A program made the position numbers and the translations under genes. Source: Victivallales bacterium (GTDB taxonomy: Bacteria; Verrucomicrobiota; Lentisphaeria; Oligosphaerales; Oligosphaeraceae). Taken from it: a stretch of 64,000 nt of DNA. How positions within the stretch are numbered: position 1 is the stretch's first letter; each line of letters opens with the position of its first letter. Shown here in pieces: positions 1 through 64,000 of the stretch. Location of the stretch: assembly GCA_017535315.1 (NCBI GenBank), contig JAFXUD010000003.1, forward strand, positions 62,001 to 126,000. Direction: 5' to 3'. The notes under the pieces were generated by a model that worked only from the letters and a program-made list of their open reading frames with translations, was not told the origin of the DNA and did not search any database.

Positions 1-140
1 CCAGCTCCTCCCTTCAGCCGTACTACGACCAGTACCTCTCCCCGCGCCTTGCCGTGGAGCACAAGAACACCACGCAGAATATCTTCGCGGGAGTCATGAC
101 ACCCGAGCAGGCCGCCGCAAAAATGGCCGAAAAGCACTAG
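1..140 (+). CDS. C-terminus of extracellular solute-binding protein (partial)
   Basis: An open frame enters from the left edge (codons in phase with position 3) and stops at 138-140. The last 45 residues include YYDQYLSPRLAVEHKNT and end GVMTPEQAAAKMAEKH. The 'G.MTPEQAA.KMAE' ending is the usual C-terminal helix of family 1 extracellular solute-binding proteins of sugar ABC importers, where a short linker precedes 'MTPEEAL..'. This points to a binding protein whose permeases lie outside the window, since no ABC permease follows downstream. The tail is short, so identity is inferred from the C-terminal motif only. Confidence 0.5.
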   Translation, partial: SSSLQPYYDQYLSPRLAVEHKNTTQNIFAGVMTPEQAAAKMAEKH

Positions 141-172
141 GGGCGGCAATGACGACCTTGCAAGTACTCTCT

Positions 173-373
173 ATGGGACGGGAGCGACGGGAGGGACGGG
201 AGCGACAGCGCAGAAAAATCCTGATATGGGACGGGAGCGACGGGAGGGACGGGAGCGACAGCGCAGAAAAATCCTGATATGGGACGGGAGCGACGGGAGA
301 GACGGGAGCGACAGCGCAGAATTCCTGTTGTCGTTCTCGCGTCCCTCCTGTCCCTCCCGTCGCTCCCGTCCCA
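173..373. repeat. Three 53-bp GGGACGGGAGCGAC tandem repeats plus an inverted arm
   Basis: Three tandem copies start at 173, 226 and 279 (period 53), each opening ATGGGACGGGAGCGACGGGA and ending near AGCGCAGAAAAATCCTGAT. After the third copy, 330-373 holds an imperfect inverted copy ending CGCTCCCGTCCCAT, so the transcript can fold into a long stem. The same word recurs at 21.8-22.0 kb and 31.4-31.5 kb. It fills the whole gap between the binding-protein stop and the next gene. Small open frames across it on both strands are low-complexity products of the repeat, not genes. Confidence 0.9.
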
Positions 374-444
374 TTAAGAGTCCTTGGAGCAATACCAGCT
401 TTGCCATCTAATAACAAGCACATTTCAGGAGTTTTTTAGCAAAC

Positions 445-2157
445 ATGAAAATCGGTTATTTCAAGCATTGGTTCCAGCCGCCGTACAGCTTTGTCACCTT
501 TTTGAAGGAGGAGTTCGGCATTGAGGCGGAGGAGATCGACTACAAGAAACGCGGCTACCTGGAAGGGTACGATGTCGTGCTGATTGAGCAGAATGGCTAC
601 AATGATTTCATTGAGAACGACGAGGCCTACTTCCGTGACTATATCAAGCGTGGCGGCATCTGCTGGTTCATGCACCAGGACTACCGTCGCTGGGCAAAGT
701 TCTTCCTGCCTGAAGAAGTCGGCTACCCGATGCTGGTGCATCGCTATGTGACCACCGTCGAGATGTCTGGCAGCACCTTCAAGTGCTATATGATGCCCAT
801 GGTCGAACCAGCTGGACGCCAGCTATTCGAGGTGCCAAACAAGATCAACCCAGAAGACATGGTCTATTGGCAGACGCCCGCCAACACCTTCGGGCTTGTG
901 GGTTCGGAGAAGGGACGTCCGCCTGAAATCGTCAAGTCTGCGGCTCTTTCCTGCGCGGTTGACTGCGACAAATGGGAGGTACTTGGCTCCTACATGGATC
1001 CCGTTGTGACGGATGGCGCACTGGTTCTGCAGGCGAAACACGGCGAGGGGCTCTACTTCTGGAGCCAGATTCTCTTCCCCGAGGTCAAGTGCGACACCGC
1101 TGAGCGTCCTTTTGCCTTCTGGCGCAAGTACGTGCCTAATGTGCTGGCACATTTCCAACGCTTCTTGGACAAGGATACCACGCCCTACATGCCGCCGCAA
1201 CCGCCTCCGCGCCAGCGGAAGCGCAACTACAAGATGGCCATCCATCTCCATTCTCTGGAATGGTATGGCGGCGACTCTTCGCTGGGCACCATCCTCGCGA
1301 TGATGCGCTACATGAAGTATGACATCGCCACCATCGCCATCAAGGATGCCGTCCCCTACCACGGAACACTGGACTTGAACCGCTTCTCCGATGACAAGCT
1401 GCTGATGCTTCATGGCCAGGAGTACCATCCGTTCAACTGGACGGAGGTGAACGCCATTTCAAACCACAATGCCTACCACATGCTTGCCATGGGGACCAAC
1501 GCCGACGCTTATAAGCCCGAGTTTACGCGCAGCTTCTTCAGCACGGAAGAGATCAAGGCATACCTGCACGAGGCCATCGACTATGTGCATGCGCAAGGCG
1601 GTGCGGTCTGCGCCACTCATCCCTACTTCGACTATTGGAAGAACTACGACTACGACGGCGTCGATAAGGAGCATCTGACCTCCCTAGAGGGTTCCATGTA
1701 CGAAAAGGTCTATGCGGAGGGACGGCACATCGCCATGATGAACTCCGTCGATTTGTTTGGCGTGGAACGCCTTGTTCACAACCTCGCTCAGAATTTCATT
1801 TACGTAGAAGGGGAACTGACACGCGATTCCGTGGTCGCCGCCATCCGCGCGGGGCACAACATCGCCGCCGCCTGGTTTGACGAGGTGGATGTGACGCTGG
1901 ACGACAAACTGCCTGGCGACACGGTGGAGCTCAAAGGTGACAGCGCCATTGCCATCCACGCCAAGGCACTGGATTCCAACATACGTAAGCTGCGCGTCTT
2001 CTCTGGCGGCGTAAAGGTACTGGAGAGGGATTTGGATGTGGCTGTGCTGGACGAGACCGTTTCCCTGGCGGGCCTTCTGCTGAAAACCTACGTGCGTGTG
2101 GAAATCGAGGGCGACAAGTCTACCACCATCGCCGTTACCACGCCATTCTATCTGTAG
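445..2157 (+). CDS. GATase1-like/PHP-like two-domain protein
   Basis: A 570-residue protein. Residues 1-230 resemble the class I glutamine-amidotransferase-like fold found in ThuA and similar proteins: a GYDVVLIEQ strand, then a YIKRGGICWFMHQD loop. From about residue 265 a PHP-like module begins with the metal-ligand motif HLHS, followed by GQEYHPFNW, SNHNAYH and a late THPYFDYW histidine, which suits a metal-dependent phosphoesterase. The last 100 residues look like a beta-sandwich. No signal peptide is evident, so it is probably cytoplasmic. AGGAG at 427-431 precedes the ATG by 13 bases. Substrate unknown; domain calls are from motifs. Confidence 0.6.
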   Translation: MKIGYFKHWFQPPYSFVTFLKEEFGIEAEEIDYKKRGYLEGYDVVLIEQNGYNDFIENDEAYFRDYIKRGGICWFMHQDYRRWAKFFLPEEVGYPMLVHRYVTTVEMSGSTFKCYMMPMVEPAGRQLFEVPNKINPEDMVYWQTPANTFGLVGSEKGRPPEIVKSAALSCAVDCDKWEVLGSYMDPVVTDGALVLQAKHGEGLYFWSQILFPEVKCDTAERPFAFWRKYVPNVLAHFQRFLDKDTTPYMPPQPPPRQRKRNYKMAIHLHSLEWYGGDSSLGTILAMMRYMKYDIATIAIKDAVPYHGTLDLNRFSDDKLLMLHGQEYHPFNWTEVNAISNHNAYHMLAMGTNADAYKPEFTRSFFSTEEIKAYLHEAIDYVHAQGGAVCATHPYFDYWKNYDYDGVDKEHLTSLEGSMYEKVYAEGRHIAMMNSVDLFGVERLVHNLAQNFIYVEGELTRDSVVAAIRAGHNIAAAWFDEVDVTLDDKLPGDTVELKGDSAIAIHAKALDSNIRKLRVFSGGVKVLERDLDVAVLDETVSLAGLLLKTYVRVEIEGDKSTTIAVTTPFYL

Positions 2158-2174
2158 CCCGTTGCTCCAATGGA

Positions 2175-2380
2175 CGGGGGGCTTATGCCCCCCGCGCCCC
2201 CCTGGTCTGTGGTGCATGGGGGCCTTCGCCCCCGCGCCCCCCCTGGTCTGTGGTGCATGGGGGCCTTCGCCCCCGCGCCCCCCCTGGTCTGTGGTGCATG
2301 GGGGCCTTCGCCCCCGCGCCCCCCTGGTCTGTGGTGCATGGGGGCCTTCGCCCCCGCGCCCCCCTGGTCTGTGGCGCACG
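2175..2380. repeat. 40-41 bp GC-rich tandem repeat array
   Basis: The word CTGGTCTGTGGTGCATGGGG starts at 2202, 2243, 2284 and 2324, with a diverged copy at 2364 (spacing 41, 41, 40, 40). Each unit contains the hairpin GGGGGCCTTCGCCCCC; the first unit has GGGGGGCTTATGCCCCCC instead. The array sits between the convergent ends of the PHP-like protein and the MFS transporter, so it may act as a bidirectional transcription barrier. It has no spacers, so it is not a CRISPR array. Open frames across it are artefacts. Confidence 0.9.
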
Positions 2381-2383
2381 GTA

Positions 2384-3655
2384 TTACTTTAACTCCTTGG
2401 CGATGTTTTTCCCATAGGATTCGCGGAGGAAGCAGGAAAGGGTGGCGGCGATAGCGCCAAGCACGAGGAAGACGGCAAAGACCGTCAGGTAGGAGTTGCG
2501 GCCATAGACCTTGATACCGTTGACGATGGTGGGCGGGAAGAGGTCCATCAGCTTACCGAGGAAGCCGCCGAAGACGGCGGTGACGAGATAGGCGAAGCAG
2601 TTGCTGACGCTCATGACAGTTCCGAAGCGGTGTTCCTCGTTGGCATCGCGGTACATGGCGACCGTCATGGAGCCGACGTTGCAGGAAAAGGCCTGGAAGA
2701 TGAATACGGCGATTGCAATGGCGGGTTTGTGGCAGTCGCATAGCAGCAGGATGGTCAGAGAGAGAGCTGTAATCATACATCCGAAGCCCTCGAACATCAG
2801 GAAGGGACGGCGGCGGTTTCCCCATAGGCGCGAGATATTGGCGACGATGAAGCCGTTGATGGAAGCGATGACCATGGTGATGGTCAATACGGTACCCGCG
2901 CTTGCGGCGCTTATGCCACAGTAGTCCTCGAGGAATTTTTTGCCGATGACAGACTGGAAGGCGTAGTATGTCCCGAAGGCGATGCCACACATGCCAATCT
3001 GCGCCAGGTTGTGCTTGCGTTTCAGCACTTCAATGTATGGCACAGGGCTGAACTTGACCTCCTTGCGCACGGGCGGAAGGCTGGACGGGATGTAGATGAC
3101 GACATAGATGAGGTAGGAGATGGCGACGCCGATGCCTGCCCAGAGCATCATCGTGTGGTAACCATAGCGGGGAACCGCCGCCATAAACGGGCGGGTGCCT
3201 GTTACGCTGCCCGAATAGCCGAGGAAGAGCAATACGCCCATTAGAAGAGGCAGGGAATCGGGCACGATGCGGTTGATTTCCTTTACGGCGCTGAGATAGA
3301 CGGTGGCGGCCCCTATGCCTGTCAACGCACGGCTCACCATCAGGAGGGTAAAGGAGTTTTCATACGCGGAAAGCAGAGAACCAACGCAGAAGAGGATGCC
3401 GCCGACGGCGATGACGCGCGCACCGCAGTAGCGGTCGGCCAGAAGCCCCGTCACCAACTGCATGATGGCATAGGAGTACATAAAGGCCGCACCGAGGGCA
3501 GTCACGGCGGCGGCGTTCCCGTTGAAAATCCGCTGGAGTTCGTTGAAGGTCGCCGCAGGTACCAGAACCTTTTGGAGGTTAGCGAAGTAATAGACACAGG
3601 AGATTCCCAGAAGGAGAATCCATCCGAGCAGAGAGGCTTTTTTTGTCGTGTTCAT
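2384..3655 (-). CDS. Major facilitator superfamily transporter
   Basis: A 423-residue inner-membrane protein with about 12 hydrophobic segments (first ASLLGWILLLGISCVYYFANL) and the MFS loop 2-3 signature in the form GLLADRYCGARV. Its layout resembles the ACS/UhpC-GlpT branch, but the substrate cannot be read. The start is placed at MNTTKK because AGG in AAAATAGGTATT sits at ribosome-binding distance; a longer frame adds 15 residues that overlap the previous gene. It begins 5 bp after the stop of the large secreted protein, so the two are almost certainly co-transcribed and may be translationally coupled, suggesting uptake of what that protein binds or releases. Confidence 0.85.
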   Translation of the reverse strand: MNTTKKASLLGWILLLGISCVYYFANLQKVLVPAATFNELQRIFNGNAAAVTALGAAFMYSYAIMQLVTGLLADRYCGARVIAVGGILFCVGSLLSAYENSFTLLMVSRALTGIGAATVYLSAVKEINRIVPDSLPLLMGVLLFLGYSGSVTGTRPFMAAVPRYGYHTMMLWAGIGVAISYLIYVVIYIPSSLPPVRKEVKFSPVPYIEVLKRKHNLAQIGMCGIAFGTYYAFQSVIGKKFLEDYCGISAASAGTVLTITMVIASINGFIVANISRLWGNRRRPFLMFEGFGCMITALSLTILLLCDCHKPAIAIAVFIFQAFSCNVGSMTVAMYRDANEEHRFGTVMSVSNCFAYLVTAVFGGFLGKLMDLFPPTIVNGIKVYGRNSYLTVFAVFLVLGAIAATLSCFLRESYGKNIAKELK

Positions 3656-3660
3656 AATAC

Positions 3661-6600
3661 CTATTTTGTGATAATCTTGCAATGCGCGGCAGGACTCCAC
3701 TTGCCGTCTGGAGAGTGTGCACGAAGGTGGAGGTACCAGGTGCCTGGCTTCACGTCCTTGAATACAGTGGTGGTCTCCTTGGTCATGACAGTCTCAGGCG
3801 GGATGGTTGTTTGGGCTTGGTCAAAGACGTATGAGTAGCCATCGGCGGGAAGGCTGCCGACGGGCATCCGCCACTCAAAGGAGGGCGTGGCATCGGTGGG
3901 CGAGTAGATGGTGAAGTTGTCGATGAGAAAGCGTGCGCCATGCGGGGTGTCGTAGCCATGGCCGTTGTGGACGGTTGACCAGGTGCAGAGCTCTGCGGCG
4001 GAGAGGTCGCCTGGTGCCTTGCCGCCAAAGCGTTTTTCCGTGAGCATCTCCAGGAAGTTGAACTCCACGTGATGCCACTTGCCATCTTGGACGGCCCAAG
4101 GGGTGCGCCCGACCACACTGCTGTGGAAGTAGTTGCCAGGCGCATTGGGGCCCGTCCACTCCACAACGGTCATGACATCGTTGACCAGCAGCTCCAGGAC
4201 GAGCTGGCAGCCAGGCGTCTTGAAGCAGTAGTCGAATGAGATGCAGGGCCAGCGGTTGGGGCTCCAGTGCTTGCGGCGGAAATACATCGAGCAGAAGTCG
4301 TGCCTTTCGAGGTTGGTGATTTCCGCAGAGGCCTCACCTGTGGCGGCATCCTCCGTGGTGGGGGAGAGCCAGCATTCGCGGCGTATGCACATGTCCTCCA
4401 TGTCGGCGAGACGGTCTGAACAGCCTGGCTGGCGTTCCATGGTCGTGCGGCAGAGGCGGTCGGTGGGGATGTAGGAGATGGTCGGCGCAAGCAGTTCGGT
4501 TGGCGCTGGCTTGTCGGTGGGTGGTACAGCATGCGGTTCAGCTGTTTTCACGACAGTGAAGCGTTGCGGGCGCCCCAGCGAGCCGTTCTTGAAACGCGGT
4601 TGCAACTCGACAGTGGATTTGCCATCGGGGAGAGTGTTCAGCACGGCGGAAGCGCCATCGGTGAAGTTCTCGCTCCATTTGGTGTCGACGAGCCGCCAAC
4701 GGTAGGCGACAATGGGATTCTCCGCCGAGGACGAGATGAGTTCAATGGCCTGCGTGGGTGTGAGGGCGGGTATGAGCTGGAATTCGTCGAGGTGGTAGGC
4801 GAGACGCTGGCGTGTGGACATATTGCCGCTGTCCGCGATAAGAAGGGTATCGATACGTCCGTCCTTGCCGATGTACTTCGTGAGTAGGGCGGCGAGGTCG
4901 ATTGAGATGGCATGCCATTGATTGTCTGATGGTGGGATTTGGCTGCCGACGACCGTCCAGGAGCTGGATGCATTTGGCGTCATGTCGATGTCGAAGTGCC
5001 TGTCTGCGGAGATGATGGAGATGTGCGTTTCAAGGCCGACAGGATGGCGCAGCTGAAAGGTGAGTTGTGGGAAGGCGTCAATGGTAAAGGGGGTGGAGAC
5101 CAGCGTGGCGCCAGCTGGACCATCGACCCGCTGGTTGAGCAACTTCAACGAGCGGGAGCCTGAAGCTGGTTTGCTGCCGTCCAGGGAAAGTGCGGCTCCG
5201 TCATGTCCGCCGAAGCGGCGGCAGTCTCCGAAGCTGTCTTCAAAGTGGTTGACGAAGTACACTCCGTTGATTCGTGGATACCAGGTGGTGGAAGGAGCGA
5301 TAGGCAAGCCTGTTTCTACGATGAGTTCACTAACGTCGAAATAGGCGCCTGGCTGGTTGATGCCAATGCCGCCAATTTCCTCCAACGTGTGGAAGGGAGT
5401 GGCGATGACAATGCGATCGATATTCAGTTTGAGGCCGTCTGGGAAGGCCCTGATGAGCTCTTCGGCGGGCGCGAAACGCACCTCCTGCCAGCCGTCGCCA
5501 AGCTCTTTGATTTGCGGTGTTACCCCCCCCAGAGCATAGTCGTGAGGTTGTGTGTCGGGCATCAAGGGCACTTCAAGCACTTGGTCGCGCACGGAAAGGA
5601 AAAGTGCCAAGCTGGTGTTTGGCCCTGGACGCCACTTGAAGGAGAACGTTGGATTCTGGTACACGTCGATGGAATCGTCGCTAAGGACTGCCTGGAAGAG
5701 GCCTCCATTCTCAGGGTTGCAGAAATGGCGCGTGCCACCAGGTATCTTCTCCGTCTCCTGGATAGGCTTTTTGGCCTTGGCCGCACCATTGGAGTTCTGG
5801 TAAGAAAGTGTGGCGCGAGCGATGGAGAGGCCGTTATTCTCCCAGGTCCAGATACCGAACTGTCCGTTTTGGCCATTGCTGGCGTCATCTGTCTCGAAGA
5901 TGCGTTTCAACCCATCGTAGTGACCCTCGCCGCTATGGGTGGCGGCATCAATGAGGATCTTGCCATTGCGGCGCTGGACGCGTATGTGCTGCCAGACCTG
6001 CGTCATCTTGTGATACCAGTCGTTAATGCGTGAACGAAGGGTATCGTCAACCCGTTCTGCATTGGCAACCAGTTCCTTGTTCTTCCAGAAGAGGCGCGAG
6101 GGGATGTCATAGGTACCATACGAGAAGGTGTAGCCTGAGCCAAGGTTCTGGCCATCGGCGCAGAAGGCGACGTTCAAACTGACGGGCCAGGAGAAGTGCG
6201 CCCGCTGAGGGGTTCCCTCCATCGGGGCGGCGAAGAGCTCTAGGTCGAAATCGCCCTCTATCTGGCGCAGATTCCAGAGTGCTGCGCGTGCGCTTTCGCA
6301 TTCCACGACGCCTTTGGGACCGCGTCCGCCATAGAAGGACCATCTAGGGACACACGCCCAACGGTGAGTACCCTGCCAGCGGCCAGACTGGGCGTACCAG
6401 GCTGCGGGAGCGTTTTCAAAGCTGTAGTCGAGGCGGTGGGAGGACATGACGAGCGCGGTGTCCCGCCAGTCGGGATGGTGAAGGGAACGTCCAAGGTTGG
6501 CCGTTCCGAAATCGACTCCCATCATGCCGCTTGCGATTGGGTTTGAATCCTTCCATTCAAGAAGATTTAGTCCGTTCATCTCCAAGGTGATGACGCCATT

Positions 6601-7980
6601 GTCCGCTGCGGCTTTCAGGCTGGTAAGCTCCTTTGCGTCGAGTTTGCAGGTGGTGCAGGATGTGCCTTCCTTAGAGAGCGTTGCTTCGAATAACGGTTTC
6701 TTTGGGGCGGGTTGCTTGATTTCCAAAAGGTAGCCGCTGGTAGGGGTGGCCTCGTCAGAAAAGAGCCGTATGCGGAGGGTGCCTGGCCAGCGGAAGCGCG
6801 GACCTCGCTGCCAGGAGAGGGCCATGTCGTTGAAGAGGCGGCTGCGGAACCAGAGCATGTCGTCCGCCCCAGTGCTCCAGAAACTGCGAGGATGTGCCCA
6901 GGAAGCCATGTGCGCGTCTGTTAGAAAGTGCTTTCCAGAGAAATCTGACCACTGCTGTTCGCAGGGACCGAAGGGGGCGGGACGGTCTGGACGGCAGTCT
7001 TCTGGTTGGGCGCTGTGAACGGTGACATCGTCGAAATAGACCTGCGATGCGTGGTCGAGGGTAATGCCGACGCGTCCGCAGATAGCCTGTGCGTCCGTCA
7101 CCTCGATGAGGTTCACGCCACTGATTGCTGCCAATATTTTTCCACCTGTCGTGACCACGTCAAGCCGTGTCCACGCGCCAGGGGAGAAACTGCCATTGGC
7201 AGATGCTATGGTAATGGGCTTGCCACGTCGAACGCGGAGGATTTCGCAGGCGCCGTCGCTGTTGACGGTAAAGGCGTGGTAGTTGTCCTTGTCAAGCCAG
7301 TTGAAGAGCAGGCCGATAGTACCATTTCGCTCCGCGCTTTGAAAGGAGGCCCCGATTCGCACGTCCCTCCAGAACCAGCAGGAAGCCTTCGCAAGTGCGA
7401 CTCCTGGCCCGTCAGGGGAGGAGGACCAGAGCTGAAACGCGCTCTGGCTACTGCCTGGATTGCGGTTCATGTTCACCTCGAAGGCACCTGACAGCACCGT
7501 CCACTGGGAATCGTCGGCATCCGTTTCCACGCGCGCGAAATCATCGCTGAACTCGATGGGGGCCAGTTTCTGGATGCGGCATTTTCCCTTCTGCTGAATG
7601 GCATTTGATGGTGTAAAAGATACATCGGGACGGTTCTTCAGCGGGATGCCATTAAGCGTGCCAACTAGCCTTCCGTTTAATGCAATATCTGTTTTGTCAT
7701 CATCTATCCACAACTGAATGCTTCCACCGCCAATTTGTGCACCAGAACTTGGACAATACAGCAGTTTTGAGCCTTTGCCGTCGTAAAGCTCCGATGAATA
7801 CCGCGTCATAAATAACTGAAATAGAATCTGCCCGTTTCTCTCTTTGATTTGCAATTCAGCCTTATCCTTTGAAGAGAGGCGCTTGGCAACGGTATAATCA
7901 CAGACAACAGCATAGCCGCCTTCTACGTGCAAGGATAATATGAATATAAGAAATAATATGAGAAAAACTCTAATATTCAT
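3661..7980 (-). CDS. Very large secreted protein with concanavalin/LamG-like modules
   Basis: 1439 residues from the ATG at 7980, beginning with a hydrophobic signal sequence (MNIRVFLILFLIFILSLHVE). Several modules with the pattern FSDDFARVETDADDSQWTV, YYFDDVTVHS-like strands and 'GPWTRLDVV'-type turns recur, as in concanavalin A-like/DUF1080-type sandwiches; some 900-1250 segments have carbohydrate-binding-like jelly-roll patterns (FHLDEFQLIPA, FLIDNFTIYSP). The C-terminus ends in a fibronectin-like FKDVKPGTWYLHLRAHSPDG strand set. No catalytic signature was recognised. Probably an exported glycan-binding or structural protein partnered with the downstream MFS transporter. Shine-Dalgarno is weak. 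Whether it is anchored is unknown. Confidence 0.6.
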   Translation of the reverse strand: MNIRVFLILFLIFILSLHVEGGYAVVCDYTVAKRLSSKDKAELQIKERNGQILFQLFMTRYSSELYDGKGSKLLYCPSSGAQIGGGSIQLWIDDDKTDIALNGRLVGTLNGIPLKNRPDVSFTPSNAIQQKGKCRIQKLAPIEFSDDFARVETDADDSQWTVLSGAFEVNMNRNPGSSQSAFQLWSSSPDGPGVALAKASCWFWRDVRIGASFQSAERNGTIGLLFNWLDKDNYHAFTVNSDGACEILRVRRGKPITIASANGSFSPGAWTRLDVVTTGGKILAAISGVNLIEVTDAQAICGRVGITLDHASQVYFDDVTVHSAQPEDCRPDRPAPFGPCEQQWSDFSGKHFLTDAHMASWAHPRSFWSTGADDMLWFRSRLFNDMALSWQRGPRFRWPGTLRIRLFSDEATPTSGYLLEIKQPAPKKPLFEATLSKEGTSCTTCKLDAKELTSLKAAADNGVITLEMNGLNLLEWKDSNPIASGMMGVDFGTANLGRSLHHPDWRDTALVMSSHRLDYSFENAPAAWYAQSGRWQGTHRWACVPRWSFYGGRGPKGVVECESARAALWNLRQIEGDFDLELFAAPMEGTPQRAHFSWPVSLNVAFCADGQNLGSGYTFSYGTYDIPSRLFWKNKELVANAERVDDTLRSRINDWYHKMTQVWQHIRVQRRNGKILIDAATHSGEGHYDGLKRIFETDDASNGQNGQFGIWTWENNGLSIARATLSYQNSNGAAKAKKPIQETEKIPGGTRHFCNPENGGLFQAVLSDDSIDVYQNPTFSFKWRPGPNTSLALFLSVRDQVLEVPLMPDTQPHDYALGGVTPQIKELGDGWQEVRFAPAEELIRAFPDGLKLNIDRIVIATPFHTLEEIGGIGINQPGAYFDVSELIVETGLPIAPSTTWYPRINGVYFVNHFEDSFGDCRRFGGHDGAALSLDGSKPASGSRSLKLLNQRVDGPAGATLVSTPFTIDAFPQLTFQLRHPVGLETHISIISADRHFDIDMTPNASSSWTVVGSQIPPSDNQWHAISIDLAALLTKYIGKDGRIDTLLIADSGNMSTRQRLAYHLDEFQLIPALTPTQAIELISSSAENPIVAYRWRLVDTKWSENFTDGASAVLNTLPDGKSTVELQPRFKNGSLGRPQRFTVVKTAEPHAVPPTDKPAPTELLAPTISYIPTDRLCRTTMERQPGCSDRLADMEDMCIRRECWLSPTTEDAATGEASAEITNLERHDFCSMYFRRKHWSPNRWPCISFDYCFKTPGCQLVLELLVNDVMTVVEWTGPNAPGNYFHSSVVGRTPWAVQDGKWHHVEFNFLEMLTEKRFGGKAPGDLSAAELCTWSTVHNGHGYDTPHGARFLIDNFTIYSPTDATPSFEWRMPVGSLPADGYSYVFDQAQTTIPPETVMTKETTTVFKDVKPGTWYLHLRAHSPDGKWSPAAHCKIITK

Positions 7981-8040
7981 TTTTAGAATTGCATTATGAT
8001 ATTTTTGGAAATATATTAATGCAGTTGGCAAATTTTGCAG

Positions 8041-8238
8041 TAACTATTCAGAAGGGTAAGCCGCGTAGCGGCGGCAAGAACATAGCCGTGGGTGAAGCGA
8101 GCGCCTTTGGCGCGAGCAAAACCCACGGGCAGGCGATAACCCCAGTTCCTTTGCGCCGTGCCGCGTAGCGAAGCGGAGCGGCAAGGCGCAGAAAAGTTGG
8201 CGGTCTGTGCCAATATGATCCCCTTCTGAATGATTTCG
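8041..8238. mobile_element. MITE-like repeat, copy A, with 8-bp target duplication
   Basis: A 198-bp non-coding element flanked by the direct repeat TTTTGCAG (8033-8040 and 8239-8246). Inside the ends lies an inverted pair, ATTCAGAAGGG on the left and CCCCTTCTGAAT on the right. The core carries the family hallmarks: GCCGCGTAGCGGCGGCAAGA, CATAGCCGTGGGTG, AAACCCACGGGC, and TGCGCCGTGCCGCGTAGC ahead of GCGGCAAGGCGCA. It lies in the promoter region between the large secreted protein and the yifB gene. No transposase is present, so any mobility would be in trans. Its terminal sequence differs from copies C and D. Confidence 0.75.
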
Positions 8239-8323
8239 TTTTGCAGTTGAAAAAGGTGGCAGCCGAGAAGAGCTCGGCAACGTGAAAAGAATTACAATAT
8301 TTTAAACGAACGAAGGAGTGAAA

Positions 8324-9877
8324 ATGTTGACGAAGATATTGAGCGCAGCCATCTATGGTGTGGATGTGAGGACGGTCGAGGTAGAGGTAAATGTCGTGGA
8401 GGGGGTTATGAACGAGGAGGGGAAGTCTGAACGGACCACCATTGTTGTCGGACTACCCGACGCAGCGATACGCGAGAGCCGTGAACGAGTGATGAACGCC
8501 ATCATCCAGAGCGAACTTCGGTCGCCATGTGGACGAATAATCGTGAATCTGGCGCCCGCTGATTTGCGAAAGAGCGGGACAGCATACGACCTGCCTATTG
8601 CGCTGTGCGAACTTGGCTGCGTGGGGATGATACCGCCGTTGGCGTTGAACGGCATCATGGTCATCGGGGAACTGGCGCTGAATGGCAGGGTGCGTCCGAT
8701 ACAGGGTGCTCTGCCGATGGCGATGCACGCGAAGAAACTGGGGCTGAAGTGCATTATTCTGCCGAAAGAAAACGCGCTTGAGGCTGCGGCTGCGCAGGGC
8801 ATCCCCGTGATAGGCGTGAGCACGCTACGGGAGGCTGCCGCATTTTTGAGCGGTGCCATCCAGATACCCCCGCAGACGATGGACCTCTCCAAAGTTTACG
8901 ATGACATCTACACTGGGCTCCCCGACTTTGCGGATGTAAAGGGGCAGGAAAGCGCGAAGCGTGCATTGTTGATTGCGGCGGCGGGCAGTCACAACCTGCT
9001 GATGATCGGTCCGCCTGGTTCTGGAAAATCAATGCTCTGCAAGCGTCTTCAGAGCATCGTGCCACCGTTGAGCATAGAGGAATCCCTGGAGGTGACGAAG
9101 ATTCACAGCATAGCGGGGGTACTGGATGCCCGCAGTGGAATCATCACGCGGCGTCCCTTCCGCAATCCGCACCATACGGTGAGCGATGCGGGACTTGTCG
9201 GCGGGCAGGCGATACCACGTCCAGGCGAGCTGAGCCTCGCTCATCGTGGGATTCTATTTCTGGACGAACTGCCTGAATTCCGACGGAGCGTGCTGGAGGT
9301 GATGCGCCAACCGCTGGAGAATGGCGAAGTGACCCTCTCCAGGGCCTCGGGCAGCTTTGTCTTCCCCGCGAGAATCATGCTGATTGCCGCCATGAATCCC
9401 TGTCCCTGCGGCTATTACGGTTCTCATGTTCGCCGCTGCACATGTACCCGTATCATGGTAAATGCCTATCGTGGAAGAATTTCAGGGCCCTTGCTCGACC
9501 GTATCGACTTGCATGTAGAGGTGCCTGCCTTGACGGAGGCCGTCCTCACCTCGCGACGCAACGGCGAATCCTCCGAATCCATGCGCCAGAAGGTTTTTGC
9601 CGCCAGAGAAATTCAGCGGCGACGCTATGCAGGGACTGACATCAAGGACAACGCCTCACTCAACGGCAAGATCATGGACGAAATGTGCCACCTTTCTCCA
9701 GACTGCATCGCAATGATGCGCAGTATCATCAACGAACTCCAACTTTCCGCCCGCTCGTATGACAGAATTCTCCGCGTCGCGCGCACCATCGCCGACCTTG
9801 AGGGTGGTGGCGACATCACCACCCTCCACATCGCCGAAGCCGCCAACTACCGAGTTCTCGACAGACAGACGTGGTAG
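8324..9877 (+). CDS. yifB: YifB/ComM family AAA ATPase (magnesium-chelatase-like)
   Basis: 517 residues, normal for the family. Residues 1-125 form the N-terminal ChlI-like domain (GLPDAAIRESRERV). The AAA core starts near residue 205 with Walker A GPPGSGKSM, then FRNPHHTVSDAGL, Walker B LFLDELPEF and the sensor MIAAMNPCPCGYYG. The C-terminal Mg_chelatase_C domain holds the SARSYDRILRVARTIADL helix. ComM relatives are helicases that aid branch migration in natural transformation. Start chosen at ATG 8324 because AAGGAG at 8313-8318 is well spaced; an upstream GTG overlaps that site. It is monocistronic by spacing. Confidence 0.93.
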   Translation: MLTKILSAAIYGVDVRTVEVEVNVVEGVMNEEGKSERTTIVVGLPDAAIRESRERVMNAIIQSELRSPCGRIIVNLAPADLRKSGTAYDLPIALCELGCVGMIPPLALNGIMVIGELALNGRVRPIQGALPMAMHAKKLGLKCIILPKENALEAAAAQGIPVIGVSTLREAAAFLSGAIQIPPQTMDLSKVYDDIYTGLPDFADVKGQESAKRALLIAAAGSHNLLMIGPPGSGKSMLCKRLQSIVPPLSIEESLEVTKIHSIAGVLDARSGIITRRPFRNPHHTVSDAGLVGGQAIPRPGELSLAHRGILFLDELPEFRRSVLEVMRQPLENGEVTLSRASGSFVFPARIMLIAAMNPCPCGYYGSHVRRCTCTRIMVNAYRGRISGPLLDRIDLHVEVPALTEAVLTSRRNGESSESMRQKVFAAREIQRRRYAGTDIKDNASLNGKIMDEMCHLSPDCIAMMRSIINELQLSARSYDRILRVARTIADLEGGGDITTLHIAEAANYRVLDRQTW

Positions 9878-9887
9878 TTTGCTCTTC

Positions 9888-9915
9888 TTGACTTTTTGAG
9901 AAGAAGACGTATATT
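9888..9915 (+). promoter_or_regulatory. Sigma70-type promoter of the toxin-antitoxin pair
   Basis: TTGACT at 9888-9893 and TATATT at 9910-9915 with a 16-bp spacer, 37 bp upstream of the antitoxin ATG. The local sequence (ACGTATATTATATAAAA) is strongly AT-rich. Type II antitoxins often bind their own promoter, but I see no clear operator palindrome here. Confidence 0.55.
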
Positions 9916-9952
9916 ATATAAAAAACTGTACGTCATTCAAGAGGTTATTATT

Positions 9953-10213
9953 ATGGATTCGGCCAAACTAACATTGCGTCCAAGCAAGCAGGTAATTGAG
10001 CTTGCGCACAGGATTGCAGCGGAGGAACAGACAAGTATAACTCAGATGTTCACAGCTTTTATTCTTGCCCGTGGTAGTCAGAACATGCGGAAACGAATCC
10101 CGATTGGTCCATTGACACGCTCTGTTAGTGGCATTTTGAAAGTCCCAGATGGATGGGATTACAAGAGTGAAATCGAAAATATACTTGATGAAAAATATGG
10201 AATCAAGCAATGA
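9953..10213 (+). CDS. Antitoxin-like small protein (DUF6364-type)
   Basis: 86 residues starting MDSAKLTLRPSKQVIELAHR. This resembles short antitoxins of the DUF6364 group that begin with an N-terminal strand followed by a ribbon-helix-helix-like segment ('KLTLR...VIELAKRIA.E..TSIS.MF'). The remainder (PIGPLTRSVSGILKVPDGWD...IENILDEKYG) would be the toxin-wrapping tail. AGAGG in GAGGTTATTATT precedes the ATG at usable spacing, and a longer upstream frame lacks a site. Its stop overlaps the toxin start by 4 bp (ATGA), the normal arrangement for coupled antitoxin-toxin genes. The family call is by motif resemblance. Confidence 0.7.
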   Translation: MDSAKLTLRPSKQVIELAHRIAAEEQTSITQMFTAFILARGSQNMRKRIPIGPLTRSVSGILKVPDGWDYKSEIENILDEKYGIKQ

Positions 10214-10650
10214 TTGTTTTTGTTGACACCAACGTCCTTCTCGATGTCTTTCAGCAAAGGTCTCCCTATTACGAAAGTTCTGCCTTTGTATGGGGAGTTG
10301 CGGAAAAACAAAAAGCAAAAGTGTATATTTCTGCAATTAGCTATAATAATGTTTTTTATATCATTCGAAAACACTCTGGAAAAGACGCTGCTCAACATGC
10401 TATTGAAGTTTTGAACGCCACTTTTTCTCTAGCTCCACTTGATCAGATGACGTTGGGAAAGGCCGTTTGGGCACGGAAAACTGATTTTGAAGATGCCATT
10501 CAGTTTTATTCTGCTATATCTATTGGTGCAGAATGTATTGTAACCCGCAATCTTAAAGATTTTCCACAGGATGTTCTTCCTGTGTTAACTCCAGATGCCT
10601 TTTATTCGATGTATGTAGATGAGTTCTATCCCGACTTATTGAAGGAATAA
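10210..10650 (+). CDS. PIN-domain toxin (VapC-like ribonuclease)
   Basis: A 146-residue PIN protein. The first acidic motif is VFVDTNVLLDVF (Asp6), then KTDFEDAIQFYSA supplies the central acidic pair and IVTRNLKDFP the terminal Asp. These are the Mg-binding residues of PIN nucleases that cut RNA, often tRNA or mRNA, when released from the antitoxin. Length and the 4-bp overlap with the upstream antitoxin fit a complete type II toxin. The stop is 2 bp before the GH32 start, so the hydrolase may be read through from the same promoter. Codon use looks AT-richer than its neighbours, which fits horizontal gain. Confidence 0.88.
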   Translation: MIVFVDTNVLLDVFQQRSPYYESSAFVWGVAEKQKAKVYISAISYNNVFYIIRKHSGKDAAQHAIEVLNATFSLAPLDQMTLGKAVWARKTDFEDAIQFYSAISIGAECIVTRNLKDFPQDVLPVLTPDAFYSMYVDEFYPDLLKE

Positions 10651-10652
10651 GG

Positions 10653-11930
10653 ATGGTTGCTCAAACTTTTTTATCAGATGTCTTCAAACTCGCGGTATCG
10701 CGGACAACACCCGTCTCCACCATCACGATTTGCCAGGGAGGCAGGCGTTACCGCATGAATGTGCGTCTGGCGACGAGGCCTGAGGAGACGGCGTTCATTG
10801 CGGAATACAACTTGCCTGCTGATGGCGGGATGCCAGTTTCCATCGCGGGGCCGAGTGAGCTTTCCAAGGCACTGGAGCCAGCGTGGAGCGTCGAGAAGGG
10901 AGCTGCACAGAAAGCTCATTTTCACCCTGAATGTGGCTGGATGAACGACCCGAATGGCTTGTTCTTTCTTGATGGGGAATGGCATGTCTTCTACCAGTAC
11001 AATCCGCTTGGCGTCTCGTGGGATAACATGCACTGGGGGCATGCCGTCAGCAAGGATTTGAAGTGCTGGAGGCATCTGCCAATCGCCCTCCATCCCGATG
11101 AATTCGGGGTGATGTACTCGGGAAGCGCTGTTGTCGATGAGAGGGGAGTTGCTGGCTTCGGCAAAGATGCCGTTCTGCTCTACTACACGAACTGCGACGT
11201 CGAAACGCACAAGGGGACTCAGTGCCTCGCCTTCAGCACCGACCGCGGGCGCACTTTCAGGAAGTTCAATGGAGGACTGCCCATCATTGGAAACATCACG
11301 GGGGATTGCGACCGCGACCCGAACATCGCCTGGGATCCACAGGCTAATGTTTGGCGTATGGCGCTTTATCTTGGGACAGGCAGGTCGAAATCCAGTTTTC
11401 TGCTTTTTGAATCCTCCGACCTCCTCCATTGGACACCGACCGATATCTACGATATCCCTGAAGGCGCGGAGTGTCCTGGAATACGTCCCATGGTTGACGA
11501 GGCGACTGGAGACTTGCGCTGGCTGTTTACCGAGGCAAGCGGACGCTACCGCATCGGGATGGTTTTGCCCAATGGCAGAGTTTCTTTTAATGACAATAGA
11601 ACAGGGCGTTTTCTTTACGGCAACGCCTACGCAGGGCAGACCTTCTTTGGCACGCCGTTTGGAAAGACTGTCTATTTGTCGTGGATTCGCATGGCCCCTT
11701 CGCCTGAACGCCAATGGACGGGATGCCTTTCGACACCGATGGAACTCCATTTGAATAATGGCGAACTGCACGTCAGACCATTTTTTAACCTTGCTGATTA
11801 CAACACCGCAAAACTGGAAGACTATTTGGAGTTCACTCCAGAGGGTGCGGCTGGGACTGGCCGCGTCTTGACTGATACGTTTACCTGGGAGTTTTTTGAC
11901 GATTCATTGCATTTTACTGTTATTAATTGA
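10653..11930 (+). CDS. Glycoside hydrolase family 32 (fructosidase), short C-terminus
   Basis: 425 residues. GH32 signatures are clear: WMNDPNGLFFLDGEWH with the Asp nucleophile (about residue 104), CDRDPNIAWD with the transition-state-stabilising Asp, and GAECPGIRPM with the catalytic acid Glu. About 85 residues precede the propeller as an extra N-terminal beta module. The five-bladed propeller ends near residue 370, leaving only about 55 residues where a C-terminal sandwich of roughly 130-160 is usual. There is no signal peptide, so cytoplasmic hydrolysis of sucrose or short fructans is likely. AAGGA at 10642-10646 supports the ATG. The frame stops cleanly with no recognisable continuation. 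Confidence 0.88.
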   Translation: MVAQTFLSDVFKLAVSRTTPVSTITICQGGRRYRMNVRLATRPEETAFIAEYNLPADGGMPVSIAGPSELSKALEPAWSVEKGAAQKAHFHPECGWMNDPNGLFFLDGEWHVFYQYNPLGVSWDNMHWGHAVSKDLKCWRHLPIALHPDEFGVMYSGSAVVDERGVAGFGKDAVLLYYTNCDVETHKGTQCLAFSTDRGRTFRKFNGGLPIIGNITGDCDRDPNIAWDPQANVWRMALYLGTGRSKSSFLLFESSDLLHWTPTDIYDIPEGAECPGIRPMVDEATGDLRWLFTEASGRYRIGMVLPNGRVSFNDNRTGRFLYGNAYAGQTFFGTPFGKTVYLSWIRMAPSPERQWTGCLSTPMELHLNNGELHVRPFFNLADYNTAKLEDYLEFTPEGAAGTGRVLTDTFTWEFFDDSLHFTVIN

Positions 11931-11969
11931 AGATGATTTAGTTGTGGCATGGAGCCGATGGCGATTTCT

Positions 11970-14771
11970 TCAGTGTAAGAATCTTGCCGCATCCATGATA
12001 GCTTCAATCGCATGGATTTGAACCCCATTGATGGATTCCCAGGATTCCTGAACGCAGGAGTTGGGGCCTAATGGCTTTGAACCAGCCAAAACCATGCAGG
12101 GGAAATTGGGAGGATTGTCGGTGCAATAGTCGCTGTTTTCATTGGCAAGATAGGAGGGCGGGATGTTTTTGCGGCCAGAGGCTCGGCGGACGCCCTTCTG
12201 TACGCCCCCCGTCAGGACGGTACCGTTGTTGTAGCCAGGTATAGGTTCCAGGGCAATCCAGGTGGCGACCGTTTTGTAGCCGCAGCCTGCTACCAGAGAG
12301 GCACCCATTGGATTTAAGCCAGTTGTGTACATGAAGGAGAGCTCTGCCTGGTCAAGGTAGGCTCTGTTTTTGAAAACGGTTGCGGCTCGCGCCAGAAGCA
12401 CGGCATTGGCCAGCTGAGTGATGCTGGCGTGTCCATGTCCACCAGGCAGTTGCCATTTACGGAAATCAATGTTGCCATACGAATAACCGATTTGAGCGGG
12501 AAGGACGAACTCGTCCAGGAGCCGTTTGACCATTTGCCTGCACCTTTCACTGATGGGAGAATCTGGATATTGCATCACGAATTCAAGTGAGGCAATGGCC
12601 CAGCCAAGCGGGAAAACATGTTCTTCCTTCCAGTCCTTGAAGCGTTTTTCATTCAGACGCGGCTCAATGATATCGAGCATTTGAGTGAAAAACTCCACCC
12701 CCTTGTCGAAATACTCCTGTTGTCTGGTCAGCCTGAACATGGCGAGATTGTCAAGTGCAAGCATAGCCGCAAAATACTGGTGTTTTTTTGCTGTCTCCAT
12801 CTTTGGCTGGCAGGCGATGAAATCGTTGTACAGCATCATGGCGACATCCATGTATTGTTTTTGGCGTTCAGGGCTTTTTTCCGTGAGGGCATATTCCAGA
12901 ATTGCCCAGGAGCAGACGATGTCATGCCCTGGACCGACGACGACTCTGTCATCTTCGTTTCCAGGTATGTTGTCCGTTTCGGATTCAGGGCGGCAGAGGT
13001 CGATGACAATGCTGCCGTTTGGGGACATGCGCTCGATTTTATAATACATCCCTGTAGGCGTGGCCAGTTTGCATAGCCAGTCCGCCCCCCATTTCGCCTC
13101 GTCCAGCAAAGGTTCTGACGAGAGATATGCGCCTGCGCGCGCCAGATAGGCGATGACTGGGGCTGCCGCGCAGGGGAACTTGTCATAGTCGCCAGCGTCA
13201 TGCCAGCCGCCAGAGCTGTCGTGATGACCGATTATCTTTCCTCCTGCAAGGAGGTTTGGCTTGGAACGGAGCTGTCCGTCGTCCAGATGGCAGGCAGGAT
13301 GGAAGCCAGGAATGTCGAAGCCGCAGCGACTGTGGTACATGAAACTGCGGCTTTTCTCCAGAAGGTCTGTATAGAGGTCTTCTCGTATCTGGAACTCGTG
13401 GGTTTTGCACTCTTTTCCGCCGACGTTGAAAACAAGATGGTAGATTCCGCAATTCGAAGCGCTAGAGAAATCTGCCTCGAACTCTTGTCGTCCCCACTCG
13501 TCTAGTCCCATATAGTCGAGTTTGCCAGAAGCGCATTTCTTCCCCTTCTCGTTGAACAGGAGGAATCGTCCCTGCTTGTCGGGGAGCGTGCTGCGTACAA
13601 ATGCCTTTTTCACGCCTTTACGCTGGTAGCCGAGCTGGCTGATAATCGGTTCCAGAGCGGCGTTGCCGAAGCCGTCGAACATTAGGTCGTCAAACCAGAC
13701 GCTGCCCGTGTTGTCGTTGGTGTGCAGTTTGAAGCAAACATGGGTGGCACTTGGAGGCGGCTGCATAGTGACGGATAGCTGCCTCCATTCATGGGTTCCA
13801 CTTGTCATGTGAGACTGGTATGCGCCGACCAGGTCTATTCTGCTGGGAATCCTGTTGATGAAGTCACCTGCGTTGCTGCCGATGCCCATGGGGGCCCATT
13901 GGCTGTAGAAGAGCACCTCGATGTAGGTGTTGCCTGTGGCGTTTTCAGCTTTGACGTACGCGGAGAAGGTATATTCGCGCGTGGGGTCGATGACGGAGAG
14001 GATGGTGCTGGCCACCCCGCCAAGGCTGTCCTTGGAATTGGAGAGCTTGAGCGAGTAGTTCCCGTTGTGGGGAGTGGTCTTGTCCAAGGTCATTTCCAGA
14101 TTATTTTTGAGGCCTGCATTAAGCGGATGCATTTCGGTGAACTTCACCCAGTTCTTTACCTCCCCGTTTTTGATGGTCTCAAAACCAGGATTGGGGACCA
14201 GATTGGTGGGATGCGGGCCGAAATTCTCCTCCCAGTCAGGCGTGTTGAAGGCATCAGGCATCTCCGTGATAGAAAGGTCTTTTATCCAGAAATCGGCTGG
14301 ATGTGCACTGGTGAAAAGAAGGGATACGCGGAAGGACTTGACTGGCTTCGGGGGCATCATGGTGAAGGTTTCCTCTGACCATGTGCGTGAACGGCTGCGG
14401 AAGATGAAATGCGTCTTCCCCCAACCTTCAGTTGTTCCATCCATATACTCCAACTTGTCTAGAAGTAGTCCGTGATGCCAGTCGTAGGGGAACGTCTCGC
14501 CTTTGAATTGAAGAGCATAGCGTAGGGGTACTGGCTTTGTCTGGTTAAGTTCGATTATTTGGGAGTCGAACTTGAATTGCTTGAAGGGGGGAAGCACGAT
14601 GTGGATGGCCCCATCCTTCACGGAAAGGTGCTGTTTGACAACCTCTGTGTTTCCCCATTCAAGTATGTCGCCATTGGTATTTTGCTGGAAAGACGGATTC
14701 GGGATGAGATTGACCCCAGCGTATCCCAATACGCTCATCATCATTGATATCCAAAATGACTTAAGGCTCAT
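11970..14771 (-). CDS. Glycoside hydrolase family 9 endoglucanase with CBM-like and Ig-like domains
   Basis: 933 residues from ATG 14771, with AAGGAG eight bases upstream. A signal sequence (MSLKSFWISMMMSVLGYAGV) precedes two carbohydrate-binding-like sandwiches, each opening with NLIPNPSFQ or NLVPNPGFE (about 20 and 190), typical of CBM4/9. Near 380 a CelD-type Ig module leads into the (alpha/alpha)6 domain: DSSGGWHDAGDYDKF has the catalytic Asp pair, YTTGLNPMGASLVAGCGYKT is the substrate helix, and ANENSDYCTDNP probably supplies the proton donor. Acts outside the cytoplasm on beta-1,4-glucans such as cellulose, xyloglucan or mixed-linkage glucan. It is convergent with the GH32 gene. Confidence 0.9.
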   Translation of the reverse strand: MSLKSFWISMMMSVLGYAGVNLIPNPSFQQNTNGDILEWGNTEVVKQHLSVKDGAIHIVLPPFKQFKFDSQIIELNQTKPVPLRYALQFKGETFPYDWHHGLLLDKLEYMDGTTEGWGKTHFIFRSRSRTWSEETFTMMPPKPVKSFRVSLLFTSAHPADFWIKDLSITEMPDAFNTPDWEENFGPHPTNLVPNPGFETIKNGEVKNWVKFTEMHPLNAGLKNNLEMTLDKTTPHNGNYSLKLSNSKDSLGGVASTILSVIDPTREYTFSAYVKAENATGNTYIEVLFYSQWAPMGIGSNAGDFINRIPSRIDLVGAYQSHMTSGTHEWRQLSVTMQPPPSATHVCFKLHTNDNTGSVWFDDLMFDGFGNAALEPIISQLGYQRKGVKKAFVRSTLPDKQGRFLLFNEKGKKCASGKLDYMGLDEWGRQEFEADFSSASNCGIYHLVFNVGGKECKTHEFQIREDLYTDLLEKSRSFMYHSRCGFDIPGFHPACHLDDGQLRSKPNLLAGGKIIGHHDSSGGWHDAGDYDKFPCAAAPVIAYLARAGAYLSSEPLLDEAKWGADWLCKLATPTGMYYKIERMSPNGSIVIDLCRPESETDNIPGNEDDRVVVGPGHDIVCSWAILEYALTEKSPERQKQYMDVAMMLYNDFIACQPKMETAKKHQYFAAMLALDNLAMFRLTRQQEYFDKGVEFFTQMLDIIEPRLNEKRFKDWKEEHVFPLGWAIASLEFVMQYPDSPISERCRQMVKRLLDEFVLPAQIGYSYGNIDFRKWQLPGGHGHASITQLANAVLLARAATVFKNRAYLDQAELSFMYTTGLNPMGASLVAGCGYKTVATWIALEPIPGYNNGTVLTGGVQKGVRRASGRKNIPPSYLANENSDYCTDNPPNFPCMVLAGSKPLGPNSCVQESWESINGVQIHAIEAIMDAARFLH

Positions 14772-14946
14772 TATAGCAACTCCTTTTGCGTTGTTCTGGC
14801 CGTTTGCCAAAAAATATGGACAATAAAGCAACGTGAATTATTACTACGAATGTAGGATAATATAACTTCTATTTTTACGAGAACTGGAAATAGCAGAAAA
14901 AAAAAGGAAAGTCGTAGAGAAAAAGGAAGAAAAACGAGTAGTCCGC

Positions 14947-14975
14947 TTGACGTTTATGGCTTGCACCATTACATT
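14947..14975 (+). promoter_or_regulatory. Candidate promoter of hisI
   Basis: TTGACG at 14947-14952, a 17-bp spacer and TACATT at 14970-14975, about 60 bp before the hisI ATG. The region upstream (14870-14940) is purine-rich (runs of GAAAAAGGAAG) and holds no gene; it separates the divergent GH9 and hisI genes. Confidence 0.4.
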
Positions 14976-15041
14976 TTATACTTTACACTATGGTTGCTTG
15001 GCAATATGAGTGTTGCCGTAAACGACAGGAGAGCAAAATCT

Positions 15042-15425
15042 ATGGTACAATTGGATTTTTCAAAGAGCGCGGATGGCCTGATTCCAGCAATTGCGCAAGA
15101 CTGGAAAACAGGCGAGGTCCTGATGCAGGCCTATATCAACGAGGAGGCCTGGAAGAAGACCCTGGAAACGGGCGTCGCCACTTATTGGACACGCAGCCGT
15201 AAAAAACTATGGGTGAAGGGCGAATCCTCTGGCAATATCCAGAAAATCAAGGAAATTCTGGTCGATTGCGATTTGGACAGTGTGATTTTCAAGATTGAGC
15301 AGGTCGGCGGATCCGCATGTCACGAGGGCTATCCAAGCTGCTTCTTCCGTAGAGTGGAGAAGGATGGTTCCCTGACCATCATCGAAGAGCGAGTCTTCGA
15401 CCCAAAGGAAGTGTACGGGAAATGA
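15042..15425 (+). CDS. hisI: Phosphoribosyl-AMP cyclohydrolase
   Basis: 127 residues, the normal size of stand-alone HisI. The conserved path [38 protein letters not shown] and the metal-binding [14 protein letters not shown]...[12 protein letters not shown] are present; DCDLD and the CHxGYPSCF cysteines bind Zn and Mg. It hydrolyses the purine ring of PR-AMP in step 3 of histidine biosynthesis. Not fused to HisE. Start set at MVQLDFSKS because AGGAGA at 15027-15032 sits upstream, while the longer frame would begin inside the promoter. hisG follows 46 bp later. Confidence 0.95.
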
Positions 15426-15430
15426 GATTA

Positions 15431-15450
15431 TGTGCGCGCTTTCGCGCACA
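15431..15450 (+). other. Hairpin between hisI and hisG
   Basis: A perfect 8-bp stem TGTGCGCG/CGCGCACA closes a CTTT loop immediately upstream of the hisG ribosome site. It has no T-run, so it is more likely an mRNA processing or translation-tuning structure than a terminator. Confidence 0.6.
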
Positions 15451-15471
15451 CCAGATAGAGGAAAGAGAAAA

Positions 15472-16344
15472 ATGAGCATTTTGAAACTTGGTTTGCCGAA
15501 AGGCAGTCTTGAAGAGACGACGGTTGACATGTTTGCACGGGCTGGTTATAAGATAGACATCCAGTCCAGGTCCTATTATCCCTCAATTGACGATCCCGAA
15601 ATTAGCTGCGTGCTTATCCGTGCACAGGAGATGGCACGCTATGTTGAGGAAGGTTTGCTGGACTGCGGTCTGACGGGGTATGACTGGGTTGTTGAGAACG
15701 GCTCTGATGTCGTGGAAATCGCGGAGTTGGTCTATGGCAAGGTGGGACGCAAGCCCCTTCGCTGGGTGCTGGCAGTTCCGAACGATTCACCTATCGCAGG
15801 CCCTAAGGACCTGGAGGGCAAACGCATTGCCACAGAGGCGGTCGGGATGACTCAACGTTACCTGGCGAAGCATGGTGTCAAGGCCAATGTGGAGTTCAGC
15901 TGGGGCGCCACTGAGGTTAAGCCACCGCACCTGGCCGATGCCATCGTTGAAATCACGGAGACAGGTTCCAGTTTGAAGGCCAACAACTTGAAGATCATCG
16001 ACACCCTCTGCGAGACCACGACCCGTTTCATCGCCAACAAAGAGGCAGCGAAGGATCCCTTTAAGCGAAAGAAGATGGAGCAGCTGGCACTTCTTCTCAA
16101 AGCTGTGCTGGCCGCCGAGAACCGTGTCGGCCTGATGCTGAATGTCCACAAGGACAATCTGCAGGCTGTGTTGAACAAACTGCCCGCGTTGCAGCAGCCT
16201 ACCGTTGCCCACCTCTCCAATGAGGACTGGTTCTCCCTGACCACCGTCATTGACAAAGACGTTGCCAGAGATTTGATTCCCGAGCTCATGAGCGCGGGCG
16301 CTGAAGGACTGGTTGAATACAGCCTGAACAAGGTGATTCTATAA
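15472..16344 (+). CDS. hisG: ATP phosphoribosyltransferase, long form
   Basis: 290 residues, matching the self-sufficient long HisG that carries a C-terminal ACT-like regulatory domain and needs no HisZ. N-terminal LGLPKGSLEETT and GLTGYDWVVENG, then EITETGSSLKANNLKI binding the PRPP phosphate in the catalytic lobes; residues 215-290 (VGLMLNVHKDNLQAVLNKLP) form the histidine-sensing domain. First committed step of histidine synthesis. AGGAAAGAG precedes the ATG; an upstream in-frame ATG lies inside the hairpin and is rejected. Only hisI and hisG are here; hisD is 30 kb away. Confidence 0.95.
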   Translation: MSILKLGLPKGSLEETTVDMFARAGYKIDIQSRSYYPSIDDPEISCVLIRAQEMARYVEEGLLDCGLTGYDWVVENGSDVVEIAELVYGKVGRKPLRWVLAVPNDSPIAGPKDLEGKRIATEAVGMTQRYLAKHGVKANVEFSWGATEVKPPHLADAIVEITETGSSLKANNLKIIDTLCETTTRFIANKEAAKDPFKRKKMEQLALLLKAVLAAENRVGLMLNVHKDNLQAVLNKLPALQQPTVAHLSNEDWFSLTTVIDKDVARDLIPELMSAGAEGLVEYSLNKVIL

Positions 16345-16345
16345 A

Positions 16346-16415
16346 ACCGCCACGCTGAAGCGTTGCACCCAGAACAGGCCAGCGGAAACCGCCGCGTTAA
16401 CGCGGCGTAGAACAG
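16346..16415. repeat. Two copies of the CGC-hairpin/AGAACAG repeat
   Basis: Copy one (16346-16378) reads CCGCCACGCTGAAGCGTTGC followed by ACCCAGAACAGG. Copy two (16389-16415) reads CCGCCGCGTTAACGCGGCG followed by TAGAACAG. Each has a GC hairpin and then the AGAACAG tail. Related copies occur near 38.0, 46.0 and 52.9 kb. They fill the hisG-ABC gap. Confidence 0.7.
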
Positions 16416-16426
16416 TCAGAAAAAGA

Positions 16427-17947
16427 ATGCCTCCTGAAAATTCACAGAACCTGCTAGAGCTTGTGGATGTGCACAAGTCTTATGGCAGTGTGGAGGTGTT
16501 GCACGGCGTCAGTCTCGCTTTGGGCGAGGGCGATATTCTGGGGCTCATTGGTGAAAACGGTGCTGGAAAATCCACGCTGATGAAGTGTCTGAATGGCATG
16601 GAACAGGTGAGTGGCGGAAGGATTATCTACCTTGGCTCCCCATTCCATGCCACGACGGTGGCTGATGCGGTCAAGGGCGGCATCATTACGATACCCCAGG
16701 AGTTCAATCTGGTTAAAGACCTGAAGGTCTATGAGAACATCTTCCTGGGAAACGAGCTGCGTGGCTGTTTGGGTCTCCTGGACGTGGCTGCCATGCGGAC
16801 GCGCTCAAAGGAATTGCTGGACGAACTGGGGGCTGCCGTCGATGTCGATAGCCTCGTGGAAGATTTGAGTGTGGCCGCGCGGCAGATGGTGGAGGTTGCA
16901 AAGGCATTATCCTATTCCGCCAAGCTACTGATAATGGACGAGCCGACGACGGTGCTGAACCATGATGAAGTGCAGGTGTTGTTTGGTGTGATTCGCCGAC
17001 TGAAGGCGAATGGTACATCAGTGATTTTCATCTCCCACAAGTTGCGTGAAGTATTGGAGATTTGTGACAAGGTGGCTGTGCTGCGCGATGGAGAGCTGGT
17101 CAGTTTTTCAGGCATCGAGGGGCTTGACGAGGCGGAGCTTGCACGTCGCATGGTTGGTCGCAGCCCATCTCAGATGTTCACGGAAAAACGGCTTCCCGCA
17201 GCCGATGCAGAGGTGGCACTGGAGGTCTCGCACCTTTCCGTAGAGGGCCTGCTGAAGGACATCTCGTTCAGCATACGCCGTGGGGAGATACTGGGGTTTG
17301 CTGGATTGGTTGGCTCTGGTCGTACAGAGCTGGCGGAAACGATTTATGGCGTAAGAAGGGCAAACACTGGATGCATCCGCCTCTTTGGCAAGGAGGTGAA
17401 GCTGGATTCCCCTCGCAAGGCGTTGGATTCGGGCATTGCCTATTTGCCAGAAGACCGTCAGGGCACGGGGATTCTCACAAACTTCAGCGTTGCCTCGAAC
17501 GTAACGCTTTCATCCCTGAAACGGTATTGTCAGCCGCTGATTTCGCCAGAGTCGGAAATAAAGGCTGCACAAGGATACGTTGAGGCGTTTCATATCAAGA
17601 CCCCAGGAACGGAGACATTGCTCTGTGACCTCAGCGGCGGCAACCAGCAGAAGGTGGCCATTGCGAAGGGACTGGACTGCAAACCATCCGTCTTCATCTT
17701 CGACGAGCCCACGCGCGGTATCGACATCAAGGCAAAGAGTGAGGTCTATGCCTTCATTAACTCTTTGCTGAAGCAGGGACTTGCTTGCATGCTCATATCG
17801 TCGGATTTGGAGGAGGTTATTGGGCTGTGCAGCCGCATCGCCGTGATGCGGGAAGGTGCCCTTGCGGGTGAATTGGCTGGGGACGATATTTCCGAGGAGG
17901 CCATCATGTATCTCGCCAGTGGCGTCCATTGGCATACGAGCCATTGA
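16427..17947 (+). CDS. Sugar ABC importer ATPase, two-domain (RbsA/MglA type)
   Basis: 506 residues with two nucleotide-binding halves. Half 1: Walker A GENGAGKSTLMK near residue 41, LIMDEPTTVLNHDE as Walker B. Half 2 starts at about 265 with the degenerate Walker-like GLVGSGRTELAE, then LSGGNQQKVAIAKGL signature and FDEPTRGIDIKAK. This fused architecture belongs to the CUT2 family (ribose, galactose, xylose importers). It powers the permease encoded next. The Shine-Dalgarno is weak (AGAAAAAGA). It forms an operon with permease and lipoprotein; the sugar cannot be named. Confidence 0.93.
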   Translation: MPPENSQNLLELVDVHKSYGSVEVLHGVSLALGEGDILGLIGENGAGKSTLMKCLNGMEQVSGGRIIYLGSPFHATTVADAVKGGIITIPQEFNLVKDLKVYENIFLGNELRGCLGLLDVAAMRTRSKELLDELGAAVDVDSLVEDLSVAARQMVEVAKALSYSAKLLIMDEPTTVLNHDEVQVLFGVIRRLKANGTSVIFISHKLREVLEICDKVAVLRDGELVSFSGIEGLDEAELARRMVGRSPSQMFTEKRLPAADAEVALEVSHLSVEGLLKDISFSIRRGEILGFAGLVGSGRTELAETIYGVRRANTGCIRLFGKEVKLDSPRKALDSGIAYLPEDRQGTGILTNFSVASNVTLSSLKRYCQPLISPESEIKAAQGYVEAFHIKTPGTETLLCDLSGGNQQKVAIAKGLDCKPSVFIFDEPTRGIDIKAKSEVYAFINSLLKQGLACMLISSDLEEVIGLCSRIAVMREGALAGELAGDDISEEAIMYLASGVHWHTSH

Positions 17948-17961
17948 AACGAATAGACATT

Positions 17962-18918
17962 ATGCGTAAATTCAAGACCAGTTCATTTTTTATCGAATAT
18001 GCCCCGTACATGGCGTTGGCACTGTTGTTGGTGATCTGCTGCATTTCAAGCTCTGGCTTTCGGAAGCCACAGAACCTGTTGAACATCACGCGTCAGGTCT
18101 CGTACAGCGGCATCATCGCGCTTGGGATGACCTTTGTCATCATTGGCGGAGGGATAGACCTCTCGGTCGGCTCCTTGCTGGCCCTGTCTGGGACTCTTGG
18201 CATCATGACAATGCTGCGCATCGAGAATCCTATGACGGGTCTCCTGGTGGCGGCAGTGGTGGCGTTTGCCGTCGGCTTCGGGGGCGGTGCGGTCAATGGA
18301 CTGTTGGTGAACCTGGGCAAGGTGCCGCCTTTCATCGCAACATTGGGTACCATGTCCATCTTTAGGTCGCTTACTCTGCAACTGACCAACGCAGGCACGC
18401 TATCGACCTCCAACGCTGCTTATGGTAACCTGGGCGGTGCGCTGTTGTGCAGAATCCCACTGCCCACGCTGACGCTGTTTGTGCTGACGGCCCTCGGTTC
18501 GGTCCTGCTCTACAAGACCCGCTTTGGACGGCATGTCTGCGCATTAGGCTCGAATGAGCGAGTGGCGAGGTATGCAGCCATCAATACGCCGCTGGTAAGT
18601 TTCTGGACGTATGCCCTCACTGGGCTTCTGACAGGGCTGAGCGGTTTCCTGCTGGGAGGGCGTCTTTGTTCCATCAGCTCCACAACGGCGGGGCTGGGGT
18701 ATGAGCTGGATGCCATTGCGGCGGCCATTATCGGCGGCACCTCCATGTCTGGCGGACGTGGGTCACTGGCGGGCACGCTGGTGGGTGTGCTGATACTTGG
18801 CATCATCAGCAACGTGCTCGTGATGTGGGGCGTTTCTGCCAACCTCCAGGATGCAGTGAAGGGTATCGTCATCGTGGCAGCTGTGCTGATGCAGCCACGG
18901 AAGAAGATTAGCAATTAG
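17962..18918 (+). CDS. Sugar ABC importer permease (RbsC/MglC type)
   Basis: 318 residues, hydrophobic throughout with about eight to ten membrane spans, including GMTFVIIGGGIDLSVGSLLA (the CUT2 hallmark) and AAAIIGGTSMSGGRGSLAGT, which contacts the ATPase. It begins 14 bp after the ATPase stop. An upstream in-frame ATG at 17929 would overlap the ATPase. The last residues KKISN and the stop are encoded by the heptad ATTAGCAATTAG, so the repeat defines the protein end. Confidence 0.92.
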   Translation: MRKFKTSSFFIEYAPYMALALLLVICCISSSGFRKPQNLLNITRQVSYSGIIALGMTFVIIGGGIDLSVGSLLALSGTLGIMTMLRIENPMTGLLVAAVVAFAVGFGGGAVNGLLVNLGKVPPFIATLGTMSIFRSLTLQLTNAGTLSTSNAAYGNLGGALLCRIPLPTLTLFVLTALGSVLLYKTRFGRHVCALGSNERVARYAAINTPLVSFWTYALTGLLTGLSGFLLGGRLCSISSTTAGLGYELDAIAAAIIGGTSMSGGRGSLAGTLVGVLILGIISNVLVMWGVSANLQDAVKGIVIVAAVLMQPRKKISN

Positions 18919-18946
18919 CAACCTCTTGCTAATTGCTAATTGCTAT
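18907..18946. repeat. Inverted AATTAGC heptads at the permease stop codon
   Basis: ATTAGCAATTAGCAA (18907-18921) and TTGCTAATTGCTAAT (18926-18940) are perfect 15-bp inverted arms around CCTC. The left arm overlaps the last codons and the TAG of the permease. The structure may reduce downstream expression or stabilise the upstream mRNA. Confidence 0.85.
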
Positions 18947-18965
18947 TTAACAAAGGAGTGTAAAA

Positions 18966-19922
18966 ATGAAACGAGTGTTTATTGCATTGTTGTTTGGGAT
19001 GTTATGTCTATTCAGCGGGTGCGGCAAGAAGGTGAATTCGCCTAAGGTGTTTCGCATAGGTGTTTCTGTGCCCAGCCAAGACCATGGTTGGACGGGTGGC
19101 GTCGTGTGGTGGGCGCAGAAGACTGCCAAGGAGATGATGGAAGATGATTCCGATGTCAAGGTTACGGTCGCGACGGCGAAGGATGCTGGCGAGCAGGTGA
19201 ACCAGGTGGAGAACCTGATGGTGCAGGGGATTGACGCACTCGTCATCCTGCCGCAGGAGCCAGGCCCGCTCACGAAAATCTGCGAAACCGTGAAGCAGGC
19301 AGGCGTCTATCTTGTGGTTGTGGATCGCAACTTGGAGCGTCCAGTGCAGGATTTGTCTGTCGTTGGAGACAATCCAGGCTTTGGGAAGGCGGGAGGCGAG
19401 ACGATGGTAAAATTCCTGGAAGGGAAAGGGAATATCGTTATCATGGAAGGAATCCCCTGCCAGGTGAACACAGATCGCGTGGAGGCCTTCAAGGCGGAAC
19501 TAGCAAAAGCCCCTGGCATCAAGGTGCTTGATTCGCAGCCAGCCTACTGGGACACGGAGAAGGGCCTGAAACTCATGGAAAACTACCTCCAGAAACACGG
19601 CAACATCGATGCGGTCTGGACGGGTGACGATGATGTGCTTGTTGGTGCATTGAAGGCCTACGAGGAATCGGGGCGCAAGGATGTTAAGTGCTTCATCGGT
19701 GGCGGTGGCAGCAAGATGATTGTCAAAAAGGTGCTGGACAAGGACCCGCTCGTCCCCTTTGACGTCACCTATCCGCCCTCTATGATTGCTGTTGGCATGA
19801 AAGCAGCCTCCGACTTTGTGCGCGGTGTCGTGGCAGACCAGGGAAAACTAATCAAGGTCCCCGCCGAGGTGATCACCCCTGAAAACGCCCAGAAGTACTA
19901 CTTCCCAGACTCCGTCTATTAA
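18966..19922 (+). CDS. Periplasmic sugar-binding lipoprotein (Peripla_BP_4)
   Basis: 318 residues. The N-terminus MKRVFIALLFGMLCLFSGCGKK has a lipobox (FSGC), so it is a lipoprotein. Then FRIGVSVPSQDHGWTGGV and GIDALVILPQEPGPLTKIC mark the type I periplasmic-binding fold, with the DRN and DNPGFGKAGGETMV ligand regions. This is the substrate-capture part of the adjacent CUT2 importer. AAAGGAG precedes the ATG well spaced. The protein stops just before heptad repeats that form a terminator. Confidence 0.92.
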   Translation: MKRVFIALLFGMLCLFSGCGKKVNSPKVFRIGVSVPSQDHGWTGGVVWWAQKTAKEMMEDDSDVKVTVATAKDAGEQVNQVENLMVQGIDALVILPQEPGPLTKICETVKQAGVYLVVVDRNLERPVQDLSVVGDNPGFGKAGGETMVKFLEGKGNIVIMEGIPCQVNTDRVEAFKAELAKAPGIKVLDSQPAYWDTEKGLKLMENYLQKHGNIDAVWTGDDDVLVGALKAYEESGRKDVKCFIGGGGSKMIVKKVLDKDPLVPFDVTYPPSMIAVGMKAASDFVRGVVADQGKLIKVPAEVITPENAQKYYFPDSVY

Positions 19923-19926
19923 TTTG

Positions 19927-20013
19927 TAATTAGCAATTAGCAATTCTAATTGCTTTTTTTTAATTTCTAATTTCTAATTGCTAATTTCTAATTGCTAATT
20001 GCTAATTGCCCCA
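19927..20013. repeat. AATTAGC/TAATTGC heptad block downstream of the ABC operon
   Basis: Starting five bases past the lipoprotein stop: AATTAGCAATTAGCAATTC, a T-run, then TAATTTC and TAATTGC units in the opposite orientation up to the mazG start. The mazG ATG at 20016 is only two bases beyond, leaving no recognisable ribosome-binding site. Confidence 0.85.
19932..19961 (+). terminator. Rho-independent terminator built from heptad repeats
   Basis: AGCAATTA (19932-19939) and TAATTGCT (19947-19954) form an 8-bp stem with loop GCAATTC followed by eight T. Ends the ABC importer operon. The stem is AT-rich, so strength is uncertain. Confidence 0.55.
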
Positions 20014-20015
20014 CT

Positions 20016-20801
20016 ATGGATGAACTGAAACGGTTGATAGATGTGGTGGCGCGTTTGCGTTCACCGACGGACGGATGCCCATGGGACTCCGTCCAGACGA
20101 ATATGAGCATTCGCCACTATCTGGTTGAGGAGTCTGGCGAGTATTTGGATGCTCTGGAGGAGGGAAATGACCATGCCGTCATGGACGAGCTCGGGGACCT
20201 TCTGCTCCAAATTGTCTTAAACGCTCAGATTGCCAAGGACGAAGGGCGCTTTGACATCCAGGACGTGGCGCGCTCTGAAGCGGACAAGATGATTCGTCGG
20301 CATCCCCACGTCTTTGGTGAAAACGCCGTCAAAGACAAGAGCGAAGATGCTTTGCGCAGCCAATGGGAGCGCATAAAGCACACGGAAACGGGGTATTCGG
20401 AGCGCACTTCTGCGATGGATGGCATCCCACGACATATTCCTGGCCTGCAACGGGCGCAGAAGGTGCTTTCACGAGCTAGCAGAACAGGGTTCAAATGGTC
20501 TTCCATTGATGGTGTGATCGGCAAGGTTGATGAGGAACTGAGCGAGGTACATGAGGCCTTGCAAAAAGGCGATGACGAGGCGCTTGCCGAAGAAATCGGT
20601 GACCTTTTCTTTGCGTTGGTGGGCCTCTGCCATTGGAAGGGATTTCAAAGCGAGGAGGTCATGCAGGCAGCTGTACGCAAGTATATGACTCGTTTCCGTG
20701 CTGTGGAGCGTGAGTTTGCAGAACAGGGTGTCGATATGAAAGCAGCTCCCATTGAAGAGCTTGTTGCAGCCTGGAAACGGGCGAAGAAAACCACGAAATG
20801 A
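20016..20801 (+). CDS. mazG: MazG nucleoside triphosphate pyrophosphohydrolase
   Basis: 261 residues, the usual two-domain MazG. Domain 1: GCPWDSVQTNMSIRHYLVEESGEYLDA (EExxE...D metal site), DELGDLLLQIVLNAQIA. Domain 2: GFKWSSIDGVIGKVDEELSEV and EEIGDLFFALV repeat the fold. It hydrolyses NTPs and dNTPs, including non-canonical ones. The ATG 20016 is the first sensible start; the longer frame would encode the heptad repeat. The upstream heptads leave no visible Shine-Dalgarno. It overlaps queG by 4 bp, so the two genes form an operon. Confidence 0.93.
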   Translation: MDELKRLIDVVARLRSPTDGCPWDSVQTNMSIRHYLVEESGEYLDALEEGNDHAVMDELGDLLLQIVLNAQIAKDEGRFDIQDVARSEADKMIRRHPHVFGENAVKDKSEDALRSQWERIKHTETGYSERTSAMDGIPRHIPGLQRAQKVLSRASRTGFKWSSIDGVIGKVDEELSEVHEALQKGDDEALAEEIGDLFFALVGLCHWKGFQSEEVMQAAVRKYMTRFRAVEREFAEQGVDMKAAPIEELVAAWKRAKKTTK

Positions 20802-21814
20802 TGGATATTGAACGCATCTGTCGCGAGGCTGGGGCGTTGAAATGGGCGGTGCTTCGCCCCGAGGAGGTTTCCCCCGAGGATGTGCGGCGCCATTATGAGC
20901 ATTGGCTGAAGCGGGGAAACGAAGGTGCATTAAGCTATATTGACAAGCGGCTTGCGATGCTGATCGATCCCTTCGGGGTGCGTCCCTGGGCAAAATCGCT
21001 TTTGCTGATTGTTTTCAGGCCTGAAAAAGTGTCGGATTCGCCTTTGCTTCGGCTTCCTTCCCCCACAGAGAGTGGGGGTGTCGGACGGATTGCTGGCTAT
21101 GCCTTGCGCGAAGATTATCACCTTGCGGGCAGACGGATATTGGAGCGCATTAAGGAGGAACTGTCTGAGTTTGGAGTGACGCAAAGCGAGTTGTGCGTGG
21201 ATTCCAGTCCCGTGCCTGAAAAGTATCTTGCGAAGGTGGCTGGGCTAGGTACAGGGGCACCGAATTCATTGGTGCGTGTTTCGGACTTTGGTTGTCGTGT
21301 CTATCTTGGGGCATTGTTTATCGATTTGGAGTTGCCATCACTTCATGGCAACGCGATGTTTGCTGTGGGATGTGCCTCCTGTCTGAAGTGTCGGCTTGCC
21401 TGCCCGAACCGCGCCATGATGGACGATGGCACGTTGATTGTGCGGGCTTGCCGTTCGTGGATGGCGGGCGAATGGCGCGGGCCATTGACGTGGGCGCAAC
21501 AAAATGCGTTGGGAGGCAATCTGTTTGGTTGCTCAATATGCAGTTCGTGTTGCCCAGAAGACGCATTGGGAGATGAGGATTTGCATGTGGATTGCCTGCA
21601 AATCCTGAAAATGCCCACGGGGGAACTGAAGCGTTTGATTGCGGGCACGCCTTTGCAACACGTCGGGACAACCCTGCTCAAGCGAAATGCCGCCGCCGCT
21701 GTTGGGGTGCAGTGCGGAACCCCTGTACTGCAAAAAGAGCTGCTTGAAATTTGCAACAGCCCTGTTGTTGCAGAGACTGTTCGCGCGTGGAAAGACAGGA
21801 GGGCTTGGCTTTAA
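20798..21814 (+). CDS. queG: Epoxyqueuosine reductase
   Basis: 338 residues. The C-terminal half has the ferredoxin-like 4Fe-4S motifs GCASCLKCRLACPNRA (about residue 190) and LFGCSICSSCCPED (about 240), spaced as in QueG, and the N-terminus has the cobalamin-binding fold with AGYALREDYH and DSSPVPEKYLAKVAGLG. QueG makes the last step of queuosine in tRNA. The usual 'PT' after the first cluster is 'PNRA' here. Two ATGs occur at the start; the first is used because of the ATGA overlap with mazG. No other queuosine gene is in the window. Confidence 0.9.
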   Translation: MMDIERICREAGALKWAVLRPEEVSPEDVRRHYEHWLKRGNEGALSYIDKRLAMLIDPFGVRPWAKSLLLIVFRPEKVSDSPLLRLPSPTESGGVGRIAGYALREDYHLAGRRILERIKEELSEFGVTQSELCVDSSPVPEKYLAKVAGLGTGAPNSLVRVSDFGCRVYLGALFIDLELPSLHGNAMFAVGCASCLKCRLACPNRAMMDDGTLIVRACRSWMAGEWRGPLTWAQQNALGGNLFGCSICSSCCPEDALGDEDLHVDCLQILKMPTGELKRLIAGTPLQHVGTTLLKRNAAAAVGVQCGTPVLQKELLEICNSPVVAETVRAWKDRRAWL

Positions 21815-22020
21815 GGGACTTGAACGACAGGATGGCTTGGCTTTAAGGGACTTGAGGGACGGGAGCGACGGGAGCGACAGAGCAAAAGGAGGGCTTGGCT
21901 TTAAGGGACAGAGCAATAGGAGAGGTTTTAAGGGACTTGAGGGACGGGAGAGACGGGAGAAACACAGCTTTGCTGAAACAATAATCACTGTCTCTCCCGT
22001 CCCTCAAGTCCCTTTTTTGT
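21803..22020 (+). repeat. GGGACGGGAGCGAC repeat block ending in a strong hairpin terminator
   Basis: Copies of GGCTTGGCTTTAAGGGACTTG occur three times (from about 21806), with GGGACGGGAGCGACGGGAGCGAC inserts. The last part is a perfect 25-bp inverted repeat: arms 21930-21954 and 21990-22014, opening AAGGGACTTGAGGGACGGGA, followed by TTTTTT. It should terminate the mazG-queG operon. Same family as 173-373 and 31389-31486. Confidence 0.85.
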
Positions 22021-22062
22021 TTCAAAAAATCGACTTTTGACAGAAAAAAACGCATTGTGCGT

Positions 22063-22090
22063 TTGATAAACGGAAACTTTGCTATATACT
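22063..22090 (+). promoter_or_regulatory. Sigma70-type promoter of the Pro/Ala-rich protein
   Basis: TTGATA at 22063-22068, 16-bp spacer, TATACT at 22085-22090; the ATG lies 52 bp downstream and GGAG at 22132 is its ribosome site. It starts a separate unit right after the terminator repeat. Confidence 0.55.
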
Positions 22091-22141
22091 CTTATACTAA
22101 GTGTATTTATTTCCTCAAAAACTTGTTTTTGGAGTAGTGTT

Positions 22142-23254
22142 ATGAGCGAAAATCCAGGAAAATTGAGACTGAAAAACACCGACACCAATCGTTTTAAGGT
22201 TGACAATGAAGGACAGGCTCCGTTGACACCAGCGGCGGGACCGCAGGTTGCATCGCCTCATGCCAACGACCCTGGAGCGACGCAGACAGTTGTCGATCCC
22301 ATTAGTCTGCGTGATACAGCCACTGGACGTCTGCGTCGGCTTTCGGAGAACCAGAGTGGAACGGCCTCTGTTTCGCCAAATCCGACTGGCCCAGCACCTG
22401 TTGGACAGGGAGCGGTTCCATTGCGAATAGTCCATCAGGAAAACAAACCTGCTGCCAACCCCATGTCAACGGCAACAGCTCAAATCAAGTTGAGGATACC
22501 AGGGGCGAATGCTCCTGCAGCAGCACCTGCTTCTCCAGCGGCGCCTGCCACCCCAGAGCCAGCTCCTGCCCCAGCAGCTGCTCCGAAAACCGCTTCCTCC
22601 ACCATAAAGTTGAATATTCGTAAGCCAGCGGCTCCCGCTCCTTCGGCTGCCACAACTGCGGCTCCCGAACCTCAAGCAGCGGCTCCAGCCCCAGCGGCTC
22701 CAGCTCCACAAGCGGCGGCTCCAGCCCCAGCGGCGGCTCCCGTTTCTACACCAGATTCAAATACCCTGAAGATACGCCCAAAGACTCCAGGCCAGAAACT
22801 TCCAACGGAGAATGCGGCTGCAAGTGCGACTGTTAAGCTGAAGGCGATGCCTGCTCCAAATGCAGGACAGACGACGGTTGTTCCTGCTCCCCAGGAGGGC
22901 GGAGCACCTGCGGCAGCAGCTGGCAATCCGCCGCCGCTCACGCCTTCGTCCACAGGTTCCAAGCCGAGCTTGAAGTTGAAGAAAGAAGAGACCCCTGCGA
23001 AGGAGGCCACGCTTCCTCCTGGGACACCTGCCGCTCCTCCCGCCTCATCGGCGGCTACGCAGGCGCCGCCAGCGCAGCGCACTACTGCCCCGAAGGCTCC
23101 CGCAATGTCCACTGGTGCGGTTGATTATCCAGTGGCGAACGCAGGTGGGGAAGGAACAAGTGTTCTGACGGGTGTTGGCATAATCGTATCGGCTGTTGCC
23201 TCTATCGCCGCCATCGTGTTGAATGTGCTTTCGTTCATTACCTACTTGAAATAG
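22142..23254 (+). CDS. Pro/Ala-rich tail-anchored protein with repeated KLRL-type motifs
   Basis: 370 residues, mostly disordered Pro/Ala/Thr sequence. Seven short basic-aliphatic motifs recur: KLRLKNT (7), PLRIVH (about 93), IKLRIPG (112), IKLNIRKP (152), LKIRPKTPG (206), VKLKAMP (228), LKLKKEE (272). The C-terminus GIIVSAVASIAAIVLNVLSF is one membrane span with a short tail TYLK, so the long N-terminal part faces the cytoplasm if it is tail-anchored; no signal peptide is present. GGAG precedes the ATG. I do not recognise a family; repeats suggest multivalent binding to a partner or nucleic acid. No function is assigned. Confidence 0.7.
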   Translation: MSENPGKLRLKNTDTNRFKVDNEGQAPLTPAAGPQVASPHANDPGATQTVVDPISLRDTATGRLRRLSENQSGTASVSPNPTGPAPVGQGAVPLRIVHQENKPAANPMSTATAQIKLRIPGANAPAAAPASPAAPATPEPAPAPAAAPKTASSTIKLNIRKPAAPAPSAATTAAPEPQAAAPAPAAPAPQAAAPAPAAAPVSTPDSNTLKIRPKTPGQKLPTENAAASATVKLKAMPAPNAGQTTVVPAPQEGGAPAAAAGNPPPLTPSSTGSKPSLKLKKEETPAKEATLPPGTPAAPPASSAATQAPPAQRTTAPKAPAMSTGAVDYPVANAGGEGTSVLTGVGIIVSAVASIAAIVLNVLSFITYLK

Positions 23255-23290
23255 CTCTTGTTTTCAAGGAGAAATAACAAGGAAATCAAT

Positions 23291-24322
23291 ATGGCAAAAC
23301 AAGTTAAGATTGGTTTTATTGGGTGCGGCGGAATCGCCAACTTCCACTTTGGGCACTATGACAAGGACAAGAACGGCAATCCGAAGATACCTGAGGCGAA
23401 GATTGTTGCCGTCTGTGACAAGCTAGAGGACCGCGTGAACGCGGCGGCTGCACGTTTTGGCGCGAAACCATACGCCAGCTACAAGGAAATGCTGTCGAAG
23501 GAGAAGCTGGATGCCGTCTATGTGTGCGTCGAGCCATGTGCACACGATGGGATGGAGATGATGGCCATCGAAAAAGGGTGCCACCTCTTTGTCGAAAAGC
23601 CTGTCGCCTTGAACTTGGACTATGCCAAAAAGGTTGAGGCGGCCCTTGCAAAGAAGAAACTCATCAATGCCGCAGGTTTCCAGGACCGTTACCTGGACTT
23701 CGAACCCACCATGAAGGCGTGGGTGAAGCAGAGCAAAGTCGGTTTCTTCAACGCCTACTGGGTTGGCGGGATGCCAGGCGTGTGGTGGTGGCGCCGCAGG
23801 GACACCTCGGGTGGCCAGGCGGTCGAGCAGACCATTCATACCTTTGACATGTGCCGCAACCTCTTCGGCGAGATTGTCGCCGTGCAGGCCTTTGGGCGCA
23901 GGGGCATCATTACCGATGTCGAGAACTACGACACAGAGGATGCTTCTGCCGTGAACCTAACCTTCGCAAATGGCATCATCGGAACTGTCTATAGCGGCTG
24001 CTTCATCCGTGGCGGCGGTGGAAAGAATGGTATCGATGTCTATACGATGAACGGCAGAATGGAATATGTCGAGCGCAGGGGCGTTACCATCACGGAGCCT
24101 AACCGTACCATCAGCATCCAGGTCGGCAACGACTTTGGCCAGGAAGAGGATGACACCTTCATCGAGGCGATTTTGACGAAGGATCAGTCCATCATCAAGT
24201 CCCCGTATTCAGAGGCGGTCAAGAACCTGCAGGTCACGCTGGCAGCCAACGAATCCATGGACAATGGCGGCAAGGTCATACGCCTGGATGGCGATTGCGC
24301 AAAAAGATGCAGAAAGAGGTAA
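23291..24322 (+). CDS. Gfo/Idh/MocA family oxidoreductase (EKP intact)
   Basis: 343 residues. Rossmann motif IGFIGCGGIANFHF at residue 8, then the catalytic HLFVEKPVALN (EKP), the AAGFQDRY-type substrate loop and a C-terminal alpha/beta domain with TIHTFDMCRNLFG, whose His is typically the catalytic partner. Probable NAD(P)-dependent dehydrogenase of a cyclitol or sugar derivative. ATG 23291 chosen because AAGGAAATCAAT precedes it and 11 upstream residues lack a site. It ends before a terminator at 24360, so it is probably its own unit despite sitting next to the epimerase cluster. Confidence 0.88.
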   Translation: MAKQVKIGFIGCGGIANFHFGHYDKDKNGNPKIPEAKIVAVCDKLEDRVNAAAARFGAKPYASYKEMLSKEKLDAVYVCVEPCAHDGMEMMAIEKGCHLFVEKPVALNLDYAKKVEAALAKKKLINAAGFQDRYLDFEPTMKAWVKQSKVGFFNAYWVGGMPGVWWWRRRDTSGGQAVEQTIHTFDMCRNLFGEIVAVQAFGRRGIITDVENYDTEDASAVNLTFANGIIGTVYSGCFIRGGGGKNGIDVYTMNGRMEYVERRGVTITEPNRTISIQVGNDFGQEEDDTFIEAILTKDQSIIKSPYSEAVKNLQVTLAANESMDNGGKVIRLDGDCAKRCRKR

Positions 24323-24359
24323 TGCGAGACAGATGACGGTTTCGCGGGAATAATGACGG

Positions 24360-24400
24360 AAGGCGCACAGGAGGCGATTTAGCACTTTTGTGCGCCTTTT
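24360..24400 (+). terminator. Hairpin terminator after the oxidoreductase
   Basis: AAGGCGCAC (24360-24368) pairs with GTGCGCCTT (24390-24398), followed by TT. Nine-bp stem, 21-base loop. T-run is short, so moderate confidence. Confidence 0.5.
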
Positions 24401-24560
24401 CACTGGCCTAAAAGCGCCGTAGGCGCGAAGGAACATAGCCGTGGGTGGAGTGAAGCCGCATAACGGCGAGTGGAACCCACGGTTAAGTGATGTCATCTGT
24501 TCTTCTGCGCCGTGCCGCATAGCGTAGTGAAGCGGCAGGGCGCATATTACAACTTGCTAG
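24401..24560. mobile_element. MITE-like repeat, copy B (diverged)
   Basis: Carries GCGCCGTAGGCGCGAAGGAA, CATAGCCGTGGGTGGAG, AACCCACGG and TGCGCCGTGCCGCATAGCGT ahead of GCGGCAGGGCGCAT, matching the core of copies A, C, D and E. I could not define its termini or a target duplication. It precedes the epimerase start by about 20 bp. Confidence 0.7.
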
Positions 24561-24580
24561 AGTTTAGTCAACCAAGCACC

Positions 24581-25627
24581 ATGAAAATCAGCTTTATACG
24601 AGTATTCCTGAAGAAACGGTATCCGCTGACCATCAGCCGTGGCACGAGCTATGGTACGGAGAACCTCTTTGTGCGCGTCAACTACCTGGGGCAGACAGGC
24701 CTGGGGGAGCTGGCGGGGACGCCTAACAACATTGGAGAGAGTTGCGAAAGCGGCATCGCTGAACTGGAGCCATTCTGCGCATCCATAGAGGACGAATCAA
24801 TCGGCATCGCAGAGATTTGGGCGAAGGCGCGCCAGGCAGGCGTGCAGCCCCGTGCGTTGGCGGCATTGGACATGGCGCTGTGGGATGCACTTGGCAAGGC
24901 AAGTGGTCAGCCCCTTTGGCGGCTGTTCGGACTGCGTCGTGAAGCGGTAGCCACCTCCATTACCGTTGGCATCAATCCCGCTGAAGTCACCCGTGAGCGC
25001 GTGCCTGAGATGCTTGCGCGTACAGGGGCAAAATACCTGAAGGTGAAGTTGGGTTCCCCACAGGGATTGGAGGTTGACAAGGCGCATTTCATGGCGGCAC
25101 TGGAATCCTCGCGCCCCTTCCATTCAATCATTCGCGTGGATGCGAATGGCGGCTGGTCGGTAGCGGATGCGCTGCACATGCAGGATTGGCTGGCCGAGCG
25201 GGGCGTCGATTACATCGAGCAGCCGTTGGTCAAGGGGGCTGAGGATGCCCTGCCTGAACTTTTCAAGAAGCGCAGGCTTCCTATTTTTGTGGATGAATCC
25301 TGCTGGTTTGCCTCTGATGTGCCCAAACTGGCGGACCGCGTCGATGGCGTGAATCTGAAATTGATGAAATGCGGCGGCCTGACGGAGGCGTTGCGCATTG
25401 TGGCGGTGGCCCGTGCTTTCGGGCTCAAGACAATGATCGGCTGCATGGGCGAATCAAACGTCGCGATTTCGGCAGGCGCCTCCATTGGTGCCCTTTTCGA
25501 CCATATTGATTTGGATTCCCAGTTGAACCTGGTGGATGATCCGACGACGGGTGCGGAACTGACCGATGGTGTCGTTTTGCCGAACTTCAAGCCTGGCCAC
25601 GGCGCTGAATTAGCAATTAGCAATTAG
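24581..25627 (+). CDS. Enolase-superfamily epimerase (DgcA/dipeptide-epimerase type)
   Basis: 348 residues with the mandelate-racemase/MLE layout. N-terminal capping domain, then ALDMALWDALGKA, general-base YLKVKLG, metal ligands RVDANGGW (Asp), EQPL (Glu), DES (Asp) and the second-base region LKLMKCGGL. Related proteins are L-Ala-D/L-Glu epimerase and DgcA (N-acetyl-D-glutamate racemase). The next gene is a DUF1611 protein, the usual partner of DgcA, so N-acyl-amino-acid racemisation is inferred. The final residues ELAISN and stop come from AATTAGC heptads (25608-25628). Start is ATG 24581; no clear ribosome site. Confidence 0.85.
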   Translation: MKISFIRVFLKKRYPLTISRGTSYGTENLFVRVNYLGQTGLGELAGTPNNIGESCESGIAELEPFCASIEDESIGIAEIWAKARQAGVQPRALAALDMALWDALGKASGQPLWRLFGLRREAVATSITVGINPAEVTRERVPEMLARTGAKYLKVKLGSPQGLEVDKAHFMAALESSRPFHSIIRVDANGGWSVADALHMQDWLAERGVDYIEQPLVKGAEDALPELFKKRRLPIFVDESCWFASDVPKLADRVDGVNLKLMKCGGLTEALRIVAVARAFGLKTMIGCMGESNVAISAGASIGALFDHIDLDSQLNLVDDPTTGAELTDGVVLPNFKPGHGAELAISN

Positions 25628-25680
25628 CCCCAGTCCCTGCTCCCTAACCACTAACAACTAACCACTAACCACAAACCACT
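25608..25680. repeat. AATTAGC heptads followed by CTAACCAC repeats
   Basis: Three perfect AATTAGC units (25608-25628) cover the epimerase stop. After CCCCAGTCCCTGCTCCCT comes a second repeat, CTAACCACTAACAACTAACC, with ACTAACCACAAACCACTT (25644-25680), ending at the AGGAG of the DUF1611 gene. Confidence 0.8.
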
Positions 25681-25691
25681 TAGGAGAAATA

Positions 25692-26729
25692 ATGCTTCCA
25701 TCTGACATGCCACTGGCGATTTACATGGAGGATACTTTTGGAAAGACCTTCGGGAAAATGGGATACGACATGCTTCGCTTTTCGGAGAACCCGATAGTCT
25801 GCATCATCGACAGCTGCGAGGCTGGCAAGAAGGCTGGCGATGTGATGCCTGGTTCGCCACGTTCGGAAACGCCGATTGTCGCCACGGTTGACGAGGCCTT
25901 CAAATTGGGTGCGAAGGCGATGCTGCTGGGCAGCGCGCCGTCTGGCGGACTGCTTCCCGACAGCTGGTATCCCGCGCTGGATCGTGCAGTTGAACTGGGT
26001 ATGAACATCATTAACGGGCTCCATCAGCGTTTGAATGCCCGCTACACGAAACTGGCGGCAGGTCAGTGGATATGGGATATCCGCCAGGAGCCCGCAGGAC
26101 TGGGCATCGGCAAAGGCCGTGCGCGGGAGCTCTCCGCAAAGCGCCTTCTAATTGTCGGCACGGATATGGCCAACGGCAAAATGACGACAGGGTTGCTGCT
26201 GCACAAGGATGCTTTGGCACGTGGCGTGAAGTCGTGCTTCCTGGCGACTGGTCAGATAGGCATTGCCATCTGCGGCAAGGGCGTGCCTCTGGATGCCATC
26301 AAGTTGGACTACGCCTGCGGCGCCGTTGAGAAGGGCGTGTTGGAATATGCAGGGGCAGATTTGATTGTCGTGGAAGGGCAGGGCTCTGTGCTTCATCCAG
26401 GCAGCACGGCCACGCTGCCGCTACTGCGCGGTTCGTGCCCAACCCATCTAATCCTGAATCACCGCGCCGACTTGAAGACGCTGCGCGATTTTCCCTGGAT
26501 GAAGGTGCCGCCGTTGAGTGAAGTCTGCGACTTGTACGAGCGTCTGGCGTGCGCATGCGGCTGTTTGCCTGCCGCGAAGGTTGTGGGCATCTCCCTGAAT
26601 ACCTCGCATTTGAGCGACGAGGAGGCGAAGGCATATATCGCGAAGACGGAGGCGGAAACGGGCCTGCCAACCACTGACCCCGTGCGCTATGGCGTTGAAA
26701 AACTGACCGATGCTGTCCTGAACAAATAG
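25692..26729 (+). CDS. DUF1611 family protein (DgcN-type)
   Basis: 345 residues. The C-terminal P-loop domain starts with VGTDMANGKMTTGLLL (about residue 155), as in DUF1611; the N-terminal Rossmann-like half has DTFGKTFGKMGYDMLRF, an IIDSCEAGKKAGDVMPG turn and LLGSAPSGGLLPDSWYPAL. The best-known member, DgcN, is a D-glutamate N-acetyltransferase that works with DgcA. Adjacent gene order (epimerase then DUF1611) matches that pair. TAGGAG in ACTTAGGAGAAATA precedes the ATG. Whether it uses D-glutamate or a peptidoglycan-type peptide is open. Confidence 0.85.
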   Translation: MLPSDMPLAIYMEDTFGKTFGKMGYDMLRFSENPIVCIIDSCEAGKKAGDVMPGSPRSETPIVATVDEAFKLGAKAMLLGSAPSGGLLPDSWYPALDRAVELGMNIINGLHQRLNARYTKLAAGQWIWDIRQEPAGLGIGKGRARELSAKRLLIVGTDMANGKMTTGLLLHKDALARGVKSCFLATGQIGIAICGKGVPLDAIKLDYACGAVEKGVLEYAGADLIVVEGQGSVLHPGSTATLPLLRGSCPTHLILNHRADLKTLRDFPWMKVPPLSEVCDLYERLACACGCLPAAKVVGISLNTSHLSDEEAKAYIAKTEAETGLPTTDPVRYGVEKLTDAVLNK

Positions 26730-26743
26730 GGAGGACAGAGGTG

Positions 26744-27820
26744 ATGGCTCCATTCAGATTGGGAGTTGTTGGCCTTGGACATCGTGGCATCCACATGTTC
26801 GAGCTGGCGACGACGGCATTTCCTGAAACACTCCAGGGTGTTGCTATCTGCGACAACAACGAGGAGATTTTGAAGGCGACCGTCGAGAAGTTCCCGAATG
26901 CCACGCCTTACAATGACTTTTATGAGATGTTGGACAAGGCGGAACTGGACGTGTTGCTTGTGGAGACACCAGCGCACTGTCATGCCGCCTTCTGTGTGGA
27001 GGGGCGCAAACGCGGTCTCTTTGTCTTCGGCGAAATCCCCTGCGTTGCCACTCTGGAGGAGGCGGATGCACTCTGGCAGGCAGATGCAAATGCGCCCAAA
27101 GGCTTCTTCATGACGGGAGCCAACCCGAACGAATGGGGATTTGTGGAGGCGCTTTACAGCTATTACAAGCAGGGGCTTCTCGGGAAGCCATACTACATGG
27201 AGGCGGAGTACATCCATGACTGCCGCTACCTCTGGCCAAGCACGCCGTGGCGGCGCACGATGTACCCCATCACCTACTGCACCCATTCGCTGGGGCCTCT
27301 GCTTCGCATCACCGATGAAGACCTGCGCCAGGTTTCCTGCATGGATACGGGGGCCTGGGTGGAGGGTGGCGAAAACGAGCATGACCTGATGACAGCTCAC
27401 TTCCATGCGCCGTCGGGTCTTGTGGTTCGGTTTACGGCCTCGTTCATCAACAACGCTGGCTGCGGTCACCACTCTTACCGTGTCTATGGCACAGAAGGCT
27501 ACTTTGAGCGTCTTTCCTCCCGTGGGCAGCAAAAGCCCATCACCACCTTCAACTCCAAGAAACTCTATGGCTTTGACAAGAGCACCATTGTCTCTATAGA
27601 GGAGCAGCGCCCCGAGTTTGAGGCGCGCAGCAAGAACTTTGGCGGGCATGGCGGCGCTGATTTTGTCCTCTGGTACACATTTGCGCAGGCTCTTAAGGAG
27701 AATGGCCCAGCCCCGATTTCACTGAAGGCGGGGCTGCGGATGACGATTCCAGGCATTTTCGCCAGGGAATCCGCTAAACAGGGAGGAAAGCTTGTTGATA
27801 TCACATATCCGTGGGATTGA
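26744..27820 (+). CDS. Gfo/Idh/MocA family protein with EIP instead of EKP
   Basis: 358 residues. Rossmann LGVVGLGHRGIHMFEL at residue 6. The catalytic tripeptide position reads LFVFGEIPCVATLEEAD: the lysine of EKP is replaced by isoleucine, so the usual acid/base is missing or another residue does the work. TYCTHSLGPLLRI and NEHDLMTAHFHAPSG form the second domain. GGGAGGACAGAGG gives a strong ribosome site for ATG 26744; a GTG immediately upstream also exists. Likely cotranscribed with the epimerase and DUF1611 genes (14-bp gap). Confidence 0.8.
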   Translation: MAPFRLGVVGLGHRGIHMFELATTAFPETLQGVAICDNNEEILKATVEKFPNATPYNDFYEMLDKAELDVLLVETPAHCHAAFCVEGRKRGLFVFGEIPCVATLEEADALWQADANAPKGFFMTGANPNEWGFVEALYSYYKQGLLGKPYYMEAEYIHDCRYLWPSTPWRRTMYPITYCTHSLGPLLRITDEDLRQVSCMDTGAWVEGGENEHDLMTAHFHAPSGLVVRFTASFINNAGCGHHSYRVYGTEGYFERLSSRGQQKPITTFNSKKLYGFDKSTIVSIEEQRPEFEARSKNFGGHGGADFVLWYTFAQALKENGPAPISLKAGLRMTIPGIFARESAKQGGKLVDITYPWD

Positions 27821-27831
27821 ATATCGGAGGT

Positions 27832-27859
27832 TTGAAAACTCTCTTCTTGGTCTTATATT
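27832..27859 (+). promoter_or_regulatory. Candidate promoter of the symporter gene
   Basis: TTGAAA at 27832-27837, 16-bp spacer, TATATT at 27854-27859, about 70 bp upstream of the symporter start. It gives the symporter its own promoter. Confidence 0.5.
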
Positions 27860-27931
27860 GAATCATAATCATTGAAATAACAACCAAGGCCCAGTGGCAT
27901 TGCCAGGGGCGCAACCAAAGGAAAGGCGGGA

Positions 27932-30508
27932 ATGTATTGGCTGGATTGGATTCTGATTTGGGTTCCATTGTTTATTGTTGTCTTTGCGGCTTTCAAGAGC
28001 CAGAAATACGTCAAGGGCGTGGCTGACTTTTTGTCGGCGGGACGCATTGCAGGGCGGTATGTCGTCTCCGTCGCCAGCGGCGAGGCGGCCATGGGACTCA
28101 TCTCCGTCGTGGCCGTGATGGAGATGTACTACCGCAGCGGATTTGCCATCTCCTTCTGGAGCACGCTAACGGCTCCTATCAGCATGATTCTTGGTCTTGT
28201 TGGTTTCTGTACCTATCGCTTCCGCGAGACGAAGGCGATGACGATGGGGCAGTTCTTTGAAATCCGCTATAGCCGTTCTCTGCGCATTGTGGCGGCGGTC
28301 ATCCAGTCCATTTCAGGAATCATCAACTATGCCATCTTCCCTGCCGTCGGCGGGCGTTTCCTCGTTTACTTCCTGGGGCTTCCCCTCACCTTTAAATTCC
28401 TGGGCACGACATGGTCCACGTATGGCGTGGTGATGTTCTGCTTTCTGGCAGTGGCGCTGATTATCGCCTGCCTGGGCGGTCAGGTGACCATCATGGTGAC
28501 TGACTGCGTGCAGGGCCTGCTCAGCTACCCAATGTTCGTTGTGGTGGTGGCCTACTTCTTCTACCGCTTCTCCTGGACGGGCGAGATGGCTCCGTCCCTG
28601 ATGTGCCGTGCGCCTGGCGAAAGCTTCCTGAATCCATACGATACGGAGAACCTCCGTGACTTCAACCTCTTCTATGTCTTGTGTGGTATTGTGACGGTTT
28701 TCCTGAATCGTATGTCCTGGGGCGGCAGCTCGGGTTACAACGGTGCTGCAAAGAGCGCGCACGAGGCCAAGATGGGTGCTCTGCTCGGTTCATGGCGTGG
28801 TGGCTTCGGCACGATGATGTACATCCTCATCGCCGTCGTCGCGTTCACCTTCCTCAATCACAACCACTTTAAGGACGAAGCCCGCGAGGTGCGTCAGGAG
28901 CTGGCCGCCAAGGCGATTGACGATGTGCTGCGTGTGGACAACCCCGATTCAGGCAAGCTCTCCACCGTGGAGGCGCTCCACAGCGCCTTTAAACAGGATG
29001 TGAAGGCACAGTTCCTGGGGATTCCTGCCCGCGACCACTTCCCAGAGCCTCCGAAGAAAATCCGCAAGCAGGATTTTGGAACAGAAAAGGAATACGATGA
29101 GGCCAAGGAAAAGCTGGATGCGGAAGTCAAGGCTTTCCACGAAGCCTGTGCCGACCCCTATCCCAAGACGGTTCTGGATCTGATTGACAAGAATGTCGAG
29201 AAGGCTGTGCTTCCCGATACGATGTCGGAGGCGGAGCAGCAGAAGTTCCGCGACGACCAACGCGCCTTCTTGAAAAAGAAGGGGCAGACCTTCGGCACCA
29301 TCTACAACCAGATGCTGGTCTCCGTCGCCATCCGCAAGATGCTGCCTATGGGCGTGACAGGCATCTTCTGCGCCCTGATGATCTTCCTGATGGTCTCGAC
29401 GGACACGACCTACATGCACTCCTGGGGTTCCATCTTGATTCAGGACTTTGTGCTGCCCCTTCGCAAGAAGCCCTTCACGCCCGAGCAGCAGATTAATGTT
29501 CTGCGCATCTCCATCACGGGCGTCTGCGTCTTCGCCTTCCTCTTCAGCTATTACTTTGCGCAGATTGACTTCATCCTGATGTTCTTTGCCATCACGGGTG
29601 CCATCTGGGCAGGCGCGGGCTCTGTTATCACTTTCGGGTTGTACTGGAAGAAGGGTACCACGCAGGCCGCCTTCGCCTCGCTAATCGCGGGCGCGACCAT
29701 CGCCATTGCGGGCATCATCGGCCAGCAGACTTGGGCCTCCCACATCTATCCATACTTTGAGAAAGCGGGCATGGTGGAGGAGGTCAACCAAATGCTTCTC
29801 ACCATCACAAGGCCCTTCCATCCATACGTGGTGTGGGGCAACCCTGAGGGGCCGTTGAACGCGCACAAGTTCCCGATCAACTCCACGGAAATCGGCTTCA
29901 TCTGCAACGTGATATGCATCCTGCTGTATGTATCCGTCTCCCTGCTGACCTGTAAGGAGCCCTTCAACATGGAGCGCATGCTTCACCGCGGCAAATACAG
30001 TCTTGATCCAGAGAAGGCCAAGGCGGCAGCCGAGGCGAAGAAGAAGGAGAACGAGAGTGTATCCAGGCCAAGACGCGTCTGGAACTTCTTCAAACACAAT
30101 ATGGTTGGTATCGACCATCAGTACACAAAAGGGGACAAGATTCTGGCCTTCTCTGTATTTGCCTACTCCTTCGGCTATGGCTTCTTGCTGAACTTCATTA
30201 TCGTCATCATCTGGAACTTCTTCCACAAGTGGGACATCCAGTGGTGGTCCTGGTTCTTCTTCTACAAGCAGTTCCTGGTCTCTGGCATCATCGGCATTAT
30301 CTCCACCTTCTGGTTTGGCATCTGCGGTACAAGGGATTTGATGAGGCTTTTCAAGGATCTGGCTGCGAAAGAGGCCAATGCATTGGATGACGGGCGTGTG
30401 GAAGGCAACGTCTCCGTCGCCGATCTGGCAGCCGTCAAGGCCGCCGAAAGCGCGATGGCTGATACGAACGGCACGGCTGCTCCTGAGGTGAAGGCTGAGC
30501 AGAAATAA
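27932..30508 (+). CDS. Sodium:solute symporter (SSS) with large hydrophilic insert
   Basis: 858 residues, against about 500-600 for most SSS proteins. N-terminal spans include WILIWVPLFIVVFAAFKS, then VADFLSAGRIAGRYVVSVAS (the SSS helix 2-3 'DF..AGR' signature) and GAIWAGAGSVITFGLYWK. Residues about 309-464 form a charged, lysine/glutamate-rich insert between helices. A further segment (700-760) is also charged, with more spans at 710-800. The C-terminal tail is disordered and Ala-rich. It probably imports the substrate of the surrounding catabolic cluster by Na+ coupling. GGAAAGGCGGGA precedes the ATG. Confidence 0.88.
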   Translation: MYWLDWILIWVPLFIVVFAAFKSQKYVKGVADFLSAGRIAGRYVVSVASGEAAMGLISVVAVMEMYYRSGFAISFWSTLTAPISMILGLVGFCTYRFRETKAMTMGQFFEIRYSRSLRIVAAVIQSISGIINYAIFPAVGGRFLVYFLGLPLTFKFLGTTWSTYGVVMFCFLAVALIIACLGGQVTIMVTDCVQGLLSYPMFVVVVAYFFYRFSWTGEMAPSLMCRAPGESFLNPYDTENLRDFNLFYVLCGIVTVFLNRMSWGGSSGYNGAAKSAHEAKMGALLGSWRGGFGTMMYILIAVVAFTFLNHNHFKDEAREVRQELAAKAIDDVLRVDNPDSGKLSTVEALHSAFKQDVKAQFLGIPARDHFPEPPKKIRKQDFGTEKEYDEAKEKLDAEVKAFHEACADPYPKTVLDLIDKNVEKAVLPDTMSEAEQQKFRDDQRAFLKKKGQTFGTIYNQMLVSVAIRKMLPMGVTGIFCALMIFLMVSTDTTYMHSWGSILIQDFVLPLRKKPFTPEQQINVLRISITGVCVFAFLFSYYFAQIDFILMFFAITGAIWAGAGSVITFGLYWKKGTTQAAFASLIAGATIAIAGIIGQQTWASHIYPYFEKAGMVEEVNQMLLTITRPFHPYVVWGNPEGPLNAHKFPINSTEIGFICNVICILLYVSVSLLTCKEPFNMERMLHRGKYSLDPEKAKAAAEAKKKENESVSRPRRVWNFFKHNMVGIDHQYTKGDKILAFSVFAYSFGYGFLLNFIIVIIWNFFHKWDIQWWSWFFFYKQFLVSGIIGIISTFWFGICGTRDLMRLFKDLAAKEANALDDGRVEGNVSVADLAAVKAAESAMADTNGTAAPEVKAEQK

Positions 30509-30524
30509 GCGGAGGAATTGACAA

Positions 30525-31349
30525 ATGAGATTACGGATACTGGGGTCTGCGGCTGCCGAGGGGTGGCCCGCCATGTTCTGCTCATGCCCAGCCTGCCAGA
30601 AGGCACGGGCCAATGGCGGGAAGGATCTTCGCAGGCGCACCGCCTACATGCTGGACGATGACACGCTGATTGACTATGGACCTGACATCTACGCCCAAAG
30701 TTTGGAGTTCAATCTGGATTTGGCGAAGGTCAAGCGGCTCCTCATCACCCACAGCCATACGGACCACCTGACTCCACGGGAACTGACCTGGCGTCGCAAG
30801 GGCTTCTCCACCGCACAGAACCTGATGAAAATCTACGCCAACCAGGCCTCTGCCGACCGCATTAACGAATGCCCCACGTATGATAGCCTGGAGCCCCTCA
30901 AGGCGGAACTGCATATCCTGAAGCCAGGTGACAAGCTCGTCGATGAGGACCTGACCATCCAGACAATTCTTGCCGACCATGCTCAGCCGCCCGAAGAACC
31001 GTTGAACTATATTCTTGAGCGCAATGGAGTCTGCGTTTTCATCGGCAACGACAGCGGCTGGTGGTGCCAGGAGAGCTGGGACATTATTGGCCAGTACAAA
31101 TACGACATCGTCATCATCGAGTGTACATACGGTGTGCGCTGGCCTGAACAGCGCGCCAAGCACATGGGGGCCAATGTCTCCGTGGCGGTGCGGGATGAAC
31201 TGAAGCGGTTGGGCTGCCTGAAGGAGAACGCGCTGGTTGCCGTCAACCACTTCTCGCACAACATTCAGAACCTCCACACTGACCTTGAGCAGTTCTTCAA
31301 TCCCAAAGGCATCCTTGTCGGCTACGACGGCATGATTTTGGAACGGTAA
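30525..31349 (+). CDS. Metallo-beta-lactamase-fold hydrolase (PhnP-like)
   Basis: 274 residues. The metal motif HSHTDH lies near residue 76-81, with later ligands ADHAQPPEEP, FIGNDSG and NHFSHN. N-terminal CSCPACQKAR (about 20-29) resembles the extra structural zinc site of PhnP-type phosphodiesterases. So the likely reaction is hydrolysis of a cyclic or diester phosphate in the cytoplasm. It follows the symporter by 16 bp and is in its operon. GCGGAGGAATTG precedes the ATG. Substrate not inferable. Confidence 0.83.
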   Translation: MRLRILGSAAAEGWPAMFCSCPACQKARANGGKDLRRRTAYMLDDDTLIDYGPDIYAQSLEFNLDLAKVKRLLITHSHTDHLTPRELTWRRKGFSTAQNLMKIYANQASADRINECPTYDSLEPLKAELHILKPGDKLVDEDLTIQTILADHAQPPEEPLNYILERNGVCVFIGNDSGWWCQESWDIIGQYKYDIVIIECTYGVRWPEQRAKHMGANVSVAVRDELKRLGCLKENALVAVNHFSHNIQNLHTDLEQFFNPKGILVGYDGMILER

Positions 31350-31388
31350 GAGAGGTGGCGACGGCGGCCACGTTATTTCTCCAACTTA

Positions 31389-31486
31389 AAAGGGACAGGA
31401 GCGACAGGAATGACGGGAGCGACATCAAAATGACGCTAGGTCTTTTTTGGGGTCGCTCCCGTCATTCCTGTCGCTCCTGTCCCTTT
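31389..31486. repeat. Perfect 35-bp inverted repeat (GGGACAGGAGCGACAGGA family)
   Basis: Arms 31389-31423 and 31452-31486 are exact reverse complements, opening AAAGGGACAGGAGCGACAGG, with a 28-base loop holding TCTTTTTTGG. Belongs to the same family as 173-373 and 21803-22020. It lies between convergent genes and probably terminates transcription from both sides. Confidence 0.9.
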
Positions 31487-31563
31487 GAGCGTTAATTTAA
31501 GGAGTATTAACGTGACGTTGTTGTTACACCCTTTGGTACATGCTCAGCTCGGTGGAACTCCCT

Positions 31564-31890
31564 TCATTTCAGGGCGTCTTGCATTTGTCTATCGTGCTGG
31601 CCCTGTGCTTTGTTGAGTTTTTCCGTCATCTTTTTCTTCGCCTGGATGGCGGTGGCGCCCGTGCCGTAGTTGATGACACTGTTGACGTCATCCATCATAG
31701 AGGGCTTTTGAGCGGGCTTCTGTGCCTGCGGAGGGGCGGGTTTGGGTTGCTGTGCAGGCTTTTTCGTGGTGTTGGTTTTGACCTGCGGTGCAGGTTTTGC
31801 GGTTGGCTTTTTGCCAATCTGATTGTCGCATGAGAAAAGAAGAAGGGAGAATGCAATGGCACAGGTTGCGGCAATGGTTTTGACGTTCAT
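31564..31890 (-). CDS. Small Pro/Gln/Lys-rich lipoprotein
   Basis: 108 residues. MNVKTIAATCAIAFSLLLFSC contains a lipobox (LFSC), so it is lipid-anchored in the envelope. After it comes a Pro/Lys/Gln linker (KPAQQPKPAPPQAQKPAQKP), then MMDDVNSVINYGTGATAIQAKK. No fold is recognised. It overlaps the anti-sigma gene by 4 bp, so it belongs to the sigma operon and may be a target or sensor lipoprotein. Confidence 0.75.
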   Translation of the reverse strand: MNVKTIAATCAIAFSLLLFSCDNQIGKKPTAKPAPQVKTNTTKKPAQQPKPAPPQAQKPAQKPSMMDDVNSVINYGTGATAIQAKKKMTEKLNKAQGQHDRQMQDALK

Positions 31891-32705
31891 TTTTCAGCCC
31901 TTACAAGTTTGAGTTTATAGATTACAGGGTTTTCTGTGAACATAACGTTTTCGGTGCTGCCAGGCTGGGGGAGGCTGGGGGAAAGGAGGTTCCAGCCGTA
32001 GGAGGCCAGCTTATCCGAGAGTTCCTGCGCCTCTGTGTCCTTTAGCGCAATGGCAAACTCATGGTAGAACTCATTTTCCCGCAGGTCGAATTGCTTCTGG
32101 TTGACATCAGCAACCTGTTTCAGATATTCGATTCCGTTGTCCAAATCCGTGACGCTCCAGACCTGCTCGATGATTGACGGGAAGACGACGCCTGCGTTAA
32201 GAGGGGCTGTATATGGTTTGGAGGTTGTGCTGCCGACTGTCTTGAGGTTGGCGTTATCGGCAGCTTGGTTGCTTCTGATGGAATTCCGTGCGTATTTACC
32301 CGTGAATTGTGGTTCATAGGCGGGCTTTTCTGTTGACTGGATGGATGCATCAGCCAGGGAGGTGTCTGCACCATTTTCAGGTGTGTATGTCCATATGGCA
32401 AGGCCTAGCAAAATGACAACAGCTGCCGCCGCCGAGTATGTCAGCCCCCAAAGCACTTTTAAGCGATTTCTTGGAATGGGCTGTTCCTGCTTGTGTACAG
32501 CGGTCAGAACTCGATCTGACAAGCCTTCTGGCGGCTGAATCGCCTTGGCAACCAGAGCATCCAGGCGTTCCAGCTCACGCAGCTTTGACTGACAGTCAGT
32601 GCATTGTGCGAGATGCTGACGTTCCTCCTCCCTCCCAGCGCCGCAGTGAAGCCCTTCAAGCTGTTCTAGAGTCAAACAAGATTGCACTGTTGTTTCTTCT
32701 TTCAT
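31887..32705 (-). CDS. Zinc-finger anti-sigma factor
   Basis: 272 residues with the ZAS (zf-HC2) motif HLAQCTDC near residue 34, which binds the ECF sigma factor in a zinc-dependent way. A membrane span (LWGLTYSAAAAVVILLGLAI) follows at about 77, with a periplasmic domain of about 165 residues (VVFPSIIEQVWSVTDLDN, FYHEFAIALKDTEAQEL). Start at ATG 32705; the frame also opens at a TTG (32729) overlapping the sigma stop. The gene order sigma, anti-sigma, lipoprotein is typical of an envelope-signal operon. Confidence 0.85.
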   Translation of the reverse strand: MKEETTVQSCLTLEQLEGLHCGAGREEERQHLAQCTDCQSKLRELERLDALVAKAIQPPEGLSDRVLTAVHKQEQPIPRNRLKVLWGLTYSAAAAVVILLGLAIWTYTPENGADTSLADASIQSTEKPAYEPQFTGKYARNSIRSNQAADNANLKTVGSTTSKPYTAPLNAGVVFPSIIEQVWSVTDLDNGIEYLKQVADVNQKQFDLRENEFYHEFAIALKDTEAQELSDKLASYGWNLLSPSLPQPGSTENVMFTENPVIYKLKLVRAEK

Positions 32706-32725
32706 GGTTTTACCAAGGCCTCTTT

Positions 32726-33328
32726 TCAAAGCCCGAGCCGTTTTTTCAGTTCGTCTCTAGCTCGGGCAATTCTGGATTTTACGGTGCCCAGCTTGCATTT
32801 CAGGAGGTCGGCTATCTCCTCATAGCTCATCTCCTGGATGTTTCTCATGACCAGCGCCTCTCGGTAAACGTCGGGCAACTGTTCAAGTTGGGCGTTCAAG
32901 TCCTTATCCAGTTCGTTATAGACTGCCTTTTGATCGGGGGGAAGTGTGCTGTCGGGGAGATCGATTCTTCGGTCATCGCCCTCTTCAACGCCTTCAATCG
33001 GCGCGTCAATGCTGACGTGCCGATCCGTAGCCCGACTTTTGTTCCAGTGATACTTGTTGCGCGCCAGGTTCATGGCGATGCGGTACATCCAGGTTGTGAA
33101 CTCGGAGTCCCCACGGAAATCAGGGAGGGCACGGTGTATCTTAATGAATGTGTCCTCTGCGATTTCCTCGGCGTCCTCGCGGTTTCCCAGAACACCGTAT
33201 GCAATCTGATAGGCGCGTCCCGAGTATTTTCTGACCAGTTCCTCGAAGGCGGTTTCATCGCCTTTTTGGGCACGGGCAACCAACGTCCTGTCATCGGATT
33301 TTGTTTCTTTGGACATTGATTTTTCCAT
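32726..33328 (-). CDS. ECF RNA polymerase sigma factor (RpoE-like)
   Basis: 200 residues. Region 2: FEELVRKYSGRAYQIAYGVL with DAEEIAEDTFIKIHRALPDF binding the -10 element; region 4: EMSYEEIADLLKCKLGTVKS with SRIARARDELKKRL, a helix-turn-helix for the -35. Together with the zinc anti-sigma and lipoprotein it forms an envelope-responsive module. It starts 31 bp after the end of nth on the same strand, so it may be expressed with nth. A second in-frame ATG four codons later is possible. Confidence 0.92.
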   Translation of the reverse strand: MEKSMSKETKSDDRTLVARAQKGDETAFEELVRKYSGRAYQIAYGVLGNREDAEEIAEDTFIKIHRALPDFRGDSEFTTWMYRIAMNLARNKYHWNKSRATDRHVSIDAPIEGVEEGDDRRIDLPDSTLPPDQKAVYNELDKDLNAQLEQLPDVYREALVMRNIQEMSYEEIADLLKCKLGTVKSRIARARDELKKRLGL

Positions 33329-33359
33329 GTTGTTCCAGCGATTTGTTGATTTTTAGGAT

Positions 33360-34016
33360 TCACGCATCAATGTGACGGCAAAGGGATGCAATGGGGCATT
33401 TGTCGCACTCTGGTTTGCGGGCCTTACAGGTATAGCGTCCGTGCAGGAGCAGCAGGTGATGGGCGTCACGGGCATATTTTTTCGGGGTGATTGTCTCAAG
33501 CTCCTGTTCCACGGCTTCGGGGGTGGGCGCGTGGGAGAGTCCTGTGCGGTGGGAAACCCTGAAGACATGGGTATCGACAGGGATGGTTGGCTTGCCGAAC
33601 CAAAGGTTCAAGACGACATTTGCGGTCTTCGTACCGACGCCTGAAAGGGCGGTCAGCTCCTCGAAGGTGTCGGGAACGGCTCCTTGATGCTTTTCGATGA
33701 GGGAGTGGCAAAGCTCAATGATATGCTTTGCCTTGGTGTGATGAAAACCAATGCTGCGGATGGCTTCTTCTAGGGGCTCCTGTCCTAGATTGACGAAGTC
33801 CTGCGGGGTATGCAGGGTTTTCCAGAGCTGTTCAGTGACCTTGTTGACCGCCTTGTCCGTGCATTGCGCAGAGAGGAGGACGGCTATCAGCAACTCGAAG
33901 GCACTGGAGAAATGCAGCTCGGGGGCGGGATTGATGACCGTGGCAAGCTGACTGTAAAGCTTTTCTACCTGCTTTGGGGAGAACACACTTTTGTATCTGA
34001 TCTTTTTTTCTGACAT
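33360..34016 (-). CDS. nth: Endonuclease III
   Basis: 218 residues, standard length. The helix-hairpin-helix (TALSGVGTKTANVVLN) and the catalytic Lys/Asp (GVGTKTANV; IPVDTHVFR) are present, as is the C-terminal 4Fe-4S loop CKARKPECDKCPIASLC (Cys-X6-Cys-X2-Cys-X5-Cys). It removes oxidised pyrimidines in base-excision repair. It is divergent from the PilU-like gene, and transcribed ahead of the sigma operon. Confidence 0.95.
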   Translation of the reverse strand: MSEKKIRYKSVFSPKQVEKLYSQLATVINPAPELHFSSAFELLIAVLLSAQCTDKAVNKVTEQLWKTLHTPQDFVNLGQEPLEEAIRSIGFHHTKAKHIIELCHSLIEKHQGAVPDTFEELTALSGVGTKTANVVLNLWFGKPTIPVDTHVFRVSHRTGLSHAPTPEAVEQELETITPKKYARDAHHLLLLHGRYTCKARKPECDKCPIASLCRHIDA

Positions 34017-34161
34017 TTCAGTTTGTCATTTGAGCAAAGAACATTAAATTGTACTATGGAGATAATTATACTCTAGAGATAATAGTCTCATAATATAACA
34101 ACATTTGACTGTAAAACAAGCCAAAGATTTCACCATCCCAAATAACCTCAAGGTCACGACT

Positions 34162-35583
34162 ATGCTAGATTGGTTCAAGCAAATCCTGGAAATCGGCATT
34201 CAAAACAACGCCAATGAATGGCATATTCCGTTGGACAAGCCGACGTTTTTCCGTATCGCAGGCATCACCAGTGATGTGGATTTCACGGCTGACAATGACA
34301 TGTTTGTGGCGTTGCTTCAGGATTTGCTTCCTCCTAAACAGCTTGCCAAGCTGGAGCAGGACGAGGGCATGGACTTCATCAATGAGAGTTTCCTGCTGGA
34401 CGAGCAGGGTGACGAGAAAATGGGGCGTTTTCTGTGCAATCTGCAGCGTCAAAGAGGACTGATGTCCTTTGTTGTCCGCCGCCCGTCGAGGGATGCTTCC
34501 GTCTTCTTTGACATCTTAAAATATGCAGTTGACAACCGCGCCTCCGACCTGCATGTGCGTGAAGGCAAGTACGTGCGTCTGCGCATCGACAGCAAGCTCG
34601 TCGATACTGATTTCATGACCGATTCCGTCTTTTTTGAGAAGGCCTTGGAGGACATTCTGCCTGCGGGAAAGCGGCCTGTTTATGAAAAGACGGGTGACTT
34701 GGACTTTGCCTGGGAAGAGGAGGGAATTGGTCGCTTCCGTGTGAACCTGCACCGCCAGCGTGGCAAGAGCGCCTTTACCTTCCGCCATGTCAAGAGCAAG
34801 GCGCCGACTGTGAAAGAGGTCGGGCTTCCCGAAGTGCTGAAGACCATCGTACAGGCGCGCAATGGCATCATCTTCATCTCTGGTACGACTGGCTCTGGTA
34901 AATCGACTACGATGGCGGCTATGCTTGACCATGTGAACAATACCGCTGAAGAGCATATCATCACCATTGAAGACCCCATTGAATACACCTTCCAGGACAA
35001 TCTTTCCTTCTTCGAACAGCGAGAGGTTGGTCTGGATGCCGAATCGTTTGATTCGGCGCTTATTCATGCCCTCCGCCAGGACCCCGACATCATCATGGTC
35101 GGTGAAATGCGCAACCGCAGCACCTTCGAGACGGCGTTGACCGCTGCAGAGACAGGGCACATGGTCATCTCAACGCTTCATACCAAGAACGCTCCCCAGA
35201 GCATCACCCGAATCCTGGACATGTTCCCGCTGGAGGAACGGGACACTGTCCGCAAGAACCTTTCCGAGTGCCTGCGTGCCATCATCTGCCAGCGGTTGGC
35301 ACCGAAGGCGACGGGCAAGGGCGTGGTACCCGTGACGGAAATCCTCATCAATACCCCTATTGTCCGTAAGCTTATCTTTGACAACAAGATTGACAAGTTG
35401 CCGCAGGCGATTGAAGGCGGTGCTGAGGAGAATATGATGAGCTTCAACAAATGTCTTCTTAATCTGGTCAATGCAGGTGAAATCACCGAGGAGACGGCCT
35501 TTAACTTCTCCGACAATCCGCAGGCGCTCAAGATGAACCTGAAGGGTATCTTCCTGAACGAGTCTGGCGGCATCATCCAATAA
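34162..35583 (+). CDS. PilT/PilU-like type IV pilus ATPase with duplicated N-domain
   Basis: 473 residues, about 100-130 more than PilT. A first N-domain (about 1-115: ANEWHIPLDKPTFFRI...GRFLCNLQRQRGLMSFVVRR) is followed by a second of the same pattern (125-235: ASDLHVREGKYVRLRID...GRFRVNLHRQRGKSAFTFR). Walker A SGTTGSGKST at about 238, IEDPIEY Asp box, Walker B PDIIMVGEMR, His box GHMVISTLHT. The C-terminus MMSFNKCLLNLVNAGEIT is like PilU. Powers pilus retraction or related motility at the inner membrane. Start at ATG 34162; a TTG 57 bp upstream is a rival. Confidence 0.88.
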   Translation: MLDWFKQILEIGIQNNANEWHIPLDKPTFFRIAGITSDVDFTADNDMFVALLQDLLPPKQLAKLEQDEGMDFINESFLLDEQGDEKMGRFLCNLQRQRGLMSFVVRRPSRDASVFFDILKYAVDNRASDLHVREGKYVRLRIDSKLVDTDFMTDSVFFEKALEDILPAGKRPVYEKTGDLDFAWEEEGIGRFRVNLHRQRGKSAFTFRHVKSKAPTVKEVGLPEVLKTIVQARNGIIFISGTTGSGKSTTMAAMLDHVNNTAEEHIITIEDPIEYTFQDNLSFFEQREVGLDAESFDSALIHALRQDPDIIMVGEMRNRSTFETALTAAETGHMVISTLHTKNAPQSITRILDMFPLEERDTVRKNLSECLRAIICQRLAPKATGKGVVPVTEILINTPIVRKLIFDNKIDKLPQAIEGGAEENMMSFNKCLLNLVNAGEITEETAFNFSDNPQALKMNLKGIFLNESGGIIQ

Positions 35584-35608
35584 GGTAGGCATTAGAGAGT
35601 TGCCAACA

Positions 35609-35779
35609 ATGAGGAAAAAGCAAAAATCATCCCTGGCAAAGGCACTGTACTGGAACACTCCGCGGAAGGAGCGTTACGGGCAGCGTTCCGAGGGGAGGCG
35701 TGTACGTTTGATCGTATCCGTTCTGTCGGTTGTTGTTTTTGTGATAGCCATGAGCGGATTGGTGCGAGAGTTTTTCTAA
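35609..35779 (+). CDS. 56-residue single-span membrane protein
   Basis: Too short to be obvious, but well formed: ATG 35609, TAA 35777, preceded by GAGAG. The N-terminal 30 residues are strongly basic (MRKKQKSSLAKALYWNTPRK, ERYGQRSEGRRVR), then LIVSVLSVVVFVIAMSGLV is a clear membrane helix with a short tail REFF. Lys/Arg before the helix predicts a cytoplasmic N-terminus. It sits 25 bp after the PilU-like stop in the same direction. A pilus-associated role is only a guess. The stop lies just at the left edge of a candidate MITE. Confidence 0.55.
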   Translation: MRKKQKSSLAKALYWNTPRKERYGQRSEGRRVRLIVSVLSVVVFVIAMSGLVREFF

Positions 35780-35932
35780 AGAGCTAATTTCAAAACTATC
35801 ATCGAAATGCGCGTCGTCATGAACACATTGGCGTTGGCAACGTCTCTCGTTGCACGAAAGTGCTGCTTTGATCCGTTGCCTTAGCCACTGCGCCTATCTC
35901 TTAGCGCATTTCGCGCTAGTTTTGAAATAACT
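35780..35932. mobile_element. Candidate 150-bp MITE with TTTCAAAACTA inverted ends
   Basis: AGCTAATTTCAAAACTA (35782-35798) and TAGTTTTGAAATAACT (35918-35933) are nearly exact inverted ends. Short TCTAAA repeats flank it (35775-35780 and 35932-35937), suggesting a target duplication. The interior is unrelated to other families here. No ORF. The ends resemble those of IS5-group elements, by inference only. Confidence 0.5.
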
Positions 35933-35959
35933 TCTAAATGTTTAGCCAAGGAGAGAACG

Positions 35960-36859
35960 ATGTCAGAAAAGAAGTGTTGCAAATGCAAAGCGTTGAAGAT
36001 TATTGGGATAATCGTAGTGCTCATCGTCATTTTGGCGGCGTTTGGCATTATGTTTGCGGATTCGCTGATAAAGACCGCGATCCAGACCATTGGCTCTACG
36101 GTGACCAAATGCGACATCAAGGTTGAGAATGTTAGCCTTTCCTTCTTGCGTGGACATCTGCGGATTGACAATCTGGTTGTCAATAATCCCGAGGGATATA
36201 AGACACCCAGCGCCTTTACGTTGACCAAGATTGAAGTGGCTCTCGTGCCTAAAAGTCTTCTTTCCGATAAGATTATTGTGAAGGAAGTGGAGATTCTTGC
36301 GCCAGAGGTCACATACGAAGTGGATCCTCTGAAATTCCAGAGCAACATCGGGGCCATCCAGAAGAATGTGGAGTCATTCTTGCCTGCTGGCGATGACGAT
36401 GCCAAGGAGAAGGAGGAGAAGAAGGAAGAGGAAAAGAAGCAAGGAAAGAAGATTCAAATTGACCATGTCCTCATTGATGACGGCAAAATTAACGTATCCG
36501 CGACCATTGCAGGCGGTCATTCTATTCCCGTGCCATTGCCGAAGATTGAGATGAATGACATCGGCAAGGAGAAGGAGGTCACTGGCTTGGAGGCCTCTGC
36601 AAGCATCCTGTTCAGGATGTTCACGGGCGTCATTGACGCAGGAAACGAGGCTATTAAGAAAATTGGCACAAGTTTGAAAGGTGTCGGCGATGCGATTGGC
36701 TCAGGCGCAAAATCCCTTGGGGATGCCGTGACCAATGCTTTTGGCATCAATGGGAAAGATGCCAAGAAGGATGATGACGCTAAGAAGGACGAGGACGTCA
36801 AGAAGGACGAGGACGCCAAGAAGGATGATGACGCCAAGAAGGATGATGACGCCAAATAA
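35960..36859 (+). CDS. AsmA-like/DUF748-type protein with KDDDAK tail
   Basis: 299 residues. Short cytoplasmic KKCCKCK head, membrane span (ALKIIGIIVVLIVILAAFGI), then VTKCDIKVENVSLSFLRGHL and LRIDNLVVNNPEGY, the opening repeat of AsmA/DUF748 envelope proteins. A Lys/Glu coil (140-160) interrupts it, followed by IQIDHVLIDDGKINVSATI. The C-terminus is a tandem acidic-basic repeat, (A/V)KKDDD or KKDED units, about seven over residues 255-299. It probably faces the periplasm. AAGGAGAGAACG precedes the ATG. Far shorter than AsmA, so possibly a minimal version. Confidence 0.7.
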   Translation: MSEKKCCKCKALKIIGIIVVLIVILAAFGIMFADSLIKTAIQTIGSTVTKCDIKVENVSLSFLRGHLRIDNLVVNNPEGYKTPSAFTLTKIEVALVPKSLLSDKIIVKEVEILAPEVTYEVDPLKFQSNIGAIQKNVESFLPAGDDDAKEKEEKKEEEKKQGKKIQIDHVLIDDGKINVSATIAGGHSIPVPLPKIEMNDIGKEKEVTGLEASASILFRMFTGVIDAGNEAIKKIGTSLKGVGDAIGSGAKSLGDAVTNAFGINGKDAKKDDDAKKDEDVKKDEDAKKDDDAKKDDDAK

Positions 36860-36879
36860 GCTCCATTCGAGAAAACAAT

Positions 36880-37956
36880 ATGTATCCAACGGAAGTCATT
36901 GTTGATTACGATATTTTGCGGGAGAATTTCAAGGCACTGCAGGCACTGAAACCTCACTGTCATCTGGTTCCCGTGGTTAAATCCGATGCATACGGACATG
37001 GACTGGTGCAATCCTCTAGGGCGTTCTTGGCTGGCGGAGCCGAACGGCTGGCGGTGTTCCGTGTGGAGGAGGGGCTGGCGCTGAGGCAAGAGGGCATTGA
37101 TTGTCCCATTTGGGTACTTCTAGGGGCGCTTCCATACGAGGCAGCACAGGCAGTCGGCAGAGGGTTTACATTGGCCGTCTTTGATATCGAGCAGGCAAAG
37201 GCTCTCTCTGAGGCGGCAGAAAGACGCGGTCTTGTCCAAGATGTCCATGTCGCCGTCGATACGGGAATGGGACGCCTGGGGTTCTTGGTCGATGACTTAC
37301 AGGAGGCTTTGGCGCAGATTTTTGCGCTCAAAGGCCTTCGCGTGTGCGGCATTTTCTCGCATATCGCAAAGGCGAACGACGTGATGCATCCTGTGACGCG
37401 CAGACAGGTGGATGGTTTCCGCAGAGCGCTGAAGATGTTGCCGTCCGTTTGCGTTGAAAACCATTCCTGTGCCTCGGATGCCTGGCTAGGCGACCTCATC
37501 CCTGAACTGCATTATGCACGTCCAGGCATCTGCCTCTATCAGGAGTATCAGGTGGATGGACGCATCGTCACGCACGATGCGATGACGCTGAAGACGAGGC
37601 TGGTGTCGCTGAAGACTATGCCTGCGGGCGCAACTGTTTCCTACAACTGCATACGCACGCTCACAAGGGAGAGCCGCGTTGCGGTGGCGCCTCTTGGCTA
37701 TGAGGACGGCTTCCTGCGTTCCATGACGGACAAGGGGGCGGCACTGGTTCATGGACGGCGTGCGCCGATTCTGGGTACCATCTGCATGAGCATGACCATG
37801 CTGGATGTCACAGATATACCTGAAGCTGCCATTGGAGACGAGGCGGTTTTCATGGGATGCCAAGGTGATGAACAGATCACCATCGCCGAACTGGCGGAAC
37901 GCGCCAATACCACGCCCCATGAATTCCTCTGTGCCATGGGCAAACACCGTGCATAG
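36880..37956 (+). CDS. alr: Alanine racemase
   Basis: 358 residues. The PLP lysine lies in VVKSDAYGHGLVQ (about residue 34), the catalytic Tyr in TVSYNCIRTLTRES, and HVAVDTGMGRLGF and VENHSCASDAW with LHYARPGICLY define the barrel and phosphate site; ILGTICMSMTMLDVT is the C-terminal Met-rich core. It makes D-Ala for peptidoglycan. The usual 'SYGRTY' around the Tyr is 'SYNCIRT', which is unusual. It follows the AsmA-like gene by 20 bp. Confidence 0.93.
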   Translation: MYPTEVIVDYDILRENFKALQALKPHCHLVPVVKSDAYGHGLVQSSRAFLAGGAERLAVFRVEEGLALRQEGIDCPIWVLLGALPYEAAQAVGRGFTLAVFDIEQAKALSEAAERRGLVQDVHVAVDTGMGRLGFLVDDLQEALAQIFALKGLRVCGIFSHIAKANDVMHPVTRRQVDGFRRALKMLPSVCVENHSCASDAWLGDLIPELHYARPGICLYQEYQVDGRIVTHDAMTLKTRLVSLKTMPAGATVSYNCIRTLTRESRVAVAPLGYEDGFLRSMTDKGAALVHGRRAPILGTICMSMTMLDVTDIPEAAIGDEAVFMGCQGDEQITIAELAERANTTPHEFLCAMGKHRA

Positions 37957-38010
37957 GACTGACGCGGAGCTTGCGCTCTGCGCAAAAAACAGAAAGTGGC
38001 CCCGCAAGGA

Positions 38011-38041
38011 CCTGTCCTGTGCCCGCCGCTTCAGCGGTGGG
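38011..38041 (-). repeat. Hairpin repeat, minus-strand copy
   Basis: On the minus strand reads CACCGCTGAAGCGGCGGG followed by CACAGGACAGG, matching the hairpin plus ACAGG tail seen at 16.3, 46.0 and 52.9 kb. Confidence 0.6.
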
Positions 38042-38059
38042 AAAAACATCTGGTCACGC

Positions 38060-38087
38060 TTGACAACTTCCGTTATTTAATTACATT
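38060..38087 (+). promoter_or_regulatory. Candidate promoter for the isomerase/epimerase gene
   Basis: TTGACA at 38060-38065, 16-bp spacer, TACATT at 38082-38087, about 60 bp before the ATG of the sugar isomerase gene. The perfect -35 and the location after the alr stop support it. Confidence 0.5.
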
Positions 38088-38145
38088 TTGATACGCACCG
38101 TTGGTGGTGCGCTTTGGGTTACAATTATACACAAGGAGACTGAAC

Positions 38146-38907
38146 ATGGCACTTATTGCTGCACAAATGTACACGTTGCGTGAATTCTGCAAGACACCTG
38201 CTGAAATTGCCGTTGCCTGCGCACGCGTCAAGAAGATGGGGTATGACGGAATCCAGATGTCTGGCATGGGGCCGATTGACCCGCATGAAATGCGCAAGAT
38301 TCTGGATGGCGAGGGACTGGTCTGCTGTGCCACGCATATTCCAATTGACCGCATGGAGAACGAGACCGAGGCCGTGGTCGAAGAGCACAACATTCTGGGC
38401 TGCAAATACACGGCCATCGGCGGCTTCTTCCCCAAAGAGGCGTGGACACGCAAGCTGTGGCTGGATTTCATCGCCCGCTACAATGCCATCGCCGAGAAGT
38501 TCAAGGGCACAGGCATGACCATCGGCTACCACAACCACAGCCACGAGTTCGCCCCAGCCGAGGGGTTCCGCCCCATCGACATGCTCATCAATATGCTTGA
38601 CCCATCCATCTGGATGGAGATTGACACCTACTGGGTGGCGGACGGCGGTGGCGACCCGACTGCCTATATCAAGCGCGTCGCAGGGCGTCTGCCAGGTGTC
38701 CACTTCAAGGACTTGACGAAGAACCCCGACCGCACCACAAAGATGTGCGAAATCGGCGACGGCAACCTGAACTGGCCGAGCATCGTCGAGGCCTGCCGCT
38801 ATGCAGGTGTCAAATGGTACATCGTCGAACGTGACCGCGGCGATATGGACGCCTTTGACAGCCTTGAGCGCAGCATCTATAACATGCGCGAGAAGATGGG
38901 ACTCTAA
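38146..38907 (+). CDS. Sugar phosphate isomerase/epimerase (xylose-isomerase-like TIM barrel)
   Basis: 253 residues. Start is fixed by AAGGAG in ACAAGGAGACTGAAC. The AP-endonuclease family 2 barrel is shown by GMTIGYHNHSHEF (His), MEIDTYWVADGGGDP (Glu-Asp metal site), LPGVHFKDLTKN and KWYIVERDRGD, all metal ligands of the family. It would isomerise or epimerise a sugar, keto-sugar or cyclitol; IolE- and IolI-like enzymes share these motifs. The substrate is unknown. It lies just upstream of an orphan methyltransferase. Confidence 0.88.
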   Translation: MALIAAQMYTLREFCKTPAEIAVACARVKKMGYDGIQMSGMGPIDPHEMRKILDGEGLVCCATHIPIDRMENETEAVVEEHNILGCKYTAIGGFFPKEAWTRKLWLDFIARYNAIAEKFKGTGMTIGYHNHSHEFAPAEGFRPIDMLINMLDPSIWMEIDTYWVADGGGDPTAYIKRVAGRLPGVHFKDLTKNPDRTTKMCEIGDGNLNWPSIVEACRYAGVKWYIVERDRGDMDAFDSLERSIYNMREKMGL

Positions 38908-38989
38908 GGGGGCGAGTAAAATAGCTGGGGCGCGTGTCTGCGCGTCCCAGTTTGCCATTTTTCATAGCCTCAATCATATAATCGGCAAT

Positions 38990-40135
38990 ATGGAGGAAGA
39001 CGCGTCTTATAGCCCCATTCAAGAACAAAATGGGGAGCCAGGGGAGAATCCGCGTTTTCTGACAGAACAGATTCTCACGTACCTTGGGAACAAGCGTACC
39101 TTGCTTCCGTTGATTGGGAAGGCTGTACGTATTATGCAGGCGGAACTCGGAAGGCAGAAACTGGTGCTTTTCGATGTGTTTTCTGGTTCGGGGATAGTCT
39201 CCCGCTTCTTTAAACAATTTGCATATCGCTTGTATGTCAATGATTTGGAAGCGTACAGCACGCTTTGCAGCAGTTGCTATCTGACAAACAGAAGCACTGT
39301 TGACGAGGCGAAACTGGCATCCATGCTGGCGGGGTTGAAGCAGCGGATAGAGGAAAACTGGCACAGCGGCTTCATCACGGAACTTTATGCTCCGAAGGAT
39401 GAAAGCAACATCCAGAAGGGCGAGCGGGTCTTCTACACGATACGTAACGCGCAATATATCGACACAGCCAGGCAGGAGATAGCTCTGCTTCCAGAGGAGA
39501 AACAGAAGTTTTTTCTTGCGCCGTTGCTGTATGGCGCAAGCGTCCACAACAACACTTCTGGCGTCTTCAAGGGTTTCTACAAGAACAAGGAGGGAATCGG
39601 ACAGTATGGCGGGAGTGGACGAAATGCGCTGGCCCGCATTCGTGGTAATATTGAACTGCAATTGCCAGTCTTCTCCAACTTCGAGTGCGATGTTGTCGTC
39701 ACCCAAAAGGATGCCTTGCAGGCGGCACTCGACATGCAGGAGGAGGTTGACCTGGCCTATCTGGATCCACCATACAACCAGCATCCGTATGGCTCCAACT
39801 ACTTCATGCTAAACCTGATATTAAACTATCAGCGCCCCGATGGTATTTCTTCAGTCTCTGGCATTCCCGCCAATTGGAACCATTCGCATTACAATCAGCG
39901 AAGCATGGCGCAGGAGGCATTGTTCAGGCTGGTTGACAATCTGCGGGCAAAGTTCATCCTTATTTCATACAATTCCGAGGGATTTGTCAAATACGATGAT
40001 TTTGTGAACCATCTCACTTCCTTGGGTGAGTTGAAGATATTGTCCCAAAAGTACAATACATTCCGCGGGAGCCGCAACCTGCGTGCGCGTGACATTCATG
40101 TCAAGGAGTTTTTGTTTTTGTTGAGAAGACAATAG
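38990..40135 (+). CDS. Orphan DNA adenine methyltransferase (D12-like)
   Basis: 381 residues from ATG 38990; an upstream extension is shadow of the previous gene. The SAM-binding motif is VLFDVFSGSGIVSRFF, near the N-terminus after LTYLGNKRTLLPLI; the catalytic motif is LAYLDPPYNQHPYG (DPPY), giving the alpha or D12-type order. It methylates adenine N6 in DNA. No restriction endonuclease or specificity subunit is beside it, so it looks solitary, perhaps regulatory or phage-derived. The recognition sequence cannot be inferred. Confidence 0.88.
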   Translation: MEEDASYSPIQEQNGEPGENPRFLTEQILTYLGNKRTLLPLIGKAVRIMQAELGRQKLVLFDVFSGSGIVSRFFKQFAYRLYVNDLEAYSTLCSSCYLTNRSTVDEAKLASMLAGLKQRIEENWHSGFITELYAPKDESNIQKGERVFYTIRNAQYIDTARQEIALLPEEKQKFFLAPLLYGASVHNNTSGVFKGFYKNKEGIGQYGGSGRNALARIRGNIELQLPVFSNFECDVVVTQKDALQAALDMQEEVDLAYLDPPYNQHPYGSNYFMLNLILNYQRPDGISSVSGIPANWNHSHYNQRSMAQEALFRLVDNLRAKFILISYNSEGFVKYDDFVNHLTSLGELKILSQKYNTFRGSRNLRARDIHVKEFLFLLRRQ

Positions 40136-40173
40136 ACGTTGATTTATATTTTCCGTTTTTCCCAGGAGAGAAT

Positions 40174-41364
40174 ATGATAGAGAATATGATAAAGATTCAG
40201 CATCTTCCCGTTCGGCGGGTCACCAATGGCCCGAAGCATCACTTTTTCGGCTACTTTGACAAGTTCCCGTGGGATAGGAAAGGGCGGCGGCTTTTGACGA
40301 TGGAGGTCGATTTCGTGGCACGGCAGCCCGTGCCTGGCGAGAAAGCCTCCATCTGCGTCATCGAAGAGGACGGCACGTTGCGCAAGGTCGCCGATACCGA
40401 CGCCTGGTGCTGGCAGCAGGCCTGCATGCTCCAGTGGCTCAATGATGCCGAGAGCAAAATCATCTACAACGACCGCGAGGGCGACCACTTCGTCGCGCGC
40501 ATTCTGGATGTCGATACAGGGGAGACGGAGACGCTCTGCCGCCCGATTTACTGCCTCAGCCCTGACGGCAAATGGGCCATTACGCTGAACTTCTCCCGTC
40601 TCGACCGCGAGCGCCCTGGCTACGGCTATCCAGGCGCGTTCGACCCGTACATCGGCAAGAAGCACCCCGATGACGATGGTGTCTGGCTGATTGACCTCAA
40701 GAAAAACACGGCGTCGCTTTCCGTCAGCGTCGATAGGGTGACGCGCGAGTTCTACCGCACTGGCCCGAAGGGGATGGAGCACGGACCAGGCTGGTTCAAC
40801 CATATGCTCTTCAGCCCCAACTCCGAGCGAATCGCCTTCTTCCACCGTTGGCGCGTGCCAAACAAAAATGGTGTGCCGTGGCATGTCACGCACATGTTCA
40901 CCGCCAATCGGGACGGCTCCGAACTCTTCCCGCTGAATCTGCAGGACATGAGCTCCCATTATACGTGGGTGGGGCAGGGCAACCAGATCATCAACTTCTC
41001 CAACCAGTGGAAGACGGGCTGGCAGTACCACCTTTTCACCGACCAGACGGACAAGGTGGAGGTCATCGCAAAGGACGTTTTCCCTGGGGACGGCCATTGC
41101 TCCTACTCCAGCGACTGCAAGTGGATGCTGACGGACAGCTACCCGCTGAAGGACAATTGCAGGCGGCTTTACCTCTATGACTTGGTAAACCAGCAGGCAT
41201 ACGAGATAGGCAGTTTTTTCTCGGACCCGAACTATCCCATCCCCACGCGCTGCGACCTTCATCCGAATTGGTCGCGAGATGACAGTAAGGTGCTGATTGA
41301 TTCCATCCATGAAGGGGAGCGTCAGGTGTATGAGATAGATGTTTCCTCGCTGACAAAGGCATAA
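40174..41364 (+). CDS. Predicted beta-propeller protein (TolB/oligogalacturonate-lyase-like)
   Basis: 396 residues, no signal peptide. Repeated blade-like strands: WDRKGRRLLTMEVDF, WLNDAESKIIYNDREG, YCLSPDGKWAITLNFS, LFSPNSERIAFFHRW, YSSDCKWMLTDSYPL, WSRDDSKVLIDSIH. These match TolB/WD40-like blades of 'SPDG..I.F' type. GPKHHFFGYFDKFPW at the start is a marker of this subgroup. It might bind or cleave a glycan, as PL22 lyases share the fold, but the catalytic His set is not clear. AGGAGAGA precedes the first ATG. The vWA gene follows 7 bp on. Confidence 0.6.
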   Translation: MIENMIKIQHLPVRRVTNGPKHHFFGYFDKFPWDRKGRRLLTMEVDFVARQPVPGEKASICVIEEDGTLRKVADTDAWCWQQACMLQWLNDAESKIIYNDREGDHFVARILDVDTGETETLCRPIYCLSPDGKWAITLNFSRLDRERPGYGYPGAFDPYIGKKHPDDDGVWLIDLKKNTASLSVSVDRVTREFYRTGPKGMEHGPGWFNHMLFSPNSERIAFFHRWRVPNKNGVPWHVTHMFTANRDGSELFPLNLQDMSSHYTWVGQGNQIINFSNQWKTGWQYHLFTDQTDKVEVIAKDVFPGDGHCSYSSDCKWMLTDSYPLKDNCRRLYLYDLVNQQAYEIGSFFSDPNYPIPTRCDLHPNWSRDDSKVLIDSIHEGERQVYEIDVSSLTKA

Positions 41365-41371
41365 TCTCCCA

Positions 41372-44128
41372 ATGCTGTTTGCGCGTCCATATCTGCTGGC
41401 GCTTCTGGTCCCATTGCTGTATGTATGCTGGCGTTTTCGCCATGCCAACCGCTTTGTCACCTTGCTGCGGACGTTGTTGTTTGTCTCACTGGTGCTGGCT
41501 GTGGCGGGATTGACCTGGCGGATGTCCTCCAGGGCGGGCTATTGCATTGCCTTGGTGGATCGCAGCCGCTCCATGCCAAAGAGTGCCACGGACGGGGCGA
41601 TTGCCTTCCTGAAGGAGATGGAGGCCACGCGACCCGAGGGGACGCGTTTGGGCGTCCTCGGCTATTCCGCGAAAACCACTGTTGAAAAACAGGCGGATGA
41701 GACACCCTTCGTTGGCTTGGATGCATTTGTGGAGGATATGGATGCGAGCTTTCTGGCGGACACCTTGGAGGATGCGCTGAAGATGATCCCCATGGATGCC
41801 GCGGCCCGCATCATCATTCTGGGCGATGGCCAGTGGAACGGCAGGATGCTGGACCACGCATTTGCGGATGCAACCGTCCGCGGTATTCCTGTGGATTATC
41901 GCATCTGGCAGTCGGATTATGGTCATGATCCAGCCATTGAGGAGATTCATGCTCCTGTTTCCGTTTTCCCTGGTGAAAGCTATGTGTTGGAATGCATGGC
42001 GAAATCCCCTGTGGAATGCAAGGCTCTCCTGAAGCTTCGCAAGGACAACGGCCCATGGAGCGAACGTGCGGTTACATTGCACAAGGGAATGAACTCCATC
42101 AGTTGGAGCGACAAGGCAGAACAGGTCGGGACGGCGGTTTACGAGGCTATTCTGGAGACCCCCGATATCCAGGACAGCTATTCGCAGAACAACCGTGCTG
42201 TGAAGATGGTGACCGTCAACGGGAAAAAGTCCATCCTGGTCATTACGGAGTCGCCGTCAGGCAACTTATCCCGCATTCTTCGGGAACTTCAGTTTGAAGT
42301 GCATACTGAGCGTCCAACGCAGAAGCTGTTGTCGCCTGCCTTGTTGGCAACCTGCTCCTGCGTGGTGCTGGAAAATGTGTCGGCCTCGAAAATCGGTCGT
42401 GATGGATTGGAGCTTCTGTCCATGATGGTTGAGAAGGGAAGCGTTGGGCTGGTGATGACAGGAGGCAGAAACAGCTTTGCCAATGGCGGATACCACAAGT
42501 CGCCATTGGAGGATCTTCTCCCAGTGCTGCTTCTTCAACGGGAGGAGGAGCGCAAGGCTCAGGTGGCGATGATGGTCGCATTGGACCGCTCTGGCAGCAT
42601 GTCTGCTCCAGCTGGAAGCGTGACGAAGATGGATTTGGCGAATATGGCGGCTCTGGAGGTGTTCAACATGTTGAAGCCTGACGATGAATACGGGCTGCTG
42701 GCGGTGGATTCCTCCAGCCATCAGGTCCTGCCCCTTGCGAAGGTGGAGACGCAGGGGGATGCAGCGAGGAAGATAACCTCCATTGAATCGCAGGGGGGTG
42801 GAATCTTCACCTATACGGCTTTGTTTGATGCCACGAAAATGCTGTTGACTTCCACCGCACAGGTGCGTCACCTGATTCTCTTTGCGGATGCTTCCGACGC
42901 CGAGGAGCCTGGCAAATATCGGGAACTGCTTGCGAAAGTCACTGCCGCAGGCATAACTGTCAGCACGATTGGCTTGGGCACGGAAAAGGATTGCGACGCC
43001 GCTTTTCTGATGGACATTGCAAACCGCGGCAAGGGGCAGGTTTACTTTACCGAACGCCCCGACGACCTGCCGCGCGTCTTTGCAGAGGATACCTACAAAG
43101 TGACGTTTAACACCTTCCTGGAGGGGACGGTTTCCAGCACGGTGTTGACTGCCATGAAGGAGATTTCCAATACTGTTCATGGCGAGTTTTCCTTTGGCGG
43201 GTACAATTTGGTTTACCCACGCAAGGGTGTTCCGATTGCGATGGTGTCAAAAGATGAAAACCAGGGGTGCTTGTGCGCCTATCATCATGTCGGCCTGGGG
43301 CGATGCGCCATCCTTGCCTTTGAAGTGGATGGAGAGTTCACGGGGGATTTCGCCTCCCATCCACAGGCGGCATCCCTGCTTGGAAGCGTTGTCAACTGGG
43401 CCAATATGCGCCAGGACGATACGGACGAGTACCTGATTTCACAGAGCGTGAAGAATGGAAGGATGCACTTGGAACTTGCCCTGGATCCATCACGAAAGAG
43501 CGATCCGTTTGCGGAAACTCCCGAAATATCCACAATCGTCTGGCAGAAAGGCGCACAGCCTGTGACGCAGAAGATGCAGTTTAAATGGACGTCGCCCGAT
43601 CGGCTGGAGGCCGACATCCCCATGTCTGGAATTAAATCCTATCTGCCTGGCGTCGTCATCAATGGAAAGAGCGTTCCGTTGCCACCGACGGCGTTGCCCT
43701 ATTCGCCTGAATATGTCATAGACGAAAACGCACCTGCACGGCTGGTGGAACTGGCGCGAATGACAGGCGGTTTTGAACGCCTTCGCGCAAAACAGGTTTG
43801 GGAACGCATCATCCAGAAGAAGAAATATGCCGATACGATGCCGTTTTTTGCACTGCTTTCCGTGATTCTGCTTTTGCTGGAGGTGGCAGAACGCCGTTTC
43901 ATGCTTCTGAACCGACTGGCAGGACGCATCCCTTCCGTATCCCCTGCAAGGCTTTTTTCGCCTTATTCTCCGAAAACAGCGAAAGCAATTGGACGCAAAG
44001 CCAAACCTGCGGCAATGCCGCATGAGAACCAAGAGGATATTCATGAAACCCTGAAAAACGTAGAGCCTTCTGGCACGCAGGAGGATTCTCCGCTTTCCGA
44101 TGCGCTGAAGCGCGCTTCCAGGCACTAA
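41372..44128 (+). CDS. Large membrane protein with two von Willebrand A-type domains
   Basis: 918 residues. Two hydrophobic segments lie in the first 50 residues (PYLLALLVPLLYVCW and LLRTLLFVSLVLAVAGL). A first vWA-like MIDAS reads CIALVDRSRSMP (about residue 60). Then a GATase1-like region leads to a second MIDAS, MMVALDRSGSMSAPA (about 404), with KMDLANMAALEVFNMLK and GIFTYTALFDATKML. A C-terminal span FFALLSVILLLLEVAERRF lies near 825. This is the BatA/YfbK-like and glutamine-amidotransferase-like vWA architecture of PVC bacteria, a membrane-tethered metal-dependent adhesion or complex scaffold. The gene overlaps its neighbour closely (7 bp). Confidence 0.8.
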   Translation: MLFARPYLLALLVPLLYVCWRFRHANRFVTLLRTLLFVSLVLAVAGLTWRMSSRAGYCIALVDRSRSMPKSATDGAIAFLKEMEATRPEGTRLGVLGYSAKTTVEKQADETPFVGLDAFVEDMDASFLADTLEDALKMIPMDAAARIIILGDGQWNGRMLDHAFADATVRGIPVDYRIWQSDYGHDPAIEEIHAPVSVFPGESYVLECMAKSPVECKALLKLRKDNGPWSERAVTLHKGMNSISWSDKAEQVGTAVYEAILETPDIQDSYSQNNRAVKMVTVNGKKSILVITESPSGNLSRILRELQFEVHTERPTQKLLSPALLATCSCVVLENVSASKIGRDGLELLSMMVEKGSVGLVMTGGRNSFANGGYHKSPLEDLLPVLLLQREEERKAQVAMMVALDRSGSMSAPAGSVTKMDLANMAALEVFNMLKPDDEYGLLAVDSSSHQVLPLAKVETQGDAARKITSIESQGGGIFTYTALFDATKMLLTSTAQVRHLILFADASDAEEPGKYRELLAKVTAAGITVSTIGLGTEKDCDAAFLMDIANRGKGQVYFTERPDDLPRVFAEDTYKVTFNTFLEGTVSSTVLTAMKEISNTVHGEFSFGGYNLVYPRKGVPIAMVSKDENQGCLCAYHHVGLGRCAILAFEVDGEFTGDFASHPQAASLLGSVVNWANMRQDDTDEYLISQSVKNGRMHLELALDPSRKSDPFAETPEISTIVWQKGAQPVTQKMQFKWTSPDRLEADIPMSGIKSYLPGVVINGKSVPLPPTALPYSPEYVIDENAPARLVELARMTGGFERLRAKQVWERIIQKKKYADTMPFFALLSVILLLLEVAERRFMLLNRLAGRIPSVSPARLFSPYSPKTAKAIGRKAKPAAMPHENQEDIHETLKNVEPSGTQEDSPLSDALKRASRH

Positions 44129-44170
44129 AACTCTGATGCACGCAGCACGTGCATAAAAAAGGAGAAAAAC

Positions 44171-45205
44171 ATGTGTACATTAGCAGCCTATATAGGCACA
44201 GAACAGGCGGCTCCGATTCTACTCAGAATGATGGGCAACGAGATTGGCTATGCGAGCGGGCACTACACGGGTCTAGCAACCATCCACGAGGGGAAATTGT
44301 ACTATGCAAAAGTGTGCGGCGACCTTGATGAACTTCTGCGTCGCACGGACGCGATGAACCTGCCTGGCACGGTGGGCATCATCCACAGCCGCACGCCTGG
44401 CATTCCCTCCGACGAGTGGGCGCACCCCTTCATCTCTACTCATGAGGAGGTTGCGTATGTGGCCAACGGAGCGGCGGGCATGTTCGATGGGACTCGCGAT
44501 TTTGCCTCGATTTACAATCGTCTAACGGCGGCGGGGGATGTGTTCCGCACGGTGACGGACGACCCGAATGTCTCCAAATCCTATCCGCGCACTCCCGACG
44601 GACGTGCCATCCACACCAGCGACCTGCTGTGCGGGATGATAGCCGAGAACCACCTGCGCAAGGGAATGGACTTGCCTGCGGCGATGGGAGCGGCCTATAT
44701 GGAGGCACCGTCGGAGGTTGTCGGGCTGAGCGTCTCCGTGAAAGAGCCCGATTCCGTGGCGGCCTGCCGCATCTGCATGCCCCTGATGTGGGGACGCAAG
44801 AACGGCGCGGGCTATCTGGCCACTACGGCACTGGCCTTCGAGGACGAGTACTTGGACAATATCAGCGCCGTACCTGCCGTCAGCACAGCCTGCCTGCGGC
44901 GGGACAGTGTCACCTACAAGCCGCTTGGCGAACCGCTCTCCCGTATGTGCATCCCGATGCCCTGGGCGCAGGCAATACGGATTCTGGATGAAAAGATGGC
45001 GGACGGCCAGGAGCACCACATCGGCTGGCTCTACGGCAACCTCAAGTCCCTGTGGCCCCAGGGCACCATCCAGGAGGCCGCCATGCTTACCTTCCAGTAC
45101 GTCCACGAAGAAGTCAAGGCGGGCCGCATGAAGGTCGTCAAGGGCACCATCAAGGCCAGTCTCCCTGGCGCTCTTGCCCCGAGGTGGTGTTTCAAGAGGG
45201 TATGA
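44171..45205 (+). CDS. Class II glutamine amidotransferase-like protein
   Basis: 344 residues. The N-terminus MCTLAAYIG has Cys2 as nucleophile once Met is removed, as in Ntn-type GATase_2 enzymes (GlmS, PurF). GIIHSRTPGIPSDEWAHPF is the HxR-like loop and AYVANGAAGMFD the NG motif. The C-terminal region has no sugar-isomerase or PRTase domain, so it is a stand-alone Ntn hydrolase of unknown acceptor. AAAGGAG precedes the ATG. Its partner may be the upstream vWA/GATase1-like protein. Confidence 0.78.
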   Translation: MCTLAAYIGTEQAAPILLRMMGNEIGYASGHYTGLATIHEGKLYYAKVCGDLDELLRRTDAMNLPGTVGIIHSRTPGIPSDEWAHPFISTHEEVAYVANGAAGMFDGTRDFASIYNRLTAAGDVFRTVTDDPNVSKSYPRTPDGRAIHTSDLLCGMIAENHLRKGMDLPAAMGAAYMEAPSEVVGLSVSVKEPDSVAACRICMPLMWGRKNGAGYLATTALAFEDEYLDNISAVPAVSTACLRRDSVTYKPLGEPLSRMCIPMPWAQAIRILDEKMADGQEHHIGWLYGNLKSLWPQGTIQEAAMLTFQYVHEEVKAGRMKVVKGTIKASLPGALAPRWCFKRV

Positions 45206-45234
45206 TTTCAGCTCCAAAATACAGTGGAGTTTCC

Positions 45235-45287
45235 GAAAATGAGGCAATGAAACTTTAGAAAATGAGGCAATGGAACTCTAGAAAAGA
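45235..45287. repeat. 23-bp tandem repeat after the amidotransferase-like gene
   Basis: GAAAATGAGGCAATG occurs twice with a 23-bp period (GAAAATGAGGCAATGAAACT...; GAAAATGAGGCAATGGAACT...), followed by a partial GAAAAG. It sits between the amidotransferase gene and the decayed DUF4143 gene. Confidence 0.7.
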
Positions 45288-45955
45288 ATCAAGCAGACGC
45301 CCAAAAGACATTTTTGCGACCCTTCGCTTGCAGCGGCGCTCCTGGAGGGCGACAGAGCGTATGTTGATGCGTGACTTGCGAACGTTTGGTTTCCTGTTTG
45401 AATCCCTTGCACTGCGCGATCTCCAAATCTATGCAGAGTCATTAGATGCAAAACTTTTGGGAATTATATACTTTAGTTGCCGATTGGACTTTACCCACAG
45501 AGAAGAGCCGCGTAAGCGGCGGCAAGAGTATAGCCGTGGGTGGAGCGAAGCCGCGATAGCGGCGAAGCGAAACCCACGGTCAGATGCCCCCCAGTCTCCG
45601 TGCGCCTTGCCGCGTAGCGTAGCGAAGCGGCAAGGCGCATTTTGGCTATTGACCAGTGAGGGATAATTTCATCAGGAAACTCAAGTATATAATTTCCAAA
45701 CTTTTCCACTACCAGGATTATGCAGGACAGGAAATAGATGCCGTTATCCAGTTTGACGATGGAAGATGGAGTGGCTTCGAAGTCAAACTTAACCCAGTGC
45801 AGGTGGATGAAGCAGCTGAGAGTATGTTGAAAATCGCCTCGCGTTTCCAGCACAACCCGCCAGTTTCCCTCGCTGTTATTGTCGGCAAAAGCGGTCTCGC
45901 CTATCGTCGTACCGATGGGGTCTATGTCCTCCCCCTCACTTCCTTGAAACCATAA
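45274..45955 (+). pseudogene. DUF4143 AAA ATPase remnant, frameshifted and split by a MITE
   Basis: Only the C-terminal half of a DUF4143-type ATPase survives. One frame reads KQTPKRHFCDPSLAAALLEG then hits a stop; another continues MLMRDLRTFGFLFESLALRD up to AESLDAK. A third segment after the MITE reads HYQDYAGQEIDAVIQFDDGR and FEVKLNPVQVDEAA. In intact proteins these are contiguous (CDPS...RTFGFLFES...Y.D..G.EIDAVI...GRW.AFEVKLG). So there is an early frameshift plus the insertion at 45459-45697. The ORF fragments at 45262-45666 and 45656-45955 are parts of this. Confidence 0.85.
45459..45697. mobile_element. MITE-like repeat, copy C, inserted in DUF4143 gene
   Basis: A 239-bp element. Ends GGGAATTATATACTT and AAGTATATAATTTCC are 15-bp inverted repeats with one mismatch. 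Flanks carry the direct repeat AAACTTTT (45451-45458 and 45698-45705), an 8-bp target duplication. The core matches copies A, B, D, E (GCCGCGTAAGCGGCGGCAAG, CCGTGGGTGGAGCGAAGCCG, GTGCGCCTTGCCGCGTAGC). It restores nothing in frame, so it broke the coding sequence. Confidence 0.88.
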
Positions 45956-46035
45956 TGCTTGTTTTCTCCAATAACTCTGGGAAACATGATTGACGAAGAT
46001 GGTTTTTGTATTATATTGAAGTAAAAGAAGCTTTC

Positions 46036-46098
46036 ACCGTGCTGAAGCACGGCGCACAGCGGATGCAGGGGCGCGGGGGCGGCCCCCGTCCTTTGCAG
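46036..46098 (+). repeat. Hairpin repeat plus GC hairpin, upstream of the His-rich gene
   Basis: ACCGTGCTGAAGCACGGCGC followed by ACAGCGG, then GCGGGGGCGGCCCCCG TCCTTTGCAG. The second half matches the tail of the copy at 52905 (GGGGCGGTAGCCCCCCCGTC). Family of hairpin repeats at 16.3 and 38.0 kb. Confidence 0.65.
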
Positions 46099-46123
46099 CC
46101 CGCGGTTCCTCCCAAAAAACACT

Positions 46124-46546
46124 ATGAACATACCCTTGGAAAGAATAGAGGGGCGCAAGTTTTGCGTCGTTTTTGTGAAGACCGTTGATGAGGTGCACGG
46201 CAAGGTGCAGTTGCAATGTATGCGTGGGCGCGCTAGCGTCGATAGGGGCAAGGTCAGCATCATTGACGAATCTGGATGTACCTTCACGGTGCCAGGTACG
46301 GCAGTGAAGAACATTCTGCCCAGCGATGGCACTGCACTGCTCAAGGATGCGGAGTTTTTCTGCTTCGTCAAGGTTGACCCTTCCATCCAACTGGTCACCA
46401 AAAATGATGACGACCTGCTCATCCACGACATCGACGACGATGATGAATGTGACTGTGGCCATGAACACCACCATCATGGCGAGTGCGACTGCGGGCACGA
46501 CCACCCCGACCACCACCATGACGGTTGCGGATGCAAGGAGAAGTGA
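46124..46546 (+). CDS. Hypothetical protein with Cys/His-rich metal-binding tail
   Basis: 140 residues. The first 105 form a small beta-rich domain (FCVVFVKTVDEVHGKVQLQC, CTFTVPGTAVKNILPSDGTA). The tail from about 105 is DDDECDCGHEHHHHGEC, DCGHDHPDHHHDGCGCKEK: repeated CxCGHxH units that should bind Zn2+, Ni2+ or Cu2+. No signal peptide. It precedes hisD, a zinc enzyme, by 30 bp on the same strand, so a metal-storage or delivery role is possible but unproven. I do not recognise the N-domain. There is no clear ribosome-binding site. Confidence 0.65.
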   Translation: MNIPLERIEGRKFCVVFVKTVDEVHGKVQLQCMRGRASVDRGKVSIIDESGCTFTVPGTAVKNILPSDGTALLKDAEFFCFVKVDPSIQLVTKNDDDLLIHDIDDDDECDCGHEHHHHGECDCGHDHPDHHHDGCGCKEK

Positions 46547-46576
46547 AACCATATTCTAAAACCATAAGATACAATT

Positions 46577-47869
46577 ATGCAAGTTATTCGATTTGATTCA
46601 CCTTCTTTCCAGGAGGAGCTTTCCCCGTTGTTGAAGCGCAGCTCCTTCAACCCTGATATTGACAAAAGCGTGGCGGCCATCATTGCCGACGTGAAGGCTC
46701 GCGGTGACGCGGCACTTTGCGACTACGCACAACGTTTCGACCATGCGACCTTGACGCCCTCGCAGTTCGAGGTCACGGCGGCGGAGTTTGCCGAAGCGGA
46801 AGCGCTGGTTTCCGAAAACGTGAAGACCGCCATCCGTACGGCCTACGAGCACATCGTGGCCTTCTCCAGCCAGCGGATACCGCAGGAGTGGAGTTTCAGT
46901 CCCAGGGCTGGCGTGACCCTTGGCGAAAAGTTTACCCCGATTGACAGGGTAGGGTGCTATATTCCTGGCGGGACGGCTCCGCTCATCTCGACGGTCATCC
47001 ACACCGTCGGCATCGCCTCCACTGCAGGCGTGAAAGAGATTATCGTCGTGACGCCGCCAGGCAAGGATGGCGGCAAGGTGAACCCAGCGTTGCTGTTTGC
47101 CTGCAAGACCGCAGGTGTAACGAAGGTCTATCGTCTGGGCGGTGTCTATGGCGTGGCGGCTCTGGCTCTCGGTACGGAAACAGTGCCCAAGGTGGAGAAA
47201 ATCGTCGGCCCTGGCAATGCATACGTCACTGCCGCCAAGCGCCAGCTCTACGGCGAGGTGGCACTGGATTTGGTGGCAGGCCCATCGGAAATCATGGTTG
47301 TGGCGGATAAGACGGCGAAACCTGCCTTCATCGCGGCGGACTTGCTCTCGCAGGCGGAGCACGGCTCTGGCTTTGAGCAGGCCGTGATGGTCACGACAGA
47401 GCCGTCGCTGATTGATGCCGTGCAGGCTGAACTGGCGGCGCAAAGCGCGCAGCTCTCCCGTCTGGAGTGCGTTCGCAAGGTGCTGGCGAATGGCGTGTTC
47501 CTGATTCTCGCGAAAGACATCGACCAGGCGACGGAACTGGCGGGCAAGTACGCCCCCGAGCACCTGGAGATGATGACGGAGAATCCACGTGAAAACGCTG
47601 CAAAGGTGCGAGCGGCAGGCGCCATCTTCCTTGGTCCATGGACACCCGAGCCCGTAGGCGACTTTGTCGCAGGCCCGAGCCACGTGCTGCCGACTGGCGG
47701 CGCGGCGCGCTACTTCAGTGGTCTGACGGTGGAGATGTTCTTCCGACGCACCTCGCTGGTCGAATACAGCCAGGATGCCTTGATGACCGATCTGCCGCAC
47801 ATTGAGTGTTTCGCCAAGTGCGAGGGACTCGACGGCCATGGGCGCAGTGCCACCATCCGTAGAGGGTAG
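46577..47869 (+). CDS. hisD: Histidinol dehydrogenase
   Basis: 430 residues, usual length. Motifs: GCYIPGGTAPLIST, VGPGNAYVTAAK, DLVAGPSEIMV, DLLSQAEHGSG (Zn and catalytic Glu/His), PEHLEMM, and C-terminal GPSHVLPTGGAARYFSGL. It oxidises histidinol to histidine with two NAD+ in the last two steps of the pathway. hisI and hisG are 31 kb away, so histidine genes are scattered. It follows the His/Cys-rich protein by 30 bp. The start region reads ACAATT before ATG with a weak ribosome site. Confidence 0.96.
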   Translation: MQVIRFDSPSFQEELSPLLKRSSFNPDIDKSVAAIIADVKARGDAALCDYAQRFDHATLTPSQFEVTAAEFAEAEALVSENVKTAIRTAYEHIVAFSSQRIPQEWSFSPRAGVTLGEKFTPIDRVGCYIPGGTAPLISTVIHTVGIASTAGVKEIIVVTPPGKDGGKVNPALLFACKTAGVTKVYRLGGVYGVAALALGTETVPKVEKIVGPGNAYVTAAKRQLYGEVALDLVAGPSEIMVVADKTAKPAFIAADLLSQAEHGSGFEQAVMVTTEPSLIDAVQAELAAQSAQLSRLECVRKVLANGVFLILAKDIDQATELAGKYAPEHLEMMTENPRENAAKVRAAGAIFLGPWTPEPVGDFVAGPSHVLPTGGAARYFSGLTVEMFFRRTSLVEYSQDALMTDLPHIECFAKCEGLDGHGRSATIRRG

Positions 47870-47943
47870 ATGATCTAGATTTCTAGATTGTCTAGTAGGA
47901 GACTTCTAGAGTATCGTAGTTTCAACCACAAACGACATATAAC
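47870..47943. other. CTAG-rich 74-bp spacer upstream of argS
   Basis: CTAG occurs four times in about 45 bp (GATCTAGATTTCTAGATTGT, then CTAGTAGGAGACTTCTAGAG), including two palindromic TCTAGA. It resembles a degenerate heptad-type repeat like those at gene ends elsewhere. It holds no gene and gives argS a weak ribosome site. Confidence 0.5.
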
Positions 47944-49731
47944 ATGAGATTTCTTTTTACTGAGCGTCTTCAAGCTGCCTTGCAGCAGCAGTTTTCCGTA
48001 GCCTCCCTGCCCATCCAGGTGGATTTGTGCCCCGCCAATTTCACGGGTGATGTGACCATCTCCTGCTTCCCATTTGCGAAGTTGCTGAAGCGCAACCCAA
48101 TGGAGTTGGCGCAGCAGGTGAGCGAGTTGTTGAAGGCGGATGAAGACGTGGAGGCGGTTGAAACCGTCAAGGCGTTCGTGAATGTGACGCTGAAGCCTGT
48201 CGCCTTGATGCGGGATACCGTGCAGAATCTGGAGGCGTTGCTGACGCAGGTGCCTTTGCCAGAGTCAGAACGCCGCCGCATCCTCATCGAATTCTCCGCG
48301 CCCAACACCAACAAGCCGCAGCATCTGGGGCACGTCCGCAACAACTCCGTTGGCATGGCAACGGCCACGATTTTGGAGCGTGCGGGACACAAGGTCTTCC
48401 GCGTGAACCTCGTCAACGACCGAGGCGTCCACATCTGCAAGTCCATGATCGCCTATCAGCGGTTTGGCAACGGCGTGACGCCTGAATCAGCGGGCAAGAA
48501 GGGCGACCACCTTGTCGGCGACTTCTATGTTGCGTTCGATAAGGAGTACAGGCGGCAGCTGGCCGAGCTTCGCGAGGCAAAGCCCGAACTGAAAGAGAAG
48601 ACCGATGACGAACTTTTCCTGGAGACGGAAATCGGACGCGCCGCGCAGGACATGCTGAAGGCATGGGAGGATGGCGACGAAAATGTGCGCGCCCTCTGGA
48701 AGACCATGAACGGCTGGGTTTTCGATGGCTTCGCCGAAACCTATAAACGCATGGGCATCCGCTTCGAGAAGACCTACCTGGAGAGCCAGACCTACATGCT
48801 CGGCAAGGACATCATCCAGGCGGGCTTCGAGAAGGGCGTCTTCAAGAAGCGCGATGACGGCGCTATGATCATCGAGTTTGCGGACAAGTCGCTCGGCACG
48901 AAGGTCGTCCTGCGCAGCGATGGCACCAGCGTCTATGTCACACAGGACATCGGGACGACCCTGCTCAAGCAAAAGGACTTCGAGCCTAACCAGCAGATTT
49001 GGGTGGTTGGCGATGAGCAGATCCGTCATTTCAAGGTGCTCTTCGCCATTCTCAAGGCACTGGGCTATGCCTGGGCGGACAAGCTGACCCACATGGCATA
49101 CGGCATGGTGAACCTCCCCAGCGGCAAGATGAAGAGTCGCGAGGGCACTGTCGTGGATGCCGACGACCTCTTTGACGAGATGGCTGAGCTGGCGCGCGCG
49201 GCCACACTGGAGAAGGCAGGCGGTGTCGCACCCGACAATCTGGAGGAGCGCGCAGATGTCATTAGCATGGCAGCCCTCAAGTTCATGTTGCTCAAGGTCA
49301 ACCCCAAGACCACGATTATGTTCGACCCGCAGGCTTCAATCAAGTTCGAGGGCGACACGGGCCCCTACGTGCTCTACGCCTACGCACGCATCAGCTCCAT
49401 GCTTCGCAAGGCGGCGGAAACCGCACCCTTCTCAGAGGAGGGCGTTGATTGGTCGCTGCTGACGGACAAGACCGAGAAGGCCTTGGCGCTGCGCTGCTCC
49501 CTCTTCCCCGAGGCGGTACAGAAGGCGGCCCGCGAACTGGATTCCTCCACGTTGGCAGGCTACCTCTTGGATTTGGCCAAGGACTTCAATAGCTTCTACC
49601 GCAACTGCCCCGCTTTGAACGCCCCCACGCCAGAACTTCGCCAGGCGCGCCTGGCTCTTTCCGCGCGTGTTCGCACCATCCTGAAAGACGGTCTTAATAC
49701 CTTGACAATTAATACACTTGAAAGTATGTGA
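47944..49731 (+). CDS. argS: Arginyl-tRNA synthetase
   Basis: 595 residues, a normal class Ia enzyme. HIGH-like site NKPQHLGHVRNNSVG; KMSKS-like site SGKMKSREGTVVDADDL; N-terminal Add-1 tRNA D-loop-binding domain (residues 1-100) and a C-terminal anticodon-binding helical domain (VLYAYARISSMLRKAAE). It charges tRNA-Arg. It follows hisD by 75 bp and is followed 9 bp later by the GH89-like gene, so a mixed operon is likely. Confidence 0.96.
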   Translation: MRFLFTERLQAALQQQFSVASLPIQVDLCPANFTGDVTISCFPFAKLLKRNPMELAQQVSELLKADEDVEAVETVKAFVNVTLKPVALMRDTVQNLEALLTQVPLPESERRRILIEFSAPNTNKPQHLGHVRNNSVGMATATILERAGHKVFRVNLVNDRGVHICKSMIAYQRFGNGVTPESAGKKGDHLVGDFYVAFDKEYRRQLAELREAKPELKEKTDDELFLETEIGRAAQDMLKAWEDGDENVRALWKTMNGWVFDGFAETYKRMGIRFEKTYLESQTYMLGKDIIQAGFEKGVFKKRDDGAMIIEFADKSLGTKVVLRSDGTSVYVTQDIGTTLLKQKDFEPNQQIWVVGDEQIRHFKVLFAILKALGYAWADKLTHMAYGMVNLPSGKMKSREGTVVDADDLFDEMAELARAATLEKAGGVAPDNLEERADVISMAALKFMLLKVNPKTTIMFDPQASIKFEGDTGPYVLYAYARISSMLRKAAETAPFSEEGVDWSLLTDKTEKALALRCSLFPEAVQKAARELDSSTLAGYLLDLAKDFNSFYRNCPALNAPTPELRQARLALSARVRTILKDGLNTLTINTLESM

Positions 49732-49740
49732 GGATTCACT

Positions 49741-52050
49741 ATGACCAAGATTTTCGTCCCCCGTTATGATGGCATCTTCAAGATAGCCGCCGATGCCTTT
49801 GCCGATCTCTGGGAAAAAGTCACGGGAAAACGCCTGGAGTGCGTCACGGAGGACTGCCCGCAGGAGGATTTGGTCGTCCTTGGCTCCGACGCAGACAATG
49901 CCTTCACGCACGACAGAATTCTCGACAAGACCATCCCCGACTTCTGCTTCCGCACGGGAACCGAGGAGTATGCTGTCAAATCCGCCAGACAGAATGGTCG
50001 AAACCTGCTCTTCCTGGCGGGAGCGCGGAAACGCGCGTTGCTGTATGCCGTCTATTACTTCTTTGAGTACAAGGAGTTGTGCTTCTACTTCTGGGATGGC
50101 GACCGTATCGTCAAAGCCGATGACATCGACATTACGGGGCTGGATTTGCGCGAGAAGCCGCACTTCGAATATCGCGGCCTGCGCTACTTCGCTCACCGCA
50201 GCCTGGATCGTTTCCAGGCGGAACACTGGGGGCTGGAGCAGTGGAAGCACGAAATCGACTGGATTGTCAAGAAGCGCATGAACATGTTCATGCTGCGGAT
50301 TGGACTGGATGACATCTTCCAAAAGGCATTCCCAGACATCGTTTCGTATCCCAAGGACGGCAAGGTGCCCGAATCAAAAGAACGCTCATACGACGACCGC
50401 AATCTCTTCTGGCCGCTTGAGTACCGTGGCGAGCTGCGCAAGGCTCTCCTTGCCTACGCACGGGAGCGCGATCTCATGCACCCCGAGGACGTGGGCACGA
50501 TGACCCATTGGTACAGCCGCACCCCGAAACAATATCTGGAGGCTGTGAAGCCCGACTTCCTGCCGCAGGCTTCGGGTGGCTATAGCGAGGAGACGGGGCT
50601 GGTCTGGGACATCCGCCAGGACAAGAACATGGATGCCTACTTCAAGTTGACCGAGGCGCATATTCGCGAATACGGTTCGCCAGAGCTTTTCCACACCATC
50701 GGCCTCTCCGAGCGACGTTGCTATGACGACAAGGAGGCCAACCATGAGATGAAGCTTTATACCTACAGGCGCATCATCAACAAGCTGCGTGAGAAATATC
50801 CGCTGGCTCCCCTGATGGTTGCCTCGTGGGAATTCGTCTTCTACTGGACGCCCGAGCAGGTGCGGGAGTTGTTGGCGCAGTTCGATCCGAACAACACCAT
50901 CCTGCTTGACTACACTTCCGATTTTGACAGCGAACTCAACAACTTCCTGAACTGGGATGTGGTCGGCAAGTTCCCCTGGGTTTTCGGCATCTTCCACGCC
51001 TACGAATCCGAATCGGACATGCGCGGCAACTACGAGGCCATCGAGCGCCGCCTGCCGATGGCTGTGGTGGACAAGATGTGCAAGGGCCTTATCTACTGGC
51101 CTGAAATCTCCCACTCCGACACCCTGATGCTCGAATATCTGGCTGCGAATGGCTGGAATCCAGTGCCAGAGCACATCAAAATCAAATCTTTCATCAAGGA
51201 GTTCTGCCGCAAGCGCTATGGCGACAACGAACGCTATATGGACACCATCTGGGAGGAGGTTCTGCCCATCATCCAGGTGCGCCATTGCAGCGGGCCTGGG
51301 GCCGAGCCGACCAAACGGATTAGCCACAACATCTACGAATTGAACCCCAACAATTGGTCAACGCATGATGCCACGGGCATTCTTCGCAGCGAATACTTCA
51401 TTCCGCGCTTCGGCAAGGTGTTGGCAGACTGCCAGAAGCTGCTGCAGGATGTGGCCGCAGTCGATATCGCCTCCGCCTCCGAGTTCGTGCGCCGCGACCT
51501 GATTGATATTGCGCGTACCGTCGCGCAGCGTGCTACGGAGTACCAGTGCTTCAGGTTCATCAAGACGATGGACGACTGGCGCAACGGCGTCGCCGATGGC
51601 GACGCCCCGCTGCTCATGCTGGATCGGGTTGCGGAGTTTGAGCAACTGATGTGTGACGTCATCTCCGCCAGCGACGAGTTTTCCTTGAACGTCTCGCTCA
51701 AGCAGTTGAACGACAAGCACCCCGTCTATCCAGGCTTTGAATACACTCTCAAGGGCAACTCCGAAAACGGTTACTGCCGCTCGCAAATTACGGAAATACT
51801 CTCGTATGTCATCCTGCCCGAACTGGCAGGCATTCGCGACTTCATTGCAGCACGCATCGCTGCCGACAATCGTCTGCCGCTTTCGGCGGACATGCGGGAG
51901 TTCATGCCAAAGAACCGCAAGAACGTCCAGGACCTCTTCTATGCCATCCCGCTGGCGGAGATGAAGCCAGACAAAGCCAAGGCCCTGGCAGAGTTTTCAA
52001 CGACCATCCACAGGCTGGCGCAGCATATCGCCACCGCCGTGGATATCTAA
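49741..52050 (+). CDS. Glycoside hydrolase, GH89/alpha-N-acetylglucosaminidase-like
   Basis: 769 residues. N-terminal alpha/beta domain (1-150: DAFADLWEKVTGKRLECVTED, ARKRALLYAVYYFFEYKEL) of the type that precedes many glucosidase barrels. Barrel region opens KPHFEYRGLRYFAHRSLDRF and EHWGLEQWKHEIDWIVKKRM, close in layout to NAGLU (GH89). FDPNNTILLDYTSD and PWVFGIFHAYESESDM follow, then a helical C-terminal domain. No signal peptide, so probably intracellular hydrolysis of a GlcNAc- or uronic-acid-containing oligosaccharide. Catalytic glutamates were not located with certainty; GH67-like alpha-glucuronidases are an alternative. Confidence 0.6.
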   Translation: MTKIFVPRYDGIFKIAADAFADLWEKVTGKRLECVTEDCPQEDLVVLGSDADNAFTHDRILDKTIPDFCFRTGTEEYAVKSARQNGRNLLFLAGARKRALLYAVYYFFEYKELCFYFWDGDRIVKADDIDITGLDLREKPHFEYRGLRYFAHRSLDRFQAEHWGLEQWKHEIDWIVKKRMNMFMLRIGLDDIFQKAFPDIVSYPKDGKVPESKERSYDDRNLFWPLEYRGELRKALLAYARERDLMHPEDVGTMTHWYSRTPKQYLEAVKPDFLPQASGGYSEETGLVWDIRQDKNMDAYFKLTEAHIREYGSPELFHTIGLSERRCYDDKEANHEMKLYTYRRIINKLREKYPLAPLMVASWEFVFYWTPEQVRELLAQFDPNNTILLDYTSDFDSELNNFLNWDVVGKFPWVFGIFHAYESESDMRGNYEAIERRLPMAVVDKMCKGLIYWPEISHSDTLMLEYLAANGWNPVPEHIKIKSFIKEFCRKRYGDNERYMDTIWEEVLPIIQVRHCSGPGAEPTKRISHNIYELNPNNWSTHDATGILRSEYFIPRFGKVLADCQKLLQDVAAVDIASASEFVRRDLIDIARTVAQRATEYQCFRFIKTMDDWRNGVADGDAPLLMLDRVAEFEQLMCDVISASDEFSLNVSLKQLNDKHPVYPGFEYTLKGNSENGYCRSQITEILSYVILPELAGIRDFIAARIAADNRLPLSADMREFMPKNRKNVQDLFYAIPLAEMKPDKAKALAEFSTTIHRLAQHIATAVDI

Positions 52051-52067
52051 ACAAGGAGCACAACGTT

Positions 52068-52898
52068 ATGGAACCCGAAAAAGGCGATAAATCGATTCAC
52101 GTTTGCGTAGATGATGTCTGCAAGGCCTATTTGGAGGTGGGGGTGCAGCCAGGCGACACGCTTTTCATGCACGGCTCGCTAAGCAGCATGGGCACCGTCG
52201 ATGGCGGCCCGACAACCGTGTTTGACGGAATGCTGAAGGCGGTTGGCTCAAGTGGCACCGTCGGCATGCCCAGCCTCTGGTTTTACCAGGCGGGCATGTA
52301 CGAGAAGGATTTTGACGTGAACAGCTCGCCCACATACGTGGGGGCGCTTGGCGAGGCGATGCGCCTTGATCCACGTTCAAAGCGCAGCAACCACTTCTCG
52401 CACGCCGCAGCCGCCATCGGCGCGCGCGCCGAGGAACTGACACGCAATCATGGTGCATATGGTCCACGTCCATCGCCCTGGTCGGAAAAGGCCTTTGCAG
52501 AAGCCTCGCCTTGGACACGGCTCTACGAGTGGAATGCGCTCTATACCTTCATCGGCGTGACGATGCGCGTCTGCACGATGAAGCACTGGATAGAAGGGGC
52601 AATAATCTTGCACTATCTGGAGACTGTCCCCGTGGAACGCCGCCAGGAGGCACGCGACTACCACCTGCGCAAGGATTGCAGTGACGGGGTGTGGCCCTTC
52701 TACAACAGCCAAGATTTGCAACAGGAGCTGGAGAAACTGGGACTGGTACGCAAGTCCAAAATCGGCAGTGCCACCTTAACCGCCATCCGCGTGCGTCCCC
52801 TCGTTGAAAATACCATGAAGCTCATGCTTTCCGACCCTGAACGCTGGCTGAACGCCGAATTCCGCCAGTGGGTCGATGACCTGCGGATATTCCGATAA
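52068..52898 (+). CDS. AAC(3)-family N-acetyltransferase
   Basis: 276 residues. FMHGSLSSMG and GSSGTVGMPSLWFY are the opening strand and loop of the AAC(3)/YokD family, which use acetyl-CoA to modify amino groups. HFSHAAAAIGARAEEL and TFIGVTMRVCTMKHWIEG follow, the last carrying the conserved His near the C-terminus. Members include aminoglycoside 3-N-acetyltransferases and proteins of unknown role; resistance is not implied. AAGGAGCACAAC precedes the ATG. It follows the GH89-like gene by 17 bp, so it might act on a sugar-amine. Confidence 0.8.
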   Translation: MEPEKGDKSIHVCVDDVCKAYLEVGVQPGDTLFMHGSLSSMGTVDGGPTTVFDGMLKAVGSSGTVGMPSLWFYQAGMYEKDFDVNSSPTYVGALGEAMRLDPRSKRSNHFSHAAAAIGARAEELTRNHGAYGPRPSPWSEKAFAEASPWTRLYEWNALYTFIGVTMRVCTMKHWIEGAIILHYLETVPVERRQEARDYHLRKDCSDGVWPFYNSQDLQQELEKLGLVRKSKIGSATLTAIRVRPLVENTMKLMLSDPERWLNAEFRQWVDDLRIFR

Positions 52899-52904
52899 AA
52901 AAAA

Positions 52905-52968
52905 GCCGCGCTAAAGCGCGGCGCACAGAACAGGTGAAAGAGGGGCGGTAGCCCCCCCGTCGTTTGTA
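52905..52968 (-). terminator. Hairpin repeat acting as terminator for the pilin array
   Basis: GCCGCGCTAAAGCGCGGC (52905-52922): on the minus strand this stem is followed by eight T, a good terminator for the leftward pilin transcript. On the plus strand it continues GCACAGAACAGG and GGGGCGGTAGCCCCCCCGTC, the same tail as at 46036. Confidence 0.65.
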
Positions 52969-52976
52969 AGGGCAGG

Positions 52977-53717
52977 CTACTGCCCAACCTTGTAGTTTGC
53001 CCAGTAGCGCACAACCTCGTCGCTAGCACCATCGGGATGAATGGAGCAGAACTGGAGGGAGTATGCGGAAACATGCCCGTCAAGGTGGCCTGAAATGGTG
53101 CCATTGTTGTGATGGGAGCCAATGAGCCCCTGCTTGCCGAGTGGCTTGGAATCCTCGGCTGTCCAGTAGGCAGCCCCGCTCTTACGGTTATAAACGCAGC
53201 CTTTGTCGGCATCGGAGAGCATGGAACGGCAGGTGGCGAACATGGTCTTGGAGGGAGTCTTATGCGCCGCAAGTGGCATCCGCTCCAGGCTGGCTGTCTT
53301 GTCGCTTCTGTACGGCATTCCAAAGCTTGTTCCATAATTGAAACCATATCCCATATAGGTATTGAAGTGGACGGTCGAAGGGCACTGGTAGGTTTTTGCA
53401 TCCCCGATGTAGGGGTAGATGTAGGAGTACCACCAGTGGTTGCTGAGGTTGGGAACGCCATTCTTGTAGTTGACGACTGCGCCGTTTGCGGAGCCGTCGA
53501 TGTAGGTGTACCACCACATGCAGGTAATCTGGTCCTCGAACTCCTGGGTGTAGAGAAGTGCCCCGAGCATAATCTGCTTTGCATTGCTGGTGCAGGAGAT
53601 GGCGCGTGCCTTCTCGCGTGCCTTCGCCAGGGCTGGCAACAGCATGGCTGCCAGAATTGCGATGATAGCGATGACGACGAGCAGCTCAATCAACGTGAAG
53701 CGTTTTTGGGTGTTCAT
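52977..53717 (-). CDS. Type IV pseudopilin, H-X9-DG family, copy 1
   Basis: 246 residues. Prepilin leader and helix [20 protein letters not shown] after KR, with Glu5 (mature). [20 protein letters not shown] is shared by all four copies. The C-terminal [17 protein letters not shown] gives the H-X9-DG motif of PVC pseudopilins (DUF1559-like). Exported and processed by prepilin peptidase, assembled by a T2SS/pilus-like machine. It matches copy 3 in the middle ([35 protein letters not shown]), so copies 1 and 3 are recent duplicates. Confidence 0.92.
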
Positions 53718-53769
53718 GGTTTGGATTCTCCTGATCTTATTCTACTGCGTTTTTTCCCCTTCTACTGCG

Positions 53770-54483
53770 TTATTTCCCCGCATCGTAATAGCCCCAGAAA
53801 CGGGCGGCAGTGGAGTTTTCCGTCTTGTTGGCGTCCTTGTAGTAGTCCAGTTTGTAGTTGGCGACGTGTCCGTCGAGGTGGCCTGCATTGGCGCCGCCGT
53901 TGTGCTGGTTTCCGACAAAGCCGTTCATCGTGGTATCCGTCCAGTTGGTGGGATTGCATTGGGGGCCATAGACGATGTTCTTGTTGGCGGTGTGGGTGTT
54001 GTTGTCGGCCATATAGAAGGTCTGGGATGGGGTTTTATGCACGTGGATGGGGCCACGAGCAAGGCAGGCGTCGCGGTCTGTGCGGTATGGCATTCCGTAG
54101 TTGTTTGTCTGGTAGGCAAAGCCATATCCAATTCGGGTGTTGAAATGGCTGGTAGATGGGCAAAGGAAGGTCTTGACATCGCCGATGAAGGGATAGATGT
54201 AGGAATACCAGGCGTAGTCGCTGAAGCCAGAAACGCCATTGTTGACATTGATGCCAGTGCTGTCGCTCTTCCTGAAGTACCACAGGAATGGAAGGCTGTC
54301 GTTGTAGTCGTTGACATATTGGAGGACGCCCAGCATAAGCTGTTTCTCATTGCTGGTGCAGGAGATGGCGCGTGCCTTCTCGCGTGCCTTCGCCAGGGCA
54401 GGCAACAGCATGGCTGCCAGAATTGCAATAATCGCTATTACCACGAGCAATTCAATCAGTGTGAAGTGTTTTTTAGAGTGCAT
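53770..54483 (-). CDS. Type IV pseudopilin, H-X9-DG family, copy 2
   Basis: 237 residues with the same N-terminal [20 protein letters not shown], and [20 protein letters not shown]. The globular part differs ([20 protein letters not shown]) but keeps [20 protein letters not shown] and [18 protein letters not shown]9-DG is [17 protein letters not shown]. 52 bp upstream of copy 1 in the leftward direction, with AAGGAG in CAAGGAGATTTT before the ATG. Confidence 0.92.
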
Positions 54484-54507
54484 AATTCAAAATCTCCTTG
54501 AATGAAG

Positions 54508-55245
54508 CTATTGTCCTATTTCGTAGAAGGCCCAGTAGCGTGCGCTGGCTGAGGAGGCGGTCTTGTTGGATTCTGAGCAGAACTGGATGGGATATGCGGA
54601 GACATGGCCGTCGAGGTGAGCGGAGATGGTACCGTTGTTGTGGTGTTCGGCCACATAGCCCTTTACGTTTTTGCCGTCGGCATTAACCGTCCAGAAGGAT
54701 GGGGTTGATTGCGGACTATAGGCGACAGCCTTGTTTGCCGTCTGCATGTTGGAGCAGGTGAAAACCATGGTTTGGGAGGGGGTCTTGTGGGCGCCAAGGG
54801 CCATGCGTTTGCGGCAGGCGGAGAGATCGCTACGATAGGGCATTCCGCGGGAGCCCGCTCCATAGTCGAAGCCGTATCCCATGTAGGTGTTGAAATGGAC
54901 AGTAGAAGGGCATTGGTATGCCTTGACGTCGCCAACGTAGGGGTATATGTAGGAGTACCACCAGTAGCTGTTGAAGTTTGCGATGCCGTTCTGGTAGGGA
55001 ATGGCTGAACCGTATGTGGTGCCGTCCGTATAGGTCAGCCACCACATGCATGTCATCTGGTCGTCGAACTCCTGGGTATAGAGCAAGGCGCCTAACATAA
55101 CCTGCTTGGCATTGCTGGTGCAGGAGATGGCGCGTGCCTTTTCACGCGCCTTCGCCAGGGCGGGCAGTAACATGGCCGCCAGGATGGCGATAATGGCGAT
55201 GACCACGAGGAGCTCAATCAGGGTGAAATGCTTCTTGGTATTCAT
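54508..55245 (-). CDS. Type IV pseudopilin, H-X9-DG family, copy 3
   Basis: 245 residues from ATG 55245 (a longer frame would add 32 non-pilin residues). Same N-terminal pilin helix and [40 protein letters not shown] and [17 protein letters not shown] are nearly identical to copy 1. H-X9-[21 protein letters not shown] high-identity duplicate of copy 1 with copy 2 between them. Confidence 0.92.
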
Positions 55246-55276
55246 GGGTGTAGTCTCTTTGAAAGGGGGTGGAAAA

Positions 55277-55981
55277 TCAATAGTTCCAAAGTAGATAGGG
55301 CTTGGAGTCAGCGAGGTCGGAATTGAACGGGAAGGCGACAATCGGGTTGGCGGGATGCGGGATTTTGAAACTCTGCACGTGGCCGTCCAGATGGAGGGTG
55401 TTGGAGGAGCCGCTATGGCGCGAGGAGGGCCAGCCCCATCCTCTGTCCGTCAAGGTCTTGAAAGTCGGTCCGAAACGCCAGTACTGCATGTTGTTGGGCG
55501 TGCCGTCCTCGTTGTTGTTTACCGTGTCGAAGAAGATGATCTTCGTGCTGTGGTTTTTCATTTCGGTGAGTTTGTGGCTGACGACACGCCCGCAGATGTT
55601 GTAGTTGATGCCATAGCAGTAGCTAGACCAGTTGTCCATCTGGTCAGCGCCTGGGCATTTAAGTGTCTTGGAGTCCAGGTAGTTGCCCGTGAAATTTTTA
55701 TAACTGCTACTATACAGGACCCCCATCATGATTTCATTCCAGAGGGGATGCACTTTGCCTTCGGCGGGAACTCCCGAATCGCCATGAGGAAGGAAGTCAT
55801 CGAAGTCATCGCAGTAGAGCAGGGTTTGGGTCCCCAACTGCTTCATGTTGTTCACGCAGGAGATGGCACGCGCCTTTTCACGCGCTTTCGCCAGGGCGGG
55901 CAGCAGCATGGCCGCCAGGATGGCGATGATGGCGATGACCACGAGCAGCTCAATCAACGTGAAGCTTTTCTTGTTGTTCAT
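55277..55981 (-). CDS. Type IV pseudopilin, H-X9-DG family, copy 4
   Basis: 234 residues. Pilin leader [20 protein letters not shown] and [20 protein letters not shown], then a different globular domain ([40 protein letters not shown]). H-X9-[19 protein letters not shown]. The most diverged copy, first in the array after the promoter at 56029-56057. AAGGAGAAATA precedes the ATG. Confidence 0.92.
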
Positions 55982-56028
55982 AAAGTATTTCTCCTTGAAT
56001 ATCTTAGGGGAGAGCCAATATCATCATT

Positions 56029-56057
56029 ATTATACTCTAACTATTTGGATAATGCAA
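56029..56057 (-). promoter_or_regulatory. Promoter of the pseudopilin array
   Basis: On the minus strand TTGCAT, a 17-bp spacer and TATAAT (56052-56057 and 56029-56034), about 48 bp before copy 4 ATG. Near-consensus -10 and ideal spacing. Confidence 0.6.
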
Positions 56058-56091
56058 ATGGAAACGATAATTTTTGAAATTACCTCTAGAG

Positions 56092-56136
56092 AAAAAGAGA
56101 GCGGGCGCAGAAAACTTCTGCGCCCGCTCTCTTTTT
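56092..56136. terminator. Strong bidirectional rho-independent terminator
   Basis: AAAAAGAGAGCGGGCGCAGAA and its exact reverse complement surround AAC (21-bp arms at 56092-56112 and 56116-56136), giving A- and T-runs at both ends. It ends the leftward oxidoreductase transcript and insulates the pilin promoter. Confidence 0.9.
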
Positions 56137-56161
56137 GATTAACTATCAGAGGGGTTGACTG

Positions 56162-57232
56162 TCAGAATTTGCGTGGGAGCGGGTTCTGGCGGTGGCATTC
56201 TTCGATGATGGCAATCTGCTGAAGCACCTGTTCGGGGGTGACGGCAAGGGCCGCGCCCTTGGTGATGGCATCGTACAGGTTGCTGTAGAAGCGATAGGCC
56301 ATTGAGTTGAAGAGGTCCTTGTCCGCATCGGAAACATCCCAGTGGCCTTCGTGGAAGACCAGTTTGTCGGAGCAGTAGGAGGGGCCTGGGAGCGGTTCAC
56401 GCGTCAGGGTCACTTCGGGGGCTTCGGACGGGATGTAGTACTTCCAATCCAAGTGGGTCATGCTGCCCATCAGGCTACCGTAGGTGCCATAGACATGGTA
56501 GGTGTAGGGAGAGAAGTTGGTGTTGGAGCAGACTTCCAGATCAATGACGGGACGGCCAGGATAGGAGAGCAGGAGCTTGCAGAAGTCCTCTGCATCGCCC
56601 TTGCAGTTGACAACGGCCATTCTGCACCAGACATCGGGCATGATATCGCGCCCGATGAAGCCGAGGACCTGGTCGAGTGGGTGCGGCCCTGTGTTGTAGA
56701 GGCCACCAGCGTTGAAGCACTGAAGTGTCTGCCAGTCATAGCGGCGGGAGAAGCCGTTGAAGGCAACCTTCACCATTTTGATGTTGCCAAGGACACCCGA
56801 GAGGATGACTTCGTTGATCTTGCGGTAATAGGGGGCGAAACGGGACTGCTGATAGACGGCCAGCAGACGGCCCGTGGTCTTGGAGACGCCAATCAGCTCG
56901 CGGATGTCATCGGCGGTCTTGCCGAAGGGCTTTTCGCTGAGGACGTTCAAACCCGCCAGCATGATTTCCTTGCTGATGGGGGCGTGAAGATGGCTGAAGG
57001 AGGAGTTGACGACAAAGTCCAGGTTCAAGGACTTGTCGTTGATCATCTCACGGTAGTCCTGATAGGACTTGCAGCCGTATTCGCGTTCCGCGCGCTCGCA
57101 GCGATCTTTCAAAAAGTCGCTGACCGCGACGATTTCGAACTTGTCTTTTTGGTTTTTCAGGAACTCTGCGTGGATGTTGCGTCCACTGCGCCCCTGACCA
57201 ATGATACCAACACGCAATACTCTGTCAGCCAT
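56162..57232 (-). CDS. Gfo/Idh/MocA family oxidoreductase
   Basis: 356 residues. Rossmann VGIIGQGRSGRNIHAEF at residue 8. The EKP motif is LNVLSEKPFGKTADD, and GGLYNTGPHPLDQVLGFIGR supplies the conserved His of the second domain. Probably NAD(P)-dependent, on a sugar or cyclitol derivative. The third such enzyme in this window; sequence differs from the other two. The gene has a strong terminator just downstream, so it is a single-gene unit or the end of one. Confidence 0.9.
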   Translation of the reverse strand: MADRVLRVGIIGQGRSGRNIHAEFLKNQKDKFEIVAVSDFLKDRCERAEREYGCKSYQDYREMINDKSLNLDFVVNSSFSHLHAPISKEIMLAGLNVLSEKPFGKTADDIRELIGVSKTTGRLLAVYQQSRFAPYYRKINEVILSGVLGNIKMVKVAFNGFSRRYDWQTLQCFNAGGLYNTGPHPLDQVLGFIGRDIMPDVWCRMAVVNCKGDAEDFCKLLLSYPGRPVIDLEVCSNTNFSPYTYHVYGTYGSLMGSMTHLDWKYYIPSEAPEVTLTREPLPGPSYCSDKLVFHEGHWDVSDADKDLFNSMAYRFYSNLYDAITKGAALAVTPEQVLQQIAIIEECHRQNPLPRKF

Positions 57233-57665
57233 CGTGTGTTTTCCTTTTGTTATGGGGTGGGTTTGGAAGAATTAAAAGAAATTGAATATAACATAAACCA
57301 ATGTGCGGATTTTGCCAATGAAAGGGGCGTTTTTAGTCCCTTTTGTGGCTTTTTTGCGATTAGTGGTGTTTAGTGGTTAGTGTTTTTTTAATTGGGAATT
57401 AGATACTTTAGTTGCCGAATAGACTTCACCAACAGAGAAGAGCCGCGTAAGCGGCGGCAAGAGCATAGCCGTGGGTGGAGCGAAGCCGCGACAGCGGCGA
57501 AGCGAAACCCACGGTTAAATGACCCCCCCAGTCCCTGTGCGCCGTGCCGCGTAGCGTAGCGAAGCGGCAAGACGCATCCTGGCCATCGACCAGTGAGGGA
57601 TAATGTCATCAGGAAACTTAAGAATATACTTTCCTTGTTAATTGCTTATTACTAATTACTAATTG
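57233..57665. other. 433-bp gene-free region: CTAACCAC repeats, MITE copy D, AATTAGC repeats
   Basis: From left to right: about 130 bp of AT-rich leader for the oxidoreductase; GATTAGTGGTGTTTAGTGGT with TAGTG, a CTAACCAC-type repeat on the minus strand (57355-57383); MITE copy D; then the heptad block at 57636-57668. No gene. Reading in the minus direction the order heptads then CTAACCAC is the same as at 25608-25680. Confidence 0.75.
57394..57634. mobile_element. MITE-like repeat, copy D
   Basis: 241 bp, nearly the same as copy C across its length (ATACTTTAGTTGCCGA; GAAGAGCCGCGTAAGCGGCGG; GACCAGTGAGGGATAAT). Ends are less perfect: GGGAATTAGATACTT vs GGAAAGTATATTCTT. Flanks TTTTTAATT (57385-57393) and TTGTTAATT (57635-57643) look like a slightly decayed 9-bp target duplication. 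Lies 3' of the nitrilase-GDPD gene. Confidence 0.8.
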
Positions 57666-57670
57666 CTAAC
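57636..57670. repeat. AATTAGC-type heptads at the nitrilase-GDPD stop
   Basis: On the minus strand GGTTAGCAATTAGTAATTAG with TAATAAGCAATTAAC. The TAG in the first heptad is the stop codon of the nitrilase-GDPD gene, as for the permease and epimerase. Confidence 0.8.
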
Positions 57671-59273
57671 CCCTCAGGACATTGGCGATGTTCCAGTAGT
57701 CGTTTGTAAGGATGCAGTCGATGCCCATTTTCAGGAACTTGCGTGCCTCTTCTGGATCGTCGCTCCAGAAGACGTTGCAGAGGATGCCATTCTGGTGGGC
57801 TTTGTCGATCATCTCCTGGTTGAAGTATGGCTTGAAGAGCTGGACTTTGGAGCATTTGCACTCGATGGCGCGTTCAACGATGGTCCAGCCGTCGGGTGCG
57901 GCGCCCATGCAGCGCGGAATGTCGGGGGCTTCCTGAAGGGCGACCTTCAGCACATCGGCACTGCTCATGAAATAGACATGCTGACGCATGTCGTACTTGT
58001 CGATGAGGGCGACAATCTTGCGGAACTTGTCCAGAGGGTAGAAGCTATTGGGATGCCCGTCCTCAATGTCCCCTTTGATATGCATGTTGATGATGACCTG
58101 GCGTGCAAATTTAGCCAGAACCTCCTCCAGCGGGAGGACTGGCAGCGGCGAAAGCCTTTCGGCAAACTTTCCGCTAAAGTTAAGCTGCAGCAGCTCTTCA
58201 AAGCTCTTTTGATCGACGAAGCCCGTCCCGTTGGAGATGCGTTCCAGCTTTCGGTCGTGGACGCTGACAGGAACGCCGTCTTTCGTGAAGCGTACATCCA
58301 GCTCGATTTCGGGTGCGCCCAGGGCGATGGCGGCACCGAAGGCGGGCATTGTGTTTTCAGGGGCGAGGGTGCTGAAGCCACGGTGTGCGCAGATGCGTGG
58401 GTAGGGGTAGTCGCGGTCGCCAGGGATGGTCATACTGCCGCTCGGACGGTAGCTCCACGGGGTACGTCCCTGCTCGATGAAGCGGTCGTTGGCGATAGGC
58501 GCACCGCCGAATGTATTGCTGCGCATGTATTTCCAGTGCGGGTCGTCGATTTCGCAGGTGAAGATGCCAGTACGACTGCCGAAATCGCGGAGGAGCTTGC
58601 CATCGGGCGAGACGGCCAGCGAAGTGCCACCGCACTCTGCGTCAGTTCCCATGGAGAGAGACGCGCGCAGGACGAAGCTGTTGCAGTTGAAGGCAATCAT
58701 CTGGCTTTGGAGGCGCAGAATGTCCTGCCGTTCGCCACGCTGGAAGGAGGAGATGAGCACAATATCGGGATGCAATGTGCCAAGATGGGCGATGTATTCC
58801 GTGAAATAGGTGTCATAGCAGATGAGGAAGCCCAGACGCAGACCATCGACCTCCACAATGGAAGGCTGCGCGAAGGCGCGTGTGTAGCCGTTGTCCATTT
58901 TGAGGTTGTTCACTTCACCAGCCGTCAGATGCTGCTTGCAGTAGTCACCGACAGGTTCGCCTTGCGTATTATAGACGCGCGTCAGATTTCGGAACACGCC
59001 TTCTGAAACTTCGCACGCATAGCTAAGCGCGACAATGGCTTTGCAGCGGCGCGCCGCCTGGCGGGCTGCGTCAACCAATTTCGCCGTGTTTTTGCGGACA
59101 AAGGGGTGAAACTCCTCTTCCGAAAAGCCAGAGGGCGCATTGCTGTACTCGGGCGTGAGTATCAAGTCACAGCTTTCGTCGCACTGCTCCAATGCGTTGA
59201 TGATGAAATCGACAGAAGTTCCTGCCTGCTCAGGCGTGTGGGCGTAGGGTGGTTGGATGGCACAAAGTTTCAT
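57666..59273 (-). CDS. Nitrilase-glycerophosphodiesterase fusion
   Basis: 535 residues. Residues 1-275: carbon-nitrogen hydrolase with the Glu-Lys-Cys triad in LILTPEYSN, GDYCKQHLTAG and LGFLICYDTYF. Residues 292-535: GDPD TIM barrel with ICAHRGFSTLAPENT, PEIELDVRFTKDGVPVSVHD (Glu, Asp, His ligands) and CILTNDYWN at the end. Both active sites look intact. It could release an amide- or N-acyl-linked group and hydrolyse a glycerophosphodiester of the same lipid headgroup. No signal peptide, so probably cytoplasmic. The stop codon is within an AATTAGC heptad. Confidence 0.88.
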   Translation of the reverse strand: MKLCAIQPPYAHTPEQAGTSVDFIINALEQCDESCDLILTPEYSNAPSGFSEEEFHPFVRKNTAKLVDAARQAARRCKAIVALSYACEVSEGVFRNLTRVYNTQGEPVGDYCKQHLTAGEVNNLKMDNGYTRAFAQPSIVEVDGLRLGFLICYDTYFTEYIAHLGTLHPDIVLISSFQRGERQDILRLQSQMIAFNCNSFVLRASLSMGTDAECGGTSLAVSPDGKLLRDFGSRTGIFTCEIDDPHWKYMRSNTFGGAPIANDRFIEQGRTPWSYRPSGSMTIPGDRDYPYPRICAHRGFSTLAPENTMPAFGAAIALGAPEIELDVRFTKDGVPVSVHDRKLERISNGTGFVDQKSFEELLQLNFSGKFAERLSPLPVLPLEEVLAKFARQVIINMHIKGDIEDGHPNSFYPLDKFRKIVALIDKYDMRQHVYFMSSADVLKVALQEAPDIPRCMGAAPDGWTIVERAIECKCSKVQLFKPYFNQEMIDKAHQNGILCNVFWSDDPEEARKFLKMGIDCILTNDYWNIANVLRG

Positions 59274-59293
59274 GACTGTTTTTCCTTTTTTTT

Positions 59294-59333
59294 CTGGGGA
59301 GGAGGAAGGGCCTCGGCCCTTCCTCCTCCCCAG
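59294..59333. repeat. Perfect 19-bp inverted repeat
   Basis: Arms CTGGGGAGGAGGAAGGGCC and its complement around TC, a polypurine-polypyrimidine stem upstream of the nitrilase-GDPD start. It could form a hairpin or cruciform and may affect expression in either direction. Confidence 0.8.
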
Positions 59334-59355
59334 GCCCCTTCCTCTATCCCATGTG

Positions 59356-59385
59356 CTTTTCCGCGCCGCCAGCGGCGCGGAAAAG
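59356..59385 (+). terminator. 14-bp stem followed by T-run
   Basis: CTTTTCCGCGCCGC and GCGGCGCGGAAAAG close a CA loop; GGGC then TTTTTTCTTTCTTTTT follows on the plus strand. A terminator for anything read rightward from the nitrilase-GDPD region, although no plus gene precedes it closely. Confidence 0.6.
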
Positions 59386-59615
59386 GGGCTTTTTTCTTTC
59401 TTTTTGTGGGGAGGGGGCTCATGCTTATTGCTTAAGATAATGGCGCAATAAGGTTTTGCCAGTCACTGTTGGCTAAAATAGTTGCGGAGCATTACTGCAG
59501 GACGATTACGCCGTATCCTCAGGCGTTCCACCCATCTCTTGATTAAATTGAGTGCACAGTTTTTCAAAGAGTTCATCAGTCATTGGGCTACAAAACGCCG
59601 AATGAGGTGTATATT

Positions 59616-61094
59616 ATGGCTGTAACACCCCCTAAAGCAAGTTATTTAGAACTTGATAACCTGTCCCAAAAGACCGCTTCAATCACAAAACAGATGACAA
59701 CACTATTGCATACTACTCCTGAATCCGTCGGCATAAGCTCCAAAGTCTTGCTGGAGGTAATGAAAGAGCTTTGCAAATTACAATATCTTAACAGCATAAG
59801 CATTTTGCGTCATGGACGCTGTTGCCTTGAGGGGTGGGTTGCACCTTATTGCAGGGAAACTCCCCACCAGCTTTTTTCCCTGAGCAAGAGCTTTACCTCC
59901 TGCGGTATAGGACTGGCGCAGGCAGAAGGCAGGCTATGCATTCAGGACAAGCTGGTCTCTTTTTTCCCTGAATACCTCGACTGCATTGTCGATTCCCGCA
60001 TGAACAAGGTAACGCTTGCCGATCTCTTGACCATGCGTTCAGGGCACTTGGCCTGTACGACACGATTCATGTTCGGCACAGATGATTATGTCAAGGCTTT
60101 TCTTTCTTCGCGGCTTGATACGGAACCAGGTACCCGTTTTACCTACAATTCAGGAGCCAGCTATATGCTGGCGGCAGTCATTAAGAAGGTGACGGGAGAG
60201 AATCTCCGTGAATATCTTGGCCCCCGCCTGTTTGAACCGCTGCAGATGACGCCTGGCATTTGGGAATGCTGCCCCAAGGGAATCAATCTAGGTGGCTGGG
60301 GGCTTTACCTGACCACCGATGACATCGCCAAGTTTGCGCAGCTTTTGCTTCAGCATGGCAAATGGGAGAGACGACAAATCCTGCCAGAGGATTATTTGGC
60401 TGAGGCAACCCAAAAGCATGCCGACAACTCCATGAACGAAGCCCCTGACTGGAAACAGGGCTATGGCTACCACTTCTGGCGCTCCAGGCATGGCTACCGT
60501 GGCGATGGCGCTTCAGGACAGTATGCCATTGTCTTGGAAGAGCAGGATATCGCCATCGCCGTGACCTCTTGCGTGAACAATATGCAGGCGGAACTGGAGG
60601 TTCTTTGGGAGAAGTTGCTGCCGTATGTCCACGATGCTCCGTTGCCAGAAGCTCCCGAGGAGCATAGGGAAATGCTGGAATATCTTCAGAAGATGGCTAT
60701 TCCCACGCCAGCCCCCTCTGCACCGACTTGGCATGCTCCCGCAACCTTCTGCTTTCAGGACAATCCTGCGGGCATCAGGCAATGCGACATCTTCTTCAGC
60801 GAAAAGGATTGTGCGTTGACTTTCCAGACAAATCGCGGCTCTGAACAACTACGTGCGGGATTCGGACACTTTGATTATTCTACTTTTCAACTCACCGATG
60901 CAATGCCACACCCCGTTGCCGCGTATGCAATCTGGAAGAATCCACACATACTTGAAATCCATAGCTTCATCTGCGATGGAACCTTCCGTGATATTTGGAC
61001 CGTTGATTTCGAGGATTCAAAGGCTCCCTTGAAAAATCAAATGTTTTGCAGTTGTTTCCGTCCAGGTAAACCTCAATTCATCGTGACTACCTAG
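59616..61094 (+). CDS. Serine hydrolase (beta-lactamase/D-aminopeptidase fold)
   Basis: 492 residues from ATG 59616, where GAGG in GAGGTGTATATT gives the ribosome site; an internal ATG at 59694 is the alternative. Class C fold motifs: LFSLSKSFTSCGIG (S-x-x-K nucleophile), FTYNSGASYML (Y-x-N/S) and the C-terminal HGYRGDGASGQYAI (HxG-like). KVTLADLLTMRSGH is the usual 'TLEDLLTMRSGL' segment. No signal peptide, so not a periplasmic penicillin-binding protein. The C-terminal 130 residues are beta-rich and unlike typical members. Probably an esterase or amidase. Confidence 0.82.
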   Translation: MAVTPPKASYLELDNLSQKTASITKQMTTLLHTTPESVGISSKVLLEVMKELCKLQYLNSISILRHGRCCLEGWVAPYCRETPHQLFSLSKSFTSCGIGLAQAEGRLCIQDKLVSFFPEYLDCIVDSRMNKVTLADLLTMRSGHLACTTRFMFGTDDYVKAFLSSRLDTEPGTRFTYNSGASYMLAAVIKKVTGENLREYLGPRLFEPLQMTPGIWECCPKGINLGGWGLYLTTDDIAKFAQLLLQHGKWERRQILPEDYLAEATQKHADNSMNEAPDWKQGYGYHFWRSRHGYRGDGASGQYAIVLEEQDIAIAVTSCVNNMQAELEVLWEKLLPYVHDAPLPEAPEEHREMLEYLQKMAIPTPAPSAPTWHAPATFCFQDNPAGIRQCDIFFSEKDCALTFQTNRGSEQLRAGFGHFDYSTFQLTDAMPHPVAAYAIWKNPHILEIHSFICDGTFRDIWTVDFEDSKAPLKNQMFCSCFRPGKPQFIVTT

Positions 61095-61129
61095 TGCTGA
61101 AATTACGAGGGGAGCAAATCGACACAGTT

Positions 61130-61350
61130 AGCCAGACATTCTGCGCCTTGCCGCTCCACTACGCTACGCGGCACGTCGCAAAGGACCTGGGGGGATCGTC
61201 TGCCCGTGGGTTTTGCTTCGCCGCTTTCGCGGCTTCGTTCCACCCATGGCTATGTTCTTGTCGCCGCTTCGCTGCTTACCTGGTTTTCGCTCGCGCCAGA
61301 GGCGCTCGCTTAACCCACGTCTAGATTTTTGTCGCCGCTCTGCGGCTTAT
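61130..61350. mobile_element. MITE-like repeat, copy E (reverse orientation)
   Basis: Core is inverted relative to copies A-D: CTGCGCCTTGCCGCTCCACT, GCCCGTGGGTTTTGC, CCACCCATGGCTATGTTCTT and GTCGCCGCTCTGCGGCTTAT. An inner GCGCCAGAGGCGCTCGC-AACCCACG block repeats. Its ends and target site could not be fixed. It abuts the C-terminus of pgm. Confidence 0.7.
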
Positions 61351-61355
61351 CCATT

Positions 61356-62975
61356 CTACGATAGCAGTTGTGCGGCGTCGTCGAGGACTTGGGTGAGATG
61401 GTCTTGGGAGATGAAGGATTCTGCATAGACCTTGCAAATGTCCTCTGTGCCCGAGGGGCGGACGGCGGCCCAGCTGTCCTTGCAGGCGAGCTTCACACCG
61501 CCGATGGGAGCGTTGTTGCCAGGGGCGCGCGTGGCGATGGAGGTGATGGTGTCGCCGCCAAGGGCGGTGAGCGTCACGTTGTCGGGTGTCAGGGCGGCGA
61601 CGGCGGTCTTTTGTGCGGCGGTGGCCTTGGTGTCGCGTCGCGAGTAGAAGGAGCGTCCGAACTTTGCCTCCAGTTCGGCGTAGTGCTGTGCGGGTGTCTT
61701 GCCTGTCGTAGCCGTGATTTCAGCGGCAAGCAAGGCGAGGATAATGCCGTCTTTGTCGGTGGTCCAGACCTTGCCGTCAAACTTGAGGAAGCTGGCTCCC
61801 GCGCTCTCTTCGCCGCCGAAGCCGATGGAGCCGTCAGTGAGGCCAGGGACGAACCACTTGAAGCCGACGGGGACCTCGACGAGCTTGCGTCCAAGGTCAG
61901 CGGCGACTCGGTCGATCATCATGCTGCTGACGAGGGTCTTGCCAATGCCTGTGGCGGCTGGCCACTGCTTCCTTGTTTGGAAGAGGTAGTTGATGGCGAC
62001 GGCGAGATAGTGATTGGGGTTCATCAAGCCGTATTTGGGGCAGACAATACCGTGGCGGTCGAAGTCGGGGTCGTTGGCGAAGCCCAGGTCGAAGCTGTCC
62101 TTCAAGGCAACGAGGCCCGCCATGGCGTATGGCGACGAGCAGTCCATGCGGATCTTGCCGTCATGGTCGATGCACATAAAGCCGAAGGTTGGGTCGTGAT
62201 AGCCGTGCATCACAGTGATGTCGAGTCCGTAGGTGTCGGCAATCTGCTTCCAGTATGCGAAGCCCGCGCCGCCGAGGGCGTCGGCTCCGAGCTTGAGGTT
62301 TGCCTTGCGAATGGCGTTGAAGTCGATGATGTCGGCGAGTTCTTTGATGTATGCTGTGGCGTAGTCGTACTCCTGGATGCAGGAGCTTTTGCGTGCCTCT
62401 TGAAGAGGGATGCACTTGACGCCCTGGCAGCCATCCTTCAAATAGGCATTTGCGAGGGCGGCGATACGCTTGGTCATATCTTCGCCAGAGGGACCGCCGT
62501 GGGTGGCGTTGTATTTGATGCCGCCGTCCTCGGGGGGATTATGGGAGGGGGTGATGACGATGCCGTCTGCCAGCTCTACAGGAGCTGCTTCATTGTAGCG
62601 TATGATGGTGCGCGAGATGACAGGAGTCGGTGTGAAACCTGGGGCCTTTGCGATGAAGGTCTGCACGCCGTTGGCGGCAAGAACGCTGATGGCTGTCTCA
62701 TGGGCTGGTGTGGAGAGGGCATGGGTGTCCATGCCAAGGAAGAGGGGACCAGATGCCCCGAACTCTTTGCGCAAGTCGCAGATGGCCTGCACGATGGCCT
62801 TGATATGACTTTCCGTGAAACTGCCCTTCAGGGAGCTGCCGCGGTGGCCTGAGGTACCGAAGACGACGGGTGCGGCTTCGGCGTCGGGGATGGTCGTGTA
62901 GTAGCGGCTGATGATGAGCGGGATGTCCGCAAGGTTTTCCTTGAGGGCGGGGGTGCCTGCATTGGGAACTGGCAT
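61356..62975 (-). CDS. pgm: Phosphoglucomutase
   Basis: 539 residues. Phosphoserine loop VITPSHNPPEDGGIKYN, Mg loop NDPDFDRHGIV, sugar loop VPVGFKWFVPG, GFGGEESAGASFL and the phosphate-binding C-terminal RPSGTEDICK. The N-terminal VVFGTSGHRGSSLK identifies the alpha-D-phosphohexomutase family, bacterial Pgm branch. It interconverts Glc-1-P and Glc-6-P. AAGGAG lies six bases before ATG 62975; the longer frame reads into a heptad repeat. Confidence 0.95.
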   Translation of the reverse strand: MPVPNAGTPALKENLADIPLIISRYYTTIPDAEAAPVVFGTSGHRGSSLKGSFTESHIKAIVQAICDLRKEFGASGPLFLGMDTHALSTPAHETAISVLAANGVQTFIAKAPGFTPTPVISRTIIRYNEAAPVELADGIVITPSHNPPEDGGIKYNATHGGPSGEDMTKRIAALANAYLKDGCQGVKCIPLQEARKSSCIQEYDYATAYIKELADIIDFNAIRKANLKLGADALGGAGFAYWKQIADTYGLDITVMHGYHDPTFGFMCIDHDGKIRMDCSSPYAMAGLVALKDSFDLGFANDPDFDRHGIVCPKYGLMNPNHYLAVAINYLFQTRKQWPAATGIGKTLVSSMMIDRVAADLGRKLVEVPVGFKWFVPGLTDGSIGFGGEESAGASFLKFDGKVWTTDKDGIILALLAAEITATTGKTPAQHYAELEAKFGRSFYSRRDTKATAAQKTAVAALTPDNVTLTALGGDTITSIATRAPGNNAPIGGVKLACKDSWAAVRPSGTEDICKVYAESFISQDHLTQVLDDAAQLLS

Positions 62976-62990
62976 GATGACTCCTTGATT

Positions 62991-63083
62991 GTAATTAGCA
63001 ATTAGCAATTAACAATTAGAAATTGGAAATTGGAAATTGGAAATTAGAAAAATGCTAATTGCTAATTGCTAATTGCTAATTTC
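62991..63083. repeat. Inverted AATTAGC/TAATTGC heptads with AATTGGA units
   Basis: GTAATTAGCAATTAGCAATT (62991-63010) and TGCTAATTGCTAATTGCTAA (63053-63072) with TTGCTAATTTC to 63083 are inverted, separated by AATTGGA heptads (AATTGGAAATTGGAAATTGG). On the minus strand it starts five bases after the MacB-like stop. It also lies in the pgm leader. Confidence 0.85.
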
Positions 63084-63088
63084 AAAAA

Positions 63089-64000
63089 TTATTCTTTGTT
63101 TTGAAGTAATTTGGCGGTTTCAGTGAGGCCAGCGGCGAGGGCGGGCCAGATGCCTGCCAGGGCGCAGACGCCGATGGCAAGCGCAAAGCCATGCGCAAGG
63201 GGACCCCACGGGATTGTGAGCGGCGGGGCGATGACGCCGAACATCGGCGCCAGGGTGACCATGGAGGTGGCAACCCAGGCGTAGAAGAGGCCGAAGCAGA
63301 AGCTGAGCACGCAGGCACAAAGGCCGATGAGCAGCGCTTCCGCAAGTATCATCCGCACGAGTCCCCAGCGGGTGACGCCGCACGCACGGAGAATGCCCAT
63401 CTCCCAGCGGCGTGACCGCACGGAGACAACCATCGTGTTGATGACGGCGATGGTGGAGAGCAGCAGGATGATGAGCGGCATCTGCGTCATGGTTTTGATG
63501 ACGCCTGTCGCGCGGAACATAAGGGAGTTGTTCAGGCTCTCGTTGGAGCTTACTATTACGAAGTTGCGGTTGATGCCGCTGTCCCAGCGGGTGCCTCCCG
63601 CAAAGCTGTTGGCGCGTCTGGCATCGGGATTCGCCTGCGCAGCATCCAGGGCCACGACACGCATATAATCGACGATGTCGGTATAGCGCGTGCCTTTGAC
63701 GGTGTCGAACCAAAAGAACTCCTGGTCGAGGGCACCGAAGTCCTCTATCAACGGCTGATAGGGGGTGAAGACGAGGCCCGCTGTGCGGCCAGAACTGACG
63801 CGCACGCCCGCGCATTTGGACATCCACACCCACGCGAAATCGACCACGCCGACAACGGTGTACTCTGCGTAGTCGATTGTGGATTCATCCTGCTGTGGTT
63901 GCGGTACCATAGGACCACGCATGTCCCGTGGGCGAGTGGCGGATTTGGCTAGGCGGATTGTGTCGCCAATATGGAGCTTGCCGTGGACGGAGAGCGTCTC
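63089..64000 (-). CDS. MacB-like ABC transporter permease, C-terminal part (partial)
   Basis: Open to the right edge; 303 residues seen. The start of the visible part is a periplasmic MacB_PCD-type region (ETLSVHGKLHIGDTIRLAKS, YTVVGVVDFAWVW), then the FtsX-like core: MPLIILLLSTIAVINTMVVS, SVRSRRWEMGILRACGVTRW, and LAEALLIGLCACVLSFCFGL and LAHGFALAIGVCALAGIWPA as the membrane spans. FtsX permeases in MacB or LolCE systems export lipids, toxins or lipoproteins and use mechanotransmission. The ATPase gene would lie to the right. It ends before a heptad repeat. Confidence 0.85.
   Translation of the reverse strand, partial: ETLSVHGKLHIGDTIRLAKSATRPRDMRGPMVPQPQQDESTIDYAEYTVVGVVDFAWVWMSKCAGVRVSSGRTAGLVFTPYQPLIEDFGALDQEFFWFDTVKGTRYTDIVDYMRVVALDAAQANPDARRANSFAGGTRWDSGINRNFVIVSSNESLNNSLMFRATGVIKTMTQMPLIILLLSTIAVINTMVVSVRSRRWEMGILRACGVTRWGLVRMILAEALLIGLCACVLSFCFGLFYAWVATSMVTLAPMFGVIAPPLTIPWGPLAHGFALAIGVCALAGIWPALAAGLTETAKLLQNKE

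Follow-up and report, generated by a model that had tools for sequence, protein, structure and literature searches.

Introduction

The REP/BIME/REPIN systems, with their RAYT transposases, are extragenic palindromes that often lie just past stop codons, and the STRR heptanucleotide repeats of heterocystous cyanobacteria (Calothrix) are tandem heptads scattered through intergenic DNA. In Xanthomonas and Nostoc, GGGAATC and GGGGA(T/C)T heptamers occupy well over 100 intergenic sites per genome; they lie nearer to the 5' neighboring ORF whatever its orientation, occur on the antisense strand when they are upstream of ORFs, include some inverted pairs, and, being G-rich, were taken to be G-quadruplex elements (Rehm et al. 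2015, PMC4692102). The TAACTGA direct repeats of Beggiatoaceae, some Cyanobacteria, and Bacteroidetes carry stops in all three forward frames and none in the reverse orientation, and they overlap gene stops; many of their arrays stand a few nucleotides before a start codon, where canonical ribosome-binding sites are scarce, and the repeats, which are mainly start-associated, were interpreted as a means of translational regulation, with no polarity rule drawn relative to the neighboring ORF (MacGregor 2015, PMC4679880). Heptads near stop codons were accounted for piecemeal: those of Xanthomonas as G-quadruplex regulators, those of Beggiatoaceae as regulators of translation.

Here, we address the tandem heptad AATTAGC in a window of 64,000 nt (the whole stretch of DNA that was analyzed), in the genome to which it belongs, and in related and unrelated genomes. 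The initial annotation of the window had proposed that these heptads supply the stop codons of genes. The heptads do give stop codons, but this framing is too narrow, because the arms in a sister genus also dock at start codons. Placement obeys a polar rule that is not confined to stops: (AATTAGC)n sets its 5' end against ORF edges and reads outward from them, and the stop codon is a by-product of this docking at the ORF edge.

Results

The heptad was strongly enriched, with 20 occurrences in the window compared with 5.43 ± 2.20 expected (none of 100 shuffles reached 20), and in the whole genome (4.9 Mb, 96 contigs) AATTAGCAATTAGC totaled 101, against 0 for the reversed control. Period 7 prevailed among tandem arrays, accounting for 61 of the 80 that had three or more perfect copies; a 7-base periodicity of intergenic DNA in general was rejected, as the lag-7 excess was nearly gone after removal of the known units. 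Each AATTAGC unit contains one G and no G-tract, and it makes stop codons available in all three forward frames, the endings AAT TAG, ATT AGC AAT TAG, and TTA GCA ATT AGC AAT TAG all having been seen. Among the sampled loci of this genome, none of 46 clusters lay inside a called gene and most came within 20 nt of a stop at one edge; these placement statistics, like those below, come from ~0.79 Mb of stretches picked because they hold arrays, with genes called by a home-made hexamer model. Other tandem repeats were also present. In particular, long (GGGACGT)n heptad arrays of up to 28 copies were observed (L055:5-200, L037:3884-4016, and L063:16895-16992), the L055 array extending to a gene edge, and a 41-bp tandem repeat of 4.7 copies (window 2189-2378) overlaps an ORF end at 2379-2384. 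Contigs C4, C6, C8, C10, C22, C55, C63, C67, C86, C88, and C89 begin or finish inside heptad arrays, as do many contigs of the sister species G001, whose genome is fragmented. Heptad arrays therefore break draft assemblies, and many contig ends of this genome fall in them.

Five genes of the window illustrate the placement of the arrays. An RbsC-type ABC sugar permease gene (17962-18918, plus strand; Pfam BPD_transp_2) ends in KKISN*, written AAG AAG ATT AGC AAT TAG, in which the last codons, ATT AGC AAT TAG, are array-derived and the stop lies inside the array. Positions 18907-18946, directly over this stop, read ATTAGCAATTAGCAA-CCTC-TTGCTAATTGCTAATTGC; the forward arm ATTAGCAATTAGCAA (18907-18921, plus) covers the stop codon, and a facing arm, (TTGCTAA)n (18926-18945, minus), ends before the ribosome-binding site AAAGGAGTG of the next gene. 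The sequence after the permease stop is CAACCTCTTGCTAATTGCTAATTGC, so that forward AATTAGC and facing GCTAATT heptads make up an inverted pair. The gene for a substrate-binding (periplasmic) lipoprotein (18966-19922, plus; Peripla_BP_4) has its own TAA, and a two-armed array (++---; 19928-20007, no single strand) starts 5 nt further on. The gene for an MR/MLE-family, mandelate racemase-like enzyme, the "epimerase" of the initial annotation (24581-25627, plus; MR_MLE_C), ends in LAISN* with its stop inside an array, three perfect AATTAGC units (25608-25628, plus) giving the last codons and the stop; a facing arm of a different heptad, CTAACCA, equivalent to TTAGTGG (25644-25680, minus), reaches the ribosome-binding site of the next gene, which starts at 25692. 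On the minus strand, a nitrilase-GDPD fusion gene (57666-59273) ends in VLRG*, as GGT TAG CAATTAGTAATTAG, with the stop at the array edge, and the degenerate heptad array TAGCAATTAGTAATTAGTAATAAGC (57635-57669, minus) begins with that stop codon. An FtsX/MacB-like gene (63089-63922, minus) has its own TAA, with heptads from 7 nt further on; its two-armed array (62993-63081, no single strand) sits between the start of a phosphoglucomutase-like gene (62975) and the FtsX/MacB-like stop (63089). Heptads over or near the stops of all five genes had been reported in the initial annotation. The repeat does supply the stop in three of them, the permease, the epimerase, and the nitrilase-GDPD gene, as had been claimed for each, but the lipoprotein and FtsX/MacB-like genes keep their own TAA, with the array 5-7 nt off.

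Facing arms gave strong predicted RNA stems (z -4.6 to -9.0), namely a 16-bp stem of -20.2 kcal/mol (z -4.6) between 18907-18921 and 18926-18945, a hairpin of -26.6 kcal/mol (z -7.2) at 19928-20007, and one of -34.1 kcal/mol (z -9.0) at 62993-63081; no long RNA stem was obtained for the stop-side tract in the racemase gap, which has one arm. The two-armed, stop-flush arrays might be functional REP-like intercistronic hairpins, kept for stabilization of upstream mRNA, operon tuning, or throttled translation at the stop, and E. coli REPs act in this way when they are within 15 nt of a stop. The very strong predicted hairpins are consistent with this reading, as is the position of one of them between the permease and binding-protein genes of one operon; in addition, a study cited in PMC12306157 is described there as finding lower translation with REPs <16 nt from a stop. 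Such a hairpin role is possible for the two-armed arrays. However, most arrays of the sister genus g10, in the same family, are one-armed and show polar docking although no local hairpin can form, both the unit and its presence vary between sister species, and the associated genes are diverse. PF01797, the REP-linked Y1 transposase domain, occurred in 22 of the 29 family genomes irrespective of arrays, and the array-rich G001 had only one weak match; because its presence does not track the arrays, a transposase of this kind was rejected as the agent, and the REP-like explanation itself appears unlikely to us.

Intrinsic transcription terminators would also place hairpins past stops, and two scanned array sites were terminator-like (18945-18909, minus; 19932-19954, plus). 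Terminator-like sites numbered only 9, however, against 8.2 expected by shuffling, the stems are AT-rich, most arrays have no T-run, and several arrays are intra-operonic, with the next start 7-30 nt away; this identity was rejected, and we find it barely credible. No Rfam 15 match above the gathering score was obtained at the window arrays or at six other loci. An attC/integron recombination site was dropped by eye, the sites being scattered and the core RYYYAAC/GTTRRRY absent.

We then scored clusters as stop-docked when they fell within -22 to +10 nt of a stop and compared them with random insertion into the same gaps, in which up to 22 nt of the gene could be consumed and 0-40 nt before starts were kept free. 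In this genome, 24 of 35 clusters were stop-docked compared with 11.5-14.8 expected, and none of 5,000 simulations reached 24, so that the placement is neither uniform with respect to stops nor random, in agreement with the initial annotation. The 5' end fell -20 to +15 nt from the stop in 30 of the 35 distances, the other five being 41, 257, 710, 819, and 1358 nt, and the stop codon was wholly within the array in 11 of 30 docked arms here and in 17 of 20 in g10. Start-docked clusters numbered 3 of 35 in this genome. In g10, stop-docking reached 23 of 46 clusters against 18-22 expected, and start-docking 13 of 46 against 1.0-6.8 expected. Ordinary simple sequence repeats inserted at random could be sieved by selection without any polarity mechanism if the sole harmless spot in compact operons were the space from the stop to the next ribosome-binding site. 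The g10 stop counts, in which gap sizes are allowed for, agree with such a lack of room, and many native gaps are short (25th percentile, 25-35 nt). Yet with g10 stop-docking near the null and start-docking far above it, compact gaps explain part of the effect and not all of it; an approximately two-fold docking excess remains in this genome, and neither the polarity nor the docking of arms 0-5 nt from a start codon is predicted. We accordingly place little faith in the lack of room as the explanation.

Two further candidates for the docking were set aside. Docking as a generic property of any local tandem repeat was rejected, as GACGGGAGC nonamers showed no stop-docking within 20 nt (0 of 9); in the window, nonamer arrays of this type (172-372, 21790-21960, and 31394-31481) form facing inverted arms between genes and are not stop-docked. 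A gene-caller artifact, in which arrays would truncate real genes, was rejected for the compared slots, where orthologue lengths were equal within a few residues.

In docked arms, AATTAGC runs away from the ORF, on the sense strand at stops and on the antisense strand at starts. The 5' end was nearer to the ORF than the 3' end in 41 arms compared with 15 here, where the P value is optimistic because the arms of two-armed arrays are not independent, and in 33 compared with 14 in g10; for the TTAGTGG unit of G001, the ratio was 11:0. Among arrays that a pattern scan found in other phyla, those outside the cyanobacteria docked as here, with stops within 20 nt of the 5' end in 16 of 29 cases and of the 3' end in 0 of 18. 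In contrast, cyanobacterial AATTAGC arrays were reversed, with stops at the A-end (5') in 2 of 42 and at the C-end (3') in 14 of 39; at the cyanobacterial loci L079-L190, it is the GCTAATT strand that points away from stops. Since TAA occurs in every frame of GCTAATT too, that orientation would serve equally well, and therefore stop supply cannot be the cause of the outward AATTAGC polarity; with the cyanobacterial reversal, the stop codons of the unit were judged insufficient to account for docking. The same reversal indicates that the unit sequence alone does not set the direction. G-quadruplexes cannot be a requirement for the polarity, given that AATTAGC lacks G-tracts.

Comparison with relatives showed what the arrays add to genes. 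In family members without arrays, permeases end in QRQR*, QRGKK*, or KPETT*, and the racemase-like enzymes end in GASFI* or GAVLNT*; since array-less orthologues end otherwise, KKISN* and LAISN* are repeat-made ends. The ISN ending, which could have been an old feature of these proteins, was likewise not found in distant repeat-less orthologues (QRQR*, GASFI*, EIYRM*). Arrays are inserted at or next to the native stop. In the L327 gap, the distance from the stop to the next ATG is ~42 and 41 nt with arrays (G011 and G020) compared with 19 nt without (G027 and G025), indicating that arrays add DNA.

We queried the sister species G001, in which the permease and the racemase-like enzyme share ~95-97% protein identity with those of this genome, with 32 C-termini. 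Eight slots, including L056, carry AATTAGC in both species, and copy number differs at L039 and L056, the latter being a minimal palindrome, AATTAGCAACGTTGCTAATT, in G001 compared with a 130-bp array here. At five sites (the racemase-like enzyme, L033, L035, L038, and L054), the AATTAGC stop array of this genome is replaced in G001 by (GTGGTTA)n/TTAGTGG. One slot, L047, was empty (YLG* versus YLGN*). The FtsX-like slot in G001 was considered as an empty site and rejected as not truly empty, because it keeps AATTAGA AATCAGA and only these. The G001 racemase gap consists entirely of heptads, (GTGGTTA)11 and (AATTAGC)2 followed by (CCACTAG/A)n as far as the ribosome-binding site; this site is identical in both sister species. 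In all four gaps where both units were found, TTAGTGG adjoins the ORF and AATTAGC lies farther out, and the order of unit addition is read from these four mixed gaps. Among g10 congeners, a given stop carries AATTAGC or AATGAGG in one register according to the species; at one ORF edge, for example, G020 has TAA|ATTAGC AATTAGC and G025 has TAA|ATGAGG AATGAGG. Many copies of TTAGTGG occur in G001, G012, and three g8 genomes, and other genomes have few or none, so that the unit is patchy by lineage.

A palindromic element with a core was present in 16 copies in this genome (L058:10129-10255 and 15 more); it consists of outer GTAATGCCTCACCGATTG terminal inverted repeats, AATTAGC arms, and a 45-bp core beginning GAACTATTCACCTATGGAGAACAGCATTCACTCCC, and single ~80%-identical copies occur in G001 and G027. 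The 16 core-bearing clusters are less tied to stops, and the element looks like a small mobile element (MITE) carrying heptads. Another dispersed repeat family is represented by a GC-rich repeat, beginning AAGCCGCGTTAGCGGCGGCAAGAACATAGCCGTGGGTGG, that is common to L045, L047, and L051 and lies just past the AATTAGC arrays at three stops. The core-bearing element with its terminal inverted repeats would fit targeted insertion, in which a mobile or templated system inserts the arrays where ORFs begin and end, each new unit going in beside the ORF. The sharp docking (-20 to +15 nt), at stops and starts alike, and the ORF-proximal position of TTAGTGG would fit as well. However, no enzyme or guide was found and the Y1 transposases do not track the arrays; many stop-docked arrays have neither core nor visible target-site duplication, g10 stop-docking taken alone is barely above the room-limited null, and the ordering comes from the four mixed gaps only. 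We hold targeted insertion to be quite improbable.

Discussion

On balance, and with modest confidence, we favor the view that these arrays are lineage-specific heptanucleotide simple sequence repeats that gather at ORF edges with fixed polarity, grow by polar slippage or template switching, and are copied between loci. In this model, polar slippage or template-switch synthesis would both create arrays and extend them, and the arrays may be copied from locus to locus, the one pointer to such copying being the shared unit. Because the unit carries TTAG, an array has stops in all six frames and cannot persist inside ORFs; at an ORF edge it would survive, the repeat taking over the last codons and supplying the stop, and newer units may join on the ORF side. 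If the genes on either side of a gap carry the same unit, the outward arms would face each other and yield a long intercistronic RNA hairpin, which could secondarily affect mRNA stability or termination. Most likely, the arrays are neutral or mildly selfish. Several points weigh against the favored view. The reversed polarity of the cyanobacterial arrays shows that direction is not set by the unit sequence alone. Random insertion with selection against ORF damage predicts neither the polarity nor docking at 0-5 nt from start codons, so that an extra directional process has to be assumed to account for both, and the 16 core-bearing copies resemble a small mobile element.

A more radical proposal is that a process sensing the border between coding and noncoding DNA repeatedly adds heptads outward, the newest unit being ORF-proximal and the choice of unit a "dialect" of each species, switched at the same sites between sister species; directional polymerase stutter or templated, telomerase-like 3'-end extension, independent of G-quadruplexes, could act in this way. 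We see only a slim chance that this proposal is correct. Whichever process is at work, the repeats remodel protein C-termini (SN*, ISN*, LAISN*). More importantly, polar ORF-edge placement of an AT-rich, G-tract-free unit, together with unit change at fixed sites between sister species, argues for a single general process underlying the heptamer repeats of bacteria, which becomes testable by resequencing related isolates.

Among the known systems, the heptamers described by Rehm et al. (2015) are similar in having a seven-base tandem unit at many sites, nearer to the ORF on the 5' side irrespective of its orientation; however, AATTAGC arrays have no G-tracts able to form G-quadruplexes, their docking is mostly within 15 nt, their units change between sister species, and their arms often form long hairpins. 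Like the TAACTGA repeats (MacGregor 2015), AATTAGC has stops in the three forward frames and overlaps gene stops, but the unit is another one and, unlike TAACTGA, its reverse strand also carries stops. The arrays differ from REP/BIME/REPIN elements in being tandem heptads with no conserved REP unit and with no tracking by PF01797, and from the STRR repeats in that cyanobacterial AATTAGC loci show the opposite polarity and little A-end docking. Taken together, the AATTAGC arrays belong to the known heptad class of outward-polar, ORF-edge geometry, and what is new is a unit that is unable to form a G-quadruplex.
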